Source of the DNA: a virus
Direction: 5' to 3' (one strand)
IMG/VR virus record: IMGVR_UViG_3300050015_000167
Span: 64,001-128,000 of that record
Length of the DNA stretch: 64,000 nt
Positions 1 through 64,000 of this stretch are shown here, piece by piece; positions within the stretch are counted from its first letter, which is position 1, and every line of letters starts with the position of its first letter. The notes below the pieces were generated by a model. It made no database searches. It was not told the DNA's origin and saw only the letters and a program-made list of their open reading frames with translations. A program made the translations under genes and the position numbers.

Positions 1-459
1 ATGGCTAAAGATAAAGTAATAGACCGAAATCATCCAAAGAGTCTTACGACAGAACAAAGGCTTTATTTGGATCAATTGGTTACACGATTCGGACCAGATG
101 TTTCGATGGTTAAACGTGCGGATCTAAAGAAGGCTACACAAGAGATTTTGAAGATTAAAGCAGCACCAGATTGGATTACTCGTAATTTGAAGTGCCGGTG
201 CGAACATAAACGGGGACGTTATGATCTTAGTGTCCTTCTTAAGCTACCTGTGGTTGCTTTTGCTGATACCACGGTAGAAAAGAAACCCAAGAAGGTTAAG
301 GTTCCTAAGGTAGCAAAAACTCCTAAAGTTACTGTTGCTGAAGTTTTGGACCTTCCTGTTATACCTGAAGTTCTGGATGGTATTCCTTTGAATCCTCCAA
401 CCGTAAAGAAACCCCGCAAAACAAAGACCGTAGTTCCTCCTGTAGAACCTGTAGTTTAA
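1..459 (+). CDS. Hypothetical protein sharing a domain with the next ATPase
   Basis: No function recognised. The 152-residue product opens at the first base of the window, so a start upstream of the window cannot be excluded. Residues about 29-79 (FGPDVSMVKRADLKK, then RGRYDLSVL) line up by eye with residues 18-57 of the following ATPase (FGQTRVFVTRQEIKTLKK, then RGVYRLPTI), so both probably carry the same small N-terminal domain. The rest (residues about 90-152) is a Lys/Pro/Val-rich, probably disordered tail. Only 16 bases separate it from the ATPase gene, which suggests one operon and perhaps one complex. Confidence 0.7.
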   Translation: MAKDKVIDRNHPKSLTTEQRLYLDQLVTRFGPDVSMVKRADLKKATQEILKIKAAPDWITRNLKCRCEHKRGRYDLSVLLKLPVVAFADTTVEKKPKKVKVPKVAKTPKVTVAEVLDLPVIPEVLDGIPLNPPTVKKPRKTKTVVPPVEPVV

Positions 460-475
460 TTTTCTTGGTGGGTAA

Positions 476-1645
476 ATGACAAAAACCGAAAAAACAAATA
501 ATTTTGTAAAAGCAGTACAACAACAATTTGGACAAACAAGAGTTTTCGTTACCCGCCAAGAAATTAAAACACTCAAGAAACAAGGAATACCTGTTCCATC
601 AAATATCAATAAAGATACTATTAGTAGAGGGGTTTATAGATTACCTACAATAACCGTAATAAATCAAAAAATTCTGGCCGCACCTAAACCAGAAAAATTT
701 ATTATTCCTAAAAATATATGTACAGTTCCACAAGAGGGACTTATTCCTGGTTTAGATCCAACATTTGTACCTTTTGGTGCTTATTGGGATACAAAATCTA
801 TTATTGAAAGCGGAGTATTTCTTCCTATCTATTTGGTTGGACCAACAAGATCAGGAAAAACATTGATTCCTATTCAGATTTGTTCGGAACTTAAAAAGAA
901 TCTATATCGAGTAAATATCACTATTGAAACTGATGAAAGTGATTTGTTAGGTGGTTATAAACTTATCAATGGTGAAACTGTTTGGGAAGATGGACCAGCT
1001 ATTAAAGCTGCCGAAGATCCTTCTGGTGGTCTTCTTTTGTTGGATGAGATTGATTTGGGTTCCAATAAACTTTTGTGTTTGCAGCCTCTTTTGGAAGGTA
1101 GTGGAATTTATATTAAGAAAATCAATCGTTGGGTTCGACCAGTTCAAGGGTTCAATATTATTGCTACTGCTAATACAAAAGGCCGCGGTAGTGAAGATGG
1201 TAAATATATTGGAGCTAATGTGATGAATGAGGCTATGTTAGAAAGATTCCCGATCACATATGAACAAGGATATGCTGAAAAGAAAGTTGAGATGAATATC
1301 CTCAAAAAGAATCTCAAACAGTATGAAGTAGAATCTCCAGAGTTTGTAGAGAAACTATGTCAGTGGGCACAAACCATACGAAAAACAAATGATAATGGTG
1401 GAGTAGACGAAACTATTAGTACTGGTCGTTTGGTTTATATTGTCAAAACATATATCATATTTGGTAGAAATCGCATGAAGGCAATTAAAGATAACATTGC
1501 TCGTTTTGATTTGAATACACAAACCAGTTTTTTGGATGCATACACCAAAATCGATGAACATGCTGTAGATGGACCCGATAATTTAGAACCAGTTGTAGTT
1601 GGTAATTCTGTTGTAAATCCTCCCTTAATAAAGAAACCTTGGTAG
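476..1645 (+). CDS. CobS/MoxR-like AAA+ ATPase
   Basis: A 389-residue AAA+ ATPase of the dynein-related (AAA_5) type, annotated in many phages as CobS-like. Walker A GPTRSGKT is at residues 122-129 and Walker B LLLLDE at 186-191; the ATIANTKGRG-like sensor 1 region follows (IIATANTKGRGSED). MoxR/CobS ATPases remodel or insert metal into partner proteins, usually with a VWA partner; none is seen here. The N-terminal 60 residues resemble the upstream gene product. The phage role is unknown. The start ATG follows the TTCTTGGTGGGTAA stretch, a weak ribosome site. Confidence 0.9.
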   Translation: MTKTEKTNNFVKAVQQQFGQTRVFVTRQEIKTLKKQGIPVPSNINKDTISRGVYRLPTITVINQKILAAPKPEKFIIPKNICTVPQEGLIPGLDPTFVPFGAYWDTKSIIESGVFLPIYLVGPTRSGKTLIPIQICSELKKNLYRVNITIETDESDLLGGYKLINGETVWEDGPAIKAAEDPSGGLLLLDEIDLGSNKLLCLQPLLEGSGIYIKKINRWVRPVQGFNIIATANTKGRGSEDGKYIGANVMNEAMLERFPITYEQGYAEKKVEMNILKKNLKQYEVESPEFVEKLCQWAQTIRKTNDNGGVDETISTGRLVYIVKTYIIFGRNRMKAIKDNIARFDLNTQTSFLDAYTKIDEHAVDGPDNLEPVVVGNSVVNPPLIKKPW

Positions 1646-1647
1646 AT

Positions 1648-1986
1648 ATGCCTCATAAAACTAAAGAAGAGAAAAATATTTACCTTCGTAATTGGAGAAA
1701 ACAAAATAAAGAACATTGTAATATTTTGGAACGTGAACGCCGATGGATAAGACATGGGGTAAAAGATTTTGAATATGATGATTATTTGGTTCTTTTGAAA
1801 AAACAAAAAGATAAATGTAAAATTTGTAAACAAATCATGCAAAGTCCTTGTGTAGACCATAATCATAAGACAGGAAAGGTTCGAGGACTATTATGTATCA
1901 AATGTAATGCGGCCTTAGGACATTTTGGTGATACTTTGGAAAAATTAATGAAAGGACCAATTAAATATCTACAAAATAATGATTAG
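1648..1986 (+). CDS. Endonuclease VII-family HNH nuclease, probably homing
   Basis: A 112-residue protein with the treble-clef/HNH core of the T4 endonuclease VII family: CKICK, then CVDHNHKTGKVRGLLCIKCN near the C-terminus, giving paired Cys-x-x-Cys zinc ligands and the catalytic DHNH. T4 gp49 resolves branched DNA, but stand-alone short members of this fold in phages are commonly homing nucleases. The N-terminal part is basic. I chose the ATG two bases after the ATPase stop; a TTG nine bases upstream is also open. A second relative lies at 33777-34268. Confidence 0.85.
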   Translation: MPHKTKEEKNIYLRNWRKQNKEHCNILERERRWIRHGVKDFEYDDYLVLLKKQKDKCKICKQIMQSPCVDHNHKTGKVRGLLCIKCNAALGHFGDTLEKLMKGPIKYLQNND

Positions 1987-1989
1987 TTG

Positions 1990-2018
1990 TTGACAATCGC
2001 TTATTTTCATGATATAAT
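1990..2018 (+). promoter_or_regulatory. Consensus sigma70 promoter
   Basis: Perfect TTGACA (1990-1995), 17-bp spacer, TATAAT (2013-2018). The ATG of the next gene lies 6 nt beyond the -10, so transcription is predicted to start on or next to the start codon. Confidence 0.9.
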
Positions 2019-2024
2019 GATAAT

Positions 2025-2459
2025 ATGAGTAATGAATGGGTTGAACAAAACCCTCCAATTAAAAATGACCATCCTGCGGTATGGGATTTAGTTTTGAAAG
2101 ATATGATGGGTGCCAAGTTTAATCACCCGACACAAGAAAAGATACATCACATTTTAATAGAACATATTAAAATTCGTGATTTCACTGGTGCCCAAAAATA
2201 TGGTGTTAGACTTCAGGGATTCAATGGAAGAAATTCCTTACAGGATGCATATGAAGAGTTTTTGGATGCTGTAGTTTATTTACGGCAAGCATTGTATGAA
2301 GTAATGACCACAACGGTTATTGAAACTCCTGAATCTGAATTTTTCAGAGTAGGTATTTCGAGTCTTTATGCAATGTCTTTAGATGCCGCCCTTAGACTCT
2401 GCTTTATGATCGAGAAACGGAAAGAAAATGAAACAACCAATAAATCAATTTTGGTTTAA
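2025..2459 (+). CDS. Conserved phage hypothetical, possible MazG-like helical protein
   Basis: A 144-residue mainly helical protein. The stretch QDAYEEFLDAVVYLRQAL (residues about 73-90) recalls the acidic helix of MazG/dUTPase-like all-alpha nucleotide pyrophosphohydrolases and of short phage proteins annotated near dATP/dGTP hydrolases, but the full EExxE...ExxD pattern is not clear, so I do not claim activity. The start codon lies 6 nt after a perfect sigma70 -10 box and has no Shine-Dalgarno sequence, so the mRNA is predicted to be leaderless. Confidence 0.75.
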   Translation: MSNEWVEQNPPIKNDHPAVWDLVLKDMMGAKFNHPTQEKIHHILIEHIKIRDFTGAQKYGVRLQGFNGRNSLQDAYEEFLDAVVYLRQALYEVMTTTVIETPESEFFRVGISSLYAMSLDAALRLCFMIEKRKENETTNKSILV

Positions 2460-2467
2460 GGAAAATA

Positions 2468-3166
2468 ATGTCAAGTTTACTAATAACACCAGCAACAATT
2501 GAGATTTTGAAAAACGCCGCGACGATTAACCAAACTCTTCTCTTTCCAAAAGGAAGTAATTTAGTTACTAGATCGGTTAAGAAACATACCTTTATGGAGG
2601 CTGTAGTTTCTGAGAAGTTCCCAAAGAGATTTACGATTTATGATTTGAACCAATTCTTGTCTGTGGTAACACAGTTTGAGAAGCCAACTCTTAATTTTGC
2701 CGACTCGGAAGAGTATGTTAAGTTGAGTGATGAAACCGGTGGGTTGTCAGTTAAATACCATTATGGTGATGAATCTCTCGCATATGTACCCGATCCCAAA
2801 AAGAAGATTGAATTGCCGAGCACAGAAGTAACATTGAAGTTGACCGAAAGTCAATTCCGTTCTATTACAAATATGGCTCGCACTTTAGGCACTCCAGAAC
2901 TTGCTCTTGAAAGTGACGGAGAAACATTGAATTTGGTGACGATGGATAGTAAGAATTCAAGCACCAATACAACAAGTCTACCAATTGGTGAAGCACCTGA
3001 TAAGACTCCATTTTCTTTTGTTTGGAAGATTGAGTATTTGAAGTTGATTCCTGGTACGTATGAAGTTGCTGTATGTAAGGCTGGTTTAAGTCGGTTCAAG
3101 CATTCGGAAGCAAAGATTACATATCATATTGTTTTGGAAGCAAATAGTTCAAAGTACGGGGACTAA
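2468..3166 (+). CDS. 45: Sliding clamp, DNA polymerase processivity factor (T4 gp45-like)
   Basis: A 232-residue protein of the size of T4 gp45 (228 residues). Gp45 forms a trimeric ring that tethers the polymerase and also activates late transcription. Supporting features are the N-terminal LLITPATIEILKNAATIN segment, the internal duplication typical of clamps (second half beginning LKLTESQFRSI), and the position directly ahead of the clamp-loader, RegA and polymerase genes as in T4. No catalytic motif is expected. It follows the upstream gene by 8 bases; AAGGAAAAT provides a ribosome site. Confidence 0.88.
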   Translation: MSSLLITPATIEILKNAATINQTLLFPKGSNLVTRSVKKHTFMEAVVSEKFPKRFTIYDLNQFLSVVTQFEKPTLNFADSEEYVKLSDETGGLSVKYHYGDESLAYVPDPKKKIELPSTEVTLKLTESQFRSITNMARTLGTPELALESDGETLNLVTMDSKNSSTNTTSLPIGEAPDKTPFSFVWKIEYLKLIPGTYEVAVCKAGLSRFKHSEAKITYHIVLEANSSKYGD

Positions 3167-3177
3167 TTAGTCCTTGT

Positions 3178-3252
3178 GGGGATATCTACTAACGGTTAGG
3201 TGGTCGCCCTTTCAAGGCGGAGGTGTGGGTTCGAATCCCTCTATCCCTACCA
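3178..3252 (+). tRNA. tRNA-Glu (TTC)
   Basis: Cloverleaf with acceptor GGGGATA/TATCCCT, anticodon loop CTTTCAA, T-loop TTCGAAT and encoded CCA. An HNH homing gene starts 8 bases after the CCA. Confidence 0.93.
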
Positions 3253-3259
3253 AATTTAA

Positions 3260-3778
3260 ATGAAATTACACATTCATCATATTCAACCGAAATATTTGAT
3301 AGGAGAAGATAATTCACCAGATAATCTTACTCCTCCTATTTCGGTAGAGTTACATGCGGCTTTACATAAAGATCTGTATGACCATTATGGAAATACACAG
3401 GATTGGTTGGCATGGAAAGGTTTATTAGGAATTTCATTTAAAGGAATACAATTTACTCCTGAAGTTCGGAAGAAAATGAGTCTTATTCGTAAAGGAATAA
3501 TTCTTTCTCAAGAAACAAAAAATAGAATTTCTAAATCTAAGTTGGGTTCGAAACATTCAAAAGAAACTTGTAAAAAGATGTCTGAAATACGTAAAGGTAT
3601 TAAAGCTTCAGATGAAACAAAACGTAAATTATCTGAATCTCATAAAGGGCATATAACATCTAAAGAAACTAAAAAGAAAATTTCGGATGCTTGTAAAGGT
3701 AGAAAATTTTCGGAAGAAACAAAAAAGAAAATGTCAAAATCTAAAATAGGGAATCAAAATGCCAAAATCTCGAAATAG
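3260..3778 (+). CDS. HNH homing endonuclease with NUMOD3 repeats (IHHI family, copy 1)
   Basis: A 172-residue HNH-type nuclease. The N-terminus LHIHHIQPKYLIGEDNSP is the HH of the HNH core, followed by DNLTPPISVELHAALHKDL with the second and third ligands. From about residue 75 there are repeated SxETKKKxSxxxKG units, the NUMOD3-type DNA-contact modules of homing nucleases. It sits directly 3' of tRNA-Glu and its last 20 bases overlap the start of the next gene. A close paralogue lies 258 bases downstream at 4036 and a third at 9301. Confidence 0.9.
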   Translation: MKLHIHHIQPKYLIGEDNSPDNLTPPISVELHAALHKDLYDHYGNTQDWLAWKGLLGISFKGIQFTPEVRKKMSLIRKGIILSQETKNRISKSKLGSKHSKETCKKMSEIRKGIKASDETKRKLSESHKGHITSKETKKKISDACKGRKFSEETKKKMSKSKIGNQNAKISK

Positions 3779-4034
3779 GCCCAATACAAAACTCCACTGT
3801 CAGCATTGTGGACAGAAGCGACAGATGATCCAATTTTTCGCTATCAATACAGAACAGAAAGATGGAGAGAAGAATGTATATCCTTTTAATCTCCGTCGTT
3901 TTCTTCAATTGATTAAATCGGAAACTATGATTCGTCTTCCGAAGTTCTATACCGGTGTATGTGGTATATGCTTCAAAGAAACCTATTATCAAGGTCAAAA
4001 TCGCGGCAAGTCAGTAACAGTTATTCCTACTTAA
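3759..4034 (+). CDS. Small zinc-ribbon protein, unknown function
   Basis: A 91-residue basic protein with two Cys pairs, CQHCG near residue 14 and CGICF near residue 70, consistent with a zinc ribbon. I do not recognise the family. Its ATG lies inside the last codons of the preceding HNH gene, and a second HNH paralogue begins one base after its stop, so it is an ordinary phage gene sandwiched between two copies of the same homing gene. Confidence 0.75.
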   Translation: MPKSRNRPNTKLHCQHCGQKRQMIQFFAINTEQKDGEKNVYPFNLRRFLQLIKSETMIRLPKFYTGVCGICFKETYYQGQNRGKSVTVIPT

Positions 4035-4035
4035 A

Positions 4036-4644
4036 TTGAAAACATTACATATTCATCATATTGAACCGAAATATTTAATTGGCGAAGATAATTCTCCTAA
4101 TAATCTTACTCCTCCAATTTCATTGGAATTACATGCGGCATTACATAAAGATTTATTTAAACATTTTGGTAATACTGAAGATTTTATTGCTTGGAAATCT
4201 CTTTTAGGATTATCTTTACAAGGTATCACTTTTACTCCAGAAATTAGAAAGAAAATGTCGGAAGCGAGTATAGGAAGAAAGCATACCGAAAAATTTAAAC
4301 AAGATTTAGCAATACGAAATTCACAAAGAATATGGAAAGATAGTTCTCGACAGAAAATTGGACAAGCACAACAAGGAAGAATACATACTGAGGAACACAA
4401 TAAGAAAATTTCAGAAAATCATAAAGGTATGAAAGGCAAAAAACATTCCGAAGAATCTAAGAAGAAAATGTCGGAAGTTAAAAAAGGTAAAAAACTTTCT
4501 GAGGAAACTAAAAAGAAAATTGGAATTTCTTCAAGTAAGGCTCTCAAAGGACATAAAGTTTCTGAAGAAACAAAAATAAAAATTTCAAATTCTTGTAAAG
4601 GGCGAATTGCTTGGAATAAAGGTAAAAAGGAAAATATAGTATGA
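4036..4644 (+). CDS. HNH homing endonuclease with NUMOD3 repeats (IHHI family, copy 2)
   Basis: A 202-residue paralogue of the gene at 3260: LHIHHIEPKYLIGEDNSP, then NNLTPPISLELHAALHKDL, then five or more SEETKKKxS...KG repeats. No ATG is available; a TTG at 4036 preserves the MKxLHIHHI start of copy 1, so I take TTG as the start. The 3' end overlaps the first four bases of the clamp-loader gene (ATGA), so the clamp loader is translationally linked to it. Confidence 0.87.
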   Translation: MKTLHIHHIEPKYLIGEDNSPNNLTPPISLELHAALHKDLFKHFGNTEDFIAWKSLLGLSLQGITFTPEIRKKMSEASIGRKHTEKFKQDLAIRNSQRIWKDSSRQKIGQAQQGRIHTEEHNKKISENHKGMKGKKHSEESKKKMSEVKKGKKLSEETKKKIGISSSKALKGHKVSEETKIKISNSCKGRIAWNKGKKENIV

Positions 4645-5585
4645 TACGAGAGGAAATTTTGTGGGTTGAGAAATTTAGACCTCATAAGGTTAAAGATTGT
4701 GTTTTACCTGAATCATTAAGGAATATATTTCAATCATATATTGATAAAAATTTTATACCAAATATGATCCTTAGTGGTGGTCCAGGGATTGGTAAGACTT
4801 GTGTTTCTCGGGCTATCTGCGATGAATTAGATGTGGATATGTTGTATATAAATGCATCAGAGAATGGAAATATTGATACAATTAGAACAGATATCCGAGG
4901 TTTTGCCTCAACTATAAGTATGACTGGTGGGCGAAAAGTTGTACTTTTGGATGAAGCAGATGGAATATCCGGTATTGCCCAACAAGCATTACGAGGTTTC
5001 ATTGAGGAATTTACGGGAAATTGTTCCTTCATTCTTACATGTAACTTTCAAAATCAAATTATCGAACCACTACATTCGAGGTGCCCCGTAATTGAATTCA
5101 AACCTACCAAGGAAGATAAGGTAGGAATGGCTAAGCAAATGCACATGCGGGCCGCTAATATTCTCACAAAGGAAAAGATTCCTTTTGATAATAAGGTTCT
5201 TGCTCAAATCATTATGCGTTACTTTCCAGATTTTCGAGAAACACTTGGAGTACTTCAGAAATATTCTATTGTAGGAAAGATTGATGAAGGTATTCTGACA
5301 AGTCTTACAGAACTTCCAATCAAAGCATTGGTTGATGCAATGAAGGTTAAGGACTTCAATAAAGTACGTAAGTGGGTAGCAGATAATAGTGATAGCGAAC
5401 CTACGCGCATATATCGACAATTGTTTGATGCGATGAATAATGTGATAGTTCCTCAATCTATTCCTCAATTTGTTTTGATACTTGGTGATTATCTTGACCA
5501 AGCAGGTAGGAGTTTAGATCCTGAAATATGTCTTTTAGCTTTCTTAACCCAGGTTATGGCAGAAGAGAATATTGAATGGAAATAA
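4641..5585 (+). CDS. 44: Clamp-loader large subunit, AAA+ ATPase (T4 gp44-like)
   Basis: A 314-residue clamp loader (T4 gp44 is 319). Walker A GGPGIGKT is at residues 46-53, Walker B LLDEAD at 102-107, and the clamp-loader arginine-finger motif SRC at 146-148. It assembles with gp62 to open the gp45 ring on primed DNA. It starts by ATGA overlap with the upstream homing gene and its own end overlaps the start of a further homing gene at 5576, so it is flanked on both sides by selfish genes. Confidence 0.95.
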   Translation: MIREEILWVEKFRPHKVKDCVLPESLRNIFQSYIDKNFIPNMILSGGPGIGKTCVSRAICDELDVDMLYINASENGNIDTIRTDIRGFASTISMTGGRKVVLLDEADGISGIAQQALRGFIEEFTGNCSFILTCNFQNQIIEPLHSRCPVIEFKPTKEDKVGMAKQMHMRAANILTKEKIPFDNKVLAQIIMRYFPDFRETLGVLQKYSIVGKIDEGILTSLTELPIKALVDAMKVKDFNKVRKWVADNSDSEPTRIYRQLFDAMNNVIVPQSIPQFVLILGDYLDQAGRSLDPEICLLAFLTQVMAEENIEWK

Positions 5586-6094
5586 AATTATCAGGACATG
5601 TAAAAGATATTACTAAAGAAACATTTGATTATTTGACAGTACTAAAACCAGTATATAAGAAAAACAGAACTTGGTATTGGAAAGTAAAATGTAAATGTGG
5701 TAATACTAAAATTGTTAGTGGAAATCATTTGAGAAATAGAAAAATAAAATCTTGTGGTTGTTATAATTCAGAATCTCACCAAACACATGGTTTAATGTGT
5801 GTACCAAAAGGAATGAGCCGTCATCCATTAGCTAATATTTGGAGAGGTATGATTTCTCGTTGTTGTGTTGAAACTTCAGCTAATTATCATTCTTATGGTG
5901 GAAGAGGAATAACAATCTGTAATAGATGGATGAATTTTCAAAACTTTATTGCTGATTTACCTAAAAGACCATCATTGAAACATACAATTGATAGGATCGA
6001 AAATGATGGTAATTATGAACCCAATAATGTTAAGTGGTCAACACCACATGAACAACACATGAATACTACAAGGAATGTAAAAAAGGAAATTTAA
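5576..6094 (+). CDS. HNH/AP2-like homing endonuclease
   Basis: A 172-residue protein of the phage HNH class that carries an N-terminal zinc-finger-like block (VKCKCGNTKIVSGNHLRN, then KSCGC) and a C-terminal YGGRGITICNRW ... IDRIENDGNYEPNNVKW segment typical of these endonucleases. The family is mobile in phages. The start overlaps the last ten bases of the clamp-loader gene. No ribosome site of its own is obvious, so translation may depend on coupling. Confidence 0.85.
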   Translation: MEIKLSGHVKDITKETFDYLTVLKPVYKKNRTWYWKVKCKCGNTKIVSGNHLRNRKIKSCGCYNSESHQTHGLMCVPKGMSRHPLANIWRGMISRCCVETSANYHSYGGRGITICNRWMNFQNFIADLPKRPSLKHTIDRIENDGNYEPNNVKWSTPHEQHMNTTRNVKKEI

Positions 6095-6095
6095 T

Positions 6096-6245
6096 ATGAA
6101 CGAATTAGTTGATTTTATGTTAAAAGAAGAATATGATTTTGAATTGAAGAGTGAATCAGGTGGAGTTGCAGAACTTAATATTCCCTTGTTTGGTGGTCAT
6201 CTTATACTGTTAGGTGACGGAACCTGGTCCTACGAAGAGGATTAA
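6096..6245 (+). CDS. Small hypothetical protein (49 aa)
   Basis: Open frame of 49 codons beginning MNELVDFMLKEEYDFELK and ending GDGTWSYEED, preceded by AAAAAGGAAATTTAAT, a good ribosome site, and followed with no gap by the next ATG. The C-terminal GGHLILLGDGTWSYEED resembles the end of the small protein at 18690 (NGYVLRINGDWILES), suggesting a shared mini-domain. Function unknown. Confidence 0.65.
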   Translation: MNELVDFMLKEEYDFELKSESGGVAELNIPLFGGHLILLGDGTWSYEED

Positions 6246-6428
6246 ATGACCGAGAGACAACAAGTAATTGATGTAATGGATAGCATCATAGATTTATGGT
6301 ATTACTATGAACATGATGTCCATTGTGAATTCGCTCAATGCGATGTTTGTACTTGTGGTTTGACACAAAAAAGAAACCGTTTGAGAGAAGTATATAATAG
6401 ATTATGCCAGACCTCGGTCAATTCCTAA
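6246..6428 (+). CDS. Small Cys-containing hypothetical protein
   Basis: A 60-residue protein with a HCEFAQCDVCTCG segment (residues about 27-40), a possible metal site. It starts immediately after the upstream stop and overlaps the start of the clamp-loader small subunit by 25 bases, so it probably belongs to the replication operon. Function unknown. Confidence 0.65.
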   Translation: MTERQQVIDVMDSIIDLWYYYEHDVHCEFAQCDVCTCGLTQKRNRLREVYNRLCQTSVNS

Positions 6429-6826
6429 ACACTATACATAAGAATAAGATTAACCTTATCGATAACTCAGACGACGATCCCCAAGTTGTCGAAAAGGATT
6501 ATAAAAAACTGGCATATGTTATTAATCGTTGTTTGATGTATTTTCCTGACACTATACATTATGCACAGGAAATGAATAAGAGATCCTCTTTAGATGGTAA
6601 ACCTCAGTTTCTTTTTTACTTATATGGTATTCCAAAAGGAAAAAGATTTGCAAAAGGAATGAAAGCCGAAAAGCCAGAAGATTTGGATGTAGTAAAAGAA
6701 TACTATCAATATTCTACCAAGAAGGCTAAGAAAGCTTTACAGATTCTTTCTCCTGAAGATATTAGCTATATAAAGGAGAGGCTCCACCAAGGTGGACCCA
6801 GTAGAAAGAAAAGTAAAGAATCATGA
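6404..6826 (+). CDS. 62: Clamp-loader small subunit (T4 gp62-like)
   Basis: A 140-residue protein placed between gp44 and RegA as in T4. The segment FYLYGIPKGKRFAKGMKAEK followed by a YYQYSTKKAKKALQILS stretch matches what I know of gp62 (187 residues in T4, so this one is short). It has no ATPase motif, as expected: gp62 is the structural delta-like subunit of the gp44/62 loader. It ends with an ATGA overlap with regA. Confidence 0.85.
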   Translation: MPDLGQFLNTIHKNKINLIDNSDDDPQVVEKDYKKLAYVINRCLMYFPDTIHYAQEMNKRSSLDGKPQFLFYLYGIPKGKRFAKGMKAEKPEDLDVVKEYYQYSTKKAKKALQILSPEDISYIKERLHQGGPSRKKSKES

Positions 6827-7230
6827 GTTTATCAATTACTGAATTGATTGAAGTAAGGTTGGTGAAGGGGGATGATTTCCTCAAAGTGAGAGAAACACTA
6901 ACTCGTATTGGAATTGCATCGCGTAAGGACCCCAAGCTATTTCAATCCGCACATATCTTGCATAAGCAAGGACATTATTATCTGGTACATTTTAAAGAAA
7001 TGTTTGCCTTGGATGGCAAACCAACAAACTTTTCAGAGGAAGATATAGCACGTAGAAATACTATTGTTAATCTTTTAGCTGAATGGGGATTAGTAGAACT
7101 TGTAGATCCACAGAAATCAGCGGCACCAATCGCACCGATCAATACCATTAAAATCATTTCTTTTAAGGAAAAAGAGAAGTGGCTTCTGGTTCCTAAGTAC
7201 AATATAGGACGTCCTAAAGGGGTACAATAG
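6823..7230 (+). CDS. regA: RegA translational repressor
   Basis: A 135-residue RegA. DFLKVRETLTRIGIASRKD, HILHKQGHYYLVHFKEMF, AEWGLVELV and WLLVPKYNIG match the T4 protein (122 residues) closely. RegA binds the ribosome sites of many early phage mRNAs and stops their translation. The gene order clamp, gp44, gp62, regA is that of T4. Relative to T4 there is a short insertion around SAAPIAPINT (residues about 100-109). The 3' end is overlapped by a minus-strand homing gene. Confidence 0.95.
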   Translation: MSLSITELIEVRLVKGDDFLKVRETLTRIGIASRKDPKLFQSAHILHKQGHYYLVHFKEMFALDGKPTNFSEEDIARRNTIVNLLAEWGLVELVDPQKSAAPIAPINTIKIISFKEKEKWLLVPKYNIGRPKGVQ

Positions 7231-7924
7231 AAAAACATTCAGAATGACCTGTGAATTTCTTTTGAGGTTCGTATTTGAATTTTTTAAATTTTTTTATTTT
7301 TGATTGCTCTAAATGAAACGCCTCATAGAGAGGTAAATTTAGTTCTTTAATTATTTCTAAAGAATAAGGAAATTTACCTCGATATCTTTTTTGGATAGAC
7401 ATTTGAGTAATTCCGATTTTATAAAACTTTTCTTTAGAATTTTGGAATTGTAAAATATAAAATTTGGCAGGAACAGATTTCATTTGGGGTTTAAATAAGA
7501 AAAATTTTTCTGTATATTTTCCTGGTAATTTATCATAAGCACAAAGTTTACAACCCACACCAGAAAGATGGGAAGAAGGACATTGTTGAAATTCACCATG
7601 TAGTTTACAAATTATTGTAACTTTATCATGTATACCTGTATAGATTGTTTGAGAATAATCATATTTTGTTCCATGAATATTTTTACAATCCAATATAAAT
7701 TGATTCGCAGTTTTGGTCGTACATTGTTTCCTACATTTAGGACATCCTTGTTTTAATGTTAAATGAGCATTTGGAATTTGAAAGAAAGAACCGTGTTGTG
7801 GACAAACTATTTCAACCTTAATAGTTGATCTCTTGTAAACAACATTATGATAACCATATTTGTTACCGTGAATAAGAATAGCCTCATTAATAAATTCTGT
7901 GGTTGTTTTTGTTTTTGGTGCCAT
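7214..7924 (-). CDS. Homing endonuclease: zinc repeats plus MUG113/GIY-YIG-like domain
   Basis: A 236-residue minus-strand protein converging on regA, whose last 17 bases it overlaps. Two zinc-like repeats, CPQHGSFFQIPNAHLTLKQG followed by CPKC, and CKLHGEFQQCPSSHLSGVG followed by CKLC, resemble DNA-binding repeats found in phage and algal-virus homing proteins. The C-terminal third has YKIGITQMSIQKRY and GHSECFSI, the pattern of the MUG113/T5orf172 branch of GIY-YIG nucleases. A TATATATA late-like box lies 6 nt before the ATG. Activity untested. Confidence 0.8.
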   Translation of the reverse strand: MAPKTKTTTEFINEAILIHGNKYGYHNVVYKRSTIKVEIVCPQHGSFFQIPNAHLTLKQGCPKCRKQCTTKTANQFILDCKNIHGTKYDYSQTIYTGIHDKVTIICKLHGEFQQCPSSHLSGVGCKLCAYDKLPGKYTEKFFLFKPQMKSVPAKFYILQFQNSKEKFYKIGITQMSIQKRYRGKFPYSLEIIKELNLPLYEAFHLEQSKIKKFKKFKYEPQKKFTGHSECFSIVPL

Positions 7925-7967
7925 ATAACCTATATATAAAATTTAAGATTTAGAGGCGAAATATAAT

Positions 7968-8228
7968 ATGATGTTAGGCGGATCTACCCTTGGCTCTGTA
8001 GCACTTGGCGGCCAACTTAATAACGAAACTGAATTAGATGCAGTAACACCAGATGTAGTTGAATTAATTGAAAAGCAAAAGAGAGTTCCCGGACAATCGA
8101 TGAAGAAGATTTATCATGGACGAGCCCAGGAATTTCTAACCAAAACAGAATCAGAAACAATTGTAGAAATGTCTGATAGACGTTTTACAAAAACTCCAAC
8201 TGGTTGGAAATCTTCAAAAAGGGCATAA
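7968..8228 (+). CDS. Hypothetical protein
   Basis: An 86-residue protein with a Gly/Leu-rich start (MMLGGSTLGSVALGG) and a charged C-terminus. I do not recognise it. It is followed by an overlapping stop/start (TAATG) with the next small gene. Confidence 0.6.
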   Translation: MMLGGSTLGSVALGGQLNNETELDAVTPDVVELIEKQKRVPGQSMKKIYHGRAQEFLTKTESETIVEMSDRRFTKTPTGWKSSKRA

Positions 8229-8389
8229 TGAGTATTCATCCTATTTTTGCGTGGTATGATATTTGGGTCGGTCTTTTCATAGATTGGCCCAAACGTCGGT
8301 TATATTTCTTTCCTATACCAATGTTTGGTTTGTTGATTCAATTCAAGCAAAAAGAAATACCCACCCTTGACAATTTCTTTTGTTTATGA
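8228..8389 (+). CDS. Small aromatic-rich hypothetical protein
   Basis: A 53-residue protein (MSIHPIFAWYDIWVG...) rich in Trp, Phe and Tyr. Short proteins with a WYDxWVG start and a FFPIPM centre recur in T4-like genomes; no function is known to me. The ATG overlaps the upstream stop codon. The sigma70 promoter for the next gene is embedded in its 3' end. Confidence 0.65.
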   Translation: MSIHPIFAWYDIWVGLFIDWPKRRLYFFPIPMFGLLIQFKQKEIPTLDNFFCL

Positions 8390-8395
8390 TACAAT
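8367..8395 (+). promoter_or_regulatory. Sigma70 promoter
   Basis: TTGACA (8367-8372), 17-bp spacer, TACAAT (8390-8395). The next ATG is 7 nt after the -10, predicting a leaderless mRNA. Confidence 0.85.
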
Positions 8396-8402
8396 AAAAA
8401 AT

Positions 8403-8567
8403 ATGAAAATTAGCGAAGCGGTTAGAATATTTTTCTCCGGTGAGAAATTGATTTTTGGATATTATAGACATATTGAGGTGAGGGATTTACTCCGTTCTTT
8501 AAAGAAAAGAACTAAAGATTATTCAGAATACGAACATTTCCGTAAACAATATTTGAAATTGTTTTAA
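8403..8567 (+). CDS. Small basic hypothetical protein
   Basis: A 54-residue protein (MKISEAVRIFFSGEKL...). I take the ATG at 8403 because the promoter lies immediately upstream and its -10 ends at 8395; a longer frame from TTG 8367 would start inside the -35 box. No ribosome site exists, consistent with leaderless translation. Function unknown. Confidence 0.65.
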   Translation: MKISEAVRIFFSGEKLIFGYYRHIEVRDLLRSLKKRTKDYSEYEHFRKQYLKLF

Positions 8568-8575
8568 AGGATATT

Positions 8576-9295
8576 ATGATCGATAAAAGACATCCGAAAG
8601 ATTACATAGGAGGAAAAGTATTAACTCGTTTTTTGGAATCTAAAGTTGGACAACCTTGGAATGATGTTTTTTCCGAAATTTGTAGTTTTGCCGATTATCG
8701 TTCAAAATCTGGTCGAGAACTCCGGAGACGCCTTAATTGGAATGTTTATATTCATGTTAAAATGGTAAATGGGGAACCATATGTTTCTGGGTGTTATAGT
8801 TCATATCCTATTCATGGATTATATGTGAATCCTGATACCGGTATTCTTTGTTTGAAAAATAATGTTCCTTATATTCCCAAACCCAAAAAACTCGAAAAGA
8901 TCCTTTGGAAAGGTAATACATGGTTTGAACTCGAAACATTTGAACGTCCCGCTAAATGCGGTTGCGTGCATTTTAAACATCCTCTTATCGAAAAAAGAAA
9001 TCGATGGAGTAGTTATCCAGAACAACCGGCAATCTGTATTCACGGCAATGAATCCAAAAAAGAAGATATTTGGTATGTTATTGAATATGATTTTCATTCT
9101 TTGGATGAGATCTACAAAACATATGTGGCTTACAATGAGTATGATTTGCTGCGCTATAATCTCAAAAAGGTTGGCGATATCAAGCATATTTATTACCGTG
9201 ATGTTCCTGAAGTAGATCGTAGATTCGTTGTCCTAAAAAAACAGGCCAACCACAAAGAGTTAAAAGCCTTGAGAAAATTAATACTCACTAAATAA
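8576..9295 (+). CDS. Conserved phage hypothetical protein (239 aa)
   Basis: A 239-residue soluble protein with many aromatic residues and a CGCVHFKHPLIEKRNRW segment near the middle. Its style (HPKDYIGGKV start, long charged ending) is that of conserved T4-type hypothetical proteins, but I cannot assign a role. A weak AAGGATATT ribosome site precedes the ATG. An IHHI-family homing gene begins five bases after its stop. Confidence 0.75.
   Translation: MIDKRHPKDYIGGKVLTRFLESKVGQPWNDVFSEICSFADYRSKSGRELRRRLNWNVYIHVKMVNGEPYVSGCYSSYPIHGLYVNPDTGILCLKNNVPYIPKPKKLEKILWKGNTWFELETFERPAKCGCVHFKHPLIEKRNRWSSYPEQPAICIHGNESKKEDIWYVIEYDFHSLDEIYKTYVAYNEYDLLRYNLKKVGDIKHIYYRDVPEVDRRFVVLKKQANHKELKALRKLILTK
9288..9294 (+). 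promoter_or_regulatory. T4-type late promoter box
   Basis: CTAAATA, 6 nt before the ATG of the HNH gene at 9301. Confidence 0.6.
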
Positions 9296-9300
9296 GATTA

Positions 9301-9837
9301 ATGCAACATATTCACCATATTATTCCAAAACATATGACCGAGGGAGTTTATGATAATTCTCCAGATAATTTAACTCCACCTATTAGTGTTGCATTACATG
9401 CGGCTTTACATGAGGATTTATATAATGTCTTAGGAAAAACTCAGGATTTTATTGCTTGTAAAATGTTATTAGGACAATCTCTAAAAGGATGTATCTTTAC
9501 TCCAGAAGTTTTGATTAAATTATCTAATGCAAGCAAAAATCGCTCAGAAGAAACCAAAAAGAAAATATCTATTGGTTTAAGTAAGGCCCTTAAAGGACAC
9601 AAACATTCTGAAGAAACTAAGAAAAAGATATCACAGTCTCATCAAGGAAAAGTTTCCGGAAATAAGGGTCATAAACATACTGACGCATCAAAAAAGAAAA
9701 TGTCAAATTCTTTAAAAGGAAAAATTCCATGGAATAAAGGAAAGATAAATATTTATTCCGATGAAACACTTTTAAAAATGTCGGAATCAAGAAAAGCACT
9801 TATTAAAGGTAAACAAATTGGCACGGCAAATAACTGA
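9301..9837 (+). CDS. HNH homing endonuclease with NUMOD3 repeats (IHHI family, copy 3)
   Basis: A 178-residue paralogue of the genes at 3260 and 4036: HIHHIIPKHM, then NSPDNLTPPISVALHAALHE, then repeated SEETKKKIS...KG modules, and a PWNKGK motif shared with copy 2. A CTAAATA late box ends 6 nt before the ATG, so the gene is probably expressed late and leaderless. Its last 20 bases overlap the next frame. Confidence 0.88.
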   Translation: MQHIHHIIPKHMTEGVYDNSPDNLTPPISVALHAALHEDLYNVLGKTQDFIACKMLLGQSLKGCIFTPEVLIKLSNASKNRSEETKKKISIGLSKALKGHKHSEETKKKISQSHQGKVSGNKGHKHTDASKKKMSNSLKGKIPWNKGKINIYSDETLLKMSESRKALIKGKQIGTANN

Positions 9838-10021
9838 TATTTTGGAGATAGAATTAGAAAATGACCGCTTCCGCGAAACTTTTCAAGTATTGAAGATGGA
9901 ACTTCAGAGAATCCGAAGAGAGTATTTCCTTGGGGCTCTTTCTCTGAGTGAGATGGCAGTTGATGAAGTTGATGAGGAGTTAGAAACCTTATCATTGACA
10001 ATTGAAAATATTCTATTTTAA
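9818..10021 (+). CDS. Small hypothetical protein with TTG start
   Basis: A 67-residue acidic helical protein (ILEIELENDRFRETFQ...). The frame opens with TTG inside the end of the homing gene, preceded by AAAGGT; the first in-frame ATG is at 9896 and would give 41 residues. The TTG start may be an adaptation after insertion of the homing gene. Function unknown. Confidence 0.5.
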   Translation: MARQITDILEIELENDRFRETFQVLKMELQRIRREYFLGALSLSEMAVDEVDEELETLSLTIENILF

Positions 10022-10048
10022 GTTGGTAAAGATGTATCGCTTAACAGG

Positions 10049-10085
10049 TTTGTGGCTTTTTCGGTTTAAGGCCACAAATTTTGTT
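10049..10085 (+). terminator. Rho-independent terminator
   Basis: Stem TTTGTGGC (10049-10056) with GCCACAAA (10071-10078), followed by TTTTTG; placed after the gene ending at 10021. Confidence 0.65.
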
Positions 10086-10239
10086 CTGAAACAGTCAAAA
10101 CAGCATTCTAATAGACTTATCAGACCCCCAGCCTTGGGGTTTTGGTAGGGCTGGCTGCATTCTTTTAGCTTTACCGGGGTAAGATGCATGTTTGAGCATT
10201 AACCCATCAAAAAACAATCATATTTATTTTTAAAACAAC

Positions 10240-10268
10240 TTGACTTTCCACTTGACATTTGCTATACT
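10240..10268 (+). promoter_or_regulatory. Sigma70 promoter for the RNA ligase gene
   Basis: TTGACT (10240-10245), 17-bp spacer, TATACT (10263-10268). An internal TTGACA at 10252 lacks a matching -10. Confidence 0.8.
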
Positions 10269-10338
10269 TACTGTGTAGCCTATGAATGAAATTATATAAA
10301 GGAAAGATAAAAGGTTGGACCTTTAAAAGGATATAATT

Positions 10339-11361
10339 ATGAGTACTTTTACTTGCGAAGTAGTTCCCGTGATTCTTCAGAACCATCCAAATGCCGATTC
10401 ACTTTCGATAGTTTCTGTTTTTGATTCATATTCTGTATGTGTCCGGACCGCCGATTGGGTTGGCGTTGATAAGGGTGTATTTCTTCCGCCCGATACCGTT
10501 GTTCCTGATACCGAACAATTCAAGTTCCTTGAAGGACATCTTCGAATCAAGGCTAAGAAGCTTCGCGGTGTAGAGAGTTATGGACTTTTGGTTCCTGTGC
10601 CTACCGGATTCCGAGTTTATGAAAATATTGAAATCGGAGAAGATCTAGCAGAACAAATGGGAATGCGGCATTACGAACCTGAATTGTCTGCCGAACTAAA
10701 GCAGAGAATGGGAGAACAAGGTGATCCACCTCCAATGAAAGGTTTCGATTATGATATGGAATCTTTTCAGAAGTTCGGTCATGAATTTGTTGATGGTGAG
10801 GAAATTGTTATCACCGAGAAGATTAACGGAACAAATGCTCGTTATACTTTCCAGAAAAATACCAATCCGGATGAACCAGAAGGATACCGTATGTATTGCG
10901 GTAGTCATCATGTTTGGAAGAAAGCTGGTGACAATCTGTATTGGAATGTTCTTAAGTATTTTCCGTGGGTTGAGGCATTTTGCCGTCTGAACCCAGATGT
11001 CATTTTATTTGGAGAGATTTTTGGTGCAGTACAACAAGGTTATAATTATGGTTCAACTTCGAGTAATCCTTACCAGTTTCGCGCTTTCGATATCTTCGCC
11101 CAAGGGCGTTTTCTGGATTACGATGATGCTTTGGGCGGTGCTAAGTCTGATTTCTTGGTTCCCGTCTTGTATCGTGGCCCGTTTTCTAATGCAGTAATTC
11201 AACAGTATATTTCTGGTCCATCTACGGTTGAAGGTTCGAACCATATCCGAGAGGGAATTGTCGTGAAGCCCGTTAGAGAAAGATATTCTCAAAGACTTCA
11301 CGGAAGACTTATTCTTAAGTATGTTTCGTTAGATTATTTGGAAGGAAAAAAGAAGAAGTAG
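10339..11361 (+). CDS. RNA ligase, DraRnl/Rnl5-like
   Basis: A 340-residue ligase with an N-terminal OB-like domain (residues 1-100) ahead of the nucleotidyltransferase domain, the order of the DRB0094/Rnl5 family. Motif I EKINGTN places the AMP-accepting lysine at 161; motif III LFGEIFG is at 223-229, motif IV EGIVVK at 305-310 and motif V LILKYVS at 324-330. Such ligases seal 3'-OH/5'-PO4 nicks in RNA. It has its own strong promoter, a leader of about 60 nt with a small hairpin, and a good AAAAGG ribosome site. It is one of several ligases in the window. Confidence 0.9.
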   Translation: MSTFTCEVVPVILQNHPNADSLSIVSVFDSYSVCVRTADWVGVDKGVFLPPDTVVPDTEQFKFLEGHLRIKAKKLRGVESYGLLVPVPTGFRVYENIEIGEDLAEQMGMRHYEPELSAELKQRMGEQGDPPPMKGFDYDMESFQKFGHEFVDGEEIVITEKINGTNARYTFQKNTNPDEPEGYRMYCGSHHVWKKAGDNLYWNVLKYFPWVEAFCRLNPDVILFGEIFGAVQQGYNYGSTSSNPYQFRAFDIFAQGRFLDYDDALGGAKSDFLVPVLYRGPFSNAVIQQYISGPSTVEGSNHIREGIVVKPVRERYSQRLHGRLILKYVSLDYLEGKKKK

Positions 11362-11365
11362 ATTT

Positions 11366-11372
11366 CTAAATA
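11366..11372 (+). promoter_or_regulatory. T4-type late promoter box
   Basis: CTAAATA with exactly 5 nt to the ATG at 11378. Confidence 0.65.
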
Positions 11373-11377
11373 ATACT

Positions 11378-11725
11378 ATGCCATCCAAAAAAGCTAAACT
11401 CGCTATCGCAGCCGTAAAATCTTCTATGCGTCATTGGACTTTTGAAGTCAAAGGAACATTTAATCCTAAAGGAACTTCTGATTTCATAGGAAAACTCAAA
11501 GATGATAAAGGTCGAGTAATAATGACAATTAAGGAAGATGATGACTTTAATCAACTTTCAAGACTTTTGAATACATCAAAGTACATGCGTGCCGCCAATG
11601 ATATGAAAGGTTTGGCTGAATACGTTTGGGATAGAAATCTTGTTCTTATGGAAGAAGAAGAAAAAGAATCTTGGAAAAAGAAAAGAGTAATTCCTCTTAA
11701 CATTTGTATGATACCTGTAGTATAA
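11378..11725 (+). CDS. Hypothetical protein (115 aa)
   Basis: A 115-residue basic protein (MPSKKAKLAIAAVK...) with a central KLKDDKGRVIMTIKEDDDF beta-like segment. No family recognised. A CTAAATA late box ends 5 nt before the ATG and there is no Shine-Dalgarno sequence, so a leaderless late mRNA is predicted. A tRNA gene follows 8 bases after its stop. Confidence 0.65.
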   Translation: MPSKKAKLAIAAVKSSMRHWTFEVKGTFNPKGTSDFIGKLKDDKGRVIMTIKEDDDFNQLSRLLNTSKYMRAANDMKGLAEYVWDRNLVLMEEEEKESWKKKRVIPLNICMIPVV

Positions 11726-11733
11726 AGGAAAAT

Positions 11734-11826
11734 GGAAGGTTGGTAGAGTTTGGTTTATTACACCGGGTTGCTAACCCGACGGTCCCTTTTAGGGACCCGT
11801 AGGTTCGAATCCTACACCTTCCGCCA
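11734..11826 (+). tRNA. tRNA-Ser (GCT)
   Basis: Class II cloverleaf with long variable arm; acceptor GGAAGGT/ACCTTCC, anticodon loop TTGCTAA, T-loop TTCGAAT, discriminator G, encoded CCA. Confidence 0.93.
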
Positions 11827-11832
11827 TAAACT

Positions 11833-12096
11833 ATGATTAGTGAAGAAAGACAACTTTGTAAAGCATGTGCCACCGGTAATGAAAAACATACTCATACCGG
11901 AGATATGTATTCTTGTATTAAAGGAAGAGAAGAATATATACGACAATTAGATCCAAAAAACCAAATTCGTGCCATGATAATACATGAACGTTTATCTCAA
12001 GAAATGGCCGAATATATTGAAAAATTGTCGATTGCTAGAAAGCAAACTCCTTTAGAAATTGTTTTATCTGAAGGACTAACTTTCTTTAATAAATAA
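11833..12096 (+). CDS. Small protein with N-terminal Cys/His cluster
   Basis: An 87-residue protein. CKACATGNEKHTHTGDMYSC near the N-terminus could bind zinc; the rest is helical and charged. The ATG is six bases after a tRNA CCA and has no ribosome site, so it is probably expressed from the processed tRNA transcript. Function unknown. Confidence 0.6.
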   Translation: MISEERQLCKACATGNEKHTHTGDMYSCIKGREEYIRQLDPKNQIRAMIIHERLSQEMAEYIEKLSIARKQTPLEIVLSEGLTFFNK

Positions 12097-12100
12097 TAAC

Positions 12101-12193
12101 ATGATGTTGAGCCGAAGAAATTTAGAAGTGGTTAGGACAATATCTTCGGTTCTCGCCGCATTATTTACGTTTTTAAGATTATTTCATTTTTAG
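12101..12193 (+). CDS. Possible 30-aa membrane peptide
   Basis: Open frame of 30 codons: a basic start (MMLSRRNLEVVR) followed by the hydrophobic TISSVLAALFTFLRLFHF, the pattern of a small single-span membrane peptide. No ribosome site is visible. It fills an otherwise empty gap between two genes, but so short a frame could be chance. Confidence 0.3.
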   Translation: MMLSRRNLEVVRTISSVLAALFTFLRLFHF

Positions 12194-12203
12194 GATGTAT
12201 TGA

Positions 12204-12413
12204 ATGAGTGTACAAAAGAAAGCAAGAGATTTACGAGTTGGAGATAAGATTCTTGGTGGAACTGTTTATTACATGGTTGAAAGTGTAAAAAATAGTTCGT
12301 TGACTGGTAGTTCTTATCCAGTTATTGTAGTCCGGGATTCTAATGGTGTTGTTAAGACCATTGAGACCGGAGCCAACGAAAAGTTCCAAGATCATATTTA
12401 CGACGTAGAATAG
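12204..12413 (+). CDS. Small hypothetical protein, possible SH3-like barrel
   Basis: A 69-residue protein (KKARDLRVGDKILGGTVYYM, then VESVKNSS...). The LRVGDKI...V pattern recalls small beta-barrels that set up Hint or SH3 folds; this is a visual impression only. AGGATG provides a ribosome site. A tRNA gene follows 7 bases after the stop. Confidence 0.6.
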   Translation: MSVQKKARDLRVGDKILGGTVYYMVESVKNSSLTGSSYPVIVVRDSNGVVKTIETGANEKFQDHIYDVE

Positions 12414-12420
12414 TTTTAAT

Positions 12421-12512
12421 GGAGAGGTGGCAGAGTCCGGTTTATTGCTTCGGTCCTGAAAACCGACGGCCCTGAAAGGGGTCCTTGGGTTCGAATCCCA
12501 ACTTCTCCTCCA
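12421..12512 (+). tRNA. tRNA-Ser (TGA)
   Basis: Class II cloverleaf; acceptor GGAGAGG/CTTCTCC, anticodon loop CCTGAAA, long variable arm, T-loop TTCGAAT, encoded CCA. The discriminator is T, unlike the G of the tRNA-Ser at 11734. Confidence 0.9.
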
Positions 12513-12523
12513 TAAGGAATAAA

Positions 12524-12709
12524 ATGACAGGTATTACAGCAGAAGAAAATTTCATAAGAATTAAAGTAGAAACACGATATGCTTTATCTATTTTGATAGG
12601 AGAATATAAGGCATTTGCTATTCAATATATTCGTCAAAATAATTTCCTAAATGCAGTAGCATGTATTGAACAAATTAAGATGTTGAGAGAAACATCCGAA
12701 AATCTTTAA
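12524..12709 (+). CDS. Small helical hypothetical protein
   Basis: A 61-residue protein (MTGITAEENFIRIKVETRY...). I start at the ATG preceded by AAGGAATAAA; the longer frame runs back through the tRNA and is not credible. Function unknown. The stop overlaps the next ATG (TAATGG). Confidence 0.6.
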   Translation: MTGITAEENFIRIKVETRYALSILIGEYKAFAIQYIRQNNFLNAVACIEQIKMLRETSENL

Positions 12710-12969
12710 TGGTTCATCATACAAAAAATAAAGGAGATCTTGGTATATTAAAAGCCCAGTTAGATCTTTTCAAACAAGGATATAGTTTATATTTTCCTTT
12801 ATCGGAACATGAACCTTTTGATATTGTAGCATATAAAGACCATAAATTTTTACGAATACAAGATAGTATGGGAATAACATTACGCATAACCGATACTAAA
12901 AATAATCAACATAAAAATGTTAAATTGTCAAAGGATTATAAGTTTTGCTCCTGTGACGCAACTGGATAG
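12709..12969 (+). CDS. PD-(D/E)XK homing-type endonuclease, probably degenerate
   Basis: An 86-residue protein that begins like the intron-associated PD-(D/E)XK nucleases (I-Ssp6803I type): KNKGDLGILKAQLDLFKQGY, then PLSEHEPFDIVAY and KFLRIQ. In that family the motif runs PFD...RIQVK; here RIQ is followed by DSMG, so the expected catalytic lysine is missing, and the protein is about half the usual length. Its last 23 bases lie inside the tRNA-Arg gene, as if the frame had been cut off there. I think it is a decayed homing nuclease. Confidence 0.6.
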   Translation: MVHHTKNKGDLGILKAQLDLFKQGYSLYFPLSEHEPFDIVAYKDHKFLRIQDSMGITLRITDTKNNQHKNVKLSKDYKFCSCDATG

Positions 12970-13023
12970 CGTGCCACTCCTCTAAAGTGGAAGTTGTAGG
13001 TTCGAATCCTACCAGGAGTACCA
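12947..13023 (+). tRNA. tRNA-Arg (TCT)
   Basis: Acceptor GCTCCTG/CAGGAGT, anticodon loop CCTCTAA, T-loop TTCGAAT, encoded CCA. The 5' part is shared with the end of the preceding nuclease frame. Confidence 0.92.
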
Positions 13024-13083
13024 AATTTTTGCAATAGAAAGCTTGTCTCGGCAAGGCATAGTTGGTGCGGAATTGCCTTAACG

Positions 13084-13176
13084 CACTTTGCAAATGATAC
13101 GATTCAAAATGTCGAAGGATTATGTCCTAATTGTCATTCCTTAACCGATACATGGCGGGGCCGAAATAACTCTTGA
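13084..13176 (+). pseudogene. C-terminal remnant of an HNH endonuclease
   Basis: Read in one frame this stretch gives HFANDTIQNVEGLCPNCHSL then TDTWRGRNNS and a stop, the recognisable end of a phage HNH nuclease (N...NVEGLCPNCHSLT). No start codon or upstream HH part remains. The stop codon TGA lies inside the -35 box TTGACA of the next gene. It is a relic left by deletion. Confidence 0.7.
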
Positions 13177-13201
13177 CATTTATGGCCTCGTTTGTTATAC
13201 T
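13173..13201 (+). promoter_or_regulatory. Sigma70 promoter
   Basis: TTGACA (13173-13178), 17-bp spacer, TATACT (13196-13201). The ATG at 13208 is 6 nt further, predicting a leaderless mRNA. Confidence 0.87.
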
Positions 13202-13207
13202 TTAAAT

Positions 13208-13429
13208 ATGACGACACATAATTCTGTAGCTAAAAGCGTAAGATTGAGAAAAGAACAAGAACCGGATAAGTATTGCTCAAATCCGAAATGTCTTTATCGC
13301 ACAGATGAAGCTTTTTGTCCCAAACATATGAAGACCTATCATCCAGTGAAATTATGTGATATCAATGGTCAGAATTTTACTAGTATTGATTATTCTTTGG
13401 TTGGTGAAAAGGTAAGTAACATTCTTTAA
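13208..13429 (+). CDS. Small Cys-rich hypothetical protein
   Basis: A 73-residue basic protein with CSNPKCLYRTDEAFCPKH (residues about 23-40), a possible zinc-binding cluster. The start codon directly follows a sigma70 promoter and has no Shine-Dalgarno sequence. A tRNA gene follows. Function unknown. Confidence 0.65.
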   Translation: MTTHNSVAKSVRLRKEQEPDKYCSNPKCLYRTDEAFCPKHMKTYHPVKLCDINGQNFTSIDYSLVGEKVSNIL

Positions 13430-13434
13430 TTTTT

Positions 13435-13510
13435 GACCTGGTAGCTCAGTTGATAGAGCTTCCGGCTTTTAACCGGAGTGTCGTGGGTTTGATCCCCACC
13501 CGGGTCACCA
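13435..13510 (+). tRNA. tRNA-Lys (TTT)
   Basis: Acceptor GACCTGG/CCGGGTC, anticodon loop CTTTTAA, T-loop TTTGATC, encoded CCA. Confidence 0.92.
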
Positions 13511-13516
13511 AGTTAT

Positions 13517-13609
13517 GGCGGTGAGATGTATGGTGCATGGGAGGCCTTATAATCCTCGTGTTCCCCAGATTAGGGACCTGGCTGGGTTCGAATCCCAGCA
13601 CCGCCACCA
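13517..13609 (+). tRNA. Class II-shaped tRNA with predicted anticodon TAT
   Basis: Perfect acceptor GGCGGTG/CACCGCC, three-pair D stem, 23-nt variable arm, T arm CTGGG-TTCGAAT-CCCAG, discriminator A, encoded CCA. The anticodon arm is GAGGC-CTTATAA-TCCTC with a C-T mismatch closing the loop; the loop reads TAT. Class II tRNAs are normally Leu, Ser or Tyr, none of which uses TAT. One base change from TAA would make it tRNA-Leu, which the A discriminator favours. Confidence 0.7.
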
Positions 13610-14247
13610 AGTTTCTTATGTTTGAAAGGTTTTCTCTTTTTTCCTAATTTTGATAATCTCATTTTTTCTTTTGTTTCATCTGATAATTTTCTTCCAGATA
13701 AAGTTTTAGAAATTTTATTTTTTGTTTCTTGACTCATTGTAGAGGATTTGGAATTTGGTCCTCTTGGTCCTCTAGGTTTTGATTTACCTAAATGTGCTTG
13801 CCGAATTTTTTCTTTTGTTTCTTCGGAACGAGGACCTCTAGGTTTTACAAGTAAATAAGGACCGCGTTTTTTCCCTAAATGAGAAAGAGACATTTGTTTT
13901 TTACTAGATTCACTTACGACATGTCCTATAGTTCCTTCTCCACCAAATGTCATGTTATAACCAAATCCTTCTTTAAAATGAGTATTATAAAGCCGTATGA
14001 AGTATTCTTCCATAATATTTAGAGTATAATCTATATCCTTCGAGCAATAAATAATTTCTATTTTAAAAGATTCTGGACCATATTTTCTGATAGCTTTATG
14101 TAGATAAAAATTATCTTTATTTAATTTGGAATCTCTTAAATGTTTATCAAATCTAACTTGTGGCTCTTTAGAAAATCCAATATATGATTTATTTGGAATT
14201 ATTGATGTATTTTGTATTCGGTAAATATAATAAACATTTTCTTTCAT
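13570..14247 (-). CDS. GIY-YIG homing endonuclease with NUMOD3 repeats
   Basis: A 225-residue minus-strand nuclease. The GIY-YIG domain (YYIYRIQNTS ... SYIGFSK, KAIRKYGPESF, EYFIRLYNT) covers residues 1-110; NUMOD3 units (SEETKEKIRQAHLGK and similar) and the LGKKRKPF tail follow. The last dozen codons are antisense to the tRNA at 13517, so its C-terminus was captured from the tRNA. I start at 14247, where a CTAAATA late box ends 5 nt upstream, not at the upstream in-frame ATG. Confidence 0.87.
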   Translation of the reverse strand: MKENVYYIYRIQNTSIIPNKSYIGFSKEPQVRFDKHLRDSKLNKDNFYLHKAIRKYGPESFKIEIIYCSKDIDYTLNIMEEYFIRLYNTHFKEGFGYNMTFGGEGTIGHVVSESSKKQMSLSHLGKKRGPYLLVKPRGPRSEETKEKIRQAHLGKSKPRGPRGPNSKSSTMSQETKNKISKTLSGRKLSDETKEKMRLSKLGKKRKPFKHKKLGGGAGIRTQPGP

Positions 14248-14252
14248 ACAAA

Positions 14253-14259
14253 TATTTAG
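14253..14259 (-). promoter_or_regulatory. T4-type late promoter box
   Basis: CTAAATA on the minus strand with exactly 5 nt to the ATG of the GIY-YIG gene at 14247. Confidence 0.65.
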
Positions 14260-14260
14260 C

Positions 14261-14289
14261 TTGACTAATGATAATTTCTCTGATATACT
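14261..14289 (+). promoter_or_regulatory. Sigma70 promoter
   Basis: TTGACT (14261-14266), 17-bp spacer, TATACT (14284-14289), back to back with the minus-strand late box of the GIY-YIG gene. Confidence 0.82.
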
Positions 14290-14353
14290 GAAATAGTAGA
14301 ACATAGAATTTCTATGAATCTATGAAATTTACCTATTAAAAGGAAAAAAAAAA

Positions 14354-14695
14354 ATGATTAAATTTACAACGATGAGTTTGGGAAATGTAGTTCTGAAGTT
14401 CCGGCATAATTTGCCTCAGGTTTCTGTTCCTTCAAGGAATAACAGTCTGAAGGCGATGGTTGATGGAATCAAGATGACGCAAGGTAGCACCACTTGTGAA
14501 GTCCAGATTGATGTTCTTTATGGATATGCTGCGTATCAGTATTTCGGTACGGCATTTACTCATCCGAACGATATGTACAAAAAGGAAACTGGCCGTCTTC
14601 TTTCTTTGACTCGGGCGGTTGAATATGCTGTAAAAGATGGCACTATCAGTGAAGCTGATGGACGTTCTATCATGTCTGGTTATTATTCAAGGTAA
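14354..14695 (+). CDS. Hypothetical protein (113 aa)
   Basis: A 113-residue protein (MIKFTTMSLGNVVLKFRHN...). No family recognised. It has a leader of about 55 nt and a strong AAAAGGA ribosome site in an A-rich stretch, unlike the leaderless neighbours, so it may be highly expressed. A perfect hairpin follows the stop (14704-14721). Confidence 0.7.
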   Translation: MIKFTTMSLGNVVLKFRHNLPQVSVPSRNNSLKAMVDGIKMTQGSTTCEVQIDVLYGYAAYQYFGTAFTHPNDMYKKETGRLLSLTRAVEYAVKDGTISEADGRSIMSGYYSR

Positions 14696-14703
14696 GTAGT
14701 ATA

Positions 14704-14721
14704 GTGGTCCCGAAGGACCAC
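14704..14721 (+). other. Hairpin after the 14354 gene
   Basis: GTGGTCC-CGAA-GGACCAC, seven pairs with a tetraloop, but no T-run, so it may be an mRNA-stabilising or processing hairpin more than a terminator. Confidence 0.55.
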
Positions 14722-14758
14722 AGGAGTAATATATGATAAATAGTATTTCAAGAGTTAT

Positions 14759-14838
14759 TGCGGGCAAATTGAGCCGGTGGCACATGGCGGCCTCATAAGC
14801 CGTAACTAGGATGGGTTCGACTCCCTCGCCCGCAACCA
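14759..14838 (+). tRNA. tRNA with CAT anticodon (Met or Ile2)
   Basis: Acceptor TGCGGGC/GCCCGCA, anticodon stem GCGGC/GCCGT with loop CTCATAA, T-loop TTCGACT, encoded CCA. A GATAAATAG late-like box lies about 20 bases upstream. Sequence alone does not separate elongator Met from lysidine-modified Ile. Confidence 0.85.
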
Positions 14839-14843
14839 ATTAT

Positions 14844-14910
14844 ACGTCCGTAAGCGGCACCGTAACGAAGCGGGAGGCTGAATAAGGATCATAACCTTTC
14901 GGGCGTACCA
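14844..14910 (+). tRNA. Short tRNA-like element (67 nt) with CCA
   Basis: Seven-pair acceptor ACGTCCG/CGGGCGT, discriminator A and encoded CCA, but only 67 nt long. One clear arm, AAGG-ATCATAA-CCTT, lies where the T arm should be; no TTCRA T-loop exists and the D and anticodon arms are not convincing. Either a decayed tRNA or a tRNA-like RNA. Confidence 0.5.
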
Positions 14911-14914
14911 ATTT

Positions 14915-14994
14915 CGCCGCGAGTAGTTCAGTTGGTAGATCATTCGATCTTTCATGGTCGGAAGCGCGTGGGTTCGAATCCCGCCTTGTGGCGA
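14915..14994 (+). tRNA. Degenerate tRNA, anticodon unclear (TTC or CAT)
   Basis: Acceptor CGCCGCG/TGTGGCG with two G-T pairs, ordinary D arm (TAGTTCAGTTGGTAGATCA) and good T arm, but the anticodon arm CGATC-TTTCAT-GGTCG has a six-nt loop, and the 3' end reads AAAC where CCA is expected. Possibly a tRNA pseudogene. Confidence 0.5.
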
Positions 14995-15001
14995 AACAAT
15001 T

Positions 15002-15087
15002 TTACGTACAAATAATGGATGGAACAAATGACACCGAACAAAAGCCATCTAAACAATCCTTTCGGTGGTAGTATTAGGGGTACGTAA
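15002..15087 (+). other. Nested inverted repeats, possible small structured RNA
   Basis: TACGTAC near 15003 pairs with GTACGTA near 15081, and inside it CACCGAA pairs with TTCGGTG. The outer stem has the length of a tRNA acceptor. It may be a further tRNA relic. An 18-codon frame inside is not convincing. Confidence 0.35.
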
Positions 15088-15094
15088 ATAGTTC

Positions 15095-15123
15095 TTGACA
15101 TCCAGTTGTGAAACTGATATAAT
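15095..15123 (+). promoter_or_regulatory. Consensus sigma70 promoter
   Basis: TTGACA (15095-15100), 17-bp spacer, TATAAT (15118-15123). Confidence 0.87.
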
Positions 15124-15155
15124 AGTAAAGATTGAAGAAGTTACGAGAATATACT

Positions 15156-15359
15156 ATGAATATTAAAAGGGCAGTCCAGATTCTAGCAAAGTTTTTCGCG
15201 GTCAATGCAGATATTTTTGTACCGCTTTCTTCGGCTACCATTATTGATTGGGCCGGACAAGTACAGGAAGGTCAAGTACGTGATATGCCGGCTCCTGGAA
15301 CATATCGTTTGACCCAACAGCAACAGGCTTTTTTGATCGGTGAGATTAAGGCATTTTAA
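15156..15359 (+). CDS. Small hypothetical protein (67 aa)
   Basis: A 67-residue protein (MNIKRAVQILAKFFAVNADIF...). I use the ATG at 15156; a TTG at 15132, which would be almost leaderless from the upstream promoter, adds eight residues. The stop is two bases before the next ATG. Function unknown. Confidence 0.6.
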   Translation: MNIKRAVQILAKFFAVNADIFVPLSSATIIDWAGQVQEGQVRDMPAPGTYRLTQQQQAFLIGEIKAF

Positions 15360-15361
15360 TT

Positions 15362-15604
15362 ATGGCAATGCATAAGTGTGTTAATAGTAACATATGTGGT
15401 CGTCAGGCATCGGGACGTAATCTTTTCTGTTTCGAAGATTGGTGTCGTATTCCTGAAGGACATCAGATTGAAATTCGCAAGGATACCGAGAAGGGTGAAC
15501 ATACCTTGAAGGCCAGTCCTTCGCGTGAGTGGTTGGCTCGTGCGTTTCGTTATCTCAACGAAAAGCGTACCGCTCCAGTTCAAGTTGATAACGGCGTAAT
15601 TTAG
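15362..15604 (+). CDS. Small Cys-containing hypothetical protein
   Basis: An 80-residue protein with HKCVNSNICGRQ and LFCFEDWC near the N-terminus, four cysteines that could hold zinc. It is probably co-transcribed with the preceding gene. Function unknown. Confidence 0.65.
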   Translation: MAMHKCVNSNICGRQASGRNLFCFEDWCRIPEGHQIEIRKDTEKGEHTLKASPSREWLARAFRYLNEKRTAPVQVDNGVI

Positions 15605-15641
15605 CCTAAAGGTAATTAGAGAAGAAAGACCATTTTAGATA

Positions 15642-15713
15642 TGTGTGTTCGTCTAGAGGATAGGACGACTCCCTTGAAAGGAGTAAACATGGGTTCGAAT
15701 CCCATACAGACTA
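15642..15713 (+). tRNA. tRNA-like sequence, broken acceptor stem (loop TGA)
   Basis: D arm CGTC/GACG, anticodon arm ACTCC-CTTGAAA-GGAGT and T arm ATGGG-TTCGAAT-CCCAT are all good, but the two flanks (ATGTGTG and ACAGACT) do not pair and no CCA is encoded. The short variable loop does not fit tRNA-Ser. Probably a pseudogene. Confidence 0.5.
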
Positions 15714-15733
15714 ATTCTAACGGGAACAATTGT

Positions 15734-15752
15734 ATATCGGTGCACACGATAT
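15734..15752 (+). other. Perfect hairpin in the tRNA cluster
   Basis: ATATCG-GTGCACA-CGATAT: six pairs with a seven-nt loop, the size of an anticodon arm, in the 70-base gap before tRNA-Ala. No full cloverleaf can be built around it. Confidence 0.35.
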
Positions 15753-15783
15753 CTAGTGAAATCCTTCTCTACCGGTTTTAAAT

Positions 15784-15859
15784 GGGCTGTTAGCTCAGTT
15801 GGGAGAGCGCCTGATTTGCACTCAGGAGGTCGTCGGTTCGAACCCGTCATGGTCCACCA
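15784..15859 (+). tRNA. tRNA-Ala (TGC)
   Basis: Acceptor GGGCTGT/ATGGTCC, anticodon arm CCTGA-TTTGCAC-TCAGG, T-loop TTCGAAC, encoded CCA. Confidence 0.93.
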
Positions 15860-15864
15860 AAAGT

Positions 15865-16040
15865 TTATAAAAGATTCTCAAGTCAGTACCGTTTATCTTG
15901 TAGGCGTTGCAACCAAGAGGTAAACAACATCTGACCTAGTTTAAGGGGACATTATCTTCCTCCCTAAGTTAAAACGTCAAAGTGCGGCCTTATAGATAAC
16001 GGTCCGTACACGGGCTAGAACATGCATTCCGAGTTAGTCA
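15865..16040 (+). ncRNA. Candidate structured RNA in the tRNA cluster
   Basis: About 200 bases without a credible frame. GTCAG (15882) pairs with CTGAC (15931) around an inner hairpin GTTTATCTTG (15891-15900) with CAAGAGGTAAAC (15914-15925). ACCGTTTATC (15889) can alternatively pair with GATAACGGT (about 15995), suggesting a switch or larger fold. No family recognised. Confidence 0.4.
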
Positions 16041-16062
16041 TGTGATGAGAAAGGAGTAGTTT

Positions 16063-16254
16063 ATGAAAATGGTTCCATGTAGTTATGCAAATTGTGGGGA
16101 TCGTAGAATACATTGGTGTCAACCAGATGTTCCTCGAGGAACCCAAATGATTCAAGTTGAGGACGATCATACCGGACCAATGTATTGCTCTTTTGAGTGT
16201 GCTATGTATGACGGTGCATATAGCCTTAAAGAAGGATGGATTAAGAAACCTTAG
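16063..16254 (+). CDS. Small Cys-rich hypothetical protein
   Basis: A 63-residue protein with CSYANCGDRRIHWC at residues 5-18 and MYCSFECAMY near residue 42, a likely two-part zinc site. AAAGGAGTAG gives a strong ribosome site. Function unknown. Confidence 0.7.
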   Translation: MKMVPCSYANCGDRRIHWCQPDVPRGTQMIQVEDDHTGPMYCSFECAMYDGAYSLKEGWIKKP

Positions 16255-16268
16255 GATGTGTTAATTAA

Positions 16269-16342
16269 CCATCGTATGCCGATCGGCTAGGCGCTAGCCT
16301 GCAAAGCTAGTTTGCTGGGTTCGATTCCCAGACGGTGGTCCA
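16269..16342 (+). tRNA. tRNA-Cys (GCA)
   Basis: Acceptor CCATCGT/ACGGTGG, anticodon arm CTAGC-CTGCAAA-GCTAG, discriminator T as normal for tRNA-Cys, encoded CCA. Confidence 0.9.
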
Positions 16343-16368
16343 AATTTACGGTTGATGTGAGAACTATT

Positions 16369-17115
16369 ATGGTAAAGAAAACAGCAGAACAATGGAAAGA
16401 TGACGTTTTGGACTTGCGTGCGGAATTGCGCCAATCTCGGCGTGATAATCTACAGCTAGAAGCAGACAAGCTAGACCTTCAGGAACAGCTTGAGAATGTT
16501 GAAACCGGGGATAATTCAGAAGTCGAATATCTTGAGGAACAGGTTTCGGAACTTGAAGCAGAAGTTGAGCGCCTTACGGATGATAATTTTGATCTCGCAA
16601 ATAACGAGACTTTGGTTGAAGGTTTGGAATCCGATCTTAAGTATGAGGAAGAGCGCAATACGGAACTTCAGGAAGATCTTGATGGTCTTCAGGAAGAGCT
16701 TGACAATACCCGTGAGGAAGCTGATGGTCTTCGTGAGGAATTGTCTTCGGTAGAAGATCGCATTGTGGATCTTGAGCAAGAGATTTCCGATATGCAAGTT
16801 GAGTTGGATGAGAAGGACGAACGTCTCAATGATCTTGAAGAGGAAAATGATGAGGTTGTTAATGAGCTAAGAGCCGAGCTAGACCAGGCACTTGACGACC
16901 TAAGTGAAGCCCAGAACGATACTTCAGAAGTTGATGAAGCCAATGAAGAGATCGAAGGTCTCCGTGAAGAGTTGTATGAAGCACTCGATACCATCTTTGA
17001 CCTCGAAGAGAAGATTGAGAATTTGGATGAAGTCGAAGCCGAAAACTCAGAGCTTCGCGTCCAAGTTGACGACCTACAAGAGGAAGTTGACGACCTACGT
17101 GGTAATTCGTTCTAA
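16369..17115 (+). CDS. Very acidic long coiled-coil protein
   Basis: A 248-residue protein, from about residue 40 to the end an almost unbroken acidic heptad pattern (LEEQVSELEAEVERL, LQEELDNTREEADGLREEL, and so on). No globular domain is visible. Codon use looks richer in GAG and GAC and the coding DNA is more GC-rich than its neighbours. The start ATG is at 16369 after the tRNA; a longer frame would run through the tRNA. Function unknown: a scaffold, a DNA mimic or a decoy are possibilities. Confidence 0.75.
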   Translation: MVKKTAEQWKDDVLDLRAELRQSRRDNLQLEADKLDLQEQLENVETGDNSEVEYLEEQVSELEAEVERLTDDNFDLANNETLVEGLESDLKYEEERNTELQEDLDGLQEELDNTREEADGLREELSSVEDRIVDLEQEISDMQVELDEKDERLNDLEEENDEVVNELRAELDQALDDLSEAQNDTSEVDEANEEIEGLREELYEALDTIFDLEEKIENLDEVEAENSELRVQVDDLQEEVDDLRGNSF

Positions 17116-17125
17116 AAGTAGTATC

Positions 17126-17143
17126 AAGGCCCTACGGGGCCTT
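17126..17143 (+). terminator. Terminator-like hairpin
   Basis: AAGGCCC-TACG-GGGCCTT after the coiled-coil gene, followed by only a short T tract. Confidence 0.5.
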
Positions 17144-17181
17144 TCGGAGTAGTTAATTAAATTTACTAAATAATTTAAAAT

Positions 17182-17269
17182 GTAGCGTTGGCAGAGCGGC
17201 TGAATGCGACAGGCTGTAAACCTGTTCCCCCAAAAAGGCACGGTGGTTCAAATCCATCACGCTACACCA
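17182..17269 (+). tRNA. tRNA-Tyr (GTA)
   Basis: Class II; acceptor GTAGCGT/ACGCTAC, anticodon arm ACAGG-CTGTAAA-CCTGT, T-loop TTCAAAT, encoded CCA. A CTAAATA late-like box lies about 10 bases upstream. Confidence 0.93.
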
Positions 17270-17275
17270 AGTTTT

Positions 17276-17352
17276 GGGTTATAAGTGTAATTGGTTAGCA
17301 CGGCAGATTGTGACTCTGTAAGGGCGATGTTCAAATCATCCATAACCCTCCA
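17276..17352 (+). tRNA. tRNA-His (GTG)
   Basis: Acceptor GGGTTAT/ATAACCC, anticodon arm GCAGA-TTGTGAC-TCTGT, T-loop TTCAAAT, encoded CCA. Confidence 0.9.
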
Positions 17353-17367
17353 TATTGTAACGAGTTT

Positions 17368-17454
17368 GGCTCCTTGGTGGAATTGGTAGACCAAGTGGAC
17401 TCAAAATCCACTGTCCTTCGGGGCGTATCGGTTCGAGTCCGATAGGAGCCACCA
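17368..17454 (+). tRNA. tRNA-Leu (CAA)
   Basis: Class II; acceptor GGCTCCT/AGGAGCC, anticodon arm GTGGA-CTCAAAA-TCCAC, T-loop TTCGAGT, encoded CCA. A minus-strand GIY-YIG gene ends one base after the CCA. Confidence 0.93.
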
Positions 17455-17455
17455 T

Positions 17456-18133
17456 TTATTTTAATGACCATCCATTTGTATGATTGGTTTCGTATAATTT
17501 TCGTCCAGGAATTTTTTGTTCTTTACAAAACTGTAGTAAAGATTTTAAACCCAATATATTGAATATTTCTCCTAATGGTGAAATGATATTATATATTTTG
17601 GATCGTCTCATATTAGATTCTTTGGAATGTTTTGTTCCTAACATAGATTTTCTTTGTTTTTCTTTTTGATTTTCGGAAATTGGTATTCCTTTTTTCCAAG
17701 AACCGCCATTATTTTGTATATGTTCTTTAATTGAAATTGATTGTTGTTTTTTAGATTCTTCGGAACGAATTTTTCCTTTATTAGCATCCGAAAGTTTTTT
17801 TCGGTGTTCTTTGGATGGAGTTCCAGGGGCACCCTCCCCACCAGGTCTTATATTATAACCTGAATTTTTGGAATTATATAACCTTATAAAATAAGGTTCC
17901 ATTTCTTTAAGTGTATGATCTTTAGATAAACTGCAATAAATGGTTTCTATTGAGAAATTTTCTGGACCATATTTGTTGATTGCCGAATATAATTTTGTTT
18001 TATTTGGAAAAATTTTAGAACATGAAATATGTTGTTTCCATCTGCGTTGAATAGAACCACCTGTATAACCAATATAAACTTTATTGTTGAACTTATTCGT
18101 TATTTTATAAATGTAATAAATATTACTTTGCAT
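17456..18133 (-). CDS. GIY-YIG homing endonuclease
   Basis: A 225-residue nuclease: YYIYKITNKFNNKVYIGYTG at residues 6-25, NKYGPENFSIETIYC, YFIRLYNS, then NUMOD3-like repeats and a C-terminal LGLKSLLQFCKEQ module also present in HNH proteins of this phage. It abuts the 3' end of tRNA-Leu, as its paralogue at 13570 abuts another tRNA. A TATAAATA late box ends exactly 5 nt before the ATG with no ribosome site, so a leaderless late mRNA is predicted. Confidence 0.88.
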   Translation of the reverse strand: MQSNIYYIYKITNKFNNKVYIGYTGGSIQRRWKQHISCSKIFPNKTKLYSAINKYGPENFSIETIYCSLSKDHTLKEMEPYFIRLYNSKNSGYNIRPGGEGAPGTPSKEHRKKLSDANKGKIRSEESKKQQSISIKEHIQNNGGSWKKGIPISENQKEKQRKSMLGTKHSKESNMRRSKIYNIISPLGEIFNILGLKSLLQFCKEQKIPGRKLYETNHTNGWSLK

Positions 18134-18138
18134 GGTAG

Positions 18139-18146
18139 TATTTATA
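18139..18146 (-). promoter_or_regulatory. T4-type late promoter
   Basis: Perfect TATAAATA on the minus strand, 5 nt before the GIY-YIG ATG at 18133. Confidence 0.75.
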
Positions 18147-18161
18147 TGGAGTGTAATTCTG

Positions 18162-18395
18162 GTGCCTTATTACGAATACGAATGTAAAGAATGTGGCGCA
18201 TGTTTTGATGTGTTCCAACATATGGATGATGCACCCTTAAAAAATCATTCAGAAATGATAGATGATTTGAGTAAAGATTGCAATTATTATCCCCACAATA
18301 AAGATTGTGGTGGTCTTTTAGAAAAAAAGATTTCGGCGCCGATGTTGCGGTTTGTTGGTCCGGGATTTTTCGTAAACGATTATAAAAAGAAGTAA
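18162..18395 (+). CDS. FmdB-type zinc-ribbon protein
   Basis: A 77-residue protein beginning VPYYEYECKECGACFDVFQH, the classical FmdB start (MPxYEYxCxxCG), with a second Cys region (CGGLLEKKISAP). I use GTG at 18162, which gives that family start and has TGGAG about 10 bases upstream. FmdB proteins are small putative regulators; their phage role is unknown. A second one is at 59669. Confidence 0.8.
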   Translation: MPYYEYECKECGACFDVFQHMDDAPLKNHSEMIDDLSKDCNYYPHNKDCGGLLEKKISAPMLRFVGPGFFVNDYKKK

Positions 18396-18403
18396 AGTTT
18401 CGT

Positions 18404-18489
18404 GCCAGGTTCCCATAGTGGTCGATTGGGTCGGCTTTGTAATCCGAAGGAGAAATCCCACGTTGGTCCGAATCCAACACCTGGCTCCA
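18404..18489 (+). tRNA. tRNA with predicted anticodon TGT (Thr?), class II-like shape
   Basis: Acceptor GCCAGGT/ACCTGGC, three-pair D stem CCA/TGG, T arm GTTGG-TCCGAAT-CCAAC, 14-nt variable arm with a GGA/TCC stem, discriminator T, encoded CCA. The anticodon arm is TCGGC-TTTGTAA-TCCGA with a C-T mismatch closing the loop, as in the tRNA at 13517. TGT would be Thr, normally a class I tRNA. Confidence 0.7.
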
Positions 18490-18495
18490 TAAATT

Positions 18496-18693
18496 ATGAA
18501 AATAGGAACAGAAAAAACTTATAGAATTACAAAAGAAATTTGTAATGTTTGTGATGGTACTATTGGAGATACTGGTCTTTGTGATTGGCAATGTCCTATG
18601 GATGGAGAATTAGCTCGTTTTCGTTCAAAAGGAAAAATAAAAATACAAACATTTCAAAGAACCGATATATTAATTTCGGAGGAAATTAAATGA
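18496..18693 (+). CDS. Small Cys-containing hypothetical protein
   Basis: A 65-residue protein with CNVCDGTIGDTGLCDWQC (residues 16-33), a likely zinc site. It starts seven bases after a tRNA CCA with no ribosome site, so it is probably translated from the trimmed tRNA transcript. ATGA overlap with the next gene. Confidence 0.6.
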   Translation: MKIGTEKTYRITKEICNVCDGTIGDTGLCDWQCPMDGELARFRSKGKIKIQTFQRTDILISEEIK

Positions 18694-18836
18694 TGGATGA
18701 TGAAATGGTTTTACTTCCACTTCCTATGGAAGGATGGATAGTATCCATGGCCGGAGCCGACGAAGAGGGAACACTTATTACATTCACTAATGGATATGTT
18801 CTGCGTATTAATGGTGATTGGATTTTAGAATCATAA
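18690..18836 (+). CDS. Small hypothetical protein (48 aa)
   Basis: MMDDEMVLLPLPMEGWIVS start, NGYVLRINGDWILES end. The ATGA overlap and the TTCGGAGGAAATT ribosome site support it. Its C-terminus resembles that of the 6096 product. The stop codon overlaps a CATAAATA late-like box. Confidence 0.6.
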   Translation: MMDDEMVLLPLPMEGWIVSMAGADEEGTLITFTNGYVLRINGDWILES

Positions 18837-18839
18837 ATA
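18832..18839 (+). promoter_or_regulatory. T4-type late promoter box for the downstream RNA
   Basis: CATAAATA overlapping the stop codon of the small upstream gene; no gene start follows, only a structured segment ending in a terminator. Confidence 0.5.
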
Positions 18840-18840
18840 G

Positions 18841-18978
18841 AATTGCGTGGGTTATCCAGCGCACATTAGCGTATCTCTTGAGCAAGGATACGACCTCCTT
18901 AATACGGTCCGCTGCGTGAGCATCTGATCCACTGGGTAATAAATGGCGGTACAGTTATTTTTCTGTACCGCCTTTTTT
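18841..18978 (+). ncRNA. Candidate small non-coding RNA with own terminator
   Basis: About 135 bases without a frame, between a late-type box and a strong rho-independent terminator. Visible stems include CGTATC...GATACG (around 18869-18892) and GCGGTACAG of the terminator; TGCGTG and GCGCAC near the 5' end can also pair. No known RNA family is recognised. Confidence 0.5.
18945..18978 (+). terminator. Rho-independent terminator
   Basis: GGCGGTACAG (18945-18954), eight-nt loop, CTGTACCGCC (18963-18972), then six T. Confidence 0.92.
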
Positions 18979-18983
18979 AGGCC

Positions 18984-19012
18984 TTGACAAACTTAGTAAA
19001 AACTGATACAAT
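18984..19012 (+). promoter_or_regulatory. Sigma70 promoter
   Basis: TTGACA (18984-18989), 17-bp spacer, TACAAT (19007-19012); ATG 6 nt further, predicting a leaderless mRNA. Confidence 0.87.
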
Positions 19013-19018
19013 CATAAT

Positions 19019-19171
19019 ATGAGATACAAACACGTATTAGTTATTGAAATCGAAACGCAGTTTCCTGAAGAACCCAAACCTCTGGAACATTTGATTCAAT
19101 CTGTTATTGGGCCGTGGTGTCTTAAGGTTGAAGCGAGAACTATTAATATTCCAATTAAGGAAACCGAGTAA
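19019..19171 (+). CDS. Small hypothetical protein upstream of DNA ligase
   Basis: A 50-residue protein (MRYKHVLVIEIETQFPEE...). The ATG is 6 nt after a sigma70 -10 box and without a ribosome site; the stop abuts the ligase ATG (TAAATG), so ligase translation may depend on ribosomes finishing this leaderless gene. Function unknown. Confidence 0.7.
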   Translation: MRYKHVLVIEIETQFPEEPKPLEHLIQSVIGPWCLKVEARTINIPIKETE

Positions 19172-20257
19172 ATGAAATTTCCTATTCTCTATCATAAAGG
19201 TAAAACCGGTGCTCTGGTTCAATGGACAGTTTGGACCGAGAGTAATATTATTTTTGCAGAACATGGTCAGGTAGGCGGTAAATTACAGATCACACCCGGC
19301 ATCGAATGTTCCGGAAAGAATATAGGTAAATCTAACGAGACTACTCCAGAACAGCAAGCTATTGCAGAAGCAAAGGCAATGTGGACCTTTAAAGTGGAGC
19401 GTAAGTATTCAGAAACAAAAGAAGACGCACAAGAGGAAGTATTTCTTCCGATGCTTGCTGGAAAATTTACAACAAGAAAAAATAAGATTATCTATCCTGT
19501 GTCTGTTCAACGAAAAATTGATGGACTACGGTGTGTTGCATCTTGGTCGGGAGATAATATTCGGTTGATGAGTAGGTCTGGTAAAGACTTGAATCTTCCT
19601 CATATTCAAAAAGAATTGGAATCTTTTTTACCAAGGGAAGTTGTTTTGGATGGGGAATTATATACACATGGAATTCCATTCCAAACAGTTACTTCTTGGA
19701 TAAAAAAGTTGCAACCCGAATCGCAAAATATACGTTATTTGGTTTATGATTGCCCTGAATATTGTGGAGTATCTAAAGTGTGGATGGATAGATTAAAAGA
19801 TCTGAAAATATTATTCGTTAATAAACATAAAAATATTGACTTGTTAGAAACCCACACGGCTCGTAATGAAGAGGAAGTCCAAAATTTACAAAAACAATTT
19901 GTTCAGGAAGGATACGAAGGTGCCATTATTCGTATCAATACAGGACAATACTTGTATGGATTTAGAAGTAATGATTTACTTAAATTAAAAGATTTTGATG
20001 ATGCTGAATTTAAAGTTGTGGGGTTTGAAAAAGGAATAGGTAAATTTGAAAATGTTCCTATTTTTGTTTGTGAAACAAAAGAAGGTAAAACATTCAAAGT
20101 AACACCAAAAGGGACTCAAGACTACCGAGAAAAACTTCTTAAAAATATAAAGAAATTTATCGGAAAACAATTGACTGTAAGATATTTTGGGGTTTCGCAA
20201 GATTTGATTCCTAGATTTCCGGTAGGTATAAGTTTCAGGGAATCATTTGATATTTAA
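19172..20257 (+). CDS. ATP-dependent DNA ligase
   Basis: A 361-residue ligase. Motif I KIDGLR is at residues 115-120 (nucleophile K115), LDGELY at 159-164, EGAIIR at 249-254, LLKLKDF at 269-275, then an OB-fold region. Residues 1-75 (ALVQWTVWTESNIIFAEHGQ region) look like a WGR-type nucleic-acid-binding domain, which T4 gp30 does not have. It is shorter than gp30 (487). It should seal nicks in phage DNA. The 3' end is overlapped by a convergent HNH gene. Confidence 0.9.
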   Translation: MKFPILYHKGKTGALVQWTVWTESNIIFAEHGQVGGKLQITPGIECSGKNIGKSNETTPEQQAIAEAKAMWTFKVERKYSETKEDAQEEVFLPMLAGKFTTRKNKIIYPVSVQRKIDGLRCVASWSGDNIRLMSRSGKDLNLPHIQKELESFLPREVVLDGELYTHGIPFQTVTSWIKKLQPESQNIRYLVYDCPEYCGVSKVWMDRLKDLKILFVNKHKNIDLLETHTARNEEEVQNLQKQFVQEGYEGAIIRINTGQYLYGFRSNDLLKLKDFDDAEFKVVGFEKGIGKFENVPIFVCETKEGKTFKVTPKGTQDYREKLLKNIKKFIGKQLTVRYFGVSQDLIPRFPVGISFRESFDI

Positions 20258-20845
20258 TTGATAACGTCTTTTTTGGCTTTCTGATATCTTTCTTTTGGTT
20301 TCATCGGAATGATGTTTGTCTTTAAAAGGATTTTTGTTTCCAGAAACATCTGCGTGATTTTTAGAAATTTTATTTTTGGTTTCTTCCGAAATAAATTTAC
20401 CTTTTTCGGATTCAGAGATTTTCTTTTTATGTTCTTCGGTAAATTTTATTCCTTTTCGAGGAGAAGCCATTTTATTTTTTGATTCTTCGGAATGTTTTCT
20501 TCCGTACATTGGATGATTTTTCTTAGAATTTAAAGTACAATGTTTTTGTTTAATGCGTTCAAACATTTTGGAGTTTACTATTCGTTTCTGTTTTCTTGTA
20601 ACCTGTCCCATTCTAAGGAATGCGTAGTACATTTTTCCTAGTAATTTTCCGGTTACCATCTTGAGTAATAAATGATGACAGACCCAATGTTCCTTAAAAG
20701 TCAGAATTACGGTATCCATACCACCAGCACACTTTGGAATAATATGGTGTTTCTCTGTATATTCGGATGGTTTTGGTCTTTCCTTAGCTCTAGCAATAAT
20801 CTGGTAGTAGGTCTTGGTGTACTTGTTTCTTTTAAAAATTGACAT
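20243..20845 (-). CDS. HNH homing endonuclease (KTYYQII family)
   Basis: A 200-residue HNH nuclease with the family signature NKYTKTYYQIIARAKERPKP, then YTEKHHIIPKCAGG (HH), LTFKEHWVCHHLLLKMVTGK (HNH continuation), MYYAFLRMGQ and C-terminal SEESKNKMAS-type NUMOD3 repeats. Its stop overlaps the ligase stop region. Its first bases, ATGTCAA, are the reverse complement of the -35 TTGACAT of the next gene, and a CATAAATA late box lies 7 nt before its ATG inside the spacer of that promoter. Confidence 0.9.
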   Translation of the reverse strand: MSIFKRNKYTKTYYQIIARAKERPKPSEYTEKHHIIPKCAGGMDTVILTFKEHWVCHHLLLKMVTGKLLGKMYYAFLRMGQVTRKQKRIVNSKMFERIKQKHCTLNSKKNHPMYGRKHSEESKNKMASPRKGIKFTEEHKKKISESEKGKFISEETKNKISKNHADVSGNKNPFKDKHHSDETKRKISESQKRRYQLNIK

Positions 20846-20867
20846 TTACATATATTTATGTTATACT
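20839..20867 (+). promoter_or_regulatory. Sigma70 promoter overlapping the HNH start codon
   Basis: TTGACA (20839-20844), 17-bp spacer, TATACT (20862-20867). The -35 lies over the first codons of the minus-strand HNH gene. Confidence 0.87.
20853..20860 (-). promoter_or_regulatory. Late-type box for the minus-strand HNH gene
   Basis: CATAAATA inside the sigma70 spacer, 7 nt before the HNH ATG. Confidence 0.5.
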
Positions 20868-20874
20868 ATAAATA
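20867..20874 (+). promoter_or_regulatory. T4-type late promoter
   Basis: TATAAATA, exactly 5 nt before the ATG at 20880; its first T is the last base of the sigma70 -10. Confidence 0.7.
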
Positions 20875-20879
20875 GTATT

Positions 20880-21197
20880 ATGAAAACCTATAAAGAAATT
20901 TGTCGAGAAGCGTATCAAGCGGAAACTCTCAATTCCTATGGTTATCATGGACCCTTTAGAGGAGTAGACGGACATAATTCGTTTATTGATGATGATAAAA
21001 CCATTCTTGTTGATCTTGGGGGAAATGAATGGCATTATATTTTTGATGAGATTGTCCGGGAAGTAGGAAAATTAGATGATGATTCTCTTTCAAATTTTCT
21101 GGCCGGTAAACCAAATGTGTCGGAAGATAAGGAATTAGAAAAAGCAAAGATTTATGAACCAGGAGAAGGTTCACAATCTATAACGGAGAAACATTAA
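20880..21197 (+). CDS. Hypothetical protein (105 aa)
   Basis: A 105-residue acidic protein (MKTYKEICREAYQAETLN...). No family recognised. It has overlapping sigma70 and late promoters directly upstream and no ribosome site; the late transcript would start on its ATG, the early one about 5 nt before. The stop codon overlaps the first base pairs of tRNA-Gln. Confidence 0.65.
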   Translation: MKTYKEICREAYQAETLNSYGYHGPFRGVDGHNSFIDDDKTILVDLGGNEWHYIFDEIVREVGKLDDDSLSNFLAGKPNVSEDKELEKAKIYEPGEGSQSITEKH

Positions 21198-21271
21198 GGG
21201 GATCGTTCAGCGGTCTAGGACCTCAGTCTTTGAAGCTGAGTACAGTAGTTCAAATCTACTTCCCCTTGCCA
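21196..21271 (+). tRNA. tRNA-Gln (TTG)
   Basis: Acceptor AAGGGGA/TCCCCTT, anticodon arm TCAGT-CTTTGAA-GCTGA, T-loop TTCAAAT, discriminator G, encoded CCA. It shares two bases with the stop of the upstream gene. Confidence 0.9.
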
Positions 21272-21272
21272 T

Positions 21273-21431
21273 TTTGTGGGTCGTTCAAGTGAAAGGACGG
21301 CGTAGCGCAACGTTATACCAAAGCGGTGAGTAGAACTATACAGAAGGTTACATTCAGGCAAGGCTTGCCCTCTACGCTGATAATGTTCTGTCCCTAGGAG
21401 GTAACGATACCCGGACACATGGTCCCACAAA
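21273..21431 (+). ncRNA. Candidate structured RNA between tRNA-Gln and tRNA-Gly
   Basis: About 160 bases closed by an eight-pair stem TTTGTGGG (21273-21280) with CCCACAAA (21424-21431). Inside, GCGTAG (about 21300) can pair with CTACGC (about 21373), and GGCAA-GGC-TTGCC forms a hairpin near 21360. No open frame on the plus strand. I do not recognise an RNA family. Confidence 0.55.
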
Positions 21432-21436
21432 TTAGC

Positions 21437-21511
21437 GGCTGTGGTGTTTAATGGCTAGCATCTTTGGCTTCCACCCAAAAGGTGAGCGTTCGAATCGCTC
21501 CATGGCCACCA
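21437..21511 (+). tRNA. tRNA-Gly (TCC)
   Basis: Acceptor GGCTGTG/CATGGCC, anticodon arm TTTGG-CTTCCAC-CCAAA, T-loop TTCGAAT, encoded CCA. Confidence 0.92.
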
Positions 21512-21533
21512 TAAATTTGTGTAAGGATTAATT

Positions 21534-21731
21534 ATGATAATTGAAACTCCTTTTAAAGTGAATGAAACAAAAGATGGAAAGACAGAACAAATTGCCGAAT
21601 TTTCGACATATCAGAAAGCTTGTCTGTATGTAGAACAACTTGAACCACCAAGGATGGTTGATTGTTCTGTTTCGGAAGAGAAAGTTACTCCCGAAAATAA
21701 ACCTTTGTGGGATGTTATTCAGGGAAAATAA
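21534..21731 (+). CDS. Small hypothetical protein (65 aa)
   Basis: A 65-residue protein (MIIETPFKVNETKDGKTEQ...), with TAAGGATTAATT as ribosome site. The FKVNETKDGKTEQIAEFSTY pattern suggests a small beta-alpha fold. Function unknown. Confidence 0.65.
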   Translation: MIIETPFKVNETKDGKTEQIAEFSTYQKACLYVEQLEPPRMVDCSVSEEKVTPENKPLWDVIQGK

Positions 21732-21732
21732 T

Positions 21733-21984
21733 ATGAAAGCATTAGATTTTTTTAAACGTGAAATTATTGTTGGAGACTTTGTTGCCAAGGCTTCTTTGTC
21801 GCATAAGTCAGCCCATATGGTTATTGGAAAAGTAACAAGCGTATCCGAAAAGGGAAATGTTACTATCGATAAAGGAAAAGCCGAATACAATTGGCAAAAG
21901 AGAATTATTAGTTATAGTGGTAATAATCTTGTAATTCTTCAACCAGTTAATCTTCCTGAATCATTTTTGAATCTGTTTGTATAA
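21733..21984 (+). CDS. Small conserved phage hypothetical protein
   Basis: An 83-residue protein (MKALDFFKREIIVGDFVAKA...) of beta-barrel appearance, similar in style to short T4-like proteins with a VGDxVA motif. It starts one base after the upstream stop with GGGAAAATA before it. Function unknown. Confidence 0.65.
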   Translation: MKALDFFKREIIVGDFVAKASLSHKSAHMVIGKVTSVSEKGNVTIDKGKAEYNWQKRIISYSGNNLVILQPVNLPESFLNLFV

Positions 21985-21987
21985 ATA
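21980..21987 (+). promoter_or_regulatory. T4-type late promoter box
   Basis: TATAAATA overlapping the stop of the 21733 gene, 8 nt before tRNA-Phe. Confidence 0.5.
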
Positions 21988-21995
21988 ATTTTAAT

Positions 21996-22070
21996 GCCTC
22001 TGTAGCACATATGGTAGTGCGCCGGTCTGAAAAGCCGAACAAGAAGAGTCGGACACTTCCGGGGGCGCCA
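21996..22070 (+). tRNA. tRNA-Phe (GAA), atypical T arm
   Basis: Acceptor GCCTCTG/CGGGGGC, anticodon loop CTGAAAA, discriminator G, encoded CCA. The T arm is poor (GAAG/CTTC around a loop without TTCRA), so function is uncertain. Confidence 0.7.
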
Positions 22071-22079
22071 ATTTAATTT

Positions 22080-22155
22080 GGGAGACAGGCTCGATAGGAA
22101 GAGCACCGGACTCCAAACCCGGTATTACAGAGTTCGAATCTCTGGTCTCCCGCCA
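22080..22155 (+). tRNA. tRNA-Trp (CCA)
   Basis: Acceptor GGGAGAC/GTCTCCC, anticodon loop CTCCAAA, T-loop TTCGAAT, discriminator G as usual for Trp, encoded CCA. Confidence 0.9.
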
Positions 22156-22187
22156 ATAACATACACAAATTGAAACAAGAAACGGAT

Positions 22188-22195
22188 CATAAATA
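22188..22195 (+). promoter_or_regulatory. T4-type late promoter box
   Basis: CATAAATA, exactly 5 nt before the ATG at 22201. Confidence 0.65.
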
Positions 22196-22200
22196 GTAGT

Positions 22201-22677
22201 ATGGCAACAATAATAGAAGCACCGAACGTATTCGGTTCCGACAACAACCCATCCTTAAATTTTACCATCTTTCTTGCTGGATCGATTGAAGGTGGTAAAG
22301 CAGAGAATTGGCAAAAACGTTTATCTGAAAATTTGAATCGTTTCGATAATATCCTCATTTTGAATCCCCGCCGTAGCCATTGGTCAGATCTAGAAGTCAG
22401 ACAATTAAGAAAACAGATTATTTGGGAACAAGAGGGGATTAAAATCTCCGATCTTGTCGTTTTCTATTTTGACCCTACAACAAAAAGCCCAATCAGTTTA
22501 ATGGAATTAGGACAGTGTATGGGTGCTCGTAAGAAGGTCATCGTTTATTGTCCACCAACATTTTTTCGATATACTAATGTTGAGACTACCATGAACATGA
22601 GCAACTATACTAAACCACATTCCGACTATCAAGAATTTGTAGCGGAAATTGTTTCAATGATATCGAGGTATGCATGA
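22201..22677 (+). CDS. Nucleoside 2-deoxyribosyltransferase-like protein
   Basis: A 158-residue protein with the fold markers of this family: IFLAGSIEGGKAENWQK near residues 24-40, LNPRRSHW at about 60, ISDLVVFYFDP, and SLMELGQCMG with the Glu that is catalytic in the family. These enzymes exchange bases between deoxynucleosides, a salvage role. The late box 5 nt before the ATG predicts a leaderless late mRNA. ATGA overlap with the next gene. Confidence 0.8.
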   Translation: MATIIEAPNVFGSDNNPSLNFTIFLAGSIEGGKAENWQKRLSENLNRFDNILILNPRRSHWSDLEVRQLRKQIIWEQEGIKISDLVVFYFDPTTKSPISLMELGQCMGARKKVIVYCPPTFFRYTNVETTMNMSNYTKPHSDYQEFVAEIVSMISRYA

Positions 22678-22979
22678 CCGCTCTAACATTAGCGAATTAC
22701 AAAACACAAGTTACTGATTATCCTGGAACAGTAATCTTATTCTTTCACGCGCCATGGGATACTCCTGGTTTGAAAACTGCAAAATTCTTACGGTCAGAAG
22801 GGCTCATACCTCAAGAACCAAAAATATTTTCTGTAGATTATGATACTGAAAGAGAATTGGTCCAAAAATTTTCTGTTAGAGAATTACCACAAGTATTTTG
22901 TTTGAAATCTGGAGAAGTAATTGGACAAACAGATGTATGTGAAACAGTAGAACAACTAACGGCATTGAGGAATCAATAA
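22674..22979 (+). CDS. Thioredoxin-like protein without the CxxC
   Basis: A 101-residue thioredoxin fold: TVILFFHAPWDTPGLKTAKF, FSVDYDTERELVQKFSVREL and the cis-Pro LPQVFCLKSGEVIG. The active-site WCxxC of thioredoxins is replaced by WDTPG, so both redox cysteines are missing. It cannot act as a dithiol reductase; a binding or chaperone role is more likely. It overlaps both neighbours by one to four bases. Confidence 0.75.
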   Translation: MTALTLANYKTQVTDYPGTVILFFHAPWDTPGLKTAKFLRSEGLIPQEPKIFSVDYDTERELVQKFSVRELPQVFCLKSGEVIGQTDVCETVEQLTALRNQ

Positions 22980-23764
22980 TGACATTTGAAAAATTCCTAA
23001 CTTTATCCAAAGCTGTATTGTGTCTTTCTGTTGCCGCATCTGTTTTAGTAGTTCTTCCGTATATTGTCAATCAACAAATGACCAGATTGAATAATACAGC
23101 GGCACAAACAAAGACGGAAGCCATTGCTTTAGTGGATAGAAGAATGGACACACTTCAAGGTGGAGTAGATTCTTGGTTAAAAATTGCGGATCATCGTATA
23201 GCTTCATTAGAAACAAATACATATGGATTGCTTGGTTCCACACGTGTAGATATGTTTAGTGCGATAGCAGACATACGTAAAGATATGTTTGGTGCGCTTA
23301 CAGAGACTCGTGTTGATGCGTTCACAAAGATTGATACTATAGCGTCAAATTTAGATAAACAATTAACAAAAACGAACGAATCCGTTTCGACATTAGTAAC
23401 AGCATATGCGGATATTCCAACCACAGTTGGTGCCAGATTCGATAAACAGACAGATTGTGGACGTAATGCTTTATGTTGGCAAAATTTAACAACGGATACT
23501 TTGACTAATTTACGATTTACTGGACGTGATGTTAGCATGGCATCAAAGACATTTTCAGAAGGATTTCCTAAATTGATGACAGATGCCGAAGCTATAACTA
23601 CCAATTTTGCTGGAATCACAAAGAACTTTAATAGACTAACAACACCAAAATGGTACGATAGATTATTTGGATATGCTATGAATGGAGCATTATTGTATAG
23701 TAGAATTAATCCAATTGGTAATATTGGAGTAACAGTAACACAAGCGATATCTTCTCAAAAATAA
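22979..23764 (+). CDS. Membrane-anchored coiled-coil hypothetical protein
   Basis: A 261-residue protein with one N-terminal membrane span (LSKAVLCLSVAASVLVVLPY, residues about 9-28) followed by a long helical region with repeated RVDMFSAI / KDMFGALTETRVDAF units. It probably projects from the inner membrane. The context is the lysozyme cluster, but it lacks the size and lipobox of spanins, so I do not assign a lysis role. Confidence 0.65.
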   Translation: MTFEKFLTLSKAVLCLSVAASVLVVLPYIVNQQMTRLNNTAAQTKTEAIALVDRRMDTLQGGVDSWLKIADHRIASLETNTYGLLGSTRVDMFSAIADIRKDMFGALTETRVDAFTKIDTIASNLDKQLTKTNESVSTLVTAYADIPTTVGARFDKQTDCGRNALCWQNLTTDTLTNLRFTGRDVSMASKTFSEGFPKLMTDAEAITTNFAGITKNFNRLTTPKWYDRLFGYAMNGALLYSRINPIGNIGVTVTQAISSQK

Positions 23765-23789
23765 ATACATATATAGGATGACTGATTGA

Positions 23790-24179
23790 ATGACAATTAT
23801 TGATAATGATTTGGTCCAAAATTCGAAAGAGGACAGACCAATGTTAGAACAGACTTCGTGGATAAAAATCAGCAATCAATGCCATTCTCTTGTTGATGAG
23901 GATTTTAAAGTCCTCGCATCAATTTATACCAGTTATTCTGAGGATGATGGTGATGAAAATCTTATTTGGGATGCTGAAATTGAAGGAGAAGAATTTGGTT
24001 CCTATGTTAGTTTGTATATGGCAAAATTGGCTATTCAAACAGCAATTTTTGAATGGGATATAAAAATTCAGGCTGAAGAAGCAAAGAAGAAAGTTGTTAA
24101 GAAAAAGAAAGTCGTTAAAAGACCGGTCAAGAAAATTCCTGTTAAGAAAGAAGTATTAAAAAATCAAAAGAAAAAATAA
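23790..24179 (+). CDS. Hypothetical protein with Lys-rich tail
   Basis: A 129-residue protein with an acidic N-terminal domain (ISNQCHSLVDEDFKVLASIY region) and a C-terminal tail of Lys/Val repeats (residues about 96-129). Such tails bind nucleic acid in other proteins. Family not recognised. It ends one base before the lysozyme gene. Confidence 0.65.
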   Translation: MTIIDNDLVQNSKEDRPMLEQTSWIKISNQCHSLVDEDFKVLASIYTSYSEDDGDENLIWDAEIEGEEFGSYVSLYMAKLAIQTAIFEWDIKIQAEEAKKKVVKKKKVVKRPVKKIPVKKEVLKNQKKK

Positions 24180-24180
24180 T

Positions 24181-24609
24181 ATGAAAACCAGTTTTAATGG
24201 AATTAACTTAATCAAACAGTTTGAAGGTTTGAGACTTAAAGCATACCAAGATGTTGTTGGTATTTGGACAATTGGTTTCGGCACAATTACCAATGTTAAA
24301 CCTGGTGATGTTATTATGGAAGAAAAAGCTATTGAATTTCTTCAGCATGATTTAGAAAAATTCGAAGCCACAATTAACAAATACGTTACGGTACCAATTA
24401 ATCAAAACCAATTCGACGCATTGGCATGTTTCTGTTACAATGTTGGATCTGGAGCATTTATGAAATCCACATTATTGAAATGTTTAAATGCTGGTGATAT
24501 GATTGGCGCATCAAAACAGTTCTTGGCATGGAATAAAGCTGGTGGTAAAGTAGTTTCTGGATTGACGAAGAGACGGGCAGCCGAATCTAAATTATTTTTA
24601 ACAACTTGA
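24181..24609 (+). CDS. GH24 lysozyme (endolysin)
   Basis: A 142-residue glycoside hydrolase family 24 lysozyme. FEGLRLKAYQDVVGIWTIGF carries the catalytic Glu15, Asp24 and Thr30 in T4-lysozyme spacing (E11, D20, T26). NQFDALACFCYNVG and LTKRRAAE are also family-typical. It lacks a signal peptide, so it needs a holin, which I do not see in the window. The -35 box of the polymerase promoter overlaps its stop codon. Confidence 0.95.
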   Translation: MKTSFNGINLIKQFEGLRLKAYQDVVGIWTIGFGTITNVKPGDVIMEEKAIEFLQHDLEKFEATINKYVTVPINQNQFDALACFCYNVGSGAFMKSTLLKCLNAGDMIGASKQFLAWNKAGGKVVSGLTKRRAAESKLFLTT

Positions 24610-24634
24610 CTTACCCAGTCAAGTGTGCTATACT
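24606..24634 (+). promoter_or_regulatory. Sigma70 promoter for DNA polymerase
   Basis: TTGACT (24606-24611), 17-bp spacer, TATACT (24629-24634). Confidence 0.82.
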
Positions 24635-24642
24635 TGTATCAT

Positions 24643-24703
24643 AAGGGTTGAGTAATATAACACCGTAAGATTTGGATGCCAAGGTCCAAGTGATTCAACC
24701 CTT
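24643..24703 (+). promoter_or_regulatory. Hairpin at the 5' end of the polymerase mRNA
   Basis: AAGGGTTGA (24643-24651) pairs with TCAACCCTT (24695-24703); an inner TTGGA/TCCAA hairpin lies between. It starts within a few bases of the predicted transcription start and is the only structure in the leader, so it may control polymerase synthesis. Confidence 0.55.
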
Positions 24704-24725
24704 TATTCCTCCCAAACGATAAATT

Positions 24726-27389
24726 ATGAGCCGCTTTTATACGAATTGCCAATGTATTGGAAATAATATCTTTCTCAAAGAAGTCGATAATGGAAAGAGA
24801 AAGAAATATAAAGTTGAATACAAACCAACTTTGTTTGTAAATGGTAACAAGAAAAGTAAGTGGCACACATTAGTCGGAGATCCCGTTGAACCTTTAGTTT
24901 TTGATTCGATTCGAGAAGCCCGCGACTTTGTTAAAACCAATAATGAAGTACCTGATTATCCTTTATATGGAAATACTCAATATCAATACGCATTTATTGC
25001 GGATACTTATCCTGAACATGAACTGACTTATGATCTTAAGGATATTAGAATCTTTACGATGGATATTGAGCATGAAAGTGAAACAAGTTTCGGACAGGAT
25101 TCCGCAGAAAATGCATCAGAACGTATCAATGTTATAACTCTTAAAGATTTTAATAAGGATGTATACCACGTCTTTACTTTTATAGATGGTGGTATCTATC
25201 ATAAAAATAATATTTATAATCCAACTTCAAACGTACATCATTATGAATGTGACTCTGAAGAGGAAATGCTTTTGAAGTTTCTTTCAATTTGGAATAAACT
25301 TGATATTGATATTCTCACTGGATGGAATGTAAGATTCTACGATATACCTTATATCTATAATCGCATAGTTCAATTGTTAGGAGAAAAGGATGCGAAGAAA
25401 CTTTCTCCTTGGGGAATTGTTCAAGCCGAAACTGTGGTTTTCATGAATAAGGAAAGATCATGTTATGAACTTAAAGGCATATCTATTCTCGATTATCTTC
25501 AGTTATACAAAAAGAACATAGCAGATCCAAGAGAGAATTATAAATTAGACTATATCGCCAAAGAAGAATTAAAGGGAGAAGGAAAAGTAGATTGGCGTGA
25601 TAAGTACGAAACTATGAAAGAATTTTATGAGGATGATTTTCAAGGATTCGTTGAATATAATATCCAAGATGTCAAGTTGCCAGATCTTTTGGAAAAGAAA
25701 CTGAAACTTATCGAACAGACTGTTAATGTGGCATATATTGCCAAGGTCAATTATGTTGATGTATTGGCACAGACTCGTACATGGGATATGCTAATTTATA
25801 ATTGGCTCAATGAAGAGAACATTGTAATTCCTCAAAAAGAAACTCAAGAGAAAAGTGAACAGTTTATTGGTGCATATGTAAAAGATCCCAAGCCAGGGAT
25901 GTATCATAATGTTGTTTCCTTCGACGTTGCTTCTCTGTATCCAAATATTATTCGAGTTTTGAATATTGGTCCTGAATCTAAGAAAATGGAATTTGCTTGT
26001 AAATTAAAATCTGGTGATGTTCTTTCAGCCAACGATATATGGAAAACAACATTTCAAGTAGCTAAAAATAATAACTGTACTTTAGCATCAAATGGTATTT
26101 TCTATAGTAGAGAAAAAATGAGTTTCTATAGCCGAATGGTTGAAACTCTATTTACTAATCGTAAGAAATATCAAGCTACTATCCGTGAATCAAAGAAAGA
26201 ATTGGAACATTGTACGGATACAAATAGAAAGATTGTATTAGCCAATATTATTTCCTCATTAGATGTAAAGCAGAAAGCTACAAAAATCCTAATGAATTCT
26301 TTGTTTGGGGCTTTCGGGTCTCAGTACTTCAGATATTTTGATTTACATAATGCCGTAGCAGTTACAGAAACAGGACAATTTATTATTCAGTTTATTCAAA
26401 AGGGTTTGAATGCTCACTTCAATAAGTTGTTTAATACAAATGATATAGATTATGTAATTTATTCGGATACTGATTCTGTCTATGTTGCGCTTGATAATCT
26501 TGTTAAACATGTATTTAAAGGTAAGAAACCAACTATCGAGAAACTGGTTCACTTTATGGATAAGGTCTGTAAAGAATCTTTGGAACCTGAAATTGATAGA
26601 TTGTTTGGAATCATTACAGATAAATTCATCAATGGAATGAAACCTGATAAACCAATTCTTAGCATGAAACGAGAAGTAATCGCAGATCGTGCCATTTGGT
26701 CAGGTAAGAAACATTATATTCTACAAGTATGGAATTCAGAAGGAGACAATTATTTCGAATGTAATGATTGTCATAATAAATTTTCTGGACCATCAGAAGT
26801 GGCACCTCCTTGTAATGATTGCAAAAGTGCAAATACAAAGAGAGTAGCCAAGATGAAGATTATGGGTTTTGATATGGTGAAATCCAGTCTACCAAAATTC
26901 ACAAAAGATGCCATGAGAAAGGCAGTTAATATTGTGATGACTGGATCTCAAGATGAATTGGCTACATTTATTGAAAGCACTCGATTAGCGTTCATGAAAC
27001 TTCCGGCTGAAGATGTTGCATTTCCTCGTGGCGTAAATGATATAGAGAAATGGGCAAATGAAGCCGATACATATTCAAAAGGAACACCAATTGGTGTTAA
27101 AGCTGTATTACTTCATAATGAATATTTGATTAAATTAGGATTACAAAATAAATATGCACCGATTGCATCGGCAGATAAAATTAAATTCCTTCATTTGAAG
27201 CAACCTAATCCAATTTTTGATAAAGTTATTGCATTCAATGGAAAACTTCCAGTAGAATTTGGATTGCATAAGTACATTGATTATGCTGAAATGTTTAAAG
27301 CCACATTAATTAAACCACTCGAAAAGATTTTAGAACCTATCGGGTGGTCTTCCGAAAAACAATATGATATGGAGCAATTCTTTAATTAA
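24726..27389 (+). CDS. 43: Family B DNA polymerase (T4 gp43-like)
   Basis: An 887-residue replicative polymerase (T4 gp43 is 898). Exonuclease motifs: FTMDIEHES (D113), TGWNVRFYDIPYIYNR and YNIQDVKL. Polymerase motifs: A FDVASLYP with D400, B K517...NSLFG, C YSDTDS with D581 and D583. Between the motif C region and the thumb there is an insertion with CNDCH (C679, C682) and CNDCK (C696, C699), a zinc ribbon I do not know from T4 gp43. The ribosome site is weak (CCAAACGATAAATT), in line with RegA or self-control. Confidence 0.96.
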   Translation: MSRFYTNCQCIGNNIFLKEVDNGKRKKYKVEYKPTLFVNGNKKSKWHTLVGDPVEPLVFDSIREARDFVKTNNEVPDYPLYGNTQYQYAFIADTYPEHELTYDLKDIRIFTMDIEHESETSFGQDSAENASERINVITLKDFNKDVYHVFTFIDGGIYHKNNIYNPTSNVHHYECDSEEEMLLKFLSIWNKLDIDILTGWNVRFYDIPYIYNRIVQLLGEKDAKKLSPWGIVQAETVVFMNKERSCYELKGISILDYLQLYKKNIADPRENYKLDYIAKEELKGEGKVDWRDKYETMKEFYEDDFQGFVEYNIQDVKLPDLLEKKLKLIEQTVNVAYIAKVNYVDVLAQTRTWDMLIYNWLNEENIVIPQKETQEKSEQFIGAYVKDPKPGMYHNVVSFDVASLYPNIIRVLNIGPESKKMEFACKLKSGDVLSANDIWKTTFQVAKNNNCTLASNGIFYSREKMSFYSRMVETLFTNRKKYQATIRESKKELEHCTDTNRKIVLANIISSLDVKQKATKILMNSLFGAFGSQYFRYFDLHNAVAVTETGQFIIQFIQKGLNAHFNKLFNTNDIDYVIYSDTDSVYVALDNLVKHVFKGKKPTIEKLVHFMDKVCKESLEPEIDRLFGIITDKFINGMKPDKPILSMKREVIADRAIWSGKKHYILQVWNSEGDNYFECNDCHNKFSGPSEVAPPCNDCKSANTKRVAKMKIMGFDMVKSSLPKFTKDAMRKAVNIVMTGSQDELATFIESTRLAFMKLPAEDVAFPRGVNDIEKWANEADTYSKGTPIGVKAVLLHNEYLIKLGLQNKYAPIASADKIKFLHLKQPNPIFDKVIAFNGKLPVEFGLHKYIDYAEMFKATLIKPLEKILEPIGWSSEKQYDMEQFFN

Positions 27390-27899
27390 ATGAAAAACGA
27401 TTATACAAACCAACCAAGTAATGAACCACCACTAAGCATGACTGTACCATCGAATACACCTTGGAGAGATTCACAACCAGTAATACCCATTGTGTGGCCG
27501 GTTGCTCCTTTAGTTGTTGGTAATGTTGTTCCAATTTCTGGAACAGGTAAGATGAGGGGTTTTGAAACTGGAGCAACTAGAGATACATCTGAAGGAAAGA
27601 TTGATTATGAGGGCTGTCTATCTCCTCTAGTGTTAGAATGTTTTGGTGAGTATATGTTGGAATGTAGTATTTGTTCTGACGGCACAAAACGTTCAAGTGA
27701 TAATTGGCAGAAAGGTATTCCAATGGTGGAATACATGAAATCTTTGATGAGACATACGTGGGATGTATGGAAACTTCATCGGGGATATACTGTCAATGAT
27801 AGAATAACCGGTAAACCTATTACTATGAAACATGCATTGTGTGCCGTAATGTTCAACGTTATGGGATACCTTCATGAGTACTTGAAAAAGGAAGTATAA
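27390..27899 (+). CDS. DUF5664-type protein (dATP/dGTP diphosphohydrolase-like)
   Basis: A 169-residue protein. RGFETGATRDTSEGKIDYEG, LSPLVLECFGEYM, RSSDNWQKGIPMVEYM and RHTWDVWKLHRGY match the DUF5664 pattern, which is often annotated in phages as the N-terminal part of dATP/dGTP diphosphohydrolase. Residues 1-50 are Pro-rich and probably disordered. It follows the polymerase stop directly and precedes an HD phosphohydrolase with no gap, so a nucleotide-pool role fits. Confidence 0.75.
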   Translation: MKNDYTNQPSNEPPLSMTVPSNTPWRDSQPVIPIVWPVAPLVVGNVVPISGTGKMRGFETGATRDTSEGKIDYEGCLSPLVLECFGEYMLECSICSDGTKRSSDNWQKGIPMVEYMKSLMRHTWDVWKLHRGYTVNDRITGKPITMKHALCAVMFNVMGYLHEYLKKEV

Positions 27900-28592
27900 A
27901 TGTCCGAAAAGAAGTTAAGAGGGGAAGCCCTATTCAACAGTGAACTCAATGGTACCACGTCTGGTAACTATAAGACTGGTTCCGAAATGTTAACCTATAC
28001 GGGTAAGAAATTTTTCCCTCTACATCCAAATTCGGATGATATAGATATTAAAGATATTGCCCATGCCTTAAGTAATGTTTGTCGCTTTACTGGACATGTT
28101 TCTCAATTTTATTCTGTAGCACAACATTGTGTCCTTGTTAGTCAATTATGTAATCCTGAAAATGCTCTTGCTGGTTTAGTTCATGATGCATCTGAAGCAT
28201 ATTTAAGTGATGTTGCACGACCAGTTAAATATACAGAACATATGTTAGGTTATAGAAAGATCGAAGAGATTTTGGAGAAAGCAATCGCTGTACGATTTGG
28301 TACTCCATTTCCTATACCAGCAGATGTTAAGGCAGCGGATGATGCTTTATTATTGGCAGAAGGATATAAATTTTTTAATCCAATTCCTGGTTGGGTAATC
28401 AACAGATTACAAATATCTGGTTTAGAAAAACCTATGGTTGAAATTGATTGTGGTTGGCCACCAGCAGTTGCTAAAGCCAGATTTATGATGCGTTTTCTGG
28501 AACTATCTGGTGTGAAAATTAAACCTGCAACCGTAGACGAATTAGATGAAATGTTAACAGAGGAAATGAATGGCACGACCAAAGAAAATTAA
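27900..28592 (+). CDS. HD-domain phosphohydrolase (YfbR/5'-nucleotidase-like)
   Basis: A 230-residue HD protein: YSVAQHCVLV (H76), GLVHDASEAYLSD (H95, D96, D104). This is the metal site of the YfbR-type deoxynucleotidases. It likely hydrolyses deoxynucleotides for phage DNA synthesis. Its 3' end overlaps the start of uvsX by 23 bases. Confidence 0.85.
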   Translation: MSEKKLRGEALFNSELNGTTSGNYKTGSEMLTYTGKKFFPLHPNSDDIDIKDIAHALSNVCRFTGHVSQFYSVAQHCVLVSQLCNPENALAGLVHDASEAYLSDVARPVKYTEHMLGYRKIEEILEKAIAVRFGTPFPIPADVKAADDALLLAEGYKFFNPIPGWVINRLQISGLEKPMVEIDCGWPPAVAKARFMMRFLELSGVKIKPATVDELDEMLTEEMNGTTKEN

Positions 28593-29754
28593 AGAAAAGA
28601 AAGTCCGGGCCGCAAAGGCCCCCAAGACTGTTAAAGCAAAGAAACCACCAAAGGAAAAGAAGGTCAAACAATCCGCAAATATTTCCTTTTTTGAAAAGCT
28701 TGTAGAATCTGCTGGAAATGATCTCGCACAAGCCGCATCAAATGGTATTATGTCGGGTGATGTTACTGGTTGGATTGATACCGGTGTTTACATGTTGAAC
28801 GCCCAGTTATCAGGTTCACTTTTTGGTGGTGTACCTGACAATAAGATTATTGTATTTGCTGGACCAGAAGCAGTAGGAAAAACATATTTCATTTTAAGTA
28901 TCGTTAAGTTTTTCTTGGATTCTAATCCTGAAGCTGGTGTTATTTTCTGTGAGAGTGAAGGTGCCATTTCTAAAGAAATGTTGCTCGAAAGAGGAATTGA
29001 TACCACACGAGTATTCATTGTTCCAGTTTCAACAGTTCAAGAATGGAGAACACAATCACTTAAGATACTCGCAACATATAAGGATGCTCCAGTAGATTCT
29101 CGCCGTCCAATGATGTTCTGTTTAGATTCTCTTGGTATGTTATCTACTACGAAAGAAATGGAAGATAGCGAATCAGGAAGTGAAAAGGCAGACATGACGC
29201 GAGCCCGCTTAATCAAGGCAGCATTCCGCACAATGACATTGAAACTTGGTGTATTACATGTTCCGTTTTTGATTACTAATCATACGTATGATACTCAAGG
29301 ATTGTTCTCTACAAAGACCATGAGTGGTGGATCTGGAACAAAGTATGCTAATTCAATGACTATCTTTTTAGGCAAGTCAAAAGAAAAGGAAGGAACAGAG
29401 GTTGTGGGGTCTATTATCCGCAGTACTTTGAAAAAAGGACGCCTTACAAAAGAAAATACCATGGTTGAGGTAAAATTATATTATGACCGTGGTTTAGATA
29501 GATATTATGGATTATTGGATCTTGGTCTTAAGTATGATATTGTTAAAAAAGTGAAAGATGGAAAATTTTCTATTGGAGGAAAAGTGGCTTCGGAAAAAGT
29601 CATATACTCACACCCAGAACAATATTTTACTAGTGAAGTTATGCAAGAATTAGAAGTTGCCGCCGGTAAAGAGTATAAATATGGAAGTAATATTTTACTT
29701 TCTAAGGAAGATGAAGAACCTGATATGGAAGATATCGAAATAGAACCCGAATAA
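28570..29754 (+). CDS. uvsX: UvsX RecA-like recombinase
   Basis: A 394-residue recombinase of T4 UvsX type. Walker A GPEAVGKT is at residues 98-105; DSLGML and the SGGSGTKYANSM loop follow. UvsX promotes strand invasion for recombination-dependent replication. Residues 1-34 are an extra Lys/Ala/Pro-rich basic arm (KKIKEKKVRAAKAPKTVKAK) that may add DNA binding. A homing gene with a conserved leader hairpin begins 56 bases after the stop. Confidence 0.93.
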   Translation: MARPKKIKEKKVRAAKAPKTVKAKKPPKEKKVKQSANISFFEKLVESAGNDLAQAASNGIMSGDVTGWIDTGVYMLNAQLSGSLFGGVPDNKIIVFAGPEAVGKTYFILSIVKFFLDSNPEAGVIFCESEGAISKEMLLERGIDTTRVFIVPVSTVQEWRTQSLKILATYKDAPVDSRRPMMFCLDSLGMLSTTKEMEDSESGSEKADMTRARLIKAAFRTMTLKLGVLHVPFLITNHTYDTQGLFSTKTMSGGSGTKYANSMTIFLGKSKEKEGTEVVGSIIRSTLKKGRLTKENTMVEVKLYYDRGLDRYYGLLDLGLKYDIVKKVKDGKFSIGGKVASEKVIYSHPEQYFTSEVMQELEVAAGKEYKYGSNILLSKEDEEPDMEDIEIEPE

Positions 29755-29757
29755 ATA
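29751..29757 (+). promoter_or_regulatory. Late promoter box for the HNH gene
   Basis: ATAAATA overlapping the uvsX stop, 5 nt before the GGGTG hairpin (29763-29794). Confidence 0.55.
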
Positions 29758-29762
29758 TTATT

Positions 29763-29794
29763 GGGTGAGAAATGGCTGAACCCGTTTCACACCC
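29763..29794 (+). promoter_or_regulatory. HNH-leader stem-loop, copy 1
   Basis: GGGTGAGAAA pairs with TTTCACACCC with one mismatch, loop TGGCTGAACCCG. The same GGGTG...CACACCC hairpin occurs in front of the HNH genes at 38498 and 55989. Confidence 0.6.
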
Positions 29795-29810
29795 TAACAT
29801 CCGAACGCAA

Positions 29811-30470
29811 ATGTCTATTTCTATTTATCTCGATAACAAGTACACCAAAACCTATTACCAGATTATTAATCGTGCCAAATATCGTACCAAACCAACCGAA
29901 TATACGGAGAAACATCATATTATTCCAAAGTGTTCTGGTGGTGTGGAAACTGTTGTATTGACTTTTAAAGAACATTGGGTATGTCATCATTTATTACTCA
30001 AGATGGTAACTGGAAAATTATTAGGAAAGATGTATTATGCTTTTGATAGAATGGGACAAACTGGTAAGAACCACAAAGGAAGAATTGTAAATCCTAAAAT
30101 GTTTTCTCGTATCAAGATTGCTAATAAGGACGTTTGTTCTGGTGAAAATAGTCCATCCTTTAGAAATAAATTTTGTTTGGGTCGAAAAATTTCAAAAGAA
30201 TCTAAAAAGAAAAATTCCGAATCACACAAAGGAAGAAAATCTTCAATTAAAACTAAAAATAAATTGAAAGAATTACATTCTCGGTTATGGAAAATTATAT
30301 TTCCTAATGGTTCAGAACAAATCATAAAAAATCTAAAACAATTCTGCACCGACAATAACTTGAGCAGAGGTTGTATGTGTGCTGTATCTCAAGGAAAAAG
30401 AAATCATCACCATAGATTTAAGTGTTTCAAATATGAAGAAAAAAGAAATATCGAAAATGGAAGAAATTGA
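29811..30470 (+). CDS. HNH homing endonuclease (KTYYQII family)
   Basis: A 219-residue HNH nuclease on the plus strand: DNKYTKTYYQIINRAKYR, YTEKHHIIPKCSGG, LTFKEHWVCHHLLLKMVTGK, then two NUMOD3-like units and a C-terminal FPNGSEQIIKNLKQFC...NLSRG module. I start at MSISIYLDNKYTK because all paralogues start there; an upstream in-frame ATG lies inside the leader hairpin. The end overlaps the next small gene. Confidence 0.88.
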   Translation: MSISIYLDNKYTKTYYQIINRAKYRTKPTEYTEKHHIIPKCSGGVETVVLTFKEHWVCHHLLLKMVTGKLLGKMYYAFDRMGQTGKNHKGRIVNPKMFSRIKIANKDVCSGENSPSFRNKFCLGRKISKESKKKNSESHKGRKSSIKTKNKLKELHSRLWKIIFPNGSEQIIKNLKQFCTDNNLSRGCMCAVSQGKRNHHHRFKCFKYEEKRNIENGRN

Positions 30471-30603
30471 TCGTGTTATATCTCGTAGGTTCTCTACTCC
30501 AGATCTCAAACATTTTATTGATGAAGGATATTTTAAGGGATCTGGGTTGGCTGAAGCTTTGGTAATTGAATACAAAACCAGAAAAGATAAAAAGAAAAAA
30601 TGA
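30457..30603 (+). CDS. Small hypothetical protein, start inside HNH gene
   Basis: A 48-residue protein (MEEIDRVISRRFSTPDLKHF...) with a Lys-rich end. An alternative ATG at 30433 adds eight residues. Its start lies in the last codons of the homing gene, as for several other genes after homing insertions. ATGA overlap with the next gene. Confidence 0.55.
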   Translation: MEEIDRVISRRFSTPDLKHFIDEGYFKGSGLAEALVIEYKTRKDKKKK

Positions 30604-30932
30604 AACGAATACTTCCAGAAGGTTATTATATTAGAAATGAAAATAATCCTTATATTGTAACTCTTTGTTTTGGACCATATAAAGGATTAAAAATTCAAAT
30701 TTGTGAAAATATAAAGATCCGTGAATCTGACTTGACATCCTCACCTAATTTGTGCTATAATTATAGATGTCTTGATTATTCAAAATATGAACCTCTTGAA
30801 GTTGAATCCTCTAAAGTTCTTTCACGCATAATTGCGGCTATTGTTGTAGAATTCCTTTCAGAAGAAATCCTCGAAGGTGGCACAATAGAAGGAGTTAAAT
30901 GTCGGAAACCCGGATCGAAAATCTCATCTTAA
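30600..30932 (+). CDS. Hypothetical protein overlapping helicase start
   Basis: A 110-residue protein (MKRILPEGYYIRNENNPYIV...). Function unknown. It overlaps the helicase gene by 34 bases and contains an internal sigma70 promoter for it. Confidence 0.6.
   Translation: MKRILPEGYYIRNENNPYIVTLCFGPYKGLKIQICENIKIRESDLTSSPNLCYNYRCLDYSKYEPLEVESSKVLSRIIAAIVVEFLSEEILEGGTIEGVKCRKPGSKISS
30732..30761 (+). promoter_or_regulatory. Internal sigma70 promoter upstream of helicase
   Basis: TTGACA (30732-30737), 18-bp spacer, TATAAT (30756-30761), inside the 30600 gene. Confidence 0.65.
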
Positions 30933-32362
30933 ACAATCTATTCCATGACGAAGACTTTTCCAGAAAAGTAATACCTTACCTCAAAGAGGAATACTTCCGG
31001 CAGACTCATGAAAAATTAATTTTCAGACATGTAACTGAATTTATCAATAAATATTCCAAACTTCCAACTGATTCATCTATTGCTATTTCCGTTCAAAATG
31101 AAGTTACAATGAACGAGGAAACATATCAGGAAATTGTAGATACTCTCAAAGATTTTAAAGAACCACAAAAAGTAGATTCAGAATGGTTAGTGGACCAAAC
31201 CGAATCTTTCTGTCAAGAAAAAGCCCTTTTCAATGCCGCCAAAAAGGCAGTGGCTATTATGGAAGGTGATGACAAAAAACTCGACAAAGGTGCCATTCCC
31301 CAATTATTTGAAGATGCTCTTTCCGTTTCTTTTGATCCCTCGGTAGGACATGACTACTTTGAGGATGCTGAAAAAAGATACGATGTATTACATGCCAATG
31401 AATACAAATATCCTTTTGATATTGATATTTGTAATAAAGTAACCAAGGGCGGCATCACTAAAGGAACATTGAATATTCTTGCCGGTGGTGTTTATGTTGG
31501 TAAGACTTTAGGTCTCTGCCATATCGCTAAATCTTACATGGTCGCCGGTAAGAATCCTCTTTACATTACATTAGAGGTTAGTGAAGAGAATATTAATAAC
31601 CGTATTGACTGTGATCTTTTGAATATGTCCATTGATGATGTGGATGCTATGCCAAAAGATATTTACCTTAAAAAAGTTGAAAAAGCAAGAGCAGTCACAC
31701 CTGGTAAGTTAATCACAAAAGAATATCCGGCAACATCGATTCATGTTAATAATTTGAGAGCATTGCTCCATGAATTGAAACTTAAAAAGAATTTCATACC
31801 AGATGTTATCCTTGTTGATTATTTGAATTTGATGGCGTCAAGTCGGATCAAATCTAGTGATAAGACATACATTACAATCCAAGCTATTGCTGAAGAGTTA
31901 CGGGGACTCGCACAAGAGACAAGAATTCCTATATGGTCAGCAACACAGTTAGACGCACAAGGAATGGAAAGTTCCGATCCTGGTATGACACAGATTGCCG
32001 GATCAAAAGTTGGTTTAATTGCTACAGTTGATTTGATGTGGATGTTAGTAAGTAGTGATAAGCTACGAGAATTAGGACAGATATTAATTATCCAACATAA
32101 GAACAGATATAAGGATGCTGCCGATCAAAAGAAATTCTATGTTGGTTTAGATCGTAAGAAGTTTAGGTGGTACAACGTAGAAAATACAGGACAAATACAC
32201 GAAGAAATAGAAGATGTGGAAGATGATGAAATATCTATAAAGGAAGCCGTTTCTAAAAAATATGGAACAGAAGCATATGAATCAGCCTATAAACAAAGTG
32301 GGTTGGCCAAACAATTCGGACCAAGAGGAAGCAAACCGTCTTTCAAAGATTTCAAGGTATAA
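30899..32362 (+). CDS. 41: Replicative DNA helicase (T4 gp41-like, DnaB family)
   Basis: A 487-residue DnaB-type helicase (T4 gp41 is 475). Walker A GGVYVGKT is at residues 196-203, Walker B VILVDYLNLM, then QLDAQG and the GSKVGLIATVDLMW segment (arginine-finger region). It unwinds DNA ahead of gp43 and recruits gp61 primase. The N-terminal 150 residues are the helical DnaB N-domain. The C-terminus is basic and Gly-rich (FGPRGSKPSFKDFKV). Confidence 0.95.
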   Translation: MSETRIENLILNNLFHDEDFSRKVIPYLKEEYFRQTHEKLIFRHVTEFINKYSKLPTDSSIAISVQNEVTMNEETYQEIVDTLKDFKEPQKVDSEWLVDQTESFCQEKALFNAAKKAVAIMEGDDKKLDKGAIPQLFEDALSVSFDPSVGHDYFEDAEKRYDVLHANEYKYPFDIDICNKVTKGGITKGTLNILAGGVYVGKTLGLCHIAKSYMVAGKNPLYITLEVSEENINNRIDCDLLNMSIDDVDAMPKDIYLKKVEKARAVTPGKLITKEYPATSIHVNNLRALLHELKLKKNFIPDVILVDYLNLMASSRIKSSDKTYITIQAIAEELRGLAQETRIPIWSATQLDAQGMESSDPGMTQIAGSKVGLIATVDLMWMLVSSDKLRELGQILIIQHKNRYKDAADQKKFYVGLDRKKFRWYNVENTGQIHEEIEDVEDDEISIKEAVSKKYGTEAYESAYKQSGLAKQFGPRGSKPSFKDFKV

Positions 32363-32370
32363 CTATTAAT

Positions 32371-33399
32371 ATGCTTCCAATTACTGCGCCTATACTTAAA
32401 ACCATATTAATGAGTTTTGGTCATATACAAGTACAAGATGTTTCTTATGAAGAAGGATCTCCAAAAGTTCTTAATACCATTATTCCCAAAAGAGATATTA
32501 ATTGGATACAACCAATTAAAAAACATTTAGAATCTTTTAAAGAAATTTTTGGACCGGTTACGATGGGTAGTACTTCAGAAAGTTATAACGGGGAAACTGA
32601 ATATTTTCAAATAGGAAATTTCAGAGTTTTTGCCAGTTTAAAACCAAAAAAACATTTAGATTATCTTTCAGGAAAAGATAATGAAGGTGTATTTTATAAT
32701 AATATAAAACAATATATTGACCAATATGGAATAATCAATATTAAATTCCTTAAAGAAAATCAAAAATTTGTTTTAGTAAATGATGTTGATGGGATACGAA
32801 ATACGAGTTTATCCGCAGTACAAGAAAAAGTTTTTAAAAAGGCTGATATTGTATTAAATGGAAAGTTTCATGGTGATTTTTCTATTTCTCTCAAAGAGAA
32901 TAGATTTCCTGCTTGGGCTTCAGTAGAAGTTATTTGGCAAAATAAAGGAAGAATTTTACAATATGCTTTGGATAAATATCCGGAAATTCAATTAGTTTCA
33001 GTAGTAGGTGGTAAAACTGAACAACATTTTAGTAATGAGAAAAGTATAGCCATAAAATGTAGTTCTCTTGAAGCCGAAAAGGTTATTTTTGGAACAGATA
33101 TTTTAGGTAGAGGAGCAATAATATCGCAAACTTGGAAATCATCACATTTTGATTGGGATAATAGAAGTAGAACATTGATTATAGAATGTCAAGATATTAT
33201 TAGTTCTATGTCAGATATCACACCAAAGTTATGGCCGTATTATCAATTAAGAAATCATTCAGGACATAAATCAAAATTTTTACCTGGTATTGCTGCTATT
33301 GCTGTTCCTTTTGAAAATATATTTGGTGGTAGTGGTGTATTAATTTTGAATGAAGTAGCAAAAAATTATATGAAAGAATTTAAATATGGCACGACATGA
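32371..33399 (+). CDS. Hypothetical protein, possible PD-(D/E)XK nuclease fold
   Basis: A 342-residue protein not clearly of any family I know. The segment KADIVLNG (D159) followed by HGDFSISLKE (D169, K174) resembles the D...(D/E)xK core of restriction-type nucleases, but this is pattern reading only. It sits between helicase and deaminase genes and has TAACTATTAAT, not a real ribosome site, before the ATG. Its 3' end overlaps the deaminase gene by 14 bases. Confidence 0.65.
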   Translation: MLPITAPILKTILMSFGHIQVQDVSYEEGSPKVLNTIIPKRDINWIQPIKKHLESFKEIFGPVTMGSTSESYNGETEYFQIGNFRVFASLKPKKHLDYLSGKDNEGVFYNNIKQYIDQYGIINIKFLKENQKFVLVNDVDGIRNTSLSAVQEKVFKKADIVLNGKFHGDFSISLKENRFPAWASVEVIWQNKGRILQYALDKYPEIQLVSVVGGKTEQHFSNEKSIAIKCSSLEAEKVIFGTDILGRGAIISQTWKSSHFDWDNRSRTLIIECQDIISSMSDITPKLWPYYQLRNHSGHKSKFLPGIAAIAVPFENIFGGSGVLILNEVAKNYMKEFKYGTT

Positions 33400-33790
33400 T
33401 AAGATTCTAAATACAGCTTTCCAAATCGCACAGGAAATTGAGAAGTCTTCCGAACAGAAGATGGTGGCTATTGTGGCGTACAAAAGTACCGTTATTTCTG
33501 TTGGAATCAATTCCATGAAAACGCATCCACTAGTGGCATCATTTAAACATGATGATTGGTGCGAACATCTACATGCGGAAACAAGTGCCATTATAAATGC
33601 TTTGAGACAGACTAGTTCTAGAAAACTGGCTAAATGTAATCTGTATATATGCCGAGCAAAGAAAGTGAATGGTATTTATGAATGGGGTTGTGCGCGCCCC
33701 TGTATTAATTGCCAAAAATTTCTAAAAGCGTATCCTGTTAATAATTGTTTTTATTCAACAGAAATTACCGGAATATATGGAATCCTTTAG
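33386..33790 (+). CDS. Cytidine/dCMP deaminase-like zinc enzyme
   Basis: A 134-residue protein with HAETSAI (H63, E65) and CARPCINC (C106, C109), the zinc site and catalytic Glu of the CDA superfamily. It probably deaminates a cytidine nucleotide for thymidylate synthesis, which fits the ThyX at 45399; the exact substrate cannot be read from sequence. Both ends overlap neighbouring genes. Confidence 0.82.
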   Translation: MARHDKILNTAFQIAQEIEKSSEQKMVAIVAYKSTVISVGINSMKTHPLVASFKHDDWCEHLHAETSAIINALRQTSSRKLAKCNLYICRAKKVNGIYEWGCARPCINCQKFLKAYPVNNCFYSTEITGIYGIL

Positions 33791-34268
33791 CAAGAAAAAT
33801 AATAGCTTTGTTGGAAAACCATGTCCAAAATGTTCTGGAACTTTACGTTATATTAATGGGGAGAGATGTATAACCTGTAGTAAAGCCTACCATAATACAA
33901 CCGGAAAAATTTTAAGAAAAGTTTATAAACAAACAGAAAAGGGAAAACAAACCATAAAGAGATATAGTAATTCTACAAAAAGGAAACTCAAAGAAAAGGA
34001 ATATATTTTGAAAAAGAGATACAATATTTCTTTGGAAGAATGGAATAACACGGTATTAAAACAAGGTAATAAATGTATTATTTGTTGTGAACCTTTTATT
34101 AAAACACCTCATGTAGATCATGACCATTTAACAGGAAAAGTTAGAGGTTTATTGTGTAATGTTTGTAATCGAGGAATTGGTTATTTAAAAGATAATCCTA
34201 TAATCGTCCGAAGAGCCGCTGAATATTTGGAGAATAATAATGAACATCTTGACGGAAACAACTTGTGA
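33777..34268 (+). CDS. Endonuclease VII-family HNH nuclease, probably homing
   Basis: A 163-residue protein with an N-terminal zinc ribbon (CPKCSGTLRY ... CITC) and a C-terminal endonuclease VII core: CIICCEPF, VDHDHLTGKVRGLLCNVCN, RGIGYL. It is a longer relative of the 1648 gene. It is wedged between two genes with overlaps at both ends (14 and 29 bases), typical of a homing insertion. Confidence 0.85.
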   Translation: MESFSKKNNSFVGKPCPKCSGTLRYINGERCITCSKAYHNTTGKILRKVYKQTEKGKQTIKRYSNSTKRKLKEKEYILKKRYNISLEEWNNTVLKQGNKCIICCEPFIKTPHVDHDHLTGKVRGLLCNVCNRGIGYLKDNPIIVRRAAEYLENNNEHLDGNNL

Positions 34269-35526
34269 AAAGGTACTGAAATACGCAGGATACGGAAAAG
34301 TAATAGAGAAAGACTACAGCCCAGGTGGTAAGAAAGTTTATTTTCGGGTTAAATCAGTTTTGAATCGCCGGCAACTTTTAGAGGACATAACTCAAGTATT
34401 TCAAAACCATGATTTTAACGCCCAATATATAAAAACGCAAACATTCTCATCCCAAGGACATATATCATGTGATAATATTATCATTATGGTTAAACCTTTA
34501 TCTGGGCCAACAGAAAATTTGAGATTAAAAGGTGCCGGATTAGCAGTATATGGTACAGTTGAATATTTGACATTGATGGGCCAAGAGAATGTAAAGTGCT
34601 TCACTTTTAAATCCCCCAAAGAAATTGCTAATTCTGTTTTACTCTCCCTTAAAGATAATGAGAAGCACATTCCAATAGAGATCTATAATTCCTTCAAACG
34701 ATATTTCCGTCGTAAAGATCCAACACAAATGACCTGGGATGATAATATCTCTCAATCGGATATGTGTGAATTAGGAAAGAATGCTGGAGAAATGTTAGTT
34801 GGATATCTTGGTATGTTTGGATGTCTTTCAATACCAAAAGCAAAGAAATTCATTGTTCCGGCATCGGCAAGTTTTCCTTGTTGTGATTCCGCCTTATTGG
34901 CGGGCAATAATAAAATGTTTGTTGTAAGTAGTAAATTTGGAGAAGGAGCCGCAGCATCATTCTTTTCAAATATATTAGGGCCAGCCAAAAAAATAGATCC
35001 CAAAATAACTAAAAAGGCACCAGTTTTATCAAAGATTCTTAAATGTGGTAATTATGACGATCCTATAAAAATCATTTATGAATATGGTATTAAACATGTA
35101 TTAGGAATCAATACTGTTGATGATCCTTATAATGTTTATATGGAATTGCGATTGGGAGCCGATGGTTCAGATTCTCGTAAAGTAATAGCAGCTATTAAAA
35201 AACAAACAACAAATCCTCATATATTAAAATATTTGACGGAAGAATATAATTATAGTTCTGTTACTGGATATTTTACACGAGAAATAGCAAGAGACTTGAA
35301 TGGGTGTCCAAAATCAATAGCGTTGATGAAAGATGTATTGGCAGCAAAAGAATTTTACCAATCAAATCTTAATATTCCAAAATGGATGGAAGGCACAATT
35401 GAATTCAAATTTTCGCATAGCGGTAATATTGAATTGAAATTGGATGGCCGAAAAGCATCATTGATGGATATTTCATCCCAAAGTGGTAAAATTTGTTATA
35501 TTTTAAGAGCACAGAAAAGTACTTGA
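34240..35526 (+). CDS. Hypothetical phage protein, possible nuclease fold
   Basis: A 428-residue protein. The segment FPCCDSALLAGNNKMFVVSS continuing KFGEGAAASF recalls the D...(S/E)xK core of PD-(D/E)XK proteins, and ADGSDSRKVIAAIKK and a C-terminal FKFSHSGNIELKLDGRKA beta segment are also notable. I cannot name the family. The start lies in the end of the upstream homing gene. Confidence 0.65.
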   Translation: MNILTETTCEKVLKYAGYGKVIEKDYSPGGKKVYFRVKSVLNRRQLLEDITQVFQNHDFNAQYIKTQTFSSQGHISCDNIIIMVKPLSGPTENLRLKGAGLAVYGTVEYLTLMGQENVKCFTFKSPKEIANSVLLSLKDNEKHIPIEIYNSFKRYFRRKDPTQMTWDDNISQSDMCELGKNAGEMLVGYLGMFGCLSIPKAKKFIVPASASFPCCDSALLAGNNKMFVVSSKFGEGAAASFFSNILGPAKKIDPKITKKAPVLSKILKCGNYDDPIKIIYEYGIKHVLGINTVDDPYNVYMELRLGADGSDSRKVIAAIKKQTTNPHILKYLTEEYNYSSVTGYFTREIARDLNGCPKSIALMKDVLAAKEFYQSNLNIPKWMEGTIEFKFSHSGNIELKLDGRKASLMDISSQSGKICYILRAQKST

Positions 35527-35551
35527 CAACCAAGTTAAAGTATAGTATACT
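35523..35551 (+). promoter_or_regulatory. Sigma70 promoter
   Basis: TTGACA (35523-35528), 17-bp spacer, TATACT (35546-35551), overlapping the previous stop codon; transcribes the GIY-YIG gene and beyond. Confidence 0.82.
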
Positions 35552-35582
35552 AAAATCAATGACATCTAAAACATCTTGAAGA

Positions 35583-35589
35583 CTAAATA
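35583..35589 (+). promoter_or_regulatory. T4-type late promoter box
   Basis: CTAAATA, exactly 5 nt before the ATG at 35595. Confidence 0.65.
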
Positions 35590-35594
35590 TTTAT

Positions 35595-36218
35595 ATGTAC
35601 GGATTCATTTACTTAACGACAAATTTAATTAACCAAAAGAAATATATCGGTTATTGTTCTCATAAAGAAAATGGTATTTATTTGGGATCAGGAAAATTAT
35701 TGAAACGAGCCATTAAGAAATATGGCCGGAATAATTTTAAACGGGAAATATTAGAAGAATGTTCCTCATTTGAGGAAATGTCCAAAGCTGAAAAATTTTG
35801 GGTTGAGAAGTTTGATGCTGTGAATGATCCTAATTTTTATAATCTTGTTCCTGGAGGTCTTGGGGGAAATTCAGAAGTATTAAAAATCTATTGGAATAAA
35901 TTTTCTCCTGAAGAAAGAAAAAAATTAAGAAATTGGGATCATTCCTCAAAAGAATCCAAATTAAGAGGCAGAACATTAACAGAAGAACATAAAAATAAAA
36001 TATCGGATACCGAAAAAGGAAAAGAAGTTTCTTTGGAAACAAGAATTAAAAATAGCAAAGCTACTAAAGGGAAAAAGAATCCTATGTTTGGTAGATCCGC
36101 TGTCGTAGAACAAAATTTAAAATGGTATACAAATGGAGTGAATACAATCTATGTCACCGAAAACACGCAACCTAAAGGCTTCAAACGGGGAAGAACCTAT
36201 AAAAGGAAAATCTCGTAA
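35595..36218 (+). CDS. GIY-YIG homing endonuclease
   Basis: A 207-residue nuclease: GFIYLTTNLINQKKYIGYCS at residues 3-22, KYGRNNFKREILEE, EKFWVEKFDA, then NUMOD3-like repeats (TEEHKNKISDTEKGK). The last 68 bases overlap the next gene. A CTAAATA late box ends 5 nt before the ATG and no ribosome site is present, predicting leaderless late expression. Confidence 0.88.
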   Translation: MYGFIYLTTNLINQKKYIGYCSHKENGIYLGSGKLLKRAIKKYGRNNFKREILEECSSFEEMSKAEKFWVEKFDAVNDPNFYNLVPGGLGGNSEVLKIYWNKFSPEERKKLRNWDHSSKESKLRGRTLTEEHKNKISDTEKGKEVSLETRIKNSKATKGKKNPMFGRSAVVEQNLKWYTNGVNTIYVTENTQPKGFKRGRTYKRKIS

Positions 36219-37344
36219 GAATATCCATTTGGTCCACATTGAGGATACGATATTTGAAAGTACCTTTCTTCCATTAGAGGTCTTTCAAGATGTTTATGAT
36301 TATCTCACCGGCCAGAAAACTCTGACTTCCATTTCTGTTAAATGGGATGGAGCTCCGGCTTTCGTGTGTGGTATCCATCCTGAAACAAAAAAATTCTTTC
36401 TTGGAACAAAAAGTGTTTTCTCTGGTAAGGTTAATTGTAATCACAATGATATTGAAATCAATCATCCCGAATCTGCCGGATTAAGAACCAAATTACACAC
36501 ATTGATGCGTTACTTGAGTCCTCTTGAGTGGTCTGGTATATATCAGGGAGATCTATTGTGGATCGGTCTTGAGGGATATTGTCTCAATCATAAGATGAGT
36601 TTTCGTCCGAATACTCTTCATTACTTGATGGATGTAAAAGATAAAATGCCCTCTCTGGGTGCGGTACTTCATACCACATATCTCGGTGAAACCATGGAAT
36701 CTTTAGAAGCCTATCCGGGCGCTGTTGTTCCCAAGCATAGACATGTAGAAGATTTGTTTCTTTTTGAACCGTCTCTAAAGGGTCTTCCTTTTGAAGGATT
36801 TGATTATCCAAAGTTTCATAAATTCCAAGATGACTTCCAACCAGCATATGTCAGAGCAAGCCAATACGCAATGGAAGTCCATAGCACTTGTCAATCTATT
36901 CTGGAAGAATTGCGTCGTCCCTATGTAAACCAGATATTGAACAAGTATCTTAACCATTGTGTGTTGAATGAAATGTGTGCCAATTCAACAAATTTTCTTT
37001 TCTATTTGGAAGATCAATTTGATGCTCATATCAAACTTTTGAAAACTGAAAAAGGAAAAGCTAAACTTCTCAAGGAAAAACAAATTACATTATGTAAGAT
37101 CTGTACACCGGATTTAATAACACTTTTCTATTATCGCAGCCTATTGGTTAATTTGAAAATGTGTTTGGTTGATCGATTGAATATCGAATCACAAGATGGT
37201 GTTGAAATTAGTTTACCCAATGGTACTCAATGCGGTCATGAAGGTTTCGTTGTCTCTTCTAGAGGAAGAATCTACAAATTTGTGGATCGTGATTGTTTCT
37301 CGAAAGCTAATTTCACCGCAGTAAAAGAATGGCAAGGAAAATAA
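36151..37344 (+). CDS. Ligase-like nucleotidyltransferase (DUF6267-type)
   Basis: A 397-residue protein of the phage family annotated DUF6267. It has a ligase-type motif I SVKWDGAPAF (candidate nucleophile K64), YQGDLLW as a possible motif III, HEGFVV as motif IV and YKFVDR as motif V. It may be a ligase or another covalent nucleotidyltransferase; substrate unknown. Residues 1-23 are read from sequence shared with the preceding homing gene, and the natural family start seems to be near KNIHLVHIED. It is coupled to the next nucleotidylyltransferase. Confidence 0.75.
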   Translation: MSPKTRNLKASNGEEPIKGKSRKNIHLVHIEDTIFESTFLPLEVFQDVYDYLTGQKTLTSISVKWDGAPAFVCGIHPETKKFFLGTKSVFSGKVNCNHNDIEINHPESAGLRTKLHTLMRYLSPLEWSGIYQGDLLWIGLEGYCLNHKMSFRPNTLHYLMDVKDKMPSLGAVLHTTYLGETMESLEAYPGAVVPKHRHVEDLFLFEPSLKGLPFEGFDYPKFHKFQDDFQPAYVRASQYAMEVHSTCQSILEELRRPYVNQILNKYLNHCVLNEMCANSTNFLFYLEDQFDAHIKLLKTEKGKAKLLKEKQITLCKICTPDLITLFYYRSLLVNLKMCLVDRLNIESQDGVEISLPNGTQCGHEGFVVSSRGRIYKFVDRDCFSKANFTAVKEWQGK

Positions 37345-37919
37345 TGTTCTCAACAGCTACCGCAATAATGACATTCGTCCGGATACAACCGCCTACGAAA
37401 TCTCATGAATTTCTTTTCCAAAAATTATATAATTTGGCTTGTGATATGGGAAATCCTTGGCAATATATTTTTATTTCTCCATCCTGTGATAATAAAAATA
37501 ATCCGTTATCTTTAGAATACCGGTATAATTTTGTAAAAGAACTTTATCCCGGATTGAATTTTATTGCTGATCCAGAAATCCGAAATCCTTTTCAAGCAAT
37601 TGTAATGTTAGGAAAACATTGTTTTGAAAAAGTGATTATCGTATGCGGTGAAGACCGAGTAGAAAAATACCAAACTTTTAGAAAATATATAAATCATCCG
37701 GACCCAGAAAAAACAATACCGACTGTTCAGGAAATTGAGGTTATATCAGTGGGTGATAGGAAACAAAATTCTTTTAATTTTCTGGAAACAATAAGTGCGA
37801 GTGCTTGCCGAGAGGCTGTCAAAATAGGAGATTTCTCTAAATTTGTATCTATGGTTCCAAAATGTAGTAAGGAAAAACAAGAAAATTTATATCAGGAAAT
37901 CCTAAAGGGCTTGAAGTAA
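37329..37919 (+). CDS. Nucleotidylyltransferase-like protein
   Basis: A 196-residue member of the cytidylyltransferase/NMN-adenylyltransferase superfamily: FVRIQPPTKSHEFLF corresponds to the (H/T)xGH signature, with S-H where G-H is usual, and ISASACREAVKIGDF to the ISSTxxR motif. Reaction unknown. This gene follows the ligase-like gene with a 16-base overlap, a pairing I have seen described in T4-type phages. A convergent HNH gene overlaps its end. Confidence 0.8.
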   Translation: MARKIMFSTATAIMTFVRIQPPTKSHEFLFQKLYNLACDMGNPWQYIFISPSCDNKNNPLSLEYRYNFVKELYPGLNFIADPEIRNPFQAIVMLGKHCFEKVIIVCGEDRVEKYQTFRKYINHPDPEKTIPTVQEIEVISVGDRKQNSFNFLETISASACREAVKIGDFSKFVSMVPKCSKEKQENLYQEILKGLK

Positions 37920-38498
37920 TTTCTTTTTTATACGATATTCTTTCATAGATTCAGAAATATGTTGTTTGTGCTCTTTGGAAAGTGAAATTATTTTTCTCGG
38001 TTTGGTTCCTTTTTTATAAGGTTTTCTTGGTTTAATTTCACCTTTATAGGGACCACGAGGATTATATATCCTATATTTTCTGATTTCTTTTTGTTTCGCT
38101 TTGGTTTCCTCTGATAGAAACCTTTTTGATCCGAATACCGGACTATTTTTACCAGAACATAATTCTCTATTGGCTATTTTTATCCTCTCAAACATTTTAG
38201 AATTTATTTTCCTTCTATTTTTACCGTTAAGATGACCCATCCGATTAAAAGCATAATACATTTTTGCTTTTAGTTTCCCCGAAACCATCTTGAGTAATAA
38301 ATGATGTACTATAAAATGTTCCTTAAAGGTTAAAGTAACCTTTTCCGATTCCGGTAATCCCAAATACTTGGTAATACATTTTGGAATAGTATGATGATTT
38401 TCCGTATAACAATCTGGTTTGGACCGTTTCTTGGCTCGGTCGATAATTCGGAAATAAGTTTTGGTGTATTTGTTTTTGATATAAATAGATTTAGACAT
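37902..38498 (-). CDS. HNH homing endonuclease (KTYYQII family)
   Basis: A 198-residue HNH nuclease: KNKYTKTYFRIIDRAKKRSK, YTENHHTIPKCITK, LTFKEHFIVHHLLLKMVSGK, MYYAFNRMGH, then basic repeats. I start at MSKSIYIKNK as in the paralogues. On the minus strand it has a TATAAATA late promoter and the GGGTGT/ACACCC leader hairpin. The stop lies within the end of the convergent nucleotidylyltransferase gene. Confidence 0.88.
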   Translation of the reverse strand: MSKSIYIKNKYTKTYFRIIDRAKKRSKPDCYTENHHTIPKCITKYLGLPESEKVTLTFKEHFIVHHLLLKMVSGKLKAKMYYAFNRMGHLNGKNRRKINSKMFERIKIANRELCSGKNSPVFGSKRFLSEETKAKQKEIRKYRIYNPRGPYKGEIKPRKPYKKGTKPRKIISLSKEHKQHISESMKEYRIKKKLLQAL

Positions 38499-38526
38499 CT
38501 GCGGTAATTTCCTACTGCTTTGTTTA

Positions 38527-38558
38527 GGGTGTGTTTTGGTTTCAGCCAGAATACACCC
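38527..38558 (-). promoter_or_regulatory. HNH-leader stem-loop, copy 2
   Basis: On the minus strand GGGTGT pairs with ACACCC, directly after the late promoter and about 28 bases before the HNH ATG. Confidence 0.6.
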
Positions 38559-38563
38559 ATACA

Positions 38564-38571
38564 TATTTATA
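38564..38571 (-). promoter_or_regulatory. T4-type late promoter
   Basis: Perfect TATAAATA on the minus strand, 5 nt before the leader hairpin of the HNH gene. Confidence 0.7.
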
Positions 38572-38585
38572 CAAATTGATATTTA

Positions 38586-38593
38586 CATAAATA
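38586..38593 (+). promoter_or_regulatory. Late promoter box for the structural-type cluster
   Basis: CATAAATA followed by a 30-nt leader with a strong TTAGGAG ribosome site before the ATG at 38624. Confidence 0.55.
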
Positions 38594-38623
38594 GGTAAGA
38601 ATACAATAATTTAGGAGAAATAG

Positions 38624-39748
38624 ATGAAATTAGCCAGAGATATCAATTTTGGGGATCGTACGGCAAATGAAAATGTGGTAGATGAGAACGTACATACCAG
38701 TCCCACATACGACTTTTCAACATATTGTGAATCCAAAGAAAAGGAAAAATCAAAGAAATATTTTGATGAACATTTTAATTTAGAAGAGGCATTTGGAGAA
38801 TTAAGTGAATGTTGCGATTGTTCTGGAACGGGATGGATTCCTGTGTCACAATCAAATATGAAGGAACCATTACATTCTCTTTGGAAACAGGCAGAAATAA
38901 ATTCACATGCTGAAGATGGTTTTCAATTAGTACCTTGTCCAAAATGTTCTCCGGTATCTGATGGACTTTCGGAACATATTGTAAAGGTAGGTTCCGAATT
39001 TGAACTTAAATCTAAAAAGTCAGGTAAGAATCTTGGAAAATATAAATCCAAAAAAGGTGCTCTAAAACGTGAAAAACAGGTTGAATACTTTAAAAATATG
39101 AAAGAGGAAAGTATTGTAGAAGATGAAGCCGGAGCACTTAAGGGAACTGAAAATGGTAAACCTTTACCTTGGCGTCTTCATGAACAGGAAGTCCTTCCTG
39201 GTAATCCATCAAAATTAAATGAGGAACTTCCTAGCGAACATAATAAGAAACAGAGCCAAGCAAAAAAGGATGAAAAGAAAAATCCTAATGCTGAAAAAAC
39301 TAATCTTTCTCCAGACGATAAGAAAAGAAAAGATCAGGAAAAGCGTAAAGAAAAAGAGAATGATCGTAAGTCTAAAAAACTTCTTCCATATGAATTTACA
39401 GACCAAAAAGATGCCGAACGGGCAGCAGGACATTTGGGATTACATGGTTCACATGGAACAGGTAATGGCATTTATAAACCAGGTTCTTCTGATTATGCTT
39501 TACGGGATGCTGTTTCTCGTAAAAAAGCAAAGCAGAAACAACGCGGTGGTGTAAATGAAGACGCTAAATTTGATAGTGGTAAGTCAGCTATCAATGTAGA
39601 TTCTCATGATGCTTATCCTTTAGAGAAATCCAATTGCCATGAAGATAGGGATTACATGCATTCAGAGGACCCCAAAACTGATGGTAATAAAATGGCCGAA
39701 AGTGTTGTTCAGAAAATTAAGGAATGTGTAATTTTCCACAAACACTAA
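38624..39748 (+). CDS. Highly charged hypothetical protein with zinc motif
   Basis: A 374-residue protein. CCDCSGTGW (residues about 65-73) and CPKC (about 105) form a DnaJ-like zinc pattern; the middle is a long Lys/Glu-rich segment; SKKSGKNLGKYKSKKGALKR resembles a motif of phage virion-associated proteins. It opens a gene run with strong ribosome sites (TTAGGAGAAATAG here), suggesting high late expression. Function unknown. Confidence 0.7.
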   Translation: MKLARDINFGDRTANENVVDENVHTSPTYDFSTYCESKEKEKSKKYFDEHFNLEEAFGELSECCDCSGTGWIPVSQSNMKEPLHSLWKQAEINSHAEDGFQLVPCPKCSPVSDGLSEHIVKVGSEFELKSKKSGKNLGKYKSKKGALKREKQVEYFKNMKEESIVEDEAGALKGTENGKPLPWRLHEQEVLPGNPSKLNEELPSEHNKKQSQAKKDEKKNPNAEKTNLSPDDKKRKDQEKRKEKENDRKSKKLLPYEFTDQKDAERAAGHLGLHGSHGTGNGIYKPGSSDYALRDAVSRKKAKQKQRGGVNEDAKFDSGKSAINVDSHDAYPLEKSNCHEDRDYMHSEDPKTDGNKMAESVVQKIKECVIFHKH

Positions 39749-39749
39749 A

Positions 39750-40205
39750 ATGAAAACTCTAGCCAAGATTAGAGAAAATATCGGTTTGTTGATACCACGT
39801 GGTCAATTAAGTATTCCTCGGCATCAAATGCCGCAGATAGAAAAAGAATATTATCCAGAATTTTTTTATCTATTGGGATTACGTGGTGTTTCTTTTGAAC
39901 ATAAAGCCATATCGGCTAATCGTTTACGGACAGCCCAAAATGAAATTGATGTTAATAAAGTCAAAGAATGGATAAAGTCTATACCAGAAGGTGCCCGGAA
40001 AAAAGATATTATTGTTTCAAAAGATCTTTATGTCCTAGATGGTAACCATACCTGGCTAGCTATATTAAATAAGAATCCAAATTCAAAAATCGTTTGTTTT
40101 GTTGTGGATCTCAATATGGTAGATTTGATAAATACTTGTAAGTTATTTGATAAAGTTACAAACAAAACTGTTAACGAGGAATACGATGTTATCCGATTCA
40201 TTTGA
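39750..40205 (+). CDS. ParB/Srx-like domain protein
   Basis: A 151-residue protein with RTAQNEIDVNKVKEW, IVSKDLYVLDGNHTWLAIL, the ParB/sulfiredoxin-type fold (D-G-x-H-x-W). In phages such proteins are putative nucleases or nucleotide-binding proteins. It starts one base after the upstream stop. Confidence 0.8.
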   Translation: MKTLAKIRENIGLLIPRGQLSIPRHQMPQIEKEYYPEFFYLLGLRGVSFEHKAISANRLRTAQNEIDVNKVKEWIKSIPEGARKKDIIVSKDLYVLDGNHTWLAILNKNPNSKIVCFVVDLNMVDLINTCKLFDKVTNKTVNEEYDVIRFI

Positions 40206-40422
40206 TTTACCGGAATCTTTGGTGACGGCTGCTAGGAAAGTCCTAGAAGCGACCGAGCACGATAAGAAACAAGTAGCAGTTCCACCGCGTCATGAAGATG
40301 ATTCGAAAGTCCTTTTAGAAAAGGGCAAGAAAAAGGAACTAGACGAAAAGAAAGAAGTAATTATTTTTGATCCACAGGTTGATCCGAATCAACTTGCCCA
40401 GTCAGATAAAGCACCAAAATAA
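40186..40422 (+). CDS. Small charged hypothetical protein
   Basis: A 78-residue protein (MLSDSFDLPESLVTAARKVL...). The ATG at 40186 follows AACGAGGAATACG, a good ribosome site, inside the end of the ParB-like gene. Short LPESLVxAARK proteins recur near virion genes of T4-like phages. Function unknown. Confidence 0.65.
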   Translation: MLSDSFDLPESLVTAARKVLEATEHDKKQVAVPPRHEDDSKVLLEKGKKKELDEKKEVIIFDPQVDPNQLAQSDKAPK

Positions 40423-40436
40423 GGAGAAATAATTCT

Positions 40437-40889
40437 ATGTCATTATGGACAAGAACTCAAAAACCTAAGTTTGCACCCCATTCTGTAGCCAGCCGTGATG
40501 GTTGGACACATCCTGTAAACAACGAAACGTTAGAAACATTTGGAGATGGAGCGTCAAACAAACCGGCTATCCCAGCAACCATTGTATTACAACAAGTTAC
40601 ATTGTATAAAAAGTTTATTTCGGCATCAGGAGATGCATTACCTGACACACGGACTTCTTTTTCTACAGGTGATTATTTAGAATTTGCCGTGAGATTTAAT
40701 GGACAAGTTTATGTGACTGGTGGCACACCATATTTGGAAGTTATTATTAATGGTGTTACTCGTCATGCCAATTATGTGCAAACAGGTTGGGGTCCCGTTT
40801 CGGCAACACTTATTTTCGTTTACAGGATTGCAGCAAATGATGTTGCTACGCCTGGAAACATTTCAATTGGAAACATTGTGTTACCGTAA
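40437..40889 (+). CDS. Ig-like/adhesion-type domain protein, probable virion protein
   Basis: A 150-residue protein: a Pro/Lys-rich start and one beta-sandwich domain (residues about 55-150; GDYLEFAVRFNGQVYVTGGT, LEVIINGVTRHANYV, LIFVYRIAANDVATPGN). The same domain is repeated in the next gene. AAGGAGAAATAATTCT gives a strong ribosome site. A head decoration or fibre role is likely but not shown. Confidence 0.7.
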   Translation: MSLWTRTQKPKFAPHSVASRDGWTHPVNNETLETFGDGASNKPAIPATIVLQQVTLYKKFISASGDALPDTRTSFSTGDYLEFAVRFNGQVYVTGGTPYLEVIINGVTRHANYVQTGWGPVSATLIFVYRIAANDVATPGNISIGNIVLP

Positions 40890-40898
40890 GGAGAAATC

Positions 40899-42260
40899 AT
40901 GAGCGCACACATTTATAAATTAGGCACGACAACGACTGCCACATTAACAGTTCTCCCAACACTTCATTTAGTTTTGTCTGCTGTATCTGGTAATTTTTAC
41001 AAGGATGATTTACTTGTAGATGCCAATGCTGGACATGGATATGTTGTTAGTTGGGATTCGACAACTTCTGAATTAGTCATAGTACAAACTTCTGGAACAT
41101 TCACAACAGACGGTTTAACAGATTCTACATCAAGTGCTACTGCCACAATCGATTCTATTGCCGGTGATTATGATCTACTTGGAATTACTTCATTAACTCC
41201 AGCAAGCGTATTAACTGCCGTATTTAATGCGGTAGATTATAAGTTAGGTGATACTGTTAATGTGACCGTTACATTTGACCGTCCAATTACAGTAACAAAT
41301 ACACCACGGGTTGGTATCAATGTAAATGGAACAACTCGGTATGCCACTTATGCTTCAGGAACAGGAACCGCAGCACTTGTATTTACTTATACTCCTGTTG
41401 TTGCTGGAGATACTGGTATCCCTGGTACGGTTGCTTTGATTTCACCTCTCAATCTAAATACAACGGGAACATTGAAAGATGCTACAGCAGTAAATGCCAC
41501 ATTAGCTTATGTGGTTCCAAGTACTCCTTTGGTTGCTATTGATGGTCAAGTACCTGTTGCCCCAATTCTAACAGGGATTACTAATGGACATACCTATCTA
41601 AATGGTGATTCTGTTACAGTAATTGCCACCTATGCTGAAAAGGTTAATGTTACTGGTGTTCCTTATATCGTATTGAATTTTAATGCGACACCAAAGAACG
41701 CAGCTTATGTTTCTGGTACAGGAACTACAGCATTGACATTTACTTATACTCCAGTAACAACTGGTGATGACGCGACAGCCGGTCAATTCTCTACAGCAAA
41801 TGCTATCACCTTAAATAGTGGAACGATTAAAGATCTTGCTGGAAATAATGCGACCGTTACCGGTTTAACTCCTCCAACAACCACAACAGTAGTTTCTGCT
41901 GGAACTCTTCCCACATTAACTGGTGTAACAACAACCAATAATCATCATTATGTAAATCTTGATTCAATTGATTTAACCGCTACCTTCAATAAAGCCGTCG
42001 TAGTGGCTGGTGGGGTACCTCAGATCACATTGAATATTACTTCTGGAAATAAGAACGCCACGTATCTATCAGGTTCTGGAACTACGGCCTTAGTATTCAG
42101 ATATACTCCAGTAGTTGCTGGTGATATCGCTATCAATGGTGGAGTCACAACGGGCGCCGTAATTCAACCAATGGGAGCTACAATCTTAGACATCTATGGT
42201 CAAGCACCAGTTGGTTTGGCATTCACACCTCCAGCAACCAATACAGTAACAATCAACTAA
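40899..42260 (+). CDS. Multi-domain Ig-like repeat protein, probable virion surface protein
   Basis: A 453-residue protein: residues 1-95 form a distinct beta-rich head, followed by three repeats of about 115 residues, each with a D-(S/T)-V-x-(V/L)-T-(A/V)-(T/F)-F opening, NGTTRYATYASGTGTAALVF-like middle and FTYTPVVAGD. The repeats match the domain of the preceding gene. This is the composition of Hoc-like decorations or fibre proteins. Preceded by AAGGAGAAATC. Confidence 0.72.
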   Translation: MSAHIYKLGTTTTATLTVLPTLHLVLSAVSGNFYKDDLLVDANAGHGYVVSWDSTTSELVIVQTSGTFTTDGLTDSTSSATATIDSIAGDYDLLGITSLTPASVLTAVFNAVDYKLGDTVNVTVTFDRPITVTNTPRVGINVNGTTRYATYASGTGTAALVFTYTPVVAGDTGIPGTVALISPLNLNTTGTLKDATAVNATLAYVVPSTPLVAIDGQVPVAPILTGITNGHTYLNGDSVTVIATYAEKVNVTGVPYIVLNFNATPKNAAYVSGTGTTALTFTYTPVTTGDDATAGQFSTANAITLNSGTIKDLAGNNATVTGLTPPTTTTVVSAGTLPTLTGVTTTNNHHYVNLDSIDLTATFNKAVVVAGGVPQITLNITSGNKNATYLSGSGTTALVFRYTPVVAGDIAINGGVTTGAVIQPMGATILDIYGQAPVGLAFTPPATNTVTIN

Positions 42261-42269
42261 GGGTAAACC

Positions 42270-42740
42270 ATGTTTTCAGATAAATCATTAAAATTATTCC
42301 TTAATGAAGACAATACCAATCCAACCATTCCCTCACCAGGGAATGTGTTGGTTGGGTTGGATCGTGAGGAACAAGAAAGAATGTTGAAACAGATTAATAG
42401 TATGTTGGTGGTCTTAACCGATTCACCAGCATTAAACCCATACTATATTTTAGAACGGATTAAAACTCGTTTGAAATTGGTTATGGGAATGTCTTTTGAC
42501 GATTCTTATTTTTTGGGAGAAGTTGGTTCTTTCGAAAAACCATTAGTAGCACACAATGAATTGGTATCTGTTTATGGGGGACTTGTAAATCCTCCCAACG
42601 ATAATGCTTGGGCCAAATTCTTCCCACATGGCCTAATGATTAAAGTCCAATTCTTAAAGGGTGGATCATTATTTAATGTTAGCGCGGAGATTGTTCCGGT
42701 ACAAGATGCGTCCGTACCACCTTCGATTTCCGAGGCATAA
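42270..42740 (+). CDS. Hypothetical protein (156 aa), virion cluster
   Basis: A 156-residue protein with a Pro/Asn-rich start, a helical middle (DREEQERMLKQINSMLVVLT) and a beta C-terminus. No family recognised. Its position with the Ig-like genes suggests a virion-related role. Confidence 0.65.
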   Translation: MFSDKSLKLFLNEDNTNPTIPSPGNVLVGLDREEQERMLKQINSMLVVLTDSPALNPYYILERIKTRLKLVMGMSFDDSYFLGEVGSFEKPLVAHNELVSVYGGLVNPPNDNAWAKFFPHGLMIKVQFLKGGSLFNVSAEIVPVQDASVPPSISEA

Positions 42741-42749
42741 CTATTATAG

Positions 42750-43151
42750 ATGACTGTAGAAAACTTAACCGAAGATAATTTCCTTAAATTCGCCATGGCA
42801 TCGTATACGAATATACATTGCCATGGCTTAAAGGAATTTCATGAAGATTTAATTTTAATCAAGTACATCAAAAGACTTTTTAGGAAGTATATTGAAACTG
42901 GTGAATTTGAACAACCACGGTTAAGGCTAGCACTAAATCATATAATTATTTTTTATAATGTATTTGAAGTGAAAGCAGCAACAAGGATATTATTTTTTAA
43001 ATTAGAACCAGAATTACATTCTATATTAAAAACCTTTTTGGTGTTCTTAAACTTTATGCCAGCTATAGTTCATGGTATAGATGGACAGGATATTAAATCA
43101 GCAGAATTGGTACTAATAAATACTATTATAGAGAAATTAGAAACAGCATGA
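42750..43151 (+). CDS. Conserved T4-type hypothetical protein (DUF7207-like)
   Basis: A 133-residue helical protein: FLKFAMASYTNIHCHGLKEF, DLILIKYIKRLFRKY, ALNHIIIFYNVFEVKAATRI. This matches a short protein conserved in T4-like and cyanophage genomes that I know as DUF7207; function unknown. ATGA overlap with the next gene. Confidence 0.72.
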   Translation: MTVENLTEDNFLKFAMASYTNIHCHGLKEFHEDLILIKYIKRLFRKYIETGEFEQPRLRLALNHIIIFYNVFEVKAATRILFFKLEPELHSILKTFLVFLNFMPAIVHGIDGQDIKSAELVLINTIIEKLETA

Positions 43152-43360
43152 AAACCTATAGAACAATAAAAGAGGATTGTGCCGGACTTTCAACTGGAGT
43201 AGGAATTGCTAACCCTGATATGTTAATGGGTAAACCTGTTAAACGTCGTACAGGATATACAGTATTTGAATCTCTTGGGATTTGTGAAGAGCATATGAAA
43301 GCCATGAAATTAATAGATGGCAAATTGACTTGCGAAATGTGCGTAGAAAATAAACATTAA
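43148..43360 (+). CDS. Small hypothetical protein with C-terminal Cys pair
   Basis: A 70-residue protein: GVGIANPDMLMGKPVKRR in the middle and CEEHMKAMKLIDGKLTCEMC at the end, a possible zinc site. Function unknown. Confidence 0.65.
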   Translation: MKTYRTIKEDCAGLSTGVGIANPDMLMGKPVKRRTGYTVFESLGICEEHMKAMKLIDGKLTCEMCVENKH

Positions 43361-43373
43361 GGAAATTTGTCTT

Positions 43374-44051
43374 ATGGCAGACATGAAGATACCGGAAGGC
43401 TGTCCTCTTGCTGGAGTAGAAATCTCCACAGAGATCAACAGTAGGACAACAGAAAAATTAATCCGTGTAGAGACGGAAGTAAATCTCTTAAAACATGACA
43501 TATCTATTTTTGATAAGTATTTTGCCAAAATAGATAACACTGTAAGTAAATTAGGAGAAGTGATAGACCAGATCCATAGATTGGTTTCCGTTCACGATGA
43601 TAGGATAGAAGCATACCATAGTAACGCCACAGAATTGAAGGACCTAATGGAAAATCGCAGATTAGAAACCTTTAAAGCTATTAGTGATTTGGAAGATAAA
43701 ATCGATAATCAAGGAGAACGAATCTCTGGCGTTATCGAAGATTTTAAAAAAGAAGTATTAGTTGGATTATCAGCATCAAATAACCGAATCAAAAAATTAG
43801 AATTATGGCGTTATTTAGTAATTGGTGGAGCGATTGTTGTCGGTCTTGTAGCTACTGAAATCGTAGCCAGTTATGTGAGCAAGTTAATAAATCCTCACCA
43901 AACAACAATTGAAATGGTACAACCGGCTCCTATAGCACCGATCGCTCCGATAGCTCCTATTGCACCTATTGCTCCAATAGCACCTATTAAATCTCCTCAA
44001 AGGCCCACACCGGTCCAAATTATTGGCCGAGACGGTAAGATCAAAAAATAG
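43374..44051 (+). CDS. Coiled-coil membrane protein with PIA repeats
   Basis: A 225-residue protein: long coiled coil (residues about 20-135), one membrane span (YLVIGGAIVVGLVATEIVAS, about 144-163) and a C-terminal stretch of seven or so Pro-Ile-Ala triplets (about 185-204). Topology would place the coiled coil and the PIA stalk on opposite sides of the membrane. The triplets are a nucleotide microrepeat at 43928-43987. Function unknown. Confidence 0.7.
   Translation: MADMKIPEGCPLAGVEISTEINSRTTEKLIRVETEVNLLKHDISIFDKYFAKIDNTVSKLGEVIDQIHRLVSVHDDRIEAYHSNATELKDLMENRRLETFKAISDLEDKIDNQGERISGVIEDFKKEVLVGLSASNNRIKKLELWRYLVIGGAIVVGLVATEIVASYVSKLINPHQTTIEMVQPAPIAPIAPIAPIAPIAPIAPIKSPQRPTPVQIIGRDGKIKK
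43928..43987 (+). repeat. Tandem 9-base repeat encoding Pro-Ile-Ala
   Basis: Imperfect repeats of the form CCTATAGCA / CCGATCGCT / CCAATAGCA, alternating codons but constant peptide. Confidence 0.85.
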
Positions 44052-44054
44052 ACC

Positions 44055-44083
44055 TTGTATTCCATACTGATTTGTGCTATACT
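44055..44083 (+). promoter_or_regulatory. Sigma70 promoter
   Basis: TTGTAT (44055-44060), 17-bp spacer, TATACT (44078-44083); ATG of the HNH remnant is 6 nt further. Confidence 0.7.
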
Positions 44084-44089
44084 GTAAGT

Positions 44090-44369
44090 ATGAGTGTAGT
44101 ACAAACCCCAAAAGAATTATTTCTTAAAAAAATTAAAAAAACCGAAAATTGTTGGTTGTGGGAAGGAAGCCATAATAAAAATAATTATGGTGTTTTTATT
44201 TGTCGTCAATTAAATCCTTATAGAATCTTAGCTCATAGATTTTCTTTTATGCTTTTTAAAGGATTAATTCCTAAAGGAATGTGGATGGACCCAATGTAAA
44301 CTGTCTAAAAAATTTAAAATAGATCAAAGCCAAATATCTAGGATAGTAAATAAGGTGCAATGGAAATGA
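44090..44369 (+). pseudogene. HNH homing endonuclease with the catalytic centre deleted
   Basis: The first frame (44090-44299) gives LFLKKIKKTENCWLWEGSHN ... RILAHRFSFMLFKGLIPKGM, the N-terminal half of a phage HNH nuclease that should continue with the H-C-D-N-x-C core. Instead a shifted frame directly gives CKLSKKFKIDQSQISRIVNK then VQWK and a stop, the C-terminal helix-turn-helix. The middle with the catalytic residues is missing, so this is a deletion relic that still has a promoter. Confidence 0.8.
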
Positions 44370-45397
44370 GCCTTTTTATCGACCACAAATACATAGCGCA
44401 AATCAGTTCTCGCCTGGAAAGATTCAAACGAAAGAATCAACGAACCTATAATTTTCGTTGTCCTATTTGTAAAGACTCTTCACGGAGCAAAATCAAAGCC
44501 CGTGGTTTTTTCTTTGCGAAAGGAAATGATATGGGTTTCTATTGTCACAACTGTTTACGCAGTTGGACATTTGCTCACTTCTTACAAGAATTTGACCCAA
44601 CAATTTACGAACAATATATATTTGAGAGATATACAAGCGGTGAAACTGGTCATTCGAATTATGAAAAACCTACCTTTGATGAATTTAATTTCAAAACAGA
44701 GTTTAAAAATAAAGAAAACAATCCTAATCTGTTGGGGGATTTGCCTACTATTGAGTCTTTGCCAATCGATCATTATGCTAGGAAGTATCTTGATAACAGG
44801 CAAATACCAATTCGATTCTACACAGACTTGTATCTCTGTTCCGATTTTAAAAAATTAATAGATCAATTTGAACCAGATAATGAATATGTTCTTAAAGAAA
44901 ATGATACAAGGTTGGTTATACCCTTCAGAGACACCACAAAAAGAATCACCGCAATACAAGGAAGATCCTTCGAAAAGAAAGGACTGCGGTACATTACGAT
45001 CAAAGTGGATAAAGATGCTCCAAAGATCTACGGATTGGATCGGGTCCGGACCGAGGATAAAATATACGTGGTGGAAGGCCCTTTTGACTCTCTTTTCATT
45101 CTCAATTCTATTGCTTGTGCGGGATCCAATTTGGGTTCTAAGGATCTTTCCAATTTTAATGATGTGGTATTTATATTTGATAATGAGCGGCGTAACCCGG
45201 CAATAATTTCTGCAATGAAGAAAATAGCCGATTCTGATAAAAAATTATGTGTATGGCCCGAATATGTACAGGAGAAGGATTTAAATGATATGATATTGGC
45301 CGGCAGAACTCCCGAATCAATTAAAGAAATTATAGATAGTAACACATATACAGGATTGTCTGCAAGAATTGCCATCAATGAATGGAGTAAATGTTAA
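44366..45397 (+). CDS. 61: DNA primase (T4 gp61-like)
   Basis: A 343-residue primase (T4 gp61 is 342). N-terminal zinc site CPIC (C32, C35) and CHNC (C60, C63); the TOPRIM core follows with YVVEGPFDSLF and FIFDNERRN. It makes RNA primers for the lagging strand with gp41. I use the ATG giving MSLFIDHKYI; an ATG two codons upstream is possible. It lies directly after the HNH relic. Confidence 0.92.
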   Translation: MSLFIDHKYIAQISSRLERFKRKNQRTYNFRCPICKDSSRSKIKARGFFFAKGNDMGFYCHNCLRSWTFAHFLQEFDPTIYEQYIFERYTSGETGHSNYEKPTFDEFNFKTEFKNKENNPNLLGDLPTIESLPIDHYARKYLDNRQIPIRFYTDLYLCSDFKKLIDQFEPDNEYVLKENDTRLVIPFRDTTKRITAIQGRSFEKKGLRYITIKVDKDAPKIYGLDRVRTEDKIYVVEGPFDSLFILNSIACAGSNLGSKDLSNFNDVVFIFDNERRNPAIISAMKKIADSDKKLCVWPEYVQEKDLNDMILAGRTPESIKEIIDSNTYTGLSARIAINEWSKC

Positions 45398-45398
45398 T

Positions 45399-46313
45399 AT
45401 GAATAGTGTACCCGAAGCCAAAATTATCTGTGATAGTATCTCCCCTGAAGGAAAAAGATTAGTTACGATGGAAGTTAAAATTCATCGTTTCGTTTTAGCT
45501 GAATTAAATACCCACCGAGTTTTCTCTCGCAATAGCGCATCTAGCCGAGCTATCCCCGTAAAGAAATTATTGGAACGTGTTAAGACCGATCCAGCAATGC
45601 CAGTATTTTGGGGAAAGAACCAAGCTGGAATGGGAGCCACAGTTGAATTAGATACCGTACCGAAAACAGTCGCCATCGGGCAGTGGCTTCTTGCCAGAGA
45701 CCAGGCAATACAAACCGTCAATATGTTATCAGATCTTGGATTACACAAACAATTAACCAATCGTCTATTAGAACCTTGGCTATGGCATACTGCAATTATC
45801 AGTTCAACAGAATGGACTAATTTCTTTGGACAACGTTGTTCTCTTAATCCTGAAACAGGACAACCATATGCCCAACCAGAAATGCACGCTGCGGCTATGG
45901 CAATGCAGAAAGCGTTTTATGAAAGTACACCAAATCCTGTTGGGTATGGTGACTGGCATCTTCCTTATATTCAGGAAGAAGATAGAGAATGGGTTAATAA
46001 ATATTTCGGTGTAGGAATGTACCTACCTGAAAAAGATGAAATTAAATCCCATTTGAAAAAGATTTCATCTGGCCGTTGTGCCCGCGTGAGCTACCGTACC
46101 CACGATGGAAAAAGAGATCCATTAGAAGATATTAAACTTGCTGATAAATTGATGTCAGCAACTCCAATGCACGGTTCCCCCTTTGAACATGTGGCAACTC
46201 CATGGGATTTCTTTATGAATAGAAGAGGCAATTTCCGTGGTTGGCAACAGTATAGACATTCGTTTAATAATGAGACCGTGAAAGAATTTACACCAAATTA
46301 TAATAAGGAATAA
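45399..46313 (+). CDS. thyX: FAD-dependent thymidylate synthase ThyX
   Basis: A 304-residue ThyX of the phage type: FVLAELNTHRVFSRNSASSR (the RHRxxSxN region), then WTNFFGQRCSLN, MHAAAMAMQ and a C-terminal RGNFRGWQQYRHSFNNE. It makes dTMP from dUMP with FAD and folate. The ATG follows the primase stop by one base with GGAGTAAATGTTA as ribosome site. Its stop abuts the ribonucleotide reductase ATG. Confidence 0.93.
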   Translation: MNSVPEAKIICDSISPEGKRLVTMEVKIHRFVLAELNTHRVFSRNSASSRAIPVKKLLERVKTDPAMPVFWGKNQAGMGATVELDTVPKTVAIGQWLLARDQAIQTVNMLSDLGLHKQLTNRLLEPWLWHTAIISSTEWTNFFGQRCSLNPETGQPYAQPEMHAAAMAMQKAFYESTPNPVGYGDWHLPYIQEEDREWVNKYFGVGMYLPEKDEIKSHLKKISSGRCARVSYRTHDGKRDPLEDIKLADKLMSATPMHGSPFEHVATPWDFFMNRRGNFRGWQQYRHSFNNETVKEFTPNYNKE

Positions 46314-49298
46314 ATGCTTCCGACAGATTACCAAAATTATATCCATCTTTCCCGTTATAGTAGATGGAGAGACGATTTACAACGCAGAGAAACATGGGAC
46401 GAAACTGTTCAAAGATATTTTGATTTCTTCGAAAAAAGACTTCCACCAGTCTTTCAAAAAGTTATTGATGATTTGCATAATGTACATCAATCCGTTTTAG
46501 ATCTTGAAGTAATGCCATCTATGCGGGCTATGATGTCCGCAGGAAAAGCATTAGAAAAAGATAATGTAGCCGGATATAATTGTTTGGCACCTGAAACCAA
46601 ATTACTTACCAAAGAAGATGGTGTAGTTCCTATTTCTGATGCTTTGGGTGAAAAAACAGTTTTATCATCTAAAGGTGAATGGACGCCGGCGACAATTAAA
46701 AGTTATGGAAAACAAAAATTATTGACGGTAGAATTAAAATTAAATTCTAATACAATTATTAATGTCGATGCTACTCCAGAACATGATTGGCTTTTAGATT
46801 CCGGAGAAAAAATTAAAACAAATAAATTAAAATTAAAACAAAGGATTAATTTTGTTTCTGCACCACGAAAAATTGATATAGAAAATTTAGATTACAAATA
46901 TGGTGTAATACATGGTTTAATTTATGGAGATGGTTCAAAATCAGGACATTTAAATACTATAATTTCCTGCAAAAGAACAAAAGGATATAAAATCCGCTTA
47001 TGCTCTGATGTTAGTGATTTACTTCCATATTTTAAAAATTATTCATATTCGTTTATTGAAGGTGATCCTCTTGTTTATGTTTTTGATGAATTTGCTAAAA
47101 CACATTTATTAAAAGAACTACCACAAGATTCCGAAACCGATGAATATATGATAGGATTTTTTCGTGGTTGGTTTGCAGCAGATGGATATATTTCTGAATC
47201 ATCACAGGTTTCAATATGTTGTGGTCCTGAAGAAGAAATTTGGTTAAAGAAATTCATGCCAAAATATGGTTATTGGTTTCCTAGTTCAAAATTATTACCA
47301 AAAAAGACTAATTTTGGAGAAAGAAAAAAAGAAAGTAGAACTCTTTCTATCCATAGATCAACATTAACAACGGATGATTTTTTGATCTTACGAAAAAAAT
47401 CAAGATTTAGACCGTTACAATCTTATTTCACTGTTTCAGGTGTTTTTGATAAAGGAAGAATATCGGAAGTTTTTTGTGCTGATGTTCCAGAAACCCATGA
47501 TTTTGTTTTAGATAATGGTTTGGTTACAGGAAATTGTGCTTTCGTAGCAATCAATCATCCTCATACATTTGATGAAATAGTTTATATCCTTATGTGCGGA
47601 ACTGGTGTAGGGTTCTCCGTTGAGAAACAATATACCAGTATGCTTCCAACTATTGCTCCGAAGATGTATGCTACTCCAACTACCATCGTTGTTGATGATA
47701 GCAAGATTGGATGGGCTACTTCTTTTAGAGAACTATTAGCGTTACTTTGGACAGGTAAAGTACCTAAATGGGATCTTACACGATTACGCCCGGCGGGGGC
47801 CAGATTAATTACCTTCGGTGGAAGATCTTCCGGACCAACACCATTAGATGAACTATTCAAATTTGCGGTAGCTTTGTTTAAAAATGCTGCCGGAAGAAAA
47901 CTTACGACATTGGAATGCCATGATTTAGTCTGTATGATTGGTTGTATTGTCGTAACTGGTGGAGTTCGTAGGAGCGCATTGATTTCTCTTTCAGATATGG
48001 AAGATATGCGTATGCGAGATTGTAAATCTGGTGAATGGTGGAATACTAATGGTCACCGAAGACTTGCTAATAATAGTGCCGTATATTCAGAGAAGCCTCC
48101 AATGGGAGTCTTTATGGAAGAATGGTTATCTTTATATACCAGCAAGTCTGGAGAACGTGGTATTTTCAATCATTCAGCCAGTGTGAAACAGATACTTAAA
48201 AACGGTAGAAGGAAATCAATTTATGATGACGGTAGTTCTATCCATTTTGGGACTAATCCTTGTAGTGAAATTATTTTACGTCCTAAGGAATTTTGTAACC
48301 TTTCTGAAGTTGTTGTACGTCCTTTCGATACTTACGAAACGATAGCAAAAAAAGTTGAGTATGCCGCAATTCTTGGAACTCTACAATCTACATTAACTGA
48401 CTTCAGTTATATCTCGGATGAATGGAAGAGGAATTGTGAAGAGGAACGCCTATTAGGTGTTTCAATGACTGGTATTATGGATCATCCATTCTTTTCTGGT
48501 AAATCTAAAATATTAGAAGGATATCCAAAACCAATTATTAATGGAGTATTTTTAGATTCTGATGGTAATACTGTTGCTAATTATTCGGTTAAACTTTCGG
48601 AAGCCTTATCTTCATTAAAACAAATTGTTATCGATACTAATATCAAGTGGTCACAGATTCTTGGAATCTCTCCATCTGTTGCTGTTACTTGTGTGAAACC
48701 CAGTGGTACAGTTTCTCAATTAGTAGATGCTTCCAGTGGAATTCATCCTCGTTATTCTCGTTATTACATTCGTAGAGTACGAGCCGATAAAAAAGATCCA
48801 GTTTCGAAGTTAATGCGTGATGCTGGAGTTCCTGTTGAAGATGATATAACCAGTCCAGAGAAAACAGATATTTTCTCGTTCCCAATGTTGGCACCAAAAA
48901 CTGCCATCTTGAGGGATGAAGTATCGGCATTAGAACAATTGAAATTGGCCGCCATATACCAGAAATATTGGTGTGAGCATAAACCATCTATCACAGTTTA
49001 TGTTCGTGAGAATGAATGGTTAGAAGTTGGAGCACAAGTCTATAAAACATTTGATGATATGAGTGGCGTTTCATTCTTACCCTATGACACTGGTACATAC
49101 AGACAAGCTCCATATGAAGAGATAACGGAAGAACAGTATGCCGAGGCGTTATTAAAGATGCCTAAAAATATTGATTGGAGTCAAATTACGAGGTATGAGA
49201 CCGAAGACCAAACTACAAGCGCAAAAGAATTAGCTTGTAGTGGAACTAGTTGTGATTGGACTGAACCAGCAAATCTCACAAAAGTTAATATTTTATAA
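46314..49298 (+). CDS. nrdJ: Class II ribonucleotide reductase with intein
   Basis: A 994-residue precursor; without the 318-residue intein (residues 90-407) the enzyme is 676 residues. Extein features of adenosylcobalamin-dependent reductase: MPSMRAMMSAGKALEKDNVA, GYN-C (C408 after splicing follows N89), CGTGVGFSVE, FGTNPCSEIILRPKEFCNLS, and the C-terminal redox pair ELACSGTSCDW. It reduces ribonucleotides and needs B12 from the host. It follows thyX directly. Confidence 0.92.
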   Translation: MLPTDYQNYIHLSRYSRWRDDLQRRETWDETVQRYFDFFEKRLPPVFQKVIDDLHNVHQSVLDLEVMPSMRAMMSAGKALEKDNVAGYNCLAPETKLLTKEDGVVPISDALGEKTVLSSKGEWTPATIKSYGKQKLLTVELKLNSNTIINVDATPEHDWLLDSGEKIKTNKLKLKQRINFVSAPRKIDIENLDYKYGVIHGLIYGDGSKSGHLNTIISCKRTKGYKIRLCSDVSDLLPYFKNYSYSFIEGDPLVYVFDEFAKTHLLKELPQDSETDEYMIGFFRGWFAADGYISESSQVSICCGPEEEIWLKKFMPKYGYWFPSSKLLPKKTNFGERKKESRTLSIHRSTLTTDDFLILRKKSRFRPLQSYFTVSGVFDKGRISEVFCADVPETHDFVLDNGLVTGNCAFVAINHPHTFDEIVYILMCGTGVGFSVEKQYTSMLPTIAPKMYATPTTIVVDDSKIGWATSFRELLALLWTGKVPKWDLTRLRPAGARLITFGGRSSGPTPLDELFKFAVALFKNAAGRKLTTLECHDLVCMIGCIVVTGGVRRSALISLSDMEDMRMRDCKSGEWWNTNGHRRLANNSAVYSEKPPMGVFMEEWLSLYTSKSGERGIFNHSASVKQILKNGRRKSIYDDGSSIHFGTNPCSEIILRPKEFCNLSEVVVRPFDTYETIAKKVEYAAILGTLQSTLTDFSYISDEWKRNCEEERLLGVSMTGIMDHPFFSGKSKILEGYPKPIINGVFLDSDGNTVANYSVKLSEALSSLKQIVIDTNIKWSQILGISPSVAVTCVKPSGTVSQLVDASSGIHPRYSRYYIRRVRADKKDPVSKLMRDAGVPVEDDITSPEKTDIFSFPMLAPKTAILRDEVSALEQLKLAAIYQKYWCEHKPSITVYVRENEWLEVGAQVYKTFDDMSGVSFLPYDTGTYRQAPYEEITEEQYAEALLKMPKNIDWSQITRYETEDQTTSAKELACSGTSCDWTEPANLTKVNIL
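46581..47534 (+). mobile_element. Intein with DOD (LAGLIDADG) homing endonuclease
   Basis: In-frame insert of 318 residues starting at C90 (CLAPETKLLTKEDG, splicing block A; VDATPEHDW, block B) and ending VTGN before C408. Endonuclease motifs GVIHGLIYGDGS and MIGFFRGWFAADG are the two DOD helices. The penultimate residue is Gly where His is usual. It sits exactly at the active-site GYN/C of the reductase. Confidence 0.9.
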
Positions 49299-49379
49299 AT
49301 AGGATGAAAAATATATTTTCGCAAAATTATTTTATAGAAACCTGTAATCGTGTTGCGAAAATTCATAAGGTATGATATA

Positions 49380-49523
49380 ATGAGAATAGAAACAACACTT
49401 GCAGAATTATACGAGGAGCCAAAAGATCCGGCTCCTCCAACGGAAGAAGAATTAGATTTACTTATAGAATGGTATGAACAAAATGTCAAAGGCAACAAAA
49501 CTCCAAATAGCGAAACTGATTAA
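49380..49523 (+). CDS. Small acidic hypothetical protein (47 aa)
   Basis: MRIETTLAELYEEPKDPAPP ... EEELDLLIEWYEQNVKGNK. Preceded by CATAAGGTATGAT, a fair ribosome site. It overlaps the next gene by 41 to 50 bases depending on its start. Function unknown. Confidence 0.5.
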   Translation: MRIETTLAELYEEPKDPAPPTEEELDLLIEWYEQNVKGNKTPNSETD

Positions 49524-49683
49524 GAGTACAAAAGAAGAAATTGCCGACTTTGAACGGAGTATTAAACATGCTCCGTTAGAAGCTAAAGGGGAATTCAAAT
49601 CTTTTGTACGGAAACAAAAAACCAAACTACGACAATTAGAAGAATTATTCAATTCAGGTGATTGGGAGTTCATAGATGAATAA
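49483..49683 (+). CDS. Small helical hypothetical protein
   Basis: A 66-residue coiled-coil-like protein (MSKATKLQIAKLIKSTKEEI...); an ATG at 49474 adds three residues. Function unknown. The late box of the next gene overlaps its end. Confidence 0.6.
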   Translation: MSKATKLQIAKLIKSTKEEIADFERSIKHAPLEAKGEFKSFVRKQKTKLRQLEELFNSGDWEFIDE

Positions 49684-49686
49684 CCA

Positions 49687-49693
49687 CTAAATA
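49687..49693 (+). promoter_or_regulatory. T4-type late promoter box
   Basis: CTAAATA, exactly 5 nt before the ATG at 49699; also part of a small inverted repeat ACCACT...AGTGGT. Confidence 0.65.
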
Positions 49694-49698
49694 GTGGT

Positions 49699-50517
49699 AT
49701 GAAAGATTGGTTGTATCAAAAAATTCCTTTAATAGATCCTCCAGAATCCGTATTTGGTTTTATATACATGATTACCAATAATATTACGGGTCGCAAATAT
49801 ATCGGGAAAAAACAATTCATATCTAAAAGATCTAAAAAAGTTAAAGGTAAAAAGAACAGAACCCATTTTATAAAACCTTCTGATTGGCAATCATATTGGG
49901 GTTCTTGTGAAGAATTAATCGAAGATATAAAAATTTTAGGAGAAGAAAATTTTACTAGAGAAATTATCCGATTATGTAACACAAAACGTGATTTGACATT
50001 TGGAGAAATTGAATTACAAATTAAAAATGATGTTTTGACTTCTTTACTTCCTAACGGTGAAAGAGAATATTATAATAAAAATATTATGAGTCGTTGGTTT
50101 ATTCCTACACCTATGACTGATGACCACCGAGAAAAAATAAGAAAAGCTCAAAAAGGAATAAAAAGAAAACCACTTTCAAAGGAACATAAACAAAAAATTT
50201 CTGAATCTTTAAAAGGTAATACATTTTCATTGGGATATAAACAAACACCAGAACATAAAAATAAACATTCCCAATCTTCTAAAGGGCAGAAAAAACCACC
50301 AAGAACAATAGAACATACCGTACATTTAAACGAAAGTTTAGGTGAAAAATATCAAATTATTTTTCCTGATGGAACTATTAAGGAAATTAAAAATTTACTT
50401 AAATTTTCTAAAGAAAATAATTTAAGTTCCTCTTGTATGTATTTGGTTTCTAAAGGAAAACAAAAACAACATAAAGGTTTTAAATGTATAAAGCTTGACA
50501 AACCCGTTAAGGCATGA
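49699..50517 (+). CDS. GIY-YIG homing endonuclease (long form)
   Basis: A 272-residue nuclease. GFIYMITNNITGRKYIGKKQ (residues about 20-39) is the GIY-YIG core, with SYWGSCEELIEDIKILGEEN and NKNIMSRWFIPTPM before NUMOD3-type repeats and a C-terminal FPDGTIKEIKNLLKFSKENN module that also ends HNH proteins of this phage. Leaderless late expression is predicted from the CTAAATA box. Confidence 0.87.
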   Translation: MKDWLYQKIPLIDPPESVFGFIYMITNNITGRKYIGKKQFISKRSKKVKGKKNRTHFIKPSDWQSYWGSCEELIEDIKILGEENFTREIIRLCNTKRDLTFGEIELQIKNDVLTSLLPNGEREYYNKNIMSRWFIPTPMTDDHREKIRKAQKGIKRKPLSKEHKQKISESLKGNTFSLGYKQTPEHKNKHSQSSKGQKKPPRTIEHTVHLNESLGEKYQIIFPDGTIKEIKNLLKFSKENNLSSSCMYLVSKGKQKQHKGFKCIKLDKPVKA

Positions 50518-50537
50518 TAACATAGTTACATTGTTTA

Positions 50538-50571
50538 GGGTGTGATTTCGGCTCGTTACCGTTTCACACCC
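50538..50571 (-). promoter_or_regulatory. Orphan HNH-leader stem-loop, copy 4
   Basis: On the minus strand GGGTGTGA...TCACACCC, with CTAAATA (50577-50583) ahead and TAAACAATG after it, as in the leaders of HNH genes at 38498 and 55989, but no HNH frame follows. Probably the footprint of a lost homing gene. Confidence 0.55.
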
Positions 50572-50592
50572 ATTACTATTTAGCATTTCTTC

Positions 50593-50621
50593 TTGACTTT
50601 TAAATTAAATAATGTTACAAT
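50593..50621 (+). promoter_or_regulatory. Sigma70 promoter
   Basis: TTGACT (50593-50598), 17-bp spacer, TACAAT (50616-50621), 15 nt before the next ATG. Confidence 0.8.
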
Positions 50622-50636
50622 AAAATCAGTGATACA

Positions 50637-51386
50637 ATGGCCTTTAAAAGAAAACCCCGAAAAACATCTACAGTATATAATATCGATGATGTACTCCATG
50701 CCACAATGAAGATCATCGAGGATCGTCCAGGTGGTTATATATCTCAAAAAGCCGCAGGTATTACTGGTGAAGTTCCTACCTCTCAATTTGTTCTACAACT
50801 TCTCCGAACCGGAAGTGTGGGTTCTTATCATAATGTGAAATATGATGCGAGGATTGAAGAAATTAAATTTCATTTTTCTAATCCTCCTGGTGACAATGAT
50901 GAATTCCTGAATACGGTTTATCAATTATTCTGTACAGGAATGGTTTCAGAAAATAAAATTGGTTACATAGCCGCATTACCAACCATGTATGAGAGTATGA
51001 AAGGCCGTACTACCAAGTTGATGAAGATTGCGGAGAAATATTCTACCAGCAATTACATGGGAGAAATTGGAAAACCAGATTCATTCGCAGTAAAGCTTGT
51101 AGATATTACCGATTTTAAACAGACAAATATTATATCTGGAGAACAAGAGAAACATTATCTTTATCGTGTTACAGATCGTATAGGAAATTGTGGATTGATT
51201 TTCTCTGTATTTCCTCCAAGAGAAACTCCAGGTACTTCTGAAACCGCAGCATTCAAATTATGGGATTGCTTCGAATTTAAAGGAACACCAAAGAAACAAG
51301 AACCTAATAAAGATACAGGAATCAAAGAAACAGTATTTGGAAATGTTACTGTTACTGAAATGATAGGACAAGGAACAGAAGAATGA
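50637..51386 (+). CDS. Hypothetical protein (249 aa), possible OB-fold DNA-binding protein
   Basis: A 249-residue protein starting MAFKRKPRKTSTVYN. A beta-rich part (VKLVDITDFKQTNIISGEQE, YLYRVTDRIGNCGLIFSVFP) suggests an OB-like fold and the tail is acidic (MIGQGTEE). By position and composition it could be a single-stranded DN A-binding protein, but it does not resemble T4 gp32 and I leave it unassigned. ATGA overlap with the next gene. Confidence 0.65.
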   Translation: MAFKRKPRKTSTVYNIDDVLHATMKIIEDRPGGYISQKAAGITGEVPTSQFVLQLLRTGSVGSYHNVKYDARIEEIKFHFSNPPGDNDEFLNTVYQLFCTGMVSENKIGYIAALPTMYESMKGRTTKLMKIAEKYSTSNYMGEIGKPDSFAVKLVDITDFKQTNIISGEQEKHYLYRVTDRIGNCGLIFSVFPPRETPGTSETAAFKLWDCFEFKGTPKKQEPNKDTGIKETVFGNVTVTEMIGQGTEE

Positions 51387-51520
51387 CATCTTTTTATACT
51401 TCAAAATGTGACCGGAGAAAAGGACGAATAAAAGGTCCTCATGGAACAAATCATCTTTATATTTTTAATTATAAATGGTGGATATCTTTTTCTAATTGGA
51501 TGGAAGATTATTTCTGGTAA
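51383..51520 (+). CDS. Small aromatic hypothetical protein (45 aa)
   Basis: MTSFYTSKCDRRKGRIKGPH ... YKWWISFSNWMEDYFW. ATGA overlap with the upstream gene. Unusually rich in Trp, Phe and Tyr. Function unknown. Confidence 0.5.
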   Translation: MTSFYTSKCDRRKGRIKGPHGTNHLYIFNYKWWISFSNWMEDYFW

Positions 51521-51543
51521 TAGTATGAACAACGGAGTTAATT

Positions 51544-52791
51544 ATGGAACTTGAAATTCAAAAATATTTACGACGATATAAAGAAGGACAATTTCAACCA
51601 AGTCTTGTTGCCTTTCATTTATCCGAATTGGCAGCCGCGCCATATTTCTTGAATATCAAGAGACACCCGAAATATAATAATCTGATCCAATTTTCCTATG
51701 ACCAAATTGAATCTCCTAAAGCAGATCCGATCATCCGAGAATGCCGTGGTTTGATCCTTGATGAAGCCAATAATTGGAATGTTGTTGCTTTTCCTTTTAA
51801 GCGTTTCTTCAATGAAGGAGAAGGTACAGCAGATACTATTGATTGGAATACAGCAAGAGTCCAGGAAAAGGTAGATGGCACATTAATCATCATGTATTGG
51901 TATGATGGGACATGGCAGATTGCTACTCGTGGAAGTCCCGATGCTGGCGGTTCAGTTGGAGATGCATTGTTCACCAAGAATGGTGTAACGGGTCCGATGT
52001 CTTTCCGTGATCTATTCTGGCATAGTGCTGAATATTGGCTTGAAGGATTGAGTAAATCTGGTTTATTTAATACAGGACTTACCTACATGTGGGAATTGAC
52101 TTCTCCTTATAATCGTGTGGTTTGTGATTATACTGAAGTTGGTCCCATGGGAGAAATGATTGATGGTAATGGTGTCGTCACTTTTATGGACGACTTGGAA
52201 GATAAAACTGGTTATGCTTGTGATGGTTCACGTATCACTTTGATTGGTGTTCGTAACAATATGACACTGAAGGAATTGGATATTAGATGGTGTGTTGATG
52301 ATGTATACTACGTCACCAAAGAATTTCCTTTGACCAACTTACAGGAAGTAATCGATGCATCTGTGAAATTGAATCCTCTACGTCAAGAAGGTTTTGTTGT
52401 AGTGGATGCAAACTTCAATCGTATTAAGATTAAGTCGCCCGCTTATGTGGCTATTCATCATTTGCGTGATGGTTCACCGCAACGTCGTTTAATGGAAATC
52501 ATTAAGACTGGAGAGAATGATGAAATGATCTCCTATAAGATCTTGGATGATTTTCCAGCAGAGAAGAAAATGTATTTGGATATGAAAGAGAAGGTCGATA
52601 CCTTAATTATAAAAACTGAGGAGGTTTACGAATCTATTAAAGATATTTCCGATCAAAAAAGCTTTGCTTTGGAAGCCATTAAAAATAAATTATCTGGAGT
52701 TTTATTTTCGGTTAGAAAAGGACAATATAAAAGTATTAGAACAGGAATTTTATCGATTCAAACAGATAAACTTTTAGATTTTATTAGATAA
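51544..52791 (+). CDS. rnlA: RNA ligase, T4 Rnl1-like
   Basis: A 415-residue RNA ligase (T4 Rnl1 is 374). RECRGLILD, VVAFPFKRFFNEGE and motif I QEKVDGT (nucleophile K109) match the Rnl1 type, where a conserved R-G and FFN precede the lysine; motif IV QEGFVVVD and motif V IKIKSPAYV follow. In T4 this enzyme reseals tRNA cut by host anticodon nuclease with polynucleotide kinase, which is also present here (57090). An HNH gene converges on its end. Confidence 0.88.
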   Translation: MELEIQKYLRRYKEGQFQPSLVAFHLSELAAAPYFLNIKRHPKYNNLIQFSYDQIESPKADPIIRECRGLILDEANNWNVVAFPFKRFFNEGEGTADTIDWNTARVQEKVDGTLIIMYWYDGTWQIATRGSPDAGGSVGDALFTKNGVTGPMSFRDLFWHSAEYWLEGLSKSGLFNTGLTYMWELTSPYNRVVCDYTEVGPMGEMIDGNGVVTFMDDLEDKTGYACDGSRITLIGVRNNMTLKELDIRWCVDDVYYVTKEFPLTNLQEVIDASVKLNPLRQEGFVVVDANFNRIKIKSPAYVAIHHLRDGSPQRRLMEIIKTGENDEMISYKILDDFPAEKKMYLDMKEKVDTLIIKTEEVYESIKDISDQKSFALEAIKNKLSGVLFSVRKGQYKSIRTGILSIQTDKLLDFIR

Positions 52792-53346
52792 GGTTTTCTT
52801 TTTATAAGGGCCTCGTTTCTTCCCCAATTTGGCTAATGATTGTTTCTTTTTAGTTTCTTCTGAAACTATTTTTCCTTTTTCGGTTTCTGAAATTTTTCTT
52901 TTGGATTCTTCTGAAAATTTGTGTCCTAAAGATCTTTTATTTCCTTTGGCTAACTCAGACATTTTCTTTTTGGATTCATCTGAGTGTTTAAATGTTTTAC
53001 CAAATGACGGACTATTTTCTCCACAGTGAGATTTTCTATTGGTAATTTTTATTCGTTCAAACATTTTGGAATTAATAATTCTACAAGTAGTAGTTTTACT
53101 TTGGTAACCCATACGATTAAAAGCACACCACATTTTGGCTTTCAATTTTCCAGTAACCATTTTTAGCAACAGATGATGACATACCCAATGTTCCTTAAAC
53201 GTCAAAGGTACTGTATCCTTACCACCAACGCACTTCGGAATAATATGATGTTTCTCCGTATATTCGGTTGGTTTGGTTCTCGCCAACGCACGATCAATAA
53301 TCTGGTAATATGTTTTGGTGTATTTGTTACAGATAAAAGTTGACAT
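52774..53346 (-). CDS. HNH homing endonuclease (KTYYQII family)
   Basis: A 190-residue HNH nuclease: CNKYTKTYYQIIDRALARTK, YTEKHHIIPKCVGG, LTFKEHWVCHHLLLKMVTGK, MWCAFNRMGY, NUMOD3 units and the LGKKRGPYKKK tail. The ATGTCAA start is the reverse complement of the TTGACAT -35 region of the next gene. The C-terminus overlaps the end of the RNA ligase gene. Confidence 0.9.
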   Translation of the reverse strand: MSTFICNKYTKTYYQIIDRALARTKPTEYTEKHHIIPKCVGGKDTVPLTFKEHWVCHHLLLKMVTGKLKAKMWCAFNRMGYQSKTTTCRIINSKMFERIKITNRKSHCGENSPSFGKTFKHSDESKKKMSELAKGNKRSLGHKFSEESKRKISETEKGKIVSEETKKKQSLAKLGKKRGPYKKKTLSNKI

Positions 53347-53368
53347 TAGAATAATATTATGTTATACT
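53340..53368 (+). promoter_or_regulatory. Sigma70 promoter overlapping the HNH start codon
   Basis: TTGACA (53340-53345), 17-bp spacer, TATACT (53363-53368); MazG ATG 7 nt further. Confidence 0.87.
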
Positions 53369-53370
53369 TA

Positions 53371-53378
53371 TATTTATG
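53371..53378 (-). promoter_or_regulatory. Late-type box for the minus-strand HNH gene
   Basis: CATAAATA on the minus strand, 24 nt before the HNH ATG at 53346. Confidence 0.4.
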
Positions 53379-53744
53379 AATAATTTAGAACAATTAATAC
53401 AAAAAATTTCGGATTTAAGGTTGACTATGTGGCCATATAGTTCAAATATGAATATGGAACAGATCGATCATTTACTCGGAACTCTATTGGAAGAAGCTGG
53501 TGAATTTCGTTCAGCAATTCGTTCCTTTATTGGGAGACCTTTCAGTCCAGAAAAGAAAGGCTCCCGAGAACATATGGTAGAGGAATTTGGAGATACTTTG
53601 ATTCCTCTTGTGGCTCTTTCTCATATGACTGGTATCTCATTTGCGGAAGCATTGCAAGCAGCACAAACCAAATTAACTATCCGAAAGCATAATAAGGATA
53701 ATGATTTGAGATTACAACATATTATGGAAAAGGATGCTCAATGA
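53376..53744 (+). CDS. MazG-like nucleotide pyrophosphohydrolase
   Basis: A 122-residue all-alpha NTP pyrophosphohydrolase: LLGTLLEEAGEFRSAIRSF (EExxE) and EEFGDTLIPLVAL (ExxD). It would hydrolyse (d)NTPs or alarmones. The ATG is 7 nt after the sigma70 -10 and has no ribosome site. ATGA overlap with the next ligase. Confidence 0.85.
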   Translation: MNNLEQLIQKISDLRLTMWPYSSNMNMEQIDHLLGTLLEEAGEFRSAIRSFIGRPFSPEKKGSREHMVEEFGDTLIPLVALSHMTGISFAEALQAAQTKLTIRKHNKDNDLRLQHIMEKDAQ

Positions 53745-54442
53745 TTTTTCCATTTGACTGTCACCAACCATTTCGTTGGGATCTAGACGACAATATTAAT
53801 ATGAGAGTAAAATATCCAAAGACGATGCATTTTCCCTGGTCACCCGGATTACAGAATGACGACCGGATGATTCAGGATAATCAAATGATTGGTCACAGTA
53901 TTGTTATGACCGAGAAATTAGATGGAGAAAATACCACTATGTACCGGGATGGTATTCATGCACGGTCTCTTTCCGATATGTCCAGACATCCATCCAGAGA
54001 TTGGGTAAAAACTGTTCATGGACAAATAGCACATACTATTCCTTCTACGTGGCGCATCTGCGGTGAAAATTGTTTCGCAAAACATTCAATTCATTATTGT
54101 TCTGCTAATCATAATGTGTTGGATTCTTGCTTCCAAGTATTCGGTATCTGGGATGGAGACTATTGTTTGTCTTGGAAAGATACTAAAATGTATGTTACTA
54201 TGATGGGATTGAAAACTGTTCCTATCCTATATGAAGGAATATATGATGAAGACTTCCTAAAGAATTGGTTCAAATCTCAAGATAAAGAAAACATGGAAGG
54301 TTATGTTGTTCGTATTGCTGAATCCTTTAAAATGGACCGATTCCAAAATGTTGTCGCTAAATATGTACGTAAGGGACATGTACAGACTTCAGAACATTGG
54401 TTGAATGAACCACTCGTAAAGAATGAGTTTAAATATGAGTAG
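53741..54442 (+). CDS. RNA ligase, Rnl2-like
   Basis: A 233-residue RNA ligase of the Rnl2-related (PF09414) type: TEKLDGENTT (nucleophile K59), WRICGENCFA (motif III), MEGYVVRI (motif IV), VAKYVRKG (motif V). It lacks a C-terminal domain, as many phage members do. Coupled to MazG by an ATGA overlap. One of five ligase-superfamily proteins in the window. Confidence 0.88.
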   Translation: MIFPFDCHQPFRWDLDDNINMRVKYPKTMHFPWSPGLQNDDRMIQDNQMIGHSIVMTEKLDGENTTMYRDGIHARSLSDMSRHPSRDWVKTVHGQIAHTIPSTWRICGENCFAKHSIHYCSANHNVLDSCFQVFGIWDGDYCLSWKDTKMYVTMMGLKTVPILYEGIYDEDFLKNWFKSQDKENMEGYVVRIAESFKMDRFQNVVAKYVRKGHVQTSEHWLNEPLVKNEFKYE

Positions 54443-54596
54443 ATATAAAAATATTGTTATCATTGATTATAATGATGACCGTTCATTCAAAGATATACTT
54501 CAAGAGGAAATAAATAGAGAAATTGTCCGGGAACTTCGTAAACTTACCTTTCCAGATCATCCTATTATTCCAACAAAGCCCGCCAAATTCGATTAA
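54435..54596 (+). CDS. Small hypothetical protein (53 aa)
   Basis: MSRYKNIVIIDYNDDRSFKD ... ending IIPTKPAKFD. It starts 8 bases before the ligase stop. Function unknown. Confidence 0.55.
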   Translation: MSRYKNIVIIDYNDDRSFKDILQEEINREIVRELRKLTFPDHPIIPTKPAKFD

Positions 54597-54605
54597 GGAT
54601 TTAAA

Positions 54606-54770
54606 ATGACAAAACGTGATATTGTTGATATGATCGATGACCTGATGGAACATGTAAGTCTACTCACAGACATTACCGATGAACTCGAAATTGATGAAGA
54701 GGATATGGTTTCGGTAGAAATCGAATCCAAAGTTGATAGCATCATAATGCATTTGAGATCTAAGATCTAA
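54606..54770 (+). CDS. Small acidic hypothetical protein (54 aa)
   Basis: MTKRDIVDMIDDLMEHVSLL ... a short acidic helical protein. TAAGGATTTAAA gives a ribosome site. Function unknown. Confidence 0.6.
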   Translation: MTKRDIVDMIDDLMEHVSLLTDITDELEIDEEDMVSVEIESKVDSIIMHLRSKI

Positions 54771-54772
54771 TA

Positions 54773-55438
54773 ATGTTTAACCACCTTAACATCGAAATCG
54801 CAGAAGTTGCCAAGCAAGTATCCAAAGATGATACAGGTGGACCAAGATTATATAAGACTCCACATGGTGATATTTACCCTTCAATCACCACAATTTTATC
54901 TCCATTGAAAAGAGAAATACTTGAGAAATGGCGAAAACGTGTAGGTGATAAAACTGCCGACGCTGAATCACAATGGGGAAAAGATCGGGGAACAGCAATA
55001 CATTTGGCAGCAGAAAATGTATTGAATAATGAAAGCATCATAGGACATCCACTTCTTGTCAGGATGTTAATTCAAGATTTGATGCCGTATCTCCGAAAGA
55101 TTAATAACATTCATTGCCAAGAACAACCGTTATATTCTGATTTTTTTGAAACGGCCGGCCGGTGTGATACGATTGGTGAATACGGTGGTAAACTTTCTAT
55201 CATAGATTTTAAAGGATCTAAACGTACCAAAAAGATCGAATGGGTCCAAGATTATTTTCTCCAAGTTTCGTTTTACGCATATTCCTATTATGAAAGAACC
55301 GGTTATAAAATAGAACAGGGAGTTATTCTGATTGCCAATGAACAGGGACAAGCTTCAGAATTCATTATTAATCCTTGGGAGTATTGGAGTAAACTAAAGG
55401 AGGTCCGGAAACAGTATAAGGAAGAATTTGGAATTTAA
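54773..55438 (+). CDS. RecB/Cas4-like PD-(D/E)XK exonuclease
   Basis: A 221-residue nuclease: PSITTILSPLKRE, DRGTAIHLAAENVL, ETAGRCDTIGEYGGKLSIID continuing FKGSKR, the H...D...D-x-K pattern of RecB-family exonucleases, then QVSFYAYSYYERTG (the QxxxY motif). It probably trims DNA ends in recombination or degrades host DNA. A convergent HNH gene overlaps its last four bases. Confidence 0.85.
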   Translation: MFNHLNIEIAEVAKQVSKDDTGGPRLYKTPHGDIYPSITTILSPLKREILEKWRKRVGDKTADAESQWGKDRGTAIHLAAENVLNNESIIGHPLLVRMLIQDLMPYLRKINNIHCQEQPLYSDFFETAGRCDTIGEYGGKLSIIDFKGSKRTKKIEWVQDYFLQVSFYAYSYYERTGYKIEQGVILIANEQGQASEFIINPWEYWSKLKEVRKQYKEEFGI

Positions 55439-55989
55439 AATTTCTCTTTATAAGGACCCCGTTTCTTTCCTAATTTAGCTAAAGACATTTTTCTTTTAGT
55501 TTCTTCTGTCCGTTTAGAACCTATATTAAATTCTAATAATTTCTTTTTGTGAATTTCTGTAAGTTTCCTTCCTACAGAATTTGTATTACCTTTAGCAGAT
55601 TTAGATTGTTTCTTTCTGGTTTCTTTAGAAACTTTTCTTTTGTAATTGATAGCATTTTCTCCAGAACAAGATAAAATATTAGCGAGTTTTGTTCTTTCAA
55701 ATATTTTAAGATTTATAATTCTTCCATTTTTACCATTGAATTGCCCCATCCGATCAAATGCTAACCACATTTTAGCCTTTAATTTTCCGGTAACCATCTT
55801 CAATAATAAATGATGGCAGATCCAATGTTCCTTAAAAGTTAATACCACAGTTTCCGTACCGCCGGCGCACTTTGGAATAGTATGATGTTTCTCCGTATAC
55901 TCTAATGGTTTCGGTCGTGCCAAAGCCCGATCAATAATCCGGTAATAGGTCTTGGTATATTTGTTATCGAGATAAATAATTTCAGACAT
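55435..55989 (-). CDS. HNH homing endonuclease (KTYYQII family)
   Basis: A 184-residue HNH nuclease: DNKYTKTYYRIIDRALARPK, YTEKHHTIPKCAGG, LTFKEHWICHHLLLKMVTGK, MWLAFDRMGQ, NUMOD3 units and an LGKKRGPYKE tail. It has a minus-strand TATAAATA late promoter (56057-56064) and a GGGTGTG leader hairpin, like the genes at 29811 and 38498. Confidence 0.9.
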   Translation of the reverse strand: MSEIIYLDNKYTKTYYRIIDRALARPKPLEYTEKHHTIPKCAGGTETVVLTFKEHWICHHLLLKMVTGKLKAKMWLAFDRMGQFNGKNGRIINLKIFERTKLANILSCSGENAINYKRKVSKETRKKQSKSAKGNTNSVGRKLTEIHKKKLLEFNIGSKRTEETKRKMSLAKLGKKRGPYKEKF

Positions 55990-56019
55990 CCGCGGTAATC
56001 CCCTTTACTGCATTGTTTA

Positions 56020-56051
56020 GGGTGTGTTTTGGTATCAGCCATTTCACACCC
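56020..56051 (-). promoter_or_regulatory. HNH-leader stem-loop, copy 3
   Basis: Minus strand GGGTGTG...CACACCC, seven perfect pairs, followed by TAAACAATGCAGTA as in the 38527 copy. Confidence 0.65.
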
Positions 56052-56056
56052 ACAAC

Positions 56057-56064
56057 TATTTATA
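56057..56064 (-). promoter_or_regulatory. T4-type late promoter
   Basis: Perfect TATAAATA on the minus strand, 5 nt before the HNH-leader hairpin. Confidence 0.7.
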
Positions 56065-56068
56065 TTTC

Positions 56069-56097
56069 TTGACATTTCAATTGTTTTATGATATACT
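56069..56097 (+). promoter_or_regulatory. Sigma70 promoter
   Basis: TTGACA (56069-56074), 17-bp spacer, TATACT (56092-56097). Confidence 0.87.
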
Positions 56098-56113
56098 TAA
56101 TTTGAGAGGTAAC

Positions 56114-56350
56114 ATGATCGTTAACGTATACGTAAAAGAAACTGTAGGAAAGACTCGTAAGGTTATTCAAACTGACGTTTCTGGAAATGATTTTAATATT
56201 GCCGTTCGTGTCATCATGCAAGGCGGAGTATTCAATAAGGAAGTTTCAGATGTTGAAGGTACAGCGTTACCAGTAACCACTCTTTCTTTTTATCCTCCAA
56301 CCAGTATTGAGAAAATTACTTATGAAGATAATCCAACTAAAAAACTGTAG
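56114..56350 (+). CDS. Small hypothetical protein (78 aa)
   Basis: A 78-residue protein (MIVNVYVKETVGKTRKVIQT...). TGAGAGGTAAC provides a ribosome site 8 nt before the ATG, and a promoter lies just upstream. Function unknown. Confidence 0.65.
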   Translation: MIVNVYVKETVGKTRKVIQTDVSGNDFNIAVRVIMQGGVFNKEVSDVEGTALPVTTLSFYPPTSIEKITYEDNPTKKL

Positions 56351-56567
56351 TATTGGAATCGCAAATTGCGGTGCATGTCCTTTCTTTGAATATGATACCA
56401 TGCGTGGAGAATATCATACTTGTAAAATTAAAATTGATGGACATACATTGTCTGTAGGTAAATTTGGTATTCCAACAGCTTGTCCTTTAAAGGATAATGA
56501 TAGCCGAGTAAGATTTATTGGTTGCGAATATGATGGAACAAAAGGGTGTGATACATGGCAGCTATAA
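56322..56567 (+). CDS. Small Cys-rich hypothetical protein
   Basis: An 81-residue protein with cysteines in CGACPFF, HTCKIK, ACPLKD and IGCEYDGTKGC, suggesting one or two metal sites. The start lies in the end of the preceding gene; ATG 56322 chosen over TTG 56307. Function unknown. Confidence 0.65.
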   Translation: MKIIQLKNCSIGIANCGACPFFEYDTMRGEYHTCKIKIDGHTLSVGKFGIPTACPLKDNDSRVRFIGCEYDGTKGCDTWQL

Positions 56568-56827
56568 TTAATAAAGATGTAAAATTGTCGGAAGCACAAC
56601 AGAAGGAAATTGTTGAACAATGTAATGAGGCTTATGATAAAGGTGGAGCCGATGTTCTACGTATCATCGCAGAAACCGTACAACAGATTGCCGTAGATAA
56701 TGAATCTATGACGGAACATGTGGCTTTCACTTTGTATATACTTGAAGCTATCCGGCAAAGACTTTCTGAAGTGGTTCATACCGAAGAGCATGATACTCTT
56801 CCGGAGCCCAGTCTAATTCTTTCCTAA
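56555..56827 (+). CDS. Small helical hypothetical protein
   Basis: A 90-residue protein (MAAIINKDVKLSEAQQKEIV...) that looks all-alpha. Overlaps both neighbours. Function unknown. Confidence 0.6.
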   Translation: MAAIINKDVKLSEAQQKEIVEQCNEAYDKGGADVLRIIAETVQQIAVDNESMTEHVAFTLYILEAIRQRLSEVVHTEEHDTLPEPSLILS

Positions 56828-57021
56828 TGCCTATTGAAAATTGGTTTCATACAACAGTAAAAGGACATAAACATCGGTGGGGTAAATTTATTATTGTTTC
56901 GGACCAAAATATTAAATATAACCATAGAATGGTTCAAGGGAAAAAATATATTCTTAAAAGAGAATGTGAAACTTGTGGACAGATAGAATACAAACAGTAC
57001 GAAAATAAACTCGATATTTAG
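56827..57021 (+). CDS. Small basic hypothetical protein
   Basis: A 64-residue protein (MPIENWFHTTVKGHKHRWGK...) with CETCG near the C-terminus and His residues (HKHRW) that could complete a zinc site. Function unknown. Confidence 0.6.
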   Translation: MPIENWFHTTVKGHKHRWGKFIIVSDQNIKYNHRMVQGKKYILKRECETCGQIEYKQYENKLDI

Positions 57022-57022
57022 C

Positions 57023-57051
57023 TTGACAAACCCGTGATAATTGTTTATACT
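57023..57051 (+). promoter_or_regulatory. Sigma70 promoter for polynucleotide kinase
   Basis: TTGACA (57023-57028), 17-bp spacer, TATACT (57046-57051). Confidence 0.87.
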
Positions 57052-57089
57052 AAAATAGTACATTCAAATTAACGCGGGTTTCTTTATTT

Positions 57090-58073
57090 ATGAAGAGAAC
57101 AGATCAAACAGCAACTATCACTATCGGGCTTCCAGCTTCAGGTAAAACCACTTGGGCAAAGAAGGAAGTTGAATCGGCAGAATTCAAAGGAAAGACTATT
57201 GTTCGGGTGAACAATGATGATATCAGAGCCGAGTTGAATGGTGATTCTGATGTTCCTTGGACTCCAGAGTTTGAAAAAAAGGTTCGCGCTATTCGTTTTG
57301 GTCGGATGGAACGTGCTCTCAAAGATGGTTTCGATATCATCGTTGATAATACCCATTTGAATTACAAGACTTTGAATAGCCTCAAGACTTGGTTGAAACA
57401 GAATTTCTCTCACGTTGCTATCATCGAAAAGAGTTTCCTTGATGTATCTATTCAGGAATGTTTGGATCGTGATAAGGCACGAGGTGATCGTGGAGAACGG
57501 TGTGTTGGTCCGGAGGTAATCATGAAGATGGTAAAAGACTCTAATCTAATACCAGAAGTTAAACCTTATCCTATTGATTGGGAATTACCATGGTGCGGTA
57601 TTTCTGATTTGGATGGAACTTTAGCATTATTTGGAAAAAGACGAAACCCTTACGATGCTTCAAAATGTGATTTGATCGATACTCCCAATCTATCAGTTTT
57701 GAATTTGTTAACCGCCTATCATGATATTTACCAATTAACAGAAATTGATGGTTATCCTTTTAAATTGGGAAGAGAAAAAATATCTAAAATCTTTTTCTTT
57801 TCTGGGCGGTCTGACCAATATAAAGAACCAACGATTAAATTTCTTTTAACTAAATGTAACTTTTATATTATTGATAATCCTTATTTTGAATTGGTCATGA
57901 GAGAAAAAGGAGATAATAGATCTGATGAAATTATCAAAAAGGAATTTTTTGATGCTCATATTGTAGGTAAATATAATGTATCTTTTGTGTGCGATGACAG
58001 AAACCGTGTTGTACGGTTATGGCATTCTCTTGGTTTACCCGTATTTAATGTTGGCACGGGAGAAGAATTTTAA
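57090..58073 (+). CDS. pseT: Polynucleotide kinase/3'-phosphatase (T4 PseT-like)
   Basis: A 327-residue bifunctional repair enzyme (T4 Pnkp is 301). Kinase P-loop GLPASGKT is at residues 13-20; RVNNDDIRAEL and the lid CLDRDKARGDRGERCVG follow. The phosphatase HAD motif SDLDGT has D173 and D175, with a late CDDRN motif. It heals 2',3'-cyclic phosphate and 5'-OH ends for RNA ligase. A decayed HNH gene follows its stop. Confidence 0.94.
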   Translation: MKRTDQTATITIGLPASGKTTWAKKEVESAEFKGKTIVRVNNDDIRAELNGDSDVPWTPEFEKKVRAIRFGRMERALKDGFDIIVDNTHLNYKTLNSLKTWLKQNFSHVAIIEKSFLDVSIQECLDRDKARGDRGERCVGPEVIMKMVKDSNLIPEVKPYPIDWELPWCGISDLDGTLALFGKRRNPYDASKCDLIDTPNLSVLNLLTAYHDIYQLTEIDGYPFKLGREKISKIFFFSGRSDQYKEPTIKFLLTKCNFYIIDNPYFELVMREKGDNRSDEIIKKEFFDAHIVGKYNVSFVCDDRNRVVRLWHSLGLPVFNVGTGEEF

Positions 58074-58211
58074 CTTTATAAGGACCGCGTTTCTTTCCTA
58101 ATTGTGCTTCCGATTGTTTCCTTTTATGTTCTAAAGTTTGGTGCGAATCTTAGCTCTATCGATAATCTGGTAGTAGGTCTTGGCGTATTTGTTACAAATA
58201 AAAGTTGACAT
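58074..58211 (-). pseudogene. HNH homing gene (KTYYQII family) with the core deleted
   Basis: From 58211 on the minus strand the frame reads MSTFICNKYAKTYYQIIDRA, then KIRTKL and a stop; right after it, in another frame, comes EHKRKQSEAQLGKKRGPYK, the family's C-terminal tail. The HH core and repeats between are lost. It sits exactly where intact copies sit: after a plus-strand stop and with ATGTCAA across the next gene's -35. Confidence 0.85.
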
Positions 58212-58233
58212 TCATTAGTATTTATGATACTCT
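58205..58233 (+). promoter_or_regulatory. Sigma70 promoter overlapping the HNH relic start
   Basis: TTGACA (58205-58210), 17-bp spacer, TACTCT (58228-58233, weak). Confidence 0.65.
58219..58226 (-). promoter_or_regulatory. Late-type box of the HNH relic
   Basis: CATAAATA on the minus strand, 7 nt before the relic's ATG, as at 20853. Confidence 0.45.
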
Positions 58234-58249
58234 GTAATAGAGACAAATT

Positions 58250-58624
58250 ATGATTTACGTTCCTAAACACGATGATATTGTGGATATGTTTTTGACACAA
58301 CATTCGGAAGAACGTATTCTTGGACGATTTCCCAAACTGAAATTTAAGGAAAATCTTAAAGTCTTTGTTTCATATTGTGAGAGTCCACGTGCCGAATCAA
58401 TGTGGGCAATTCCGATCGAAGGTGGTTATGTAATTGGTAAGTGGGTCCTTTCTACAAAAGGAAGTTATATCAAAGGTATCTTTATCGCTCAAACCGCATT
58501 GTATCATTGGCAGTTTAAGAGATCCGGTTTCATTAAAAAGATTTCGGTACAATTACAATTTAGACGTATTAATAGCCAAACAGCAAATAAGGAAAAAAGA
58601 AATGCTCATAAACGAAACGCTTGA
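58250..58624 (+). CDS. Hypothetical protein (124 aa)
   Basis: A 124-residue protein (MIYVPKHDDIVDMFLTQHSE...), beta-rich in the middle and very basic at the end. No family recognised. GAGACAAATT precedes the ATG. It overlaps the next gene by 23 bases. Confidence 0.65.
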   Translation: MIYVPKHDDIVDMFLTQHSEERILGRFPKLKFKENLKVFVSYCESPRAESMWAIPIEGGYVIGKWVLSTKGSYIKGIFIAQTALYHWQFKRSGFIKKISVQLQFRRINSQTANKEKRNAHKRNA

Positions 58625-58892
58625 TGCTTTGAAGATTGGTGTTTGCTCTATGGTTTACACCAAGATGGATGGAGAAGTTCGTCATGCTACGGGAACTTTG
58701 AATCCTCATTTGATTCCTGGTGAATTTCATCCTAAAAAGAAACCCGTAACAGAAGAAACCCCGAATGAATTGGCACGACGTAAGGACCTTGAAACACCAA
58801 GTGATCTGGTTCATTACTTCGATTTTGGATCTAAAGGATGGCGTTGTTTCTGGTTGGAAAATCTGAAGTCTTTGAGCGTACATCTACTATAA
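58602..58892 (+). CDS. DUF2693-type SH3-like protein
   Basis: A 96-residue protein: MVYTKMDGEVRHATGTLNPH and YFDFGSKGWRCFWLENL match the DUF2693 pattern (KxDGxxRxAxGTLN ... GWRxF). Function unknown. AAGGAAAAAAGA is the ribosome site; the longer frame from an upstream ATG lies wholly within the previous gene and is rejected. Confidence 0.75.
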   Translation: MLINETLDALKIGVCSMVYTKMDGEVRHATGTLNPHLIPGEFHPKKKPVTEETPNELARRKDLETPSDLVHYFDFGSKGWRCFWLENLKSLSVHLL

Positions 58893-58894
58893 AG

Positions 58895-58921
58895 AAAAGG
58901 GGCTTTATGCCCCTTCCTTTT
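58895..58921. terminator. Bidirectional terminator
   Basis: AAAAGGGGC-TTTAT-GCCCCTT followed by CCTTTT; on the other strand it ends in A-rich/T-rich tracts too, and it separates two convergent genes. Confidence 0.8.
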
Positions 58922-59606
58922 CTTTGAAAAAATCTCTCTTTGCGATAATCCATTCTTTAACTATACCAGAACGTACAATATCTTCAATACCAAATTCTAC
59001 GAAACTAAAACTTTCGCATGATTCGATGATATCCAAGAACTCTGGTAAACCAGTTTTATCATATTTACTTCTATATAAATCCGTTTGTTCTATATCACCA
59101 CAAAAGATAACCTTACATTTATCTCCCATACGAGTAATTACTGTATCTAATTCCTCAAAATTCATATTCTCTATTTCATCAACAATAACAATAGCATCAT
59201 TCAATGTTGTTCCTCGTAAATGAGACGTGGTTATAAATTCTAATAATTTCTTTTCTTTTAAAAGTTGGTAAGCATCTCCTCTTCCAAATAATTCACAACA
59301 AATCTTTTCATATGGAACTTCATATGCGGCTGCTTTTTCACCATCTGTTCCTGGTAAGAACCCCATATCCCTAGAGGGAACAGCACTTCGGACAATAATA
59401 ATCTTGGGATATTTTCTTGCGAAAACATCTTGTATGGCTAACCATAATGAAAGGAAGGTTTTTCCTGTACCGGCAACACCATGTAATACTAAATTGTAAT
59501 TATCATTATAACAATCAATAGTTTCCTGTTGATTGGGTGTTTTGGCTTCAATCCTTTTTAAAGAGAAAGACTTATCCAGTACTGGTTTCTGTTTTTTTGC
59601 TGACAT
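58905..59606 (-). CDS. phoH: PhoH-family ATPase
   Basis: A 233-residue PhoH protein: PNQQETIDCY, Walker A GVAGTGKT at residues 43-50, RSAVPSRDMGFLPG, and Walker B VIVDEIENM, with VIFCGDIEQTDL (sensor). Phage PhoH proteins are common and are thought to act on RNA or in stress; the role is not settled. Minus strand, convergent with the DUF2693 gene. Confidence 0.93.
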   Translation of the reverse strand: MSAKKQKPVLDKSFSLKRIEAKTPNQQETIDCYNDNYNLVLHGVAGTGKTFLSLWLAIQDVFARKYPKIIIVRSAVPSRDMGFLPGTDGEKAAAYEVPYEKICCELFGRGDAYQLLKEKKLLEFITTSHLRGTTLNDAIVIVDEIENMNFEELDTVITRMGDKCKVIFCGDIEQTDLYRSKYDKTGLPEFLDIIESCESFSFVEFGIEDIVRSGIVKEWIIAKRDFFKEKEGA

Positions 59607-59668
59607 TCTTTTGATGTCCTTTAGCGGAAATTTAGGAAGTTAATATAGTACTCATCAATACAACATAT

Positions 59669-59995
59669 CTAAATCATTCTACCTGGTTGGTAATGTGCTT
59701 TATTGAAATTCACAAATTTAGTTTTTAATTTACCATCGGGACCTTTTACGCTTCTATCAGGGACAGAGTTTTCCATACGTCCTAAAACACCATGAAGAAA
59801 CGCATCTGGAGGTCTGGTTATTCCTAGGCGTATAGGATCACCAATAGCTGGAGCAGAACTTAAAAATTGGTGTACGCATCCGGTAAAATGGCATTCAGGA
59901 CATGGGGAAATTTCAGGGAGCAAATAATCTTTCATTGGTAATGAGGCTTCAATTACCGTATCACAATTGTTACAAATATATTCATAGTTTGGCAT
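59669..59995 (-). CDS. FmdB-type zinc-ribbon protein
   Basis: A 108-residue protein: MPNYEYICNNCDTVIEASLP start and CPECHFTGCVHQFLS, the FmdB zinc ribbon, then a basic tail. A minus-strand TATAAATA late promoter (60024-60031) lies 28 nt upstream with GAAAG as a weak ribosome site. Role unknown; compare 18162. Confidence 0.82.
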   Translation of the reverse strand: MPNYEYICNNCDTVIEASLPMKDYLLPEISPCPECHFTGCVHQFLSSAPAIGDPIRLGITRPPDAFLHGVLGRMENSVPDRSVKGPDGKLKTKFVNFNKAHYQPGRMI

Positions 59996-60023
59996 AGTAG
60001 GGTCACTTTCTTTCGTCTAATAC

Positions 60024-60031
60024 TATTTATA
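60024..60031 (-). promoter_or_regulatory. T4-type late promoter
   Basis: Perfect TATAAATA on the minus strand upstream of the FmdB-like gene. Confidence 0.65.
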
Positions 60032-60039
60032 TAAATCAC

Positions 60040-60068
60040 TTGACAAGTATCAAAAATTCAGATATACT
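60040..60068 (+). promoter_or_regulatory. Sigma70 promoter
   Basis: TTGACA (60040-60045), 17-bp spacer, TATACT (60063-60068); ATG 6 nt further, predicting a leaderless mRNA. Confidence 0.88.
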
Positions 60069-60074
60069 TAAATT

Positions 60075-61241
60075 ATGGGCAGACATAAACAAGTACGCAT
60101 AGTGATACCAAAAGAAGGTGAACCTGTTTCCAAAAAGGCTCTCAATGACTCCGCAGTTGTTGCTTGGGGTAGTGAGCCTATTTTTCATCCTTTGAATCCT
60201 CTATTGACCGCGGATGAAAAAGAAACAGAAACGGAAATTGCAATTTGCCAAGGTATAAATTGGTATCATTTCATGTGCGGAGAGAAAAACTTCAAGTCCT
60301 TTTTTATCGATTATGCCGAAAAATTCTTTCCAAAAGAAGCCGTAAAACTAAAACATTTGGATTCAGAACTTTTTGTTTGTGGTTCTGGCCACGCTTATGG
60401 AATTGTTGCTCGCATGATTATGCGTGGTTGGCCTGTAAAAGAAAAGCATATTGAACGCCTTGAAGAATTGATTAAGGAATATGCCAAGACTGTTGTATCG
60501 AAGGAAGATAAACCTGTACTTGTCAAGGCAAGAGATCCTAAATTGATTGAAGCTATCGGAGTTGTTAATGGACAACTTGATGATTTCGGTTTCGGTTCTA
60601 AAAAGGGATTCCCCGATACATGTATGGCTAATGTAGCTTTAAAACTTGGATGTTCTAATCCCCAAAGATTGAAAGTACATGAACATTTCGTTCCTATGAT
60701 GTTGGAACTTAAACTTGCTATTGACGGTAAGAATACCGAAATGAAGGAAGCTTATTCCGGGAACACTAAAGCCACTCTGAAAAAGATCTATGACTGGATG
60801 ATTGGTGAGCCTTCTGTAGATCTTATTAAAGCGGTAAAGAAAACTCGTAAGGCTCGTAAGATAAAGCAAAAGACTCCGGCACAGATCCTGAAGTTGTTCA
60901 CTTGTCAGAAATATAATAAGGAACTCAATATCAATTCGATTGAACCTGAAGATATTCTCCGAGCAGAACAGTTGTGGGTATTCAATACGAAAACTCGGCG
61001 TCTTGGTGTTTTCTATGCAGCCGATGAAAAGGGACTTTCAGTAACTCGTAAGTCCATAGATAATTACGATGAGAAAACCAGTTATTGTAAGAAGATTCGT
61101 AAACCAAAAGAATTTCTTCCTGGTGTATTGGCTGCTGGAAAGGTAGCACTTCGCCGTATCTTGGAAGATGTTCATGCTACCAAAACATTGTTAAAGAGTC
61201 GTATTAGTGCTGATGTTCTACTTCTAAAGGTGGTAAAATAA
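60075..61241 (+). CDS. Hypothetical protein (388 aa) from a leaderless mRNA
   Basis: A 388-residue protein, one of the larger unknowns. The first 80 residues contain DSAVVAWGSEPIFHP; the middle is helical and basic (KAVKKTRKARKIKQK) and LRAEQLWVFNTKTRRLGVFY starts a C-terminal part that reads like the conserved C-terminus of phage structural or DNA-associated proteins. I do not recognise a family. No ribosome site. Confidence 0.7.
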   Translation: MGRHKQVRIVIPKEGEPVSKKALNDSAVVAWGSEPIFHPLNPLLTADEKETETEIAICQGINWYHFMCGEKNFKSFFIDYAEKFFPKEAVKLKHLDSELFVCGSGHAYGIVARMIMRGWPVKEKHIERLEELIKEYAKTVVSKEDKPVLVKARDPKLIEAIGVVNGQLDDFGFGSKKGFPDTCMANVALKLGCSNPQRLKVHEHFVPMMLELKLAIDGKNTEMKEAYSGNTKATLKKIYDWMIGEPSVDLIKAVKKTRKARKIKQKTPAQILKLFTCQKYNKELNINSIEPEDILRAEQLWVFNTKTRRLGVFYAADEKGLSVTRKSIDNYDEKTSYCKKIRKPKEFLPGVLAAGKVALRRILEDVHATKTLLKSRISADVLLLKVVK

Positions 61242-61253
61242 TTAATGGTTAAT

Positions 61254-61421
61254 ATGAACGCATATGAATCTTGGGTTGAATTCATGATGGAGTATTACAT
61301 GAATATTTTTCCAGGACATGAAGAAAAAATTTATCGTAGATGGGCAGTCGGATCGGTAGATCGAGCAGCCGTAATGCTCGGAGATTATTTTAGTAGGAAT
61401 TATTATGATAATCGACTATAA
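61254..61421 (+). CDS. Small hypothetical protein (55 aa)
   Basis: MNAYESWVEFMMEYYMNIFP ... RRWAVGSVDRAAVMLGDYFS. An ATG at 61245 adds three residues. It overlaps the next gene by 17 bases. Function unknown. Confidence 0.55.
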   Translation: MNAYESWVEFMMEYYMNIFPGHEEKIYRRWAVGSVDRAAVMLGDYFSRNYYDNRL

Positions 61422-61608
61422 TAATCCCGATTGTTTTTGTCCTTATTGTGAAGATCTTCTGGATGATGATGGTTCATGTCCTAATGATTGTGATTATGAA
61501 TTAGAAGATTATCTATTGGATGAAGATGATCTTATCTATGAGGATGATTTTTATGATATCATTCCTGGATATGATTTTTATTTAGAAGATTTTCCTGATT
61601 ATGAATAA
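61405..61608 (+). CDS. Very acidic small protein with N-terminal zinc motif
   Basis: A 67-residue protein: CFCPYCEDLLDDDGSCPNDC near the N-terminus and an Asp/Glu/Tyr-rich remainder (about half acidic). GTAGGAATT is the ribosome site. Could be a DNA mimic or zinc-binding adaptor; unassigned. Confidence 0.65.
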   Translation: MIIDYNNPDCFCPYCEDLLDDDGSCPNDCDYELEDYLLDEDDLIYEDDFYDIIPGYDFYLEDFPDYE

Positions 61609-61816
61609 AAAGACATTGGATCTTTTACCATCAACCATAGATATGGGTGTGAGATACGCAAGAGAAATTGAAATATCTCCTGAAAAGAAGATCGTTTATC
61701 TTTCCATTGATCCAGAAAAAGAAACGGAAGCATTAGCAGCCGAAGTAAAAGACTTCTGGTTGATATATAGTACTACACCGAAAGAAATTAAAAATGATCT
61801 ACAACCCACTACCTAA
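61601..61816 (+). CDS. Small hypothetical protein (71 aa)
   Basis: MNKKTLDLLPSTIDMGVRYA ... mixed alpha/beta. Overlaps both neighbours by 8 and 23 bases, so the run 61254-62472 is a tightly coupled operon. Function unknown. Confidence 0.6.
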   Translation: MNKKTLDLLPSTIDMGVRYAREIEISPEKKIVYLSIDPEKETEALAAEVKDFWLIYSTTPKEIKNDLQPTT

Positions 61817-62273
61817 AGAAAAACAAGCATTGATGTATATTAGTCCTTCTGGAGTCTTGTCTATGGATAAGACAACACATGAACCTTTATGGACCAGGCT
61901 CAAAAGAAAGTTTCATAATCTTTTTCAAAAGAAGATAAAACTTATCCCAATTACAGATAGCCAAAATCCTGTAGCTTGTGATATGTTGAGTAGACAACAA
62001 GGTGAAGTAATTGCTCCTATGCCATTGGATACGGTAGAGGATATTGCTGGCATGGCATCATCTGCGGCAGCGGATCATGAATATGAGAGAGTTATTATTT
62101 ATCCTATTAATCCTGAAATGAGATCCAAAGTTTTGGAACTGATACAGAATAATAAACAGGTCTATCCGATGTTTGAATATTCTGAAGCTAATATAGTTTC
62201 AAATGATGATTTAAATTCCAAAACAATAATATACAAATATGGTGGAAGATCTCATTATACCAAGCCCGTCTGA
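61794..62273 (+). CDS. Hypothetical protein (159 aa)
   Basis: A 159-residue protein with a basic early segment (LWTRLKRKFHNLFQKKIKL) and an alpha/beta C-terminal half. No family recognised. Overlaps the next gene by 35 bases. Confidence 0.65.
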   Translation: MIYNPLPKEKQALMYISPSGVLSMDKTTHEPLWTRLKRKFHNLFQKKIKLIPITDSQNPVACDMLSRQQGEVIAPMPLDTVEDIAGMASSAAADHEYERVIIYPINPEMRSKVLELIQNNKQVYPMFEYSEANIVSNDDLNSKTIIYKYGGRSHYTKPV

Positions 62274-62472
62274 TAGGATAACATCATTAAATGACATTAT
62301 ATTAGTTTGTGCGTGGGGTAGTTACGTTTTATCTAAAGAACGCAGCCAAGACGTTTTGGCGGGTATTGAGAGTATATCTACAATGTGTTTAGGCTTAACA
62401 AAAGACAATCAACCGAAACATCCATTACATATTGCTTATTCTCAAGATCTTATCCCATTTGACATCCATTAA
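62239..62472 (+). CDS. DUF1643-like protein, N-terminal half missing
   Basis: A 77-residue protein whose LVCAWGSYVLSKERSQDVLA and CLGLTKDNQPKHPLHIAYSQ match the C-terminal half of DUF1643 proteins (AWG...CLGxTxxGxPKHPL), usually about 150 residues. The N-terminal half is absent, so it is either truncated or a natural half-domain. Function unknown. The next promoter overlaps its end. Confidence 0.65.
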   Translation: MVEDLIIPSPSDRITSLNDIILVCAWGSYVLSKERSQDVLAGIESISTMCLGLTKDNQPKHPLHIAYSQDLIPFDIH

Positions 62473-62487
62473 TGCTTGTGCTATAAT
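62459..62487 (+). promoter_or_regulatory. Consensus sigma70 promoter for rnh
   Basis: TTGACA (62459-62464), 17-bp spacer, TATAAT (62482-62487); ATG 9 nt further, so at most a 3-nt leader. Confidence 0.88.
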
Positions 62488-62496
62488 GATTAGATA

Positions 62497-63405
62497 ATGT
62501 CAATATTAATAGATTTTTCTCAAATCGCAATCAGTAATTTATTTGCGAATATTGGGTATGGCCATAAAGCCTCACAGGAGTTACCGGATGTGAGTGCTAC
62601 ACCGGGTACTCCCGGTACCAAAACGATAATAAATGAAGACTTGATCCGGCATATGGTTCTAAATTCTCTTCGAATGTATCATATGAAATTCGGAGAAAAA
62701 TATGGACCATTAGTTGTCTGTGCCGATAATCGTCATTATTGGCGTAAGGATATTTTTCCCTATTATAAAGCCAGTCGTAAAAAGACCCGAGATAATTCCG
62801 GGTTAGATTGGCATCTTATTTTTGATTCATTAAACAAGATTAGGGATGAGATTGCCGCATTTACTCCATACCGAGTTATCAATGTGAACCTTGCTGAAGC
62901 GGATGATTTGATTGGTGTTATTGCTAAGAAAGAACATACAGCGGAAAAGATTCTTATACTTTCAGGAGATCATGATTTCCAACAGTTACAGAAATACAAG
63001 AACATTGAACAGTATGCTCCAATCCAAAAGAAATTTATGACAACAGAGAATCCTATTGAGTTTCTCCGTGAACATATTATGGTTGGAGATGCTGGTGATG
63101 GTATCCCCAATTTTAAATCTCCTGATAATACCTTTGTTGCTGGTTTGCGGCAGACTTCAATTTCAAAGAAGGATTTAGCTCGGTGGATTAAAGAACCTAA
63201 GCCAGAGAATTTTTGTGATATCAAGATGTTATCTGGTTATAAACGTAACCAACAGCTTATTGATTTGGATTTTATTCCGAAAGATCTACAGAAAACGATT
63301 GTTGAACTTTGGGAAACACCCTATAAAGAATCTCGGAAAAATCTTTTGAATTATTTTATCAAATTCAAGTTGTCATTACTTTTGGATCATATAGGGGAGT
63401 TTTGA
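62497..63405 (+). CDS. rnh: RNase H / 5'-3' exonuclease (T4 Rnh-like)
   Basis: A 302-residue FEN-family nuclease (T4 RNase H is 305). Metal-site segments: LIDFSQ (D6), VVCADNRHYWRKD, NLAEADDLIGVIA, ILSGDHDFQQLQKY and GDAGDGIPNF. It removes RNA primers and flaps on the lagging strand. The predicted 5' leader is only about 2-3 nt. The end is overlapped by a convergent HNH gene. Confidence 0.93.
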   Translation: MSILIDFSQIAISNLFANIGYGHKASQELPDVSATPGTPGTKTIINEDLIRHMVLNSLRMYHMKFGEKYGPLVVCADNRHYWRKDIFPYYKASRKKTRDNSGLDWHLIFDSLNKIRDEIAAFTPYRVINVNLAEADDLIGVIAKKEHTAEKILILSGDHDFQQLQKYKNIEQYAPIQKKFMTTENPIEFLREHIMVGDAGDGIPNFKSPDNTFVAGLRQTSISKKDLARWIKEPKPENFCDIKMLSGYKRNQQLIDLDFIPKDLQKTIVELWETPYKESRKNLLNYFIKFKLSLLLDHIGEF

Positions 63406-64000
63406 GCATTTAAAACCTTTATGTTGTTTGTACTTTCCTTGACTCACAGAAACCATATTACCAGCAAATAAATTATTTTCTCTACAAAATTGTTTTAAAT
63501 TTTTAATAATTTTTATATCTCCTGAAGGATAAATAATTTCCCAATACCGAGATCTTGAATCAATCATTTTTAAAATTGTTTCATTGGGGAGTTTTTTATC
63601 TTTCCAATAACAATTATTTTCTCGTAATAATTGTGATGCTGACATTTTCCTTTTAGTTTCTTCTGTTGGTAATAATCCTTTATGACCCATAGATATTTTA
63701 TTTTTGGATTCTTTTGAATGTTTAAATCCTAACATATATTGATTTCCAAAAGATTGACTATTTTCTCCAGAACATGCATCCCTATTAGCAATCTTGATCC
63801 GTTCAAACATTCTGGAATTCACAATTCTTCCTTTTCTATATGAATTATTTTGTCCCATCCTATCGAAAGCATAATACATTTTAGATTGTAATATTCCTTT
63901 TACCATTTTGAGTAACAAATGATGACACGTCCAATGTTCCTTAAAAGTCAATGGAACCTTTTTGGATTCTGGTAACTCCAAATATTTGGTAATTGCTTGT
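63376..64000 (-). CDS. HNH homing endonuclease (KTYYQII family), 5' end outside window
   Basis: Partial: the visible 208 codons start within ITKYLELPESKKVPL and continue TFKEHWTCHHLLLKMVKGIL, MYYAFDRMGQ, NUMOD3-like units and a C-terminal YPSGDIKIIKNLKQFCRENN module. The ITKYLxLPES segment resembles the 37902 copy. The N-terminal NKYTKTYY part must lie beyond base 64000. It overlaps the last 30 bases of rnh. Confidence 0.87.
   Translation of the reverse strand, partial: QAITKYLELPESKKVPLTFKEHWTCHHLLLKMVKGILQSKMYYAFDRMGQNNSYRKGRIVNSRMFERIKIANRDACSGENSQSFGNQYMLGFKHSKESKNKISMGHKGLLPTEETKRKMSASQLLRENNCYWKDKKLPNETILKMIDSRSRYWEIIYPSGDIKIIKNLKQFCRENNLFAGNMVSVSQGKYKQHKGFKCSKLPYMIQK

What the first reader, a model, noticed from the sequence alone, without database searches (positions are those of the whole stretch)
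20839..20880. HNH start codon is the -35 box of the next gene (20839 case)
ATGTCAA of the minus-strand HNH gene is the reverse complement of TTGACAT of the plus-strand promoter; its late box CATAAATA lies in the same promoter's spacer, and a plus-strand TATAAATA begins on the last base of the -10. Four promoter elements and two start codons share about 45 bp. The same layout recurs at 53340 and 58205. A selfish gene that supplies its neighbour's -35 cannot be removed cleanly without hurting the host phage.
Basis: partly seen in the sequence, partly recalled or inferred. Interest (0 to 1): 0.8.

Follow-up and report, generated by a model that had tools for sequence, protein, structure and literature searches.

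The report
Antisense homing gene with outward promoter
In a T4-like phage, selfish DNA-cutting genes inserted backwards between early genes are accompanied by a promoter that fires outward into the neighbouring phage gene, at two live sites so tightly packed that the selfish gene's start codon is also the promoter's -35 box; this may let the insertion keep the neighbour expressed.

Summary
At 20839 the start codon of an antisense HNH/NUMOD3 (MobE-like) gene is the complement of the -35 (TTGACAT) of the next gene's early promoter. The same overlap occurs at 53340. At 58205 the HNH gene is a remnant with its core deleted and the -35 kept. Early promoters at endonuclease-free junctions are conserved (18 of 20 comparisons). 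The four promoters abutting intact antisense HNH genes (20839, 53340, 56069, and 64194 just outside the window) are absent from every endonuclease-free orthologous junction examined, so promoter and endonuclease were gained together there. Six of eight full-length modules, two of them on GIY-YIG genes in other phages, share the order: outward early promoter, inward late promoter, hairpin, ribosome site. The overlap looks like a compacted version. "Cannot be removed cleanly" is weak: relative L110 lacks gene and promoter, site 3 kept only the promoter, and G001 has a clean promoter there. The late box inside the spacer is no rarer than chance genome-wide. The retention idea was already published for T4 segG. 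Verdict: a new variant of a known kind; nothing has been measured.

The parts
20243..20845 (-). HNH/NUMOD3 free-standing homing endonuclease gene (site 1), antisense, between DNA ligase and a small conserved gene
   Evidence: Pfam NUMOD3 1e-16; PHROG 655 homing endonuclease 2e-40; about 36% identity to T4 MobE
20839..20867 (+). Early promoter TTGACA-17-TATACT; its -35 plus following T (20839-20845) is the complement of the HNH start ATGTCAA
   Evidence: absent in HNH-free G003 and L110
20853..20860 (-). CATAAATA, putative late promoter of the HNH gene, 7 nt before its ATG (predicted near-leaderless), inside the early promoter's spacer
   Evidence: position consistent with the genome-wide TAAATA-5..8nt-ATG pattern
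20867..20874 (+). TATAAATA, putative native late promoter of the + gene, 5 nt before ATG; TAAATA-5nt-ATG also at the empty site in G003 and L110
20880..21197 (+). Conserved small gene downstream of the early promoter; orthologs in G001, G003, L110
52774..53346 (-). HNH/NUMOD3 gene (site 2), antisense, between RNA ligase and MazG gene
53340..53368 (+). Early promoter TTGACA-17-TATACT, -35 overlaps HNH start; -10 is 7 nt from MazG ATG (53376)
   Evidence: absent in G003, G004
53371..53378 (-). CATAAATA on the minus strand, overlaps the MazG start codon; possible late promoter of HNH 52774
58063..58211 (-). HNH remnant (site 3): N-terminal codons 1-25 (58211-58137) joined out of frame to C-terminal ~23 codons (58131-58063)
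58205..58233 (+). Early promoter TTGACA-17-TACTCT kept at the remnant's start codon; + gene ATG at 58250
   Evidence: G001 ortholog 176098 has promoter without HNH, G003 none
55435..55989 (-). HNH/NUMOD3 gene with full 5' module (site 4)
55990..56097 (.). 5' module of 55435: ribosome site, hairpin, minus late box TATAAATA, plus early promoter TTGACA-17-TATACT (56069-56097)
63376..64000 (-). HNH/NUMOD3 gene (site 5), runs past the window end; same 5' module with early promoter at 64194 in window numbering (G000 128194), outside the window
37902..38564 (-). HNH gene with hairpin and late box but a decayed outward promoter

Best explanation
The HNH genes are free-standing homing-endonuclease genes (MobE-like, with NUMOD3) inserted antisense at junctions of early operons. 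Each intact insertion at sites 1, 2, 4 and 5 is accompanied by a divergent promoter pair: a late promoter facing into the endonuclease and a strong sigma-70-type early promoter facing out into the next phage gene. In the full form the order, read in the endonuclease direction, is: early -35 complement (ATGTCAAG), late box TATAAATA, 5' hairpin, ribosome site, ATG. At 20845, 53346 and the 58211 remnant the module is compacted: hairpin and ribosome site are missing and the start codon coincides with the -35. Inferred function: early in infection host-type RNA polymerase uses the early promoter, so the downstream gene is expressed although the operon is interrupted by an antisense gene; late in infection the phage late polymerase uses the opposite late promoter for the endonuclease. 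At 20839 the two footprints overlap, so the uses should be mutually exclusive in time. The outward promoter lowers the cost of insertion and can outlive the endonuclease. Shown: anatomy, co-occurrence, conservation pattern, remnant. Inferred: promoter activity, timing, fitness effect, and that the promoter arrived on the same DNA as the endonuclease rather than evolving just after insertion.
For: Anatomy. Base rate: early promoters of G000 at endonuclease-free junctions are kept at the orthologous junction in 8/8 (G001), 6/8 (G003) and 4/4 (G004) comparisons; the four HNH-abutting ones are kept in none (the wide interval scored at 20839 in G003 was checked by hand). Site level 0/4 against 9/10, p = 0.005. 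Best promoter score in HNH-free junctions -16 to -1 bits (20 junction records), HNH-bearing 21.6-25.4 (L227 is left out because one search shows that it carries a GIY-YIG gene). Empty junctions are often operon-like, with small overlaps or gaps of about 8-20 nt. The same divergent module is on GIY-YIG genes in L227 (at the same site 5 junction) and G004. The hairpin is kept through paired changes (folding z-scores -1.3 to -4.9). The remnant keeps the -35 while the core is deleted.
Against: No expression data. Few independent sites (four intact), and the relatives' records are not independent of each other. At site 3 and at G001 68676 the early promoter is present in an endonuclease-free relative, so some insertions may have landed beside a native promoter. 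Compacted copies do not form one clade in a short, weakly supported tree, so the compact form may have arisen more than once. One module (37902) has lost the outward promoter and in another (101328) it is about 100 nt away. An automatic count of outward promoters at antisense against sense endonucleases was only weakly significant (p = 0.016) and was disturbed by spurious ORFs.
Confidence: 0.62

Rival explanations
1. The early promoters were native. The endonucleases inserted exactly at the upstream edge of existing early promoters and took their ATG from the -35 complement; relatives later lost the promoters.
For: G001 has a TTGACATCC promoter at site 3 without HNH. At G001 68676 the HNH lies beside an early promoter that G000 (16192, minus) has without HNH. 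Early promoters are natural edges of transcription units.
Against: At sites 1, 2, 4 and 5 no endonuclease-free relative has the promoter, while other early promoters are well conserved; several empty junctions are overlapping genes with no room for a promoter.
Confidence: 0.22
2. The outward promoters evolved after insertion by point mutation, selected because the antisense gene blocked read-through. The family's common start ATGTCTAC is one synonymous change (TCT to TCA) from ATGTCAAC, the complement of a perfect -35.
For: Most full-form copies begin ATGTCT, and the three compact copies begin ATGTCAA; spacers and -10s differ between sites.
Against: In the full form the -35 is not at the start codon but next to the late box at a similar place in several copies and in two endonuclease families, which suggests common descent of the module.
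Confidence: 0.14
3. The overlaps are coincidences of AT-rich intergenic DNA and nothing is functional.
For: The late box in the spacer is as frequent as expected by chance over 136 promoters.
Against: Promoter scores far above background, extended TG, and association with antisense HNH starts.
Confidence: 0.02

Closest known systems
T4 free-standing homing endonucleases with embedded host promoters (segG with gene 32 promoters; segA, segE, mobB, mobC); review PMC2988022
   Same: A promoter needed by the downstream phage gene lies in or at the endonuclease, which is argued to favour retention of the endonuclease.
   Different: In T4 the genes are in the same orientation as their neighbours (only segD is antisense, with no promoter found) and the gene 32 promoters inside segG are middle and late. 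Here the gene is antisense, the promoter is early and outward, and it forms a divergent pair with the endonuclease's late promoter.
T4/Aeh1 MobE (HNH) and seg43(25) of Aeromonas phage 25
   Same: Sequence relatedness of the protein to T4 MobE; late expression signals; a stable hairpin upstream of the ribosome site as described for seg43(25) (PMC2988022).
   Different: T4 mobE is in an nrd operon in sense orientation without its own promoter; the hairpin here does not clearly cover the ribosome site and is missing in the compact copies.
PeSL mobile regulatory cassettes of T4-type phages (Arbiol et al. 2010, doi 10.1093/gbe/evq006; paper not held, content from my own knowledge, citation seen)
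   Same: A small intergenic cassette with an early sigma-70-type promoter and a stem-loop that accompanies gene insertions.
   Different: The stem-loop here lies in the leader of the late endonuclease transcript, is not followed by a T run, and a late promoter is part of the unit; terminator function was not shown.

Membership tests
Free-standing HNH homing endonuclease (MobE-like) | HNH/NUMOD3 homing-endonuclease sequence | tested here: met
   NUMOD3 above Pfam cut-off, PHROG 655, similarity to T4 MobE
Free-standing HNH homing endonuclease (MobE-like) | Sporadic presence: intact flanking genes adjacent without it in relatives | tested here: met
   empty junctions at sites 1, 2, 4, 5 in several relatives
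Free-standing HNH homing endonuclease (MobE-like) | Cleaves an endonuclease-free allele and is copied into it | not testable with these tools
   needs cleavage and mixed-infection assays
Endonuclease with embedded host promoter (T4 segG type) | Promoter of the downstream phage gene lies within the endonuclease gene | tested here: met
   -35 overlaps the start codon at 20839, 53340 and, in a remnant, 58205; only by 7 bp
Endonuclease with embedded host promoter (T4 segG type) | Promoter native to the site and displaced by the insertion | tested here: inconclusive
   not native at sites 1, 2, 4, 5; possibly native at site 3
PeSL cassette | Early promoter plus stem-loop that terminates transcription | tested here: inconclusive
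   early promoter and stem-loop present in the full module; no T run seen and no termination test; compact copies have no stem-loop
T4-type late promoter | TATAAATA-like box just upstream of transcript starts of late genes | tested here: inconclusive
   TAAATA 5 nt before the start in 12 genes of G000 against 0.12 expected; transcript starts and lateness not tested

The most novel reading that the evidence does not exclude
A portable 5' regulatory module (outward early promoter, inward late promoter, hairpin, ribosome site) is shared between unrelated endonuclease families (HNH and GIY-YIG) and works as a cost-lowering insertion adaptor: it restores early expression of the interrupted operon while restricting the endonuclease to late infection, and it can stay behind as a new phage promoter after the endonuclease decays.
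Probability: 0.35. Interest if true: 0.65.

Novelty: new variant of a known kind. Interest (0 to 1): 0.5.

Why it matters
If true, selfish endonuclease genes are a source of new promoters in phage genomes and carry the means to lower the cost of their own antisense insertion, which would help explain how so many (about 27 called in this genome) accumulate in one phage. The remnant at 58063-58211 is a possible case of a promoter left by a dead selfish gene.

Tried and rejected
Late box in the early spacer as a special signal: 2 of 136 promoters, 1.8 expected, rejected as a general signal. G001 68676 as a further start-codon/-35 overlap: the in-frame ATGTCAA is probably incidental; a later ATG (MFLDNKY) after a late-like box is the likely start. 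Compact copies as one clade: not supported by the tree. Automatic sense/antisense classification: unreliable because of spurious ORFs. L227 was first counted as an empty site 5 junction and then found to carry an antisense GIY-YIG gene with an outward promoter. A DNA search for the module in known phages gave no match. The PeSL and Aeh1 mobE papers are not held.

Full report
WHAT IS THERE. The window is bases 64001-128000 of a 176,794-base viral record (G000), a distant T4-like phage: its DNA polymerase is about 40% identical to cyanophage gp43 over its full length, and it has DNA ligase, T4-type RNA ligase, polynucleotide kinase-phosphatase, RNase H and RecA-like genes. At 20839-20882 the plus strand reads TTGACA TTTACATATATTTATGT TATACT ATAAATAGTATT ATG. 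The minus-strand HNH gene 20243-20845 begins ATGTCAA, the complement of TTGACAT. The same overlap is found at 53340 (HNH 52774-53346) and 58205. At 58205 the gene is a remnant: codons 1-25 joined out of frame to about 23 C-terminal codons of the same family, with the core missing. No other start codon is available for 20243 and 52774.

IS THE PROMOTER CREDIBLE. The family's early promoter was modelled from 85 sites in G000, G001 and G003, leaving out the sites under test: [C]TTGACA(TCC)-17-TGnTATAAT. The sites under test score 21.6 to 25.4 bits; a Markov genome gives about 1.5 hits above 15 bits. The late box inside the spacer is not unusual by itself (2 of 136 promoters, 1.8 expected), though both cases are at antisense HNH starts.

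Endonuclease-free relatives were found for each site. Site 1 (ligase / small gene): G003 and L110 have no HNH and no early promoter, only a late-type TAAATA 5 nt before the ATG, which G000 keeps; L110 has the letters TTGACAT but no -10. G001 has an HNH at this site, with its end overlapping the ligase end by 15 nt just as in G000, and an outward early promoter. Site 2 (RNA ligase / MazG): G004 has the genes overlapping, G003 has another insert, none has a promoter. Site 4 (PDDEXK / next gene) and site 5 (RNase H / next gene): no promoter in G001, G003, G004 and further contigs. Over 20 such junction records the best score lies between -16 and -1 bits, against 21.6-25.4 where the HNH is present. 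As control, early promoters of G000 at endonuclease-free junctions are kept in 18 of 20 comparisons with these relatives; at site level 9 of 10 against 0 of 4, p = 0.005. The remnant site 58205 is among the 20 comparisons but was left out at site level. So at four sites promoter and endonuclease were gained together. Site 3 differs: G001 has a clean promoter without HNH, G003 has none.

THE MODULE. The HNH copies at 55435 and 63376, G001 142247 and 179680, and antisense GIY-YIG genes in L227 (same junction as site 5) and G004 have, in the endonuclease direction, a -35 complement (TGTCAA), then TATAAATA within about 2-17 nt, a 5' hairpin, a ribosome site and ATG. The GIY-YIG identity of the L227 and G004 genes rests on similarity to a panel gene and on the read GIY motif; a Pfam scan of L227 failed on frame and was not repeated. 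The hairpin is kept by paired changes in several columns. In 37902 the outward promoter has decayed; in 101328 it is about 100 nt away. A divergent early/late pair without any endonuclease exists natively at G000 16179, so the module uses the phage's own signals. The copies at 20845, 53346 and 58211 lack hairpin and ribosome site and start at the -35; this may come from a deletion between the two ATGTC sequences of the full form or from a separate origin (inference).

HOW IT LIKELY WORKS. Inference: the early promoter keeps the interrupted operon's downstream gene expressed early; the late promoter restricts the endonuclease to late infection, in line with T4, where no endonuclease-specific promoter is early (PMC2988022). 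Because the -10 lies 6 nt before the ATG in many early genes and TAAATA lies 5-8 nt before the ATG in many genes, the HNH transcript at 20845 and the + transcript at 20880 should both have very short leaders or none.

COMPARED WITH WHAT IS KNOWN. Promoters of downstream genes embedded in T4 endonucleases, and the argument that this favours retention, are in PMC2988022. New here are the antisense orientation, the early outward promoter, the shared divergent module across HNH and GIY-YIG genes, and the direct comparison with empty sites. Lock-in is not shown: L110 may have lost both gene and promoter (the ligase tree places it with G001, which has the HNH; support 0.83), and site 3 lost only the gene.

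Noticed in passing
G000, G001, G003 genome-wide; e.g. window 1990, 13173, 18984, 53340: Early promoters end 6-7 nt before the start codon in a large share of cases (peak at 6 nt: 14 cases in G000, 19 in G001; 4 of 631 in shifted controls), so many early mRNAs are predicted to be leaderless.
   Followed up: partly
G000, G001, G003 genome-wide; e.g. window 18139, 20867: The late core TAAATA sits 5-8 nt before start codons far above expectation (12 at 5 nt against 0.12 expected in G000), so late mRNAs may also be leaderless.
   Followed up: partly
G000 whole record: About 27 homing-endonuclease-like genes were called in this genome, against 8 in G001 and 1 in G003.
   Followed up: no
window 18131-18133: A minus GIY-YIG gene (17456-18133) and a plus gene (18132-18395) start within the same CATG palindrome, with a minus late box inside the plus gene's first codons.
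   Followed up: no
L227 3158-3763: An antisense GIY-YIG gene in another phage at the same junction as the HNH gene 63376, with the same 5' module.
   Followed up: yes
window 14916-14993: A tRNA-like gene with a four-base anticodon reading (ttca) among 17 tRNA genes.
   Followed up: no
L110 4086-4106: The empty site 1 junction contains TTGACATAAATA just before the small gene; it may be a scar of a lost HNH or coincidence.
   Followed up: partly
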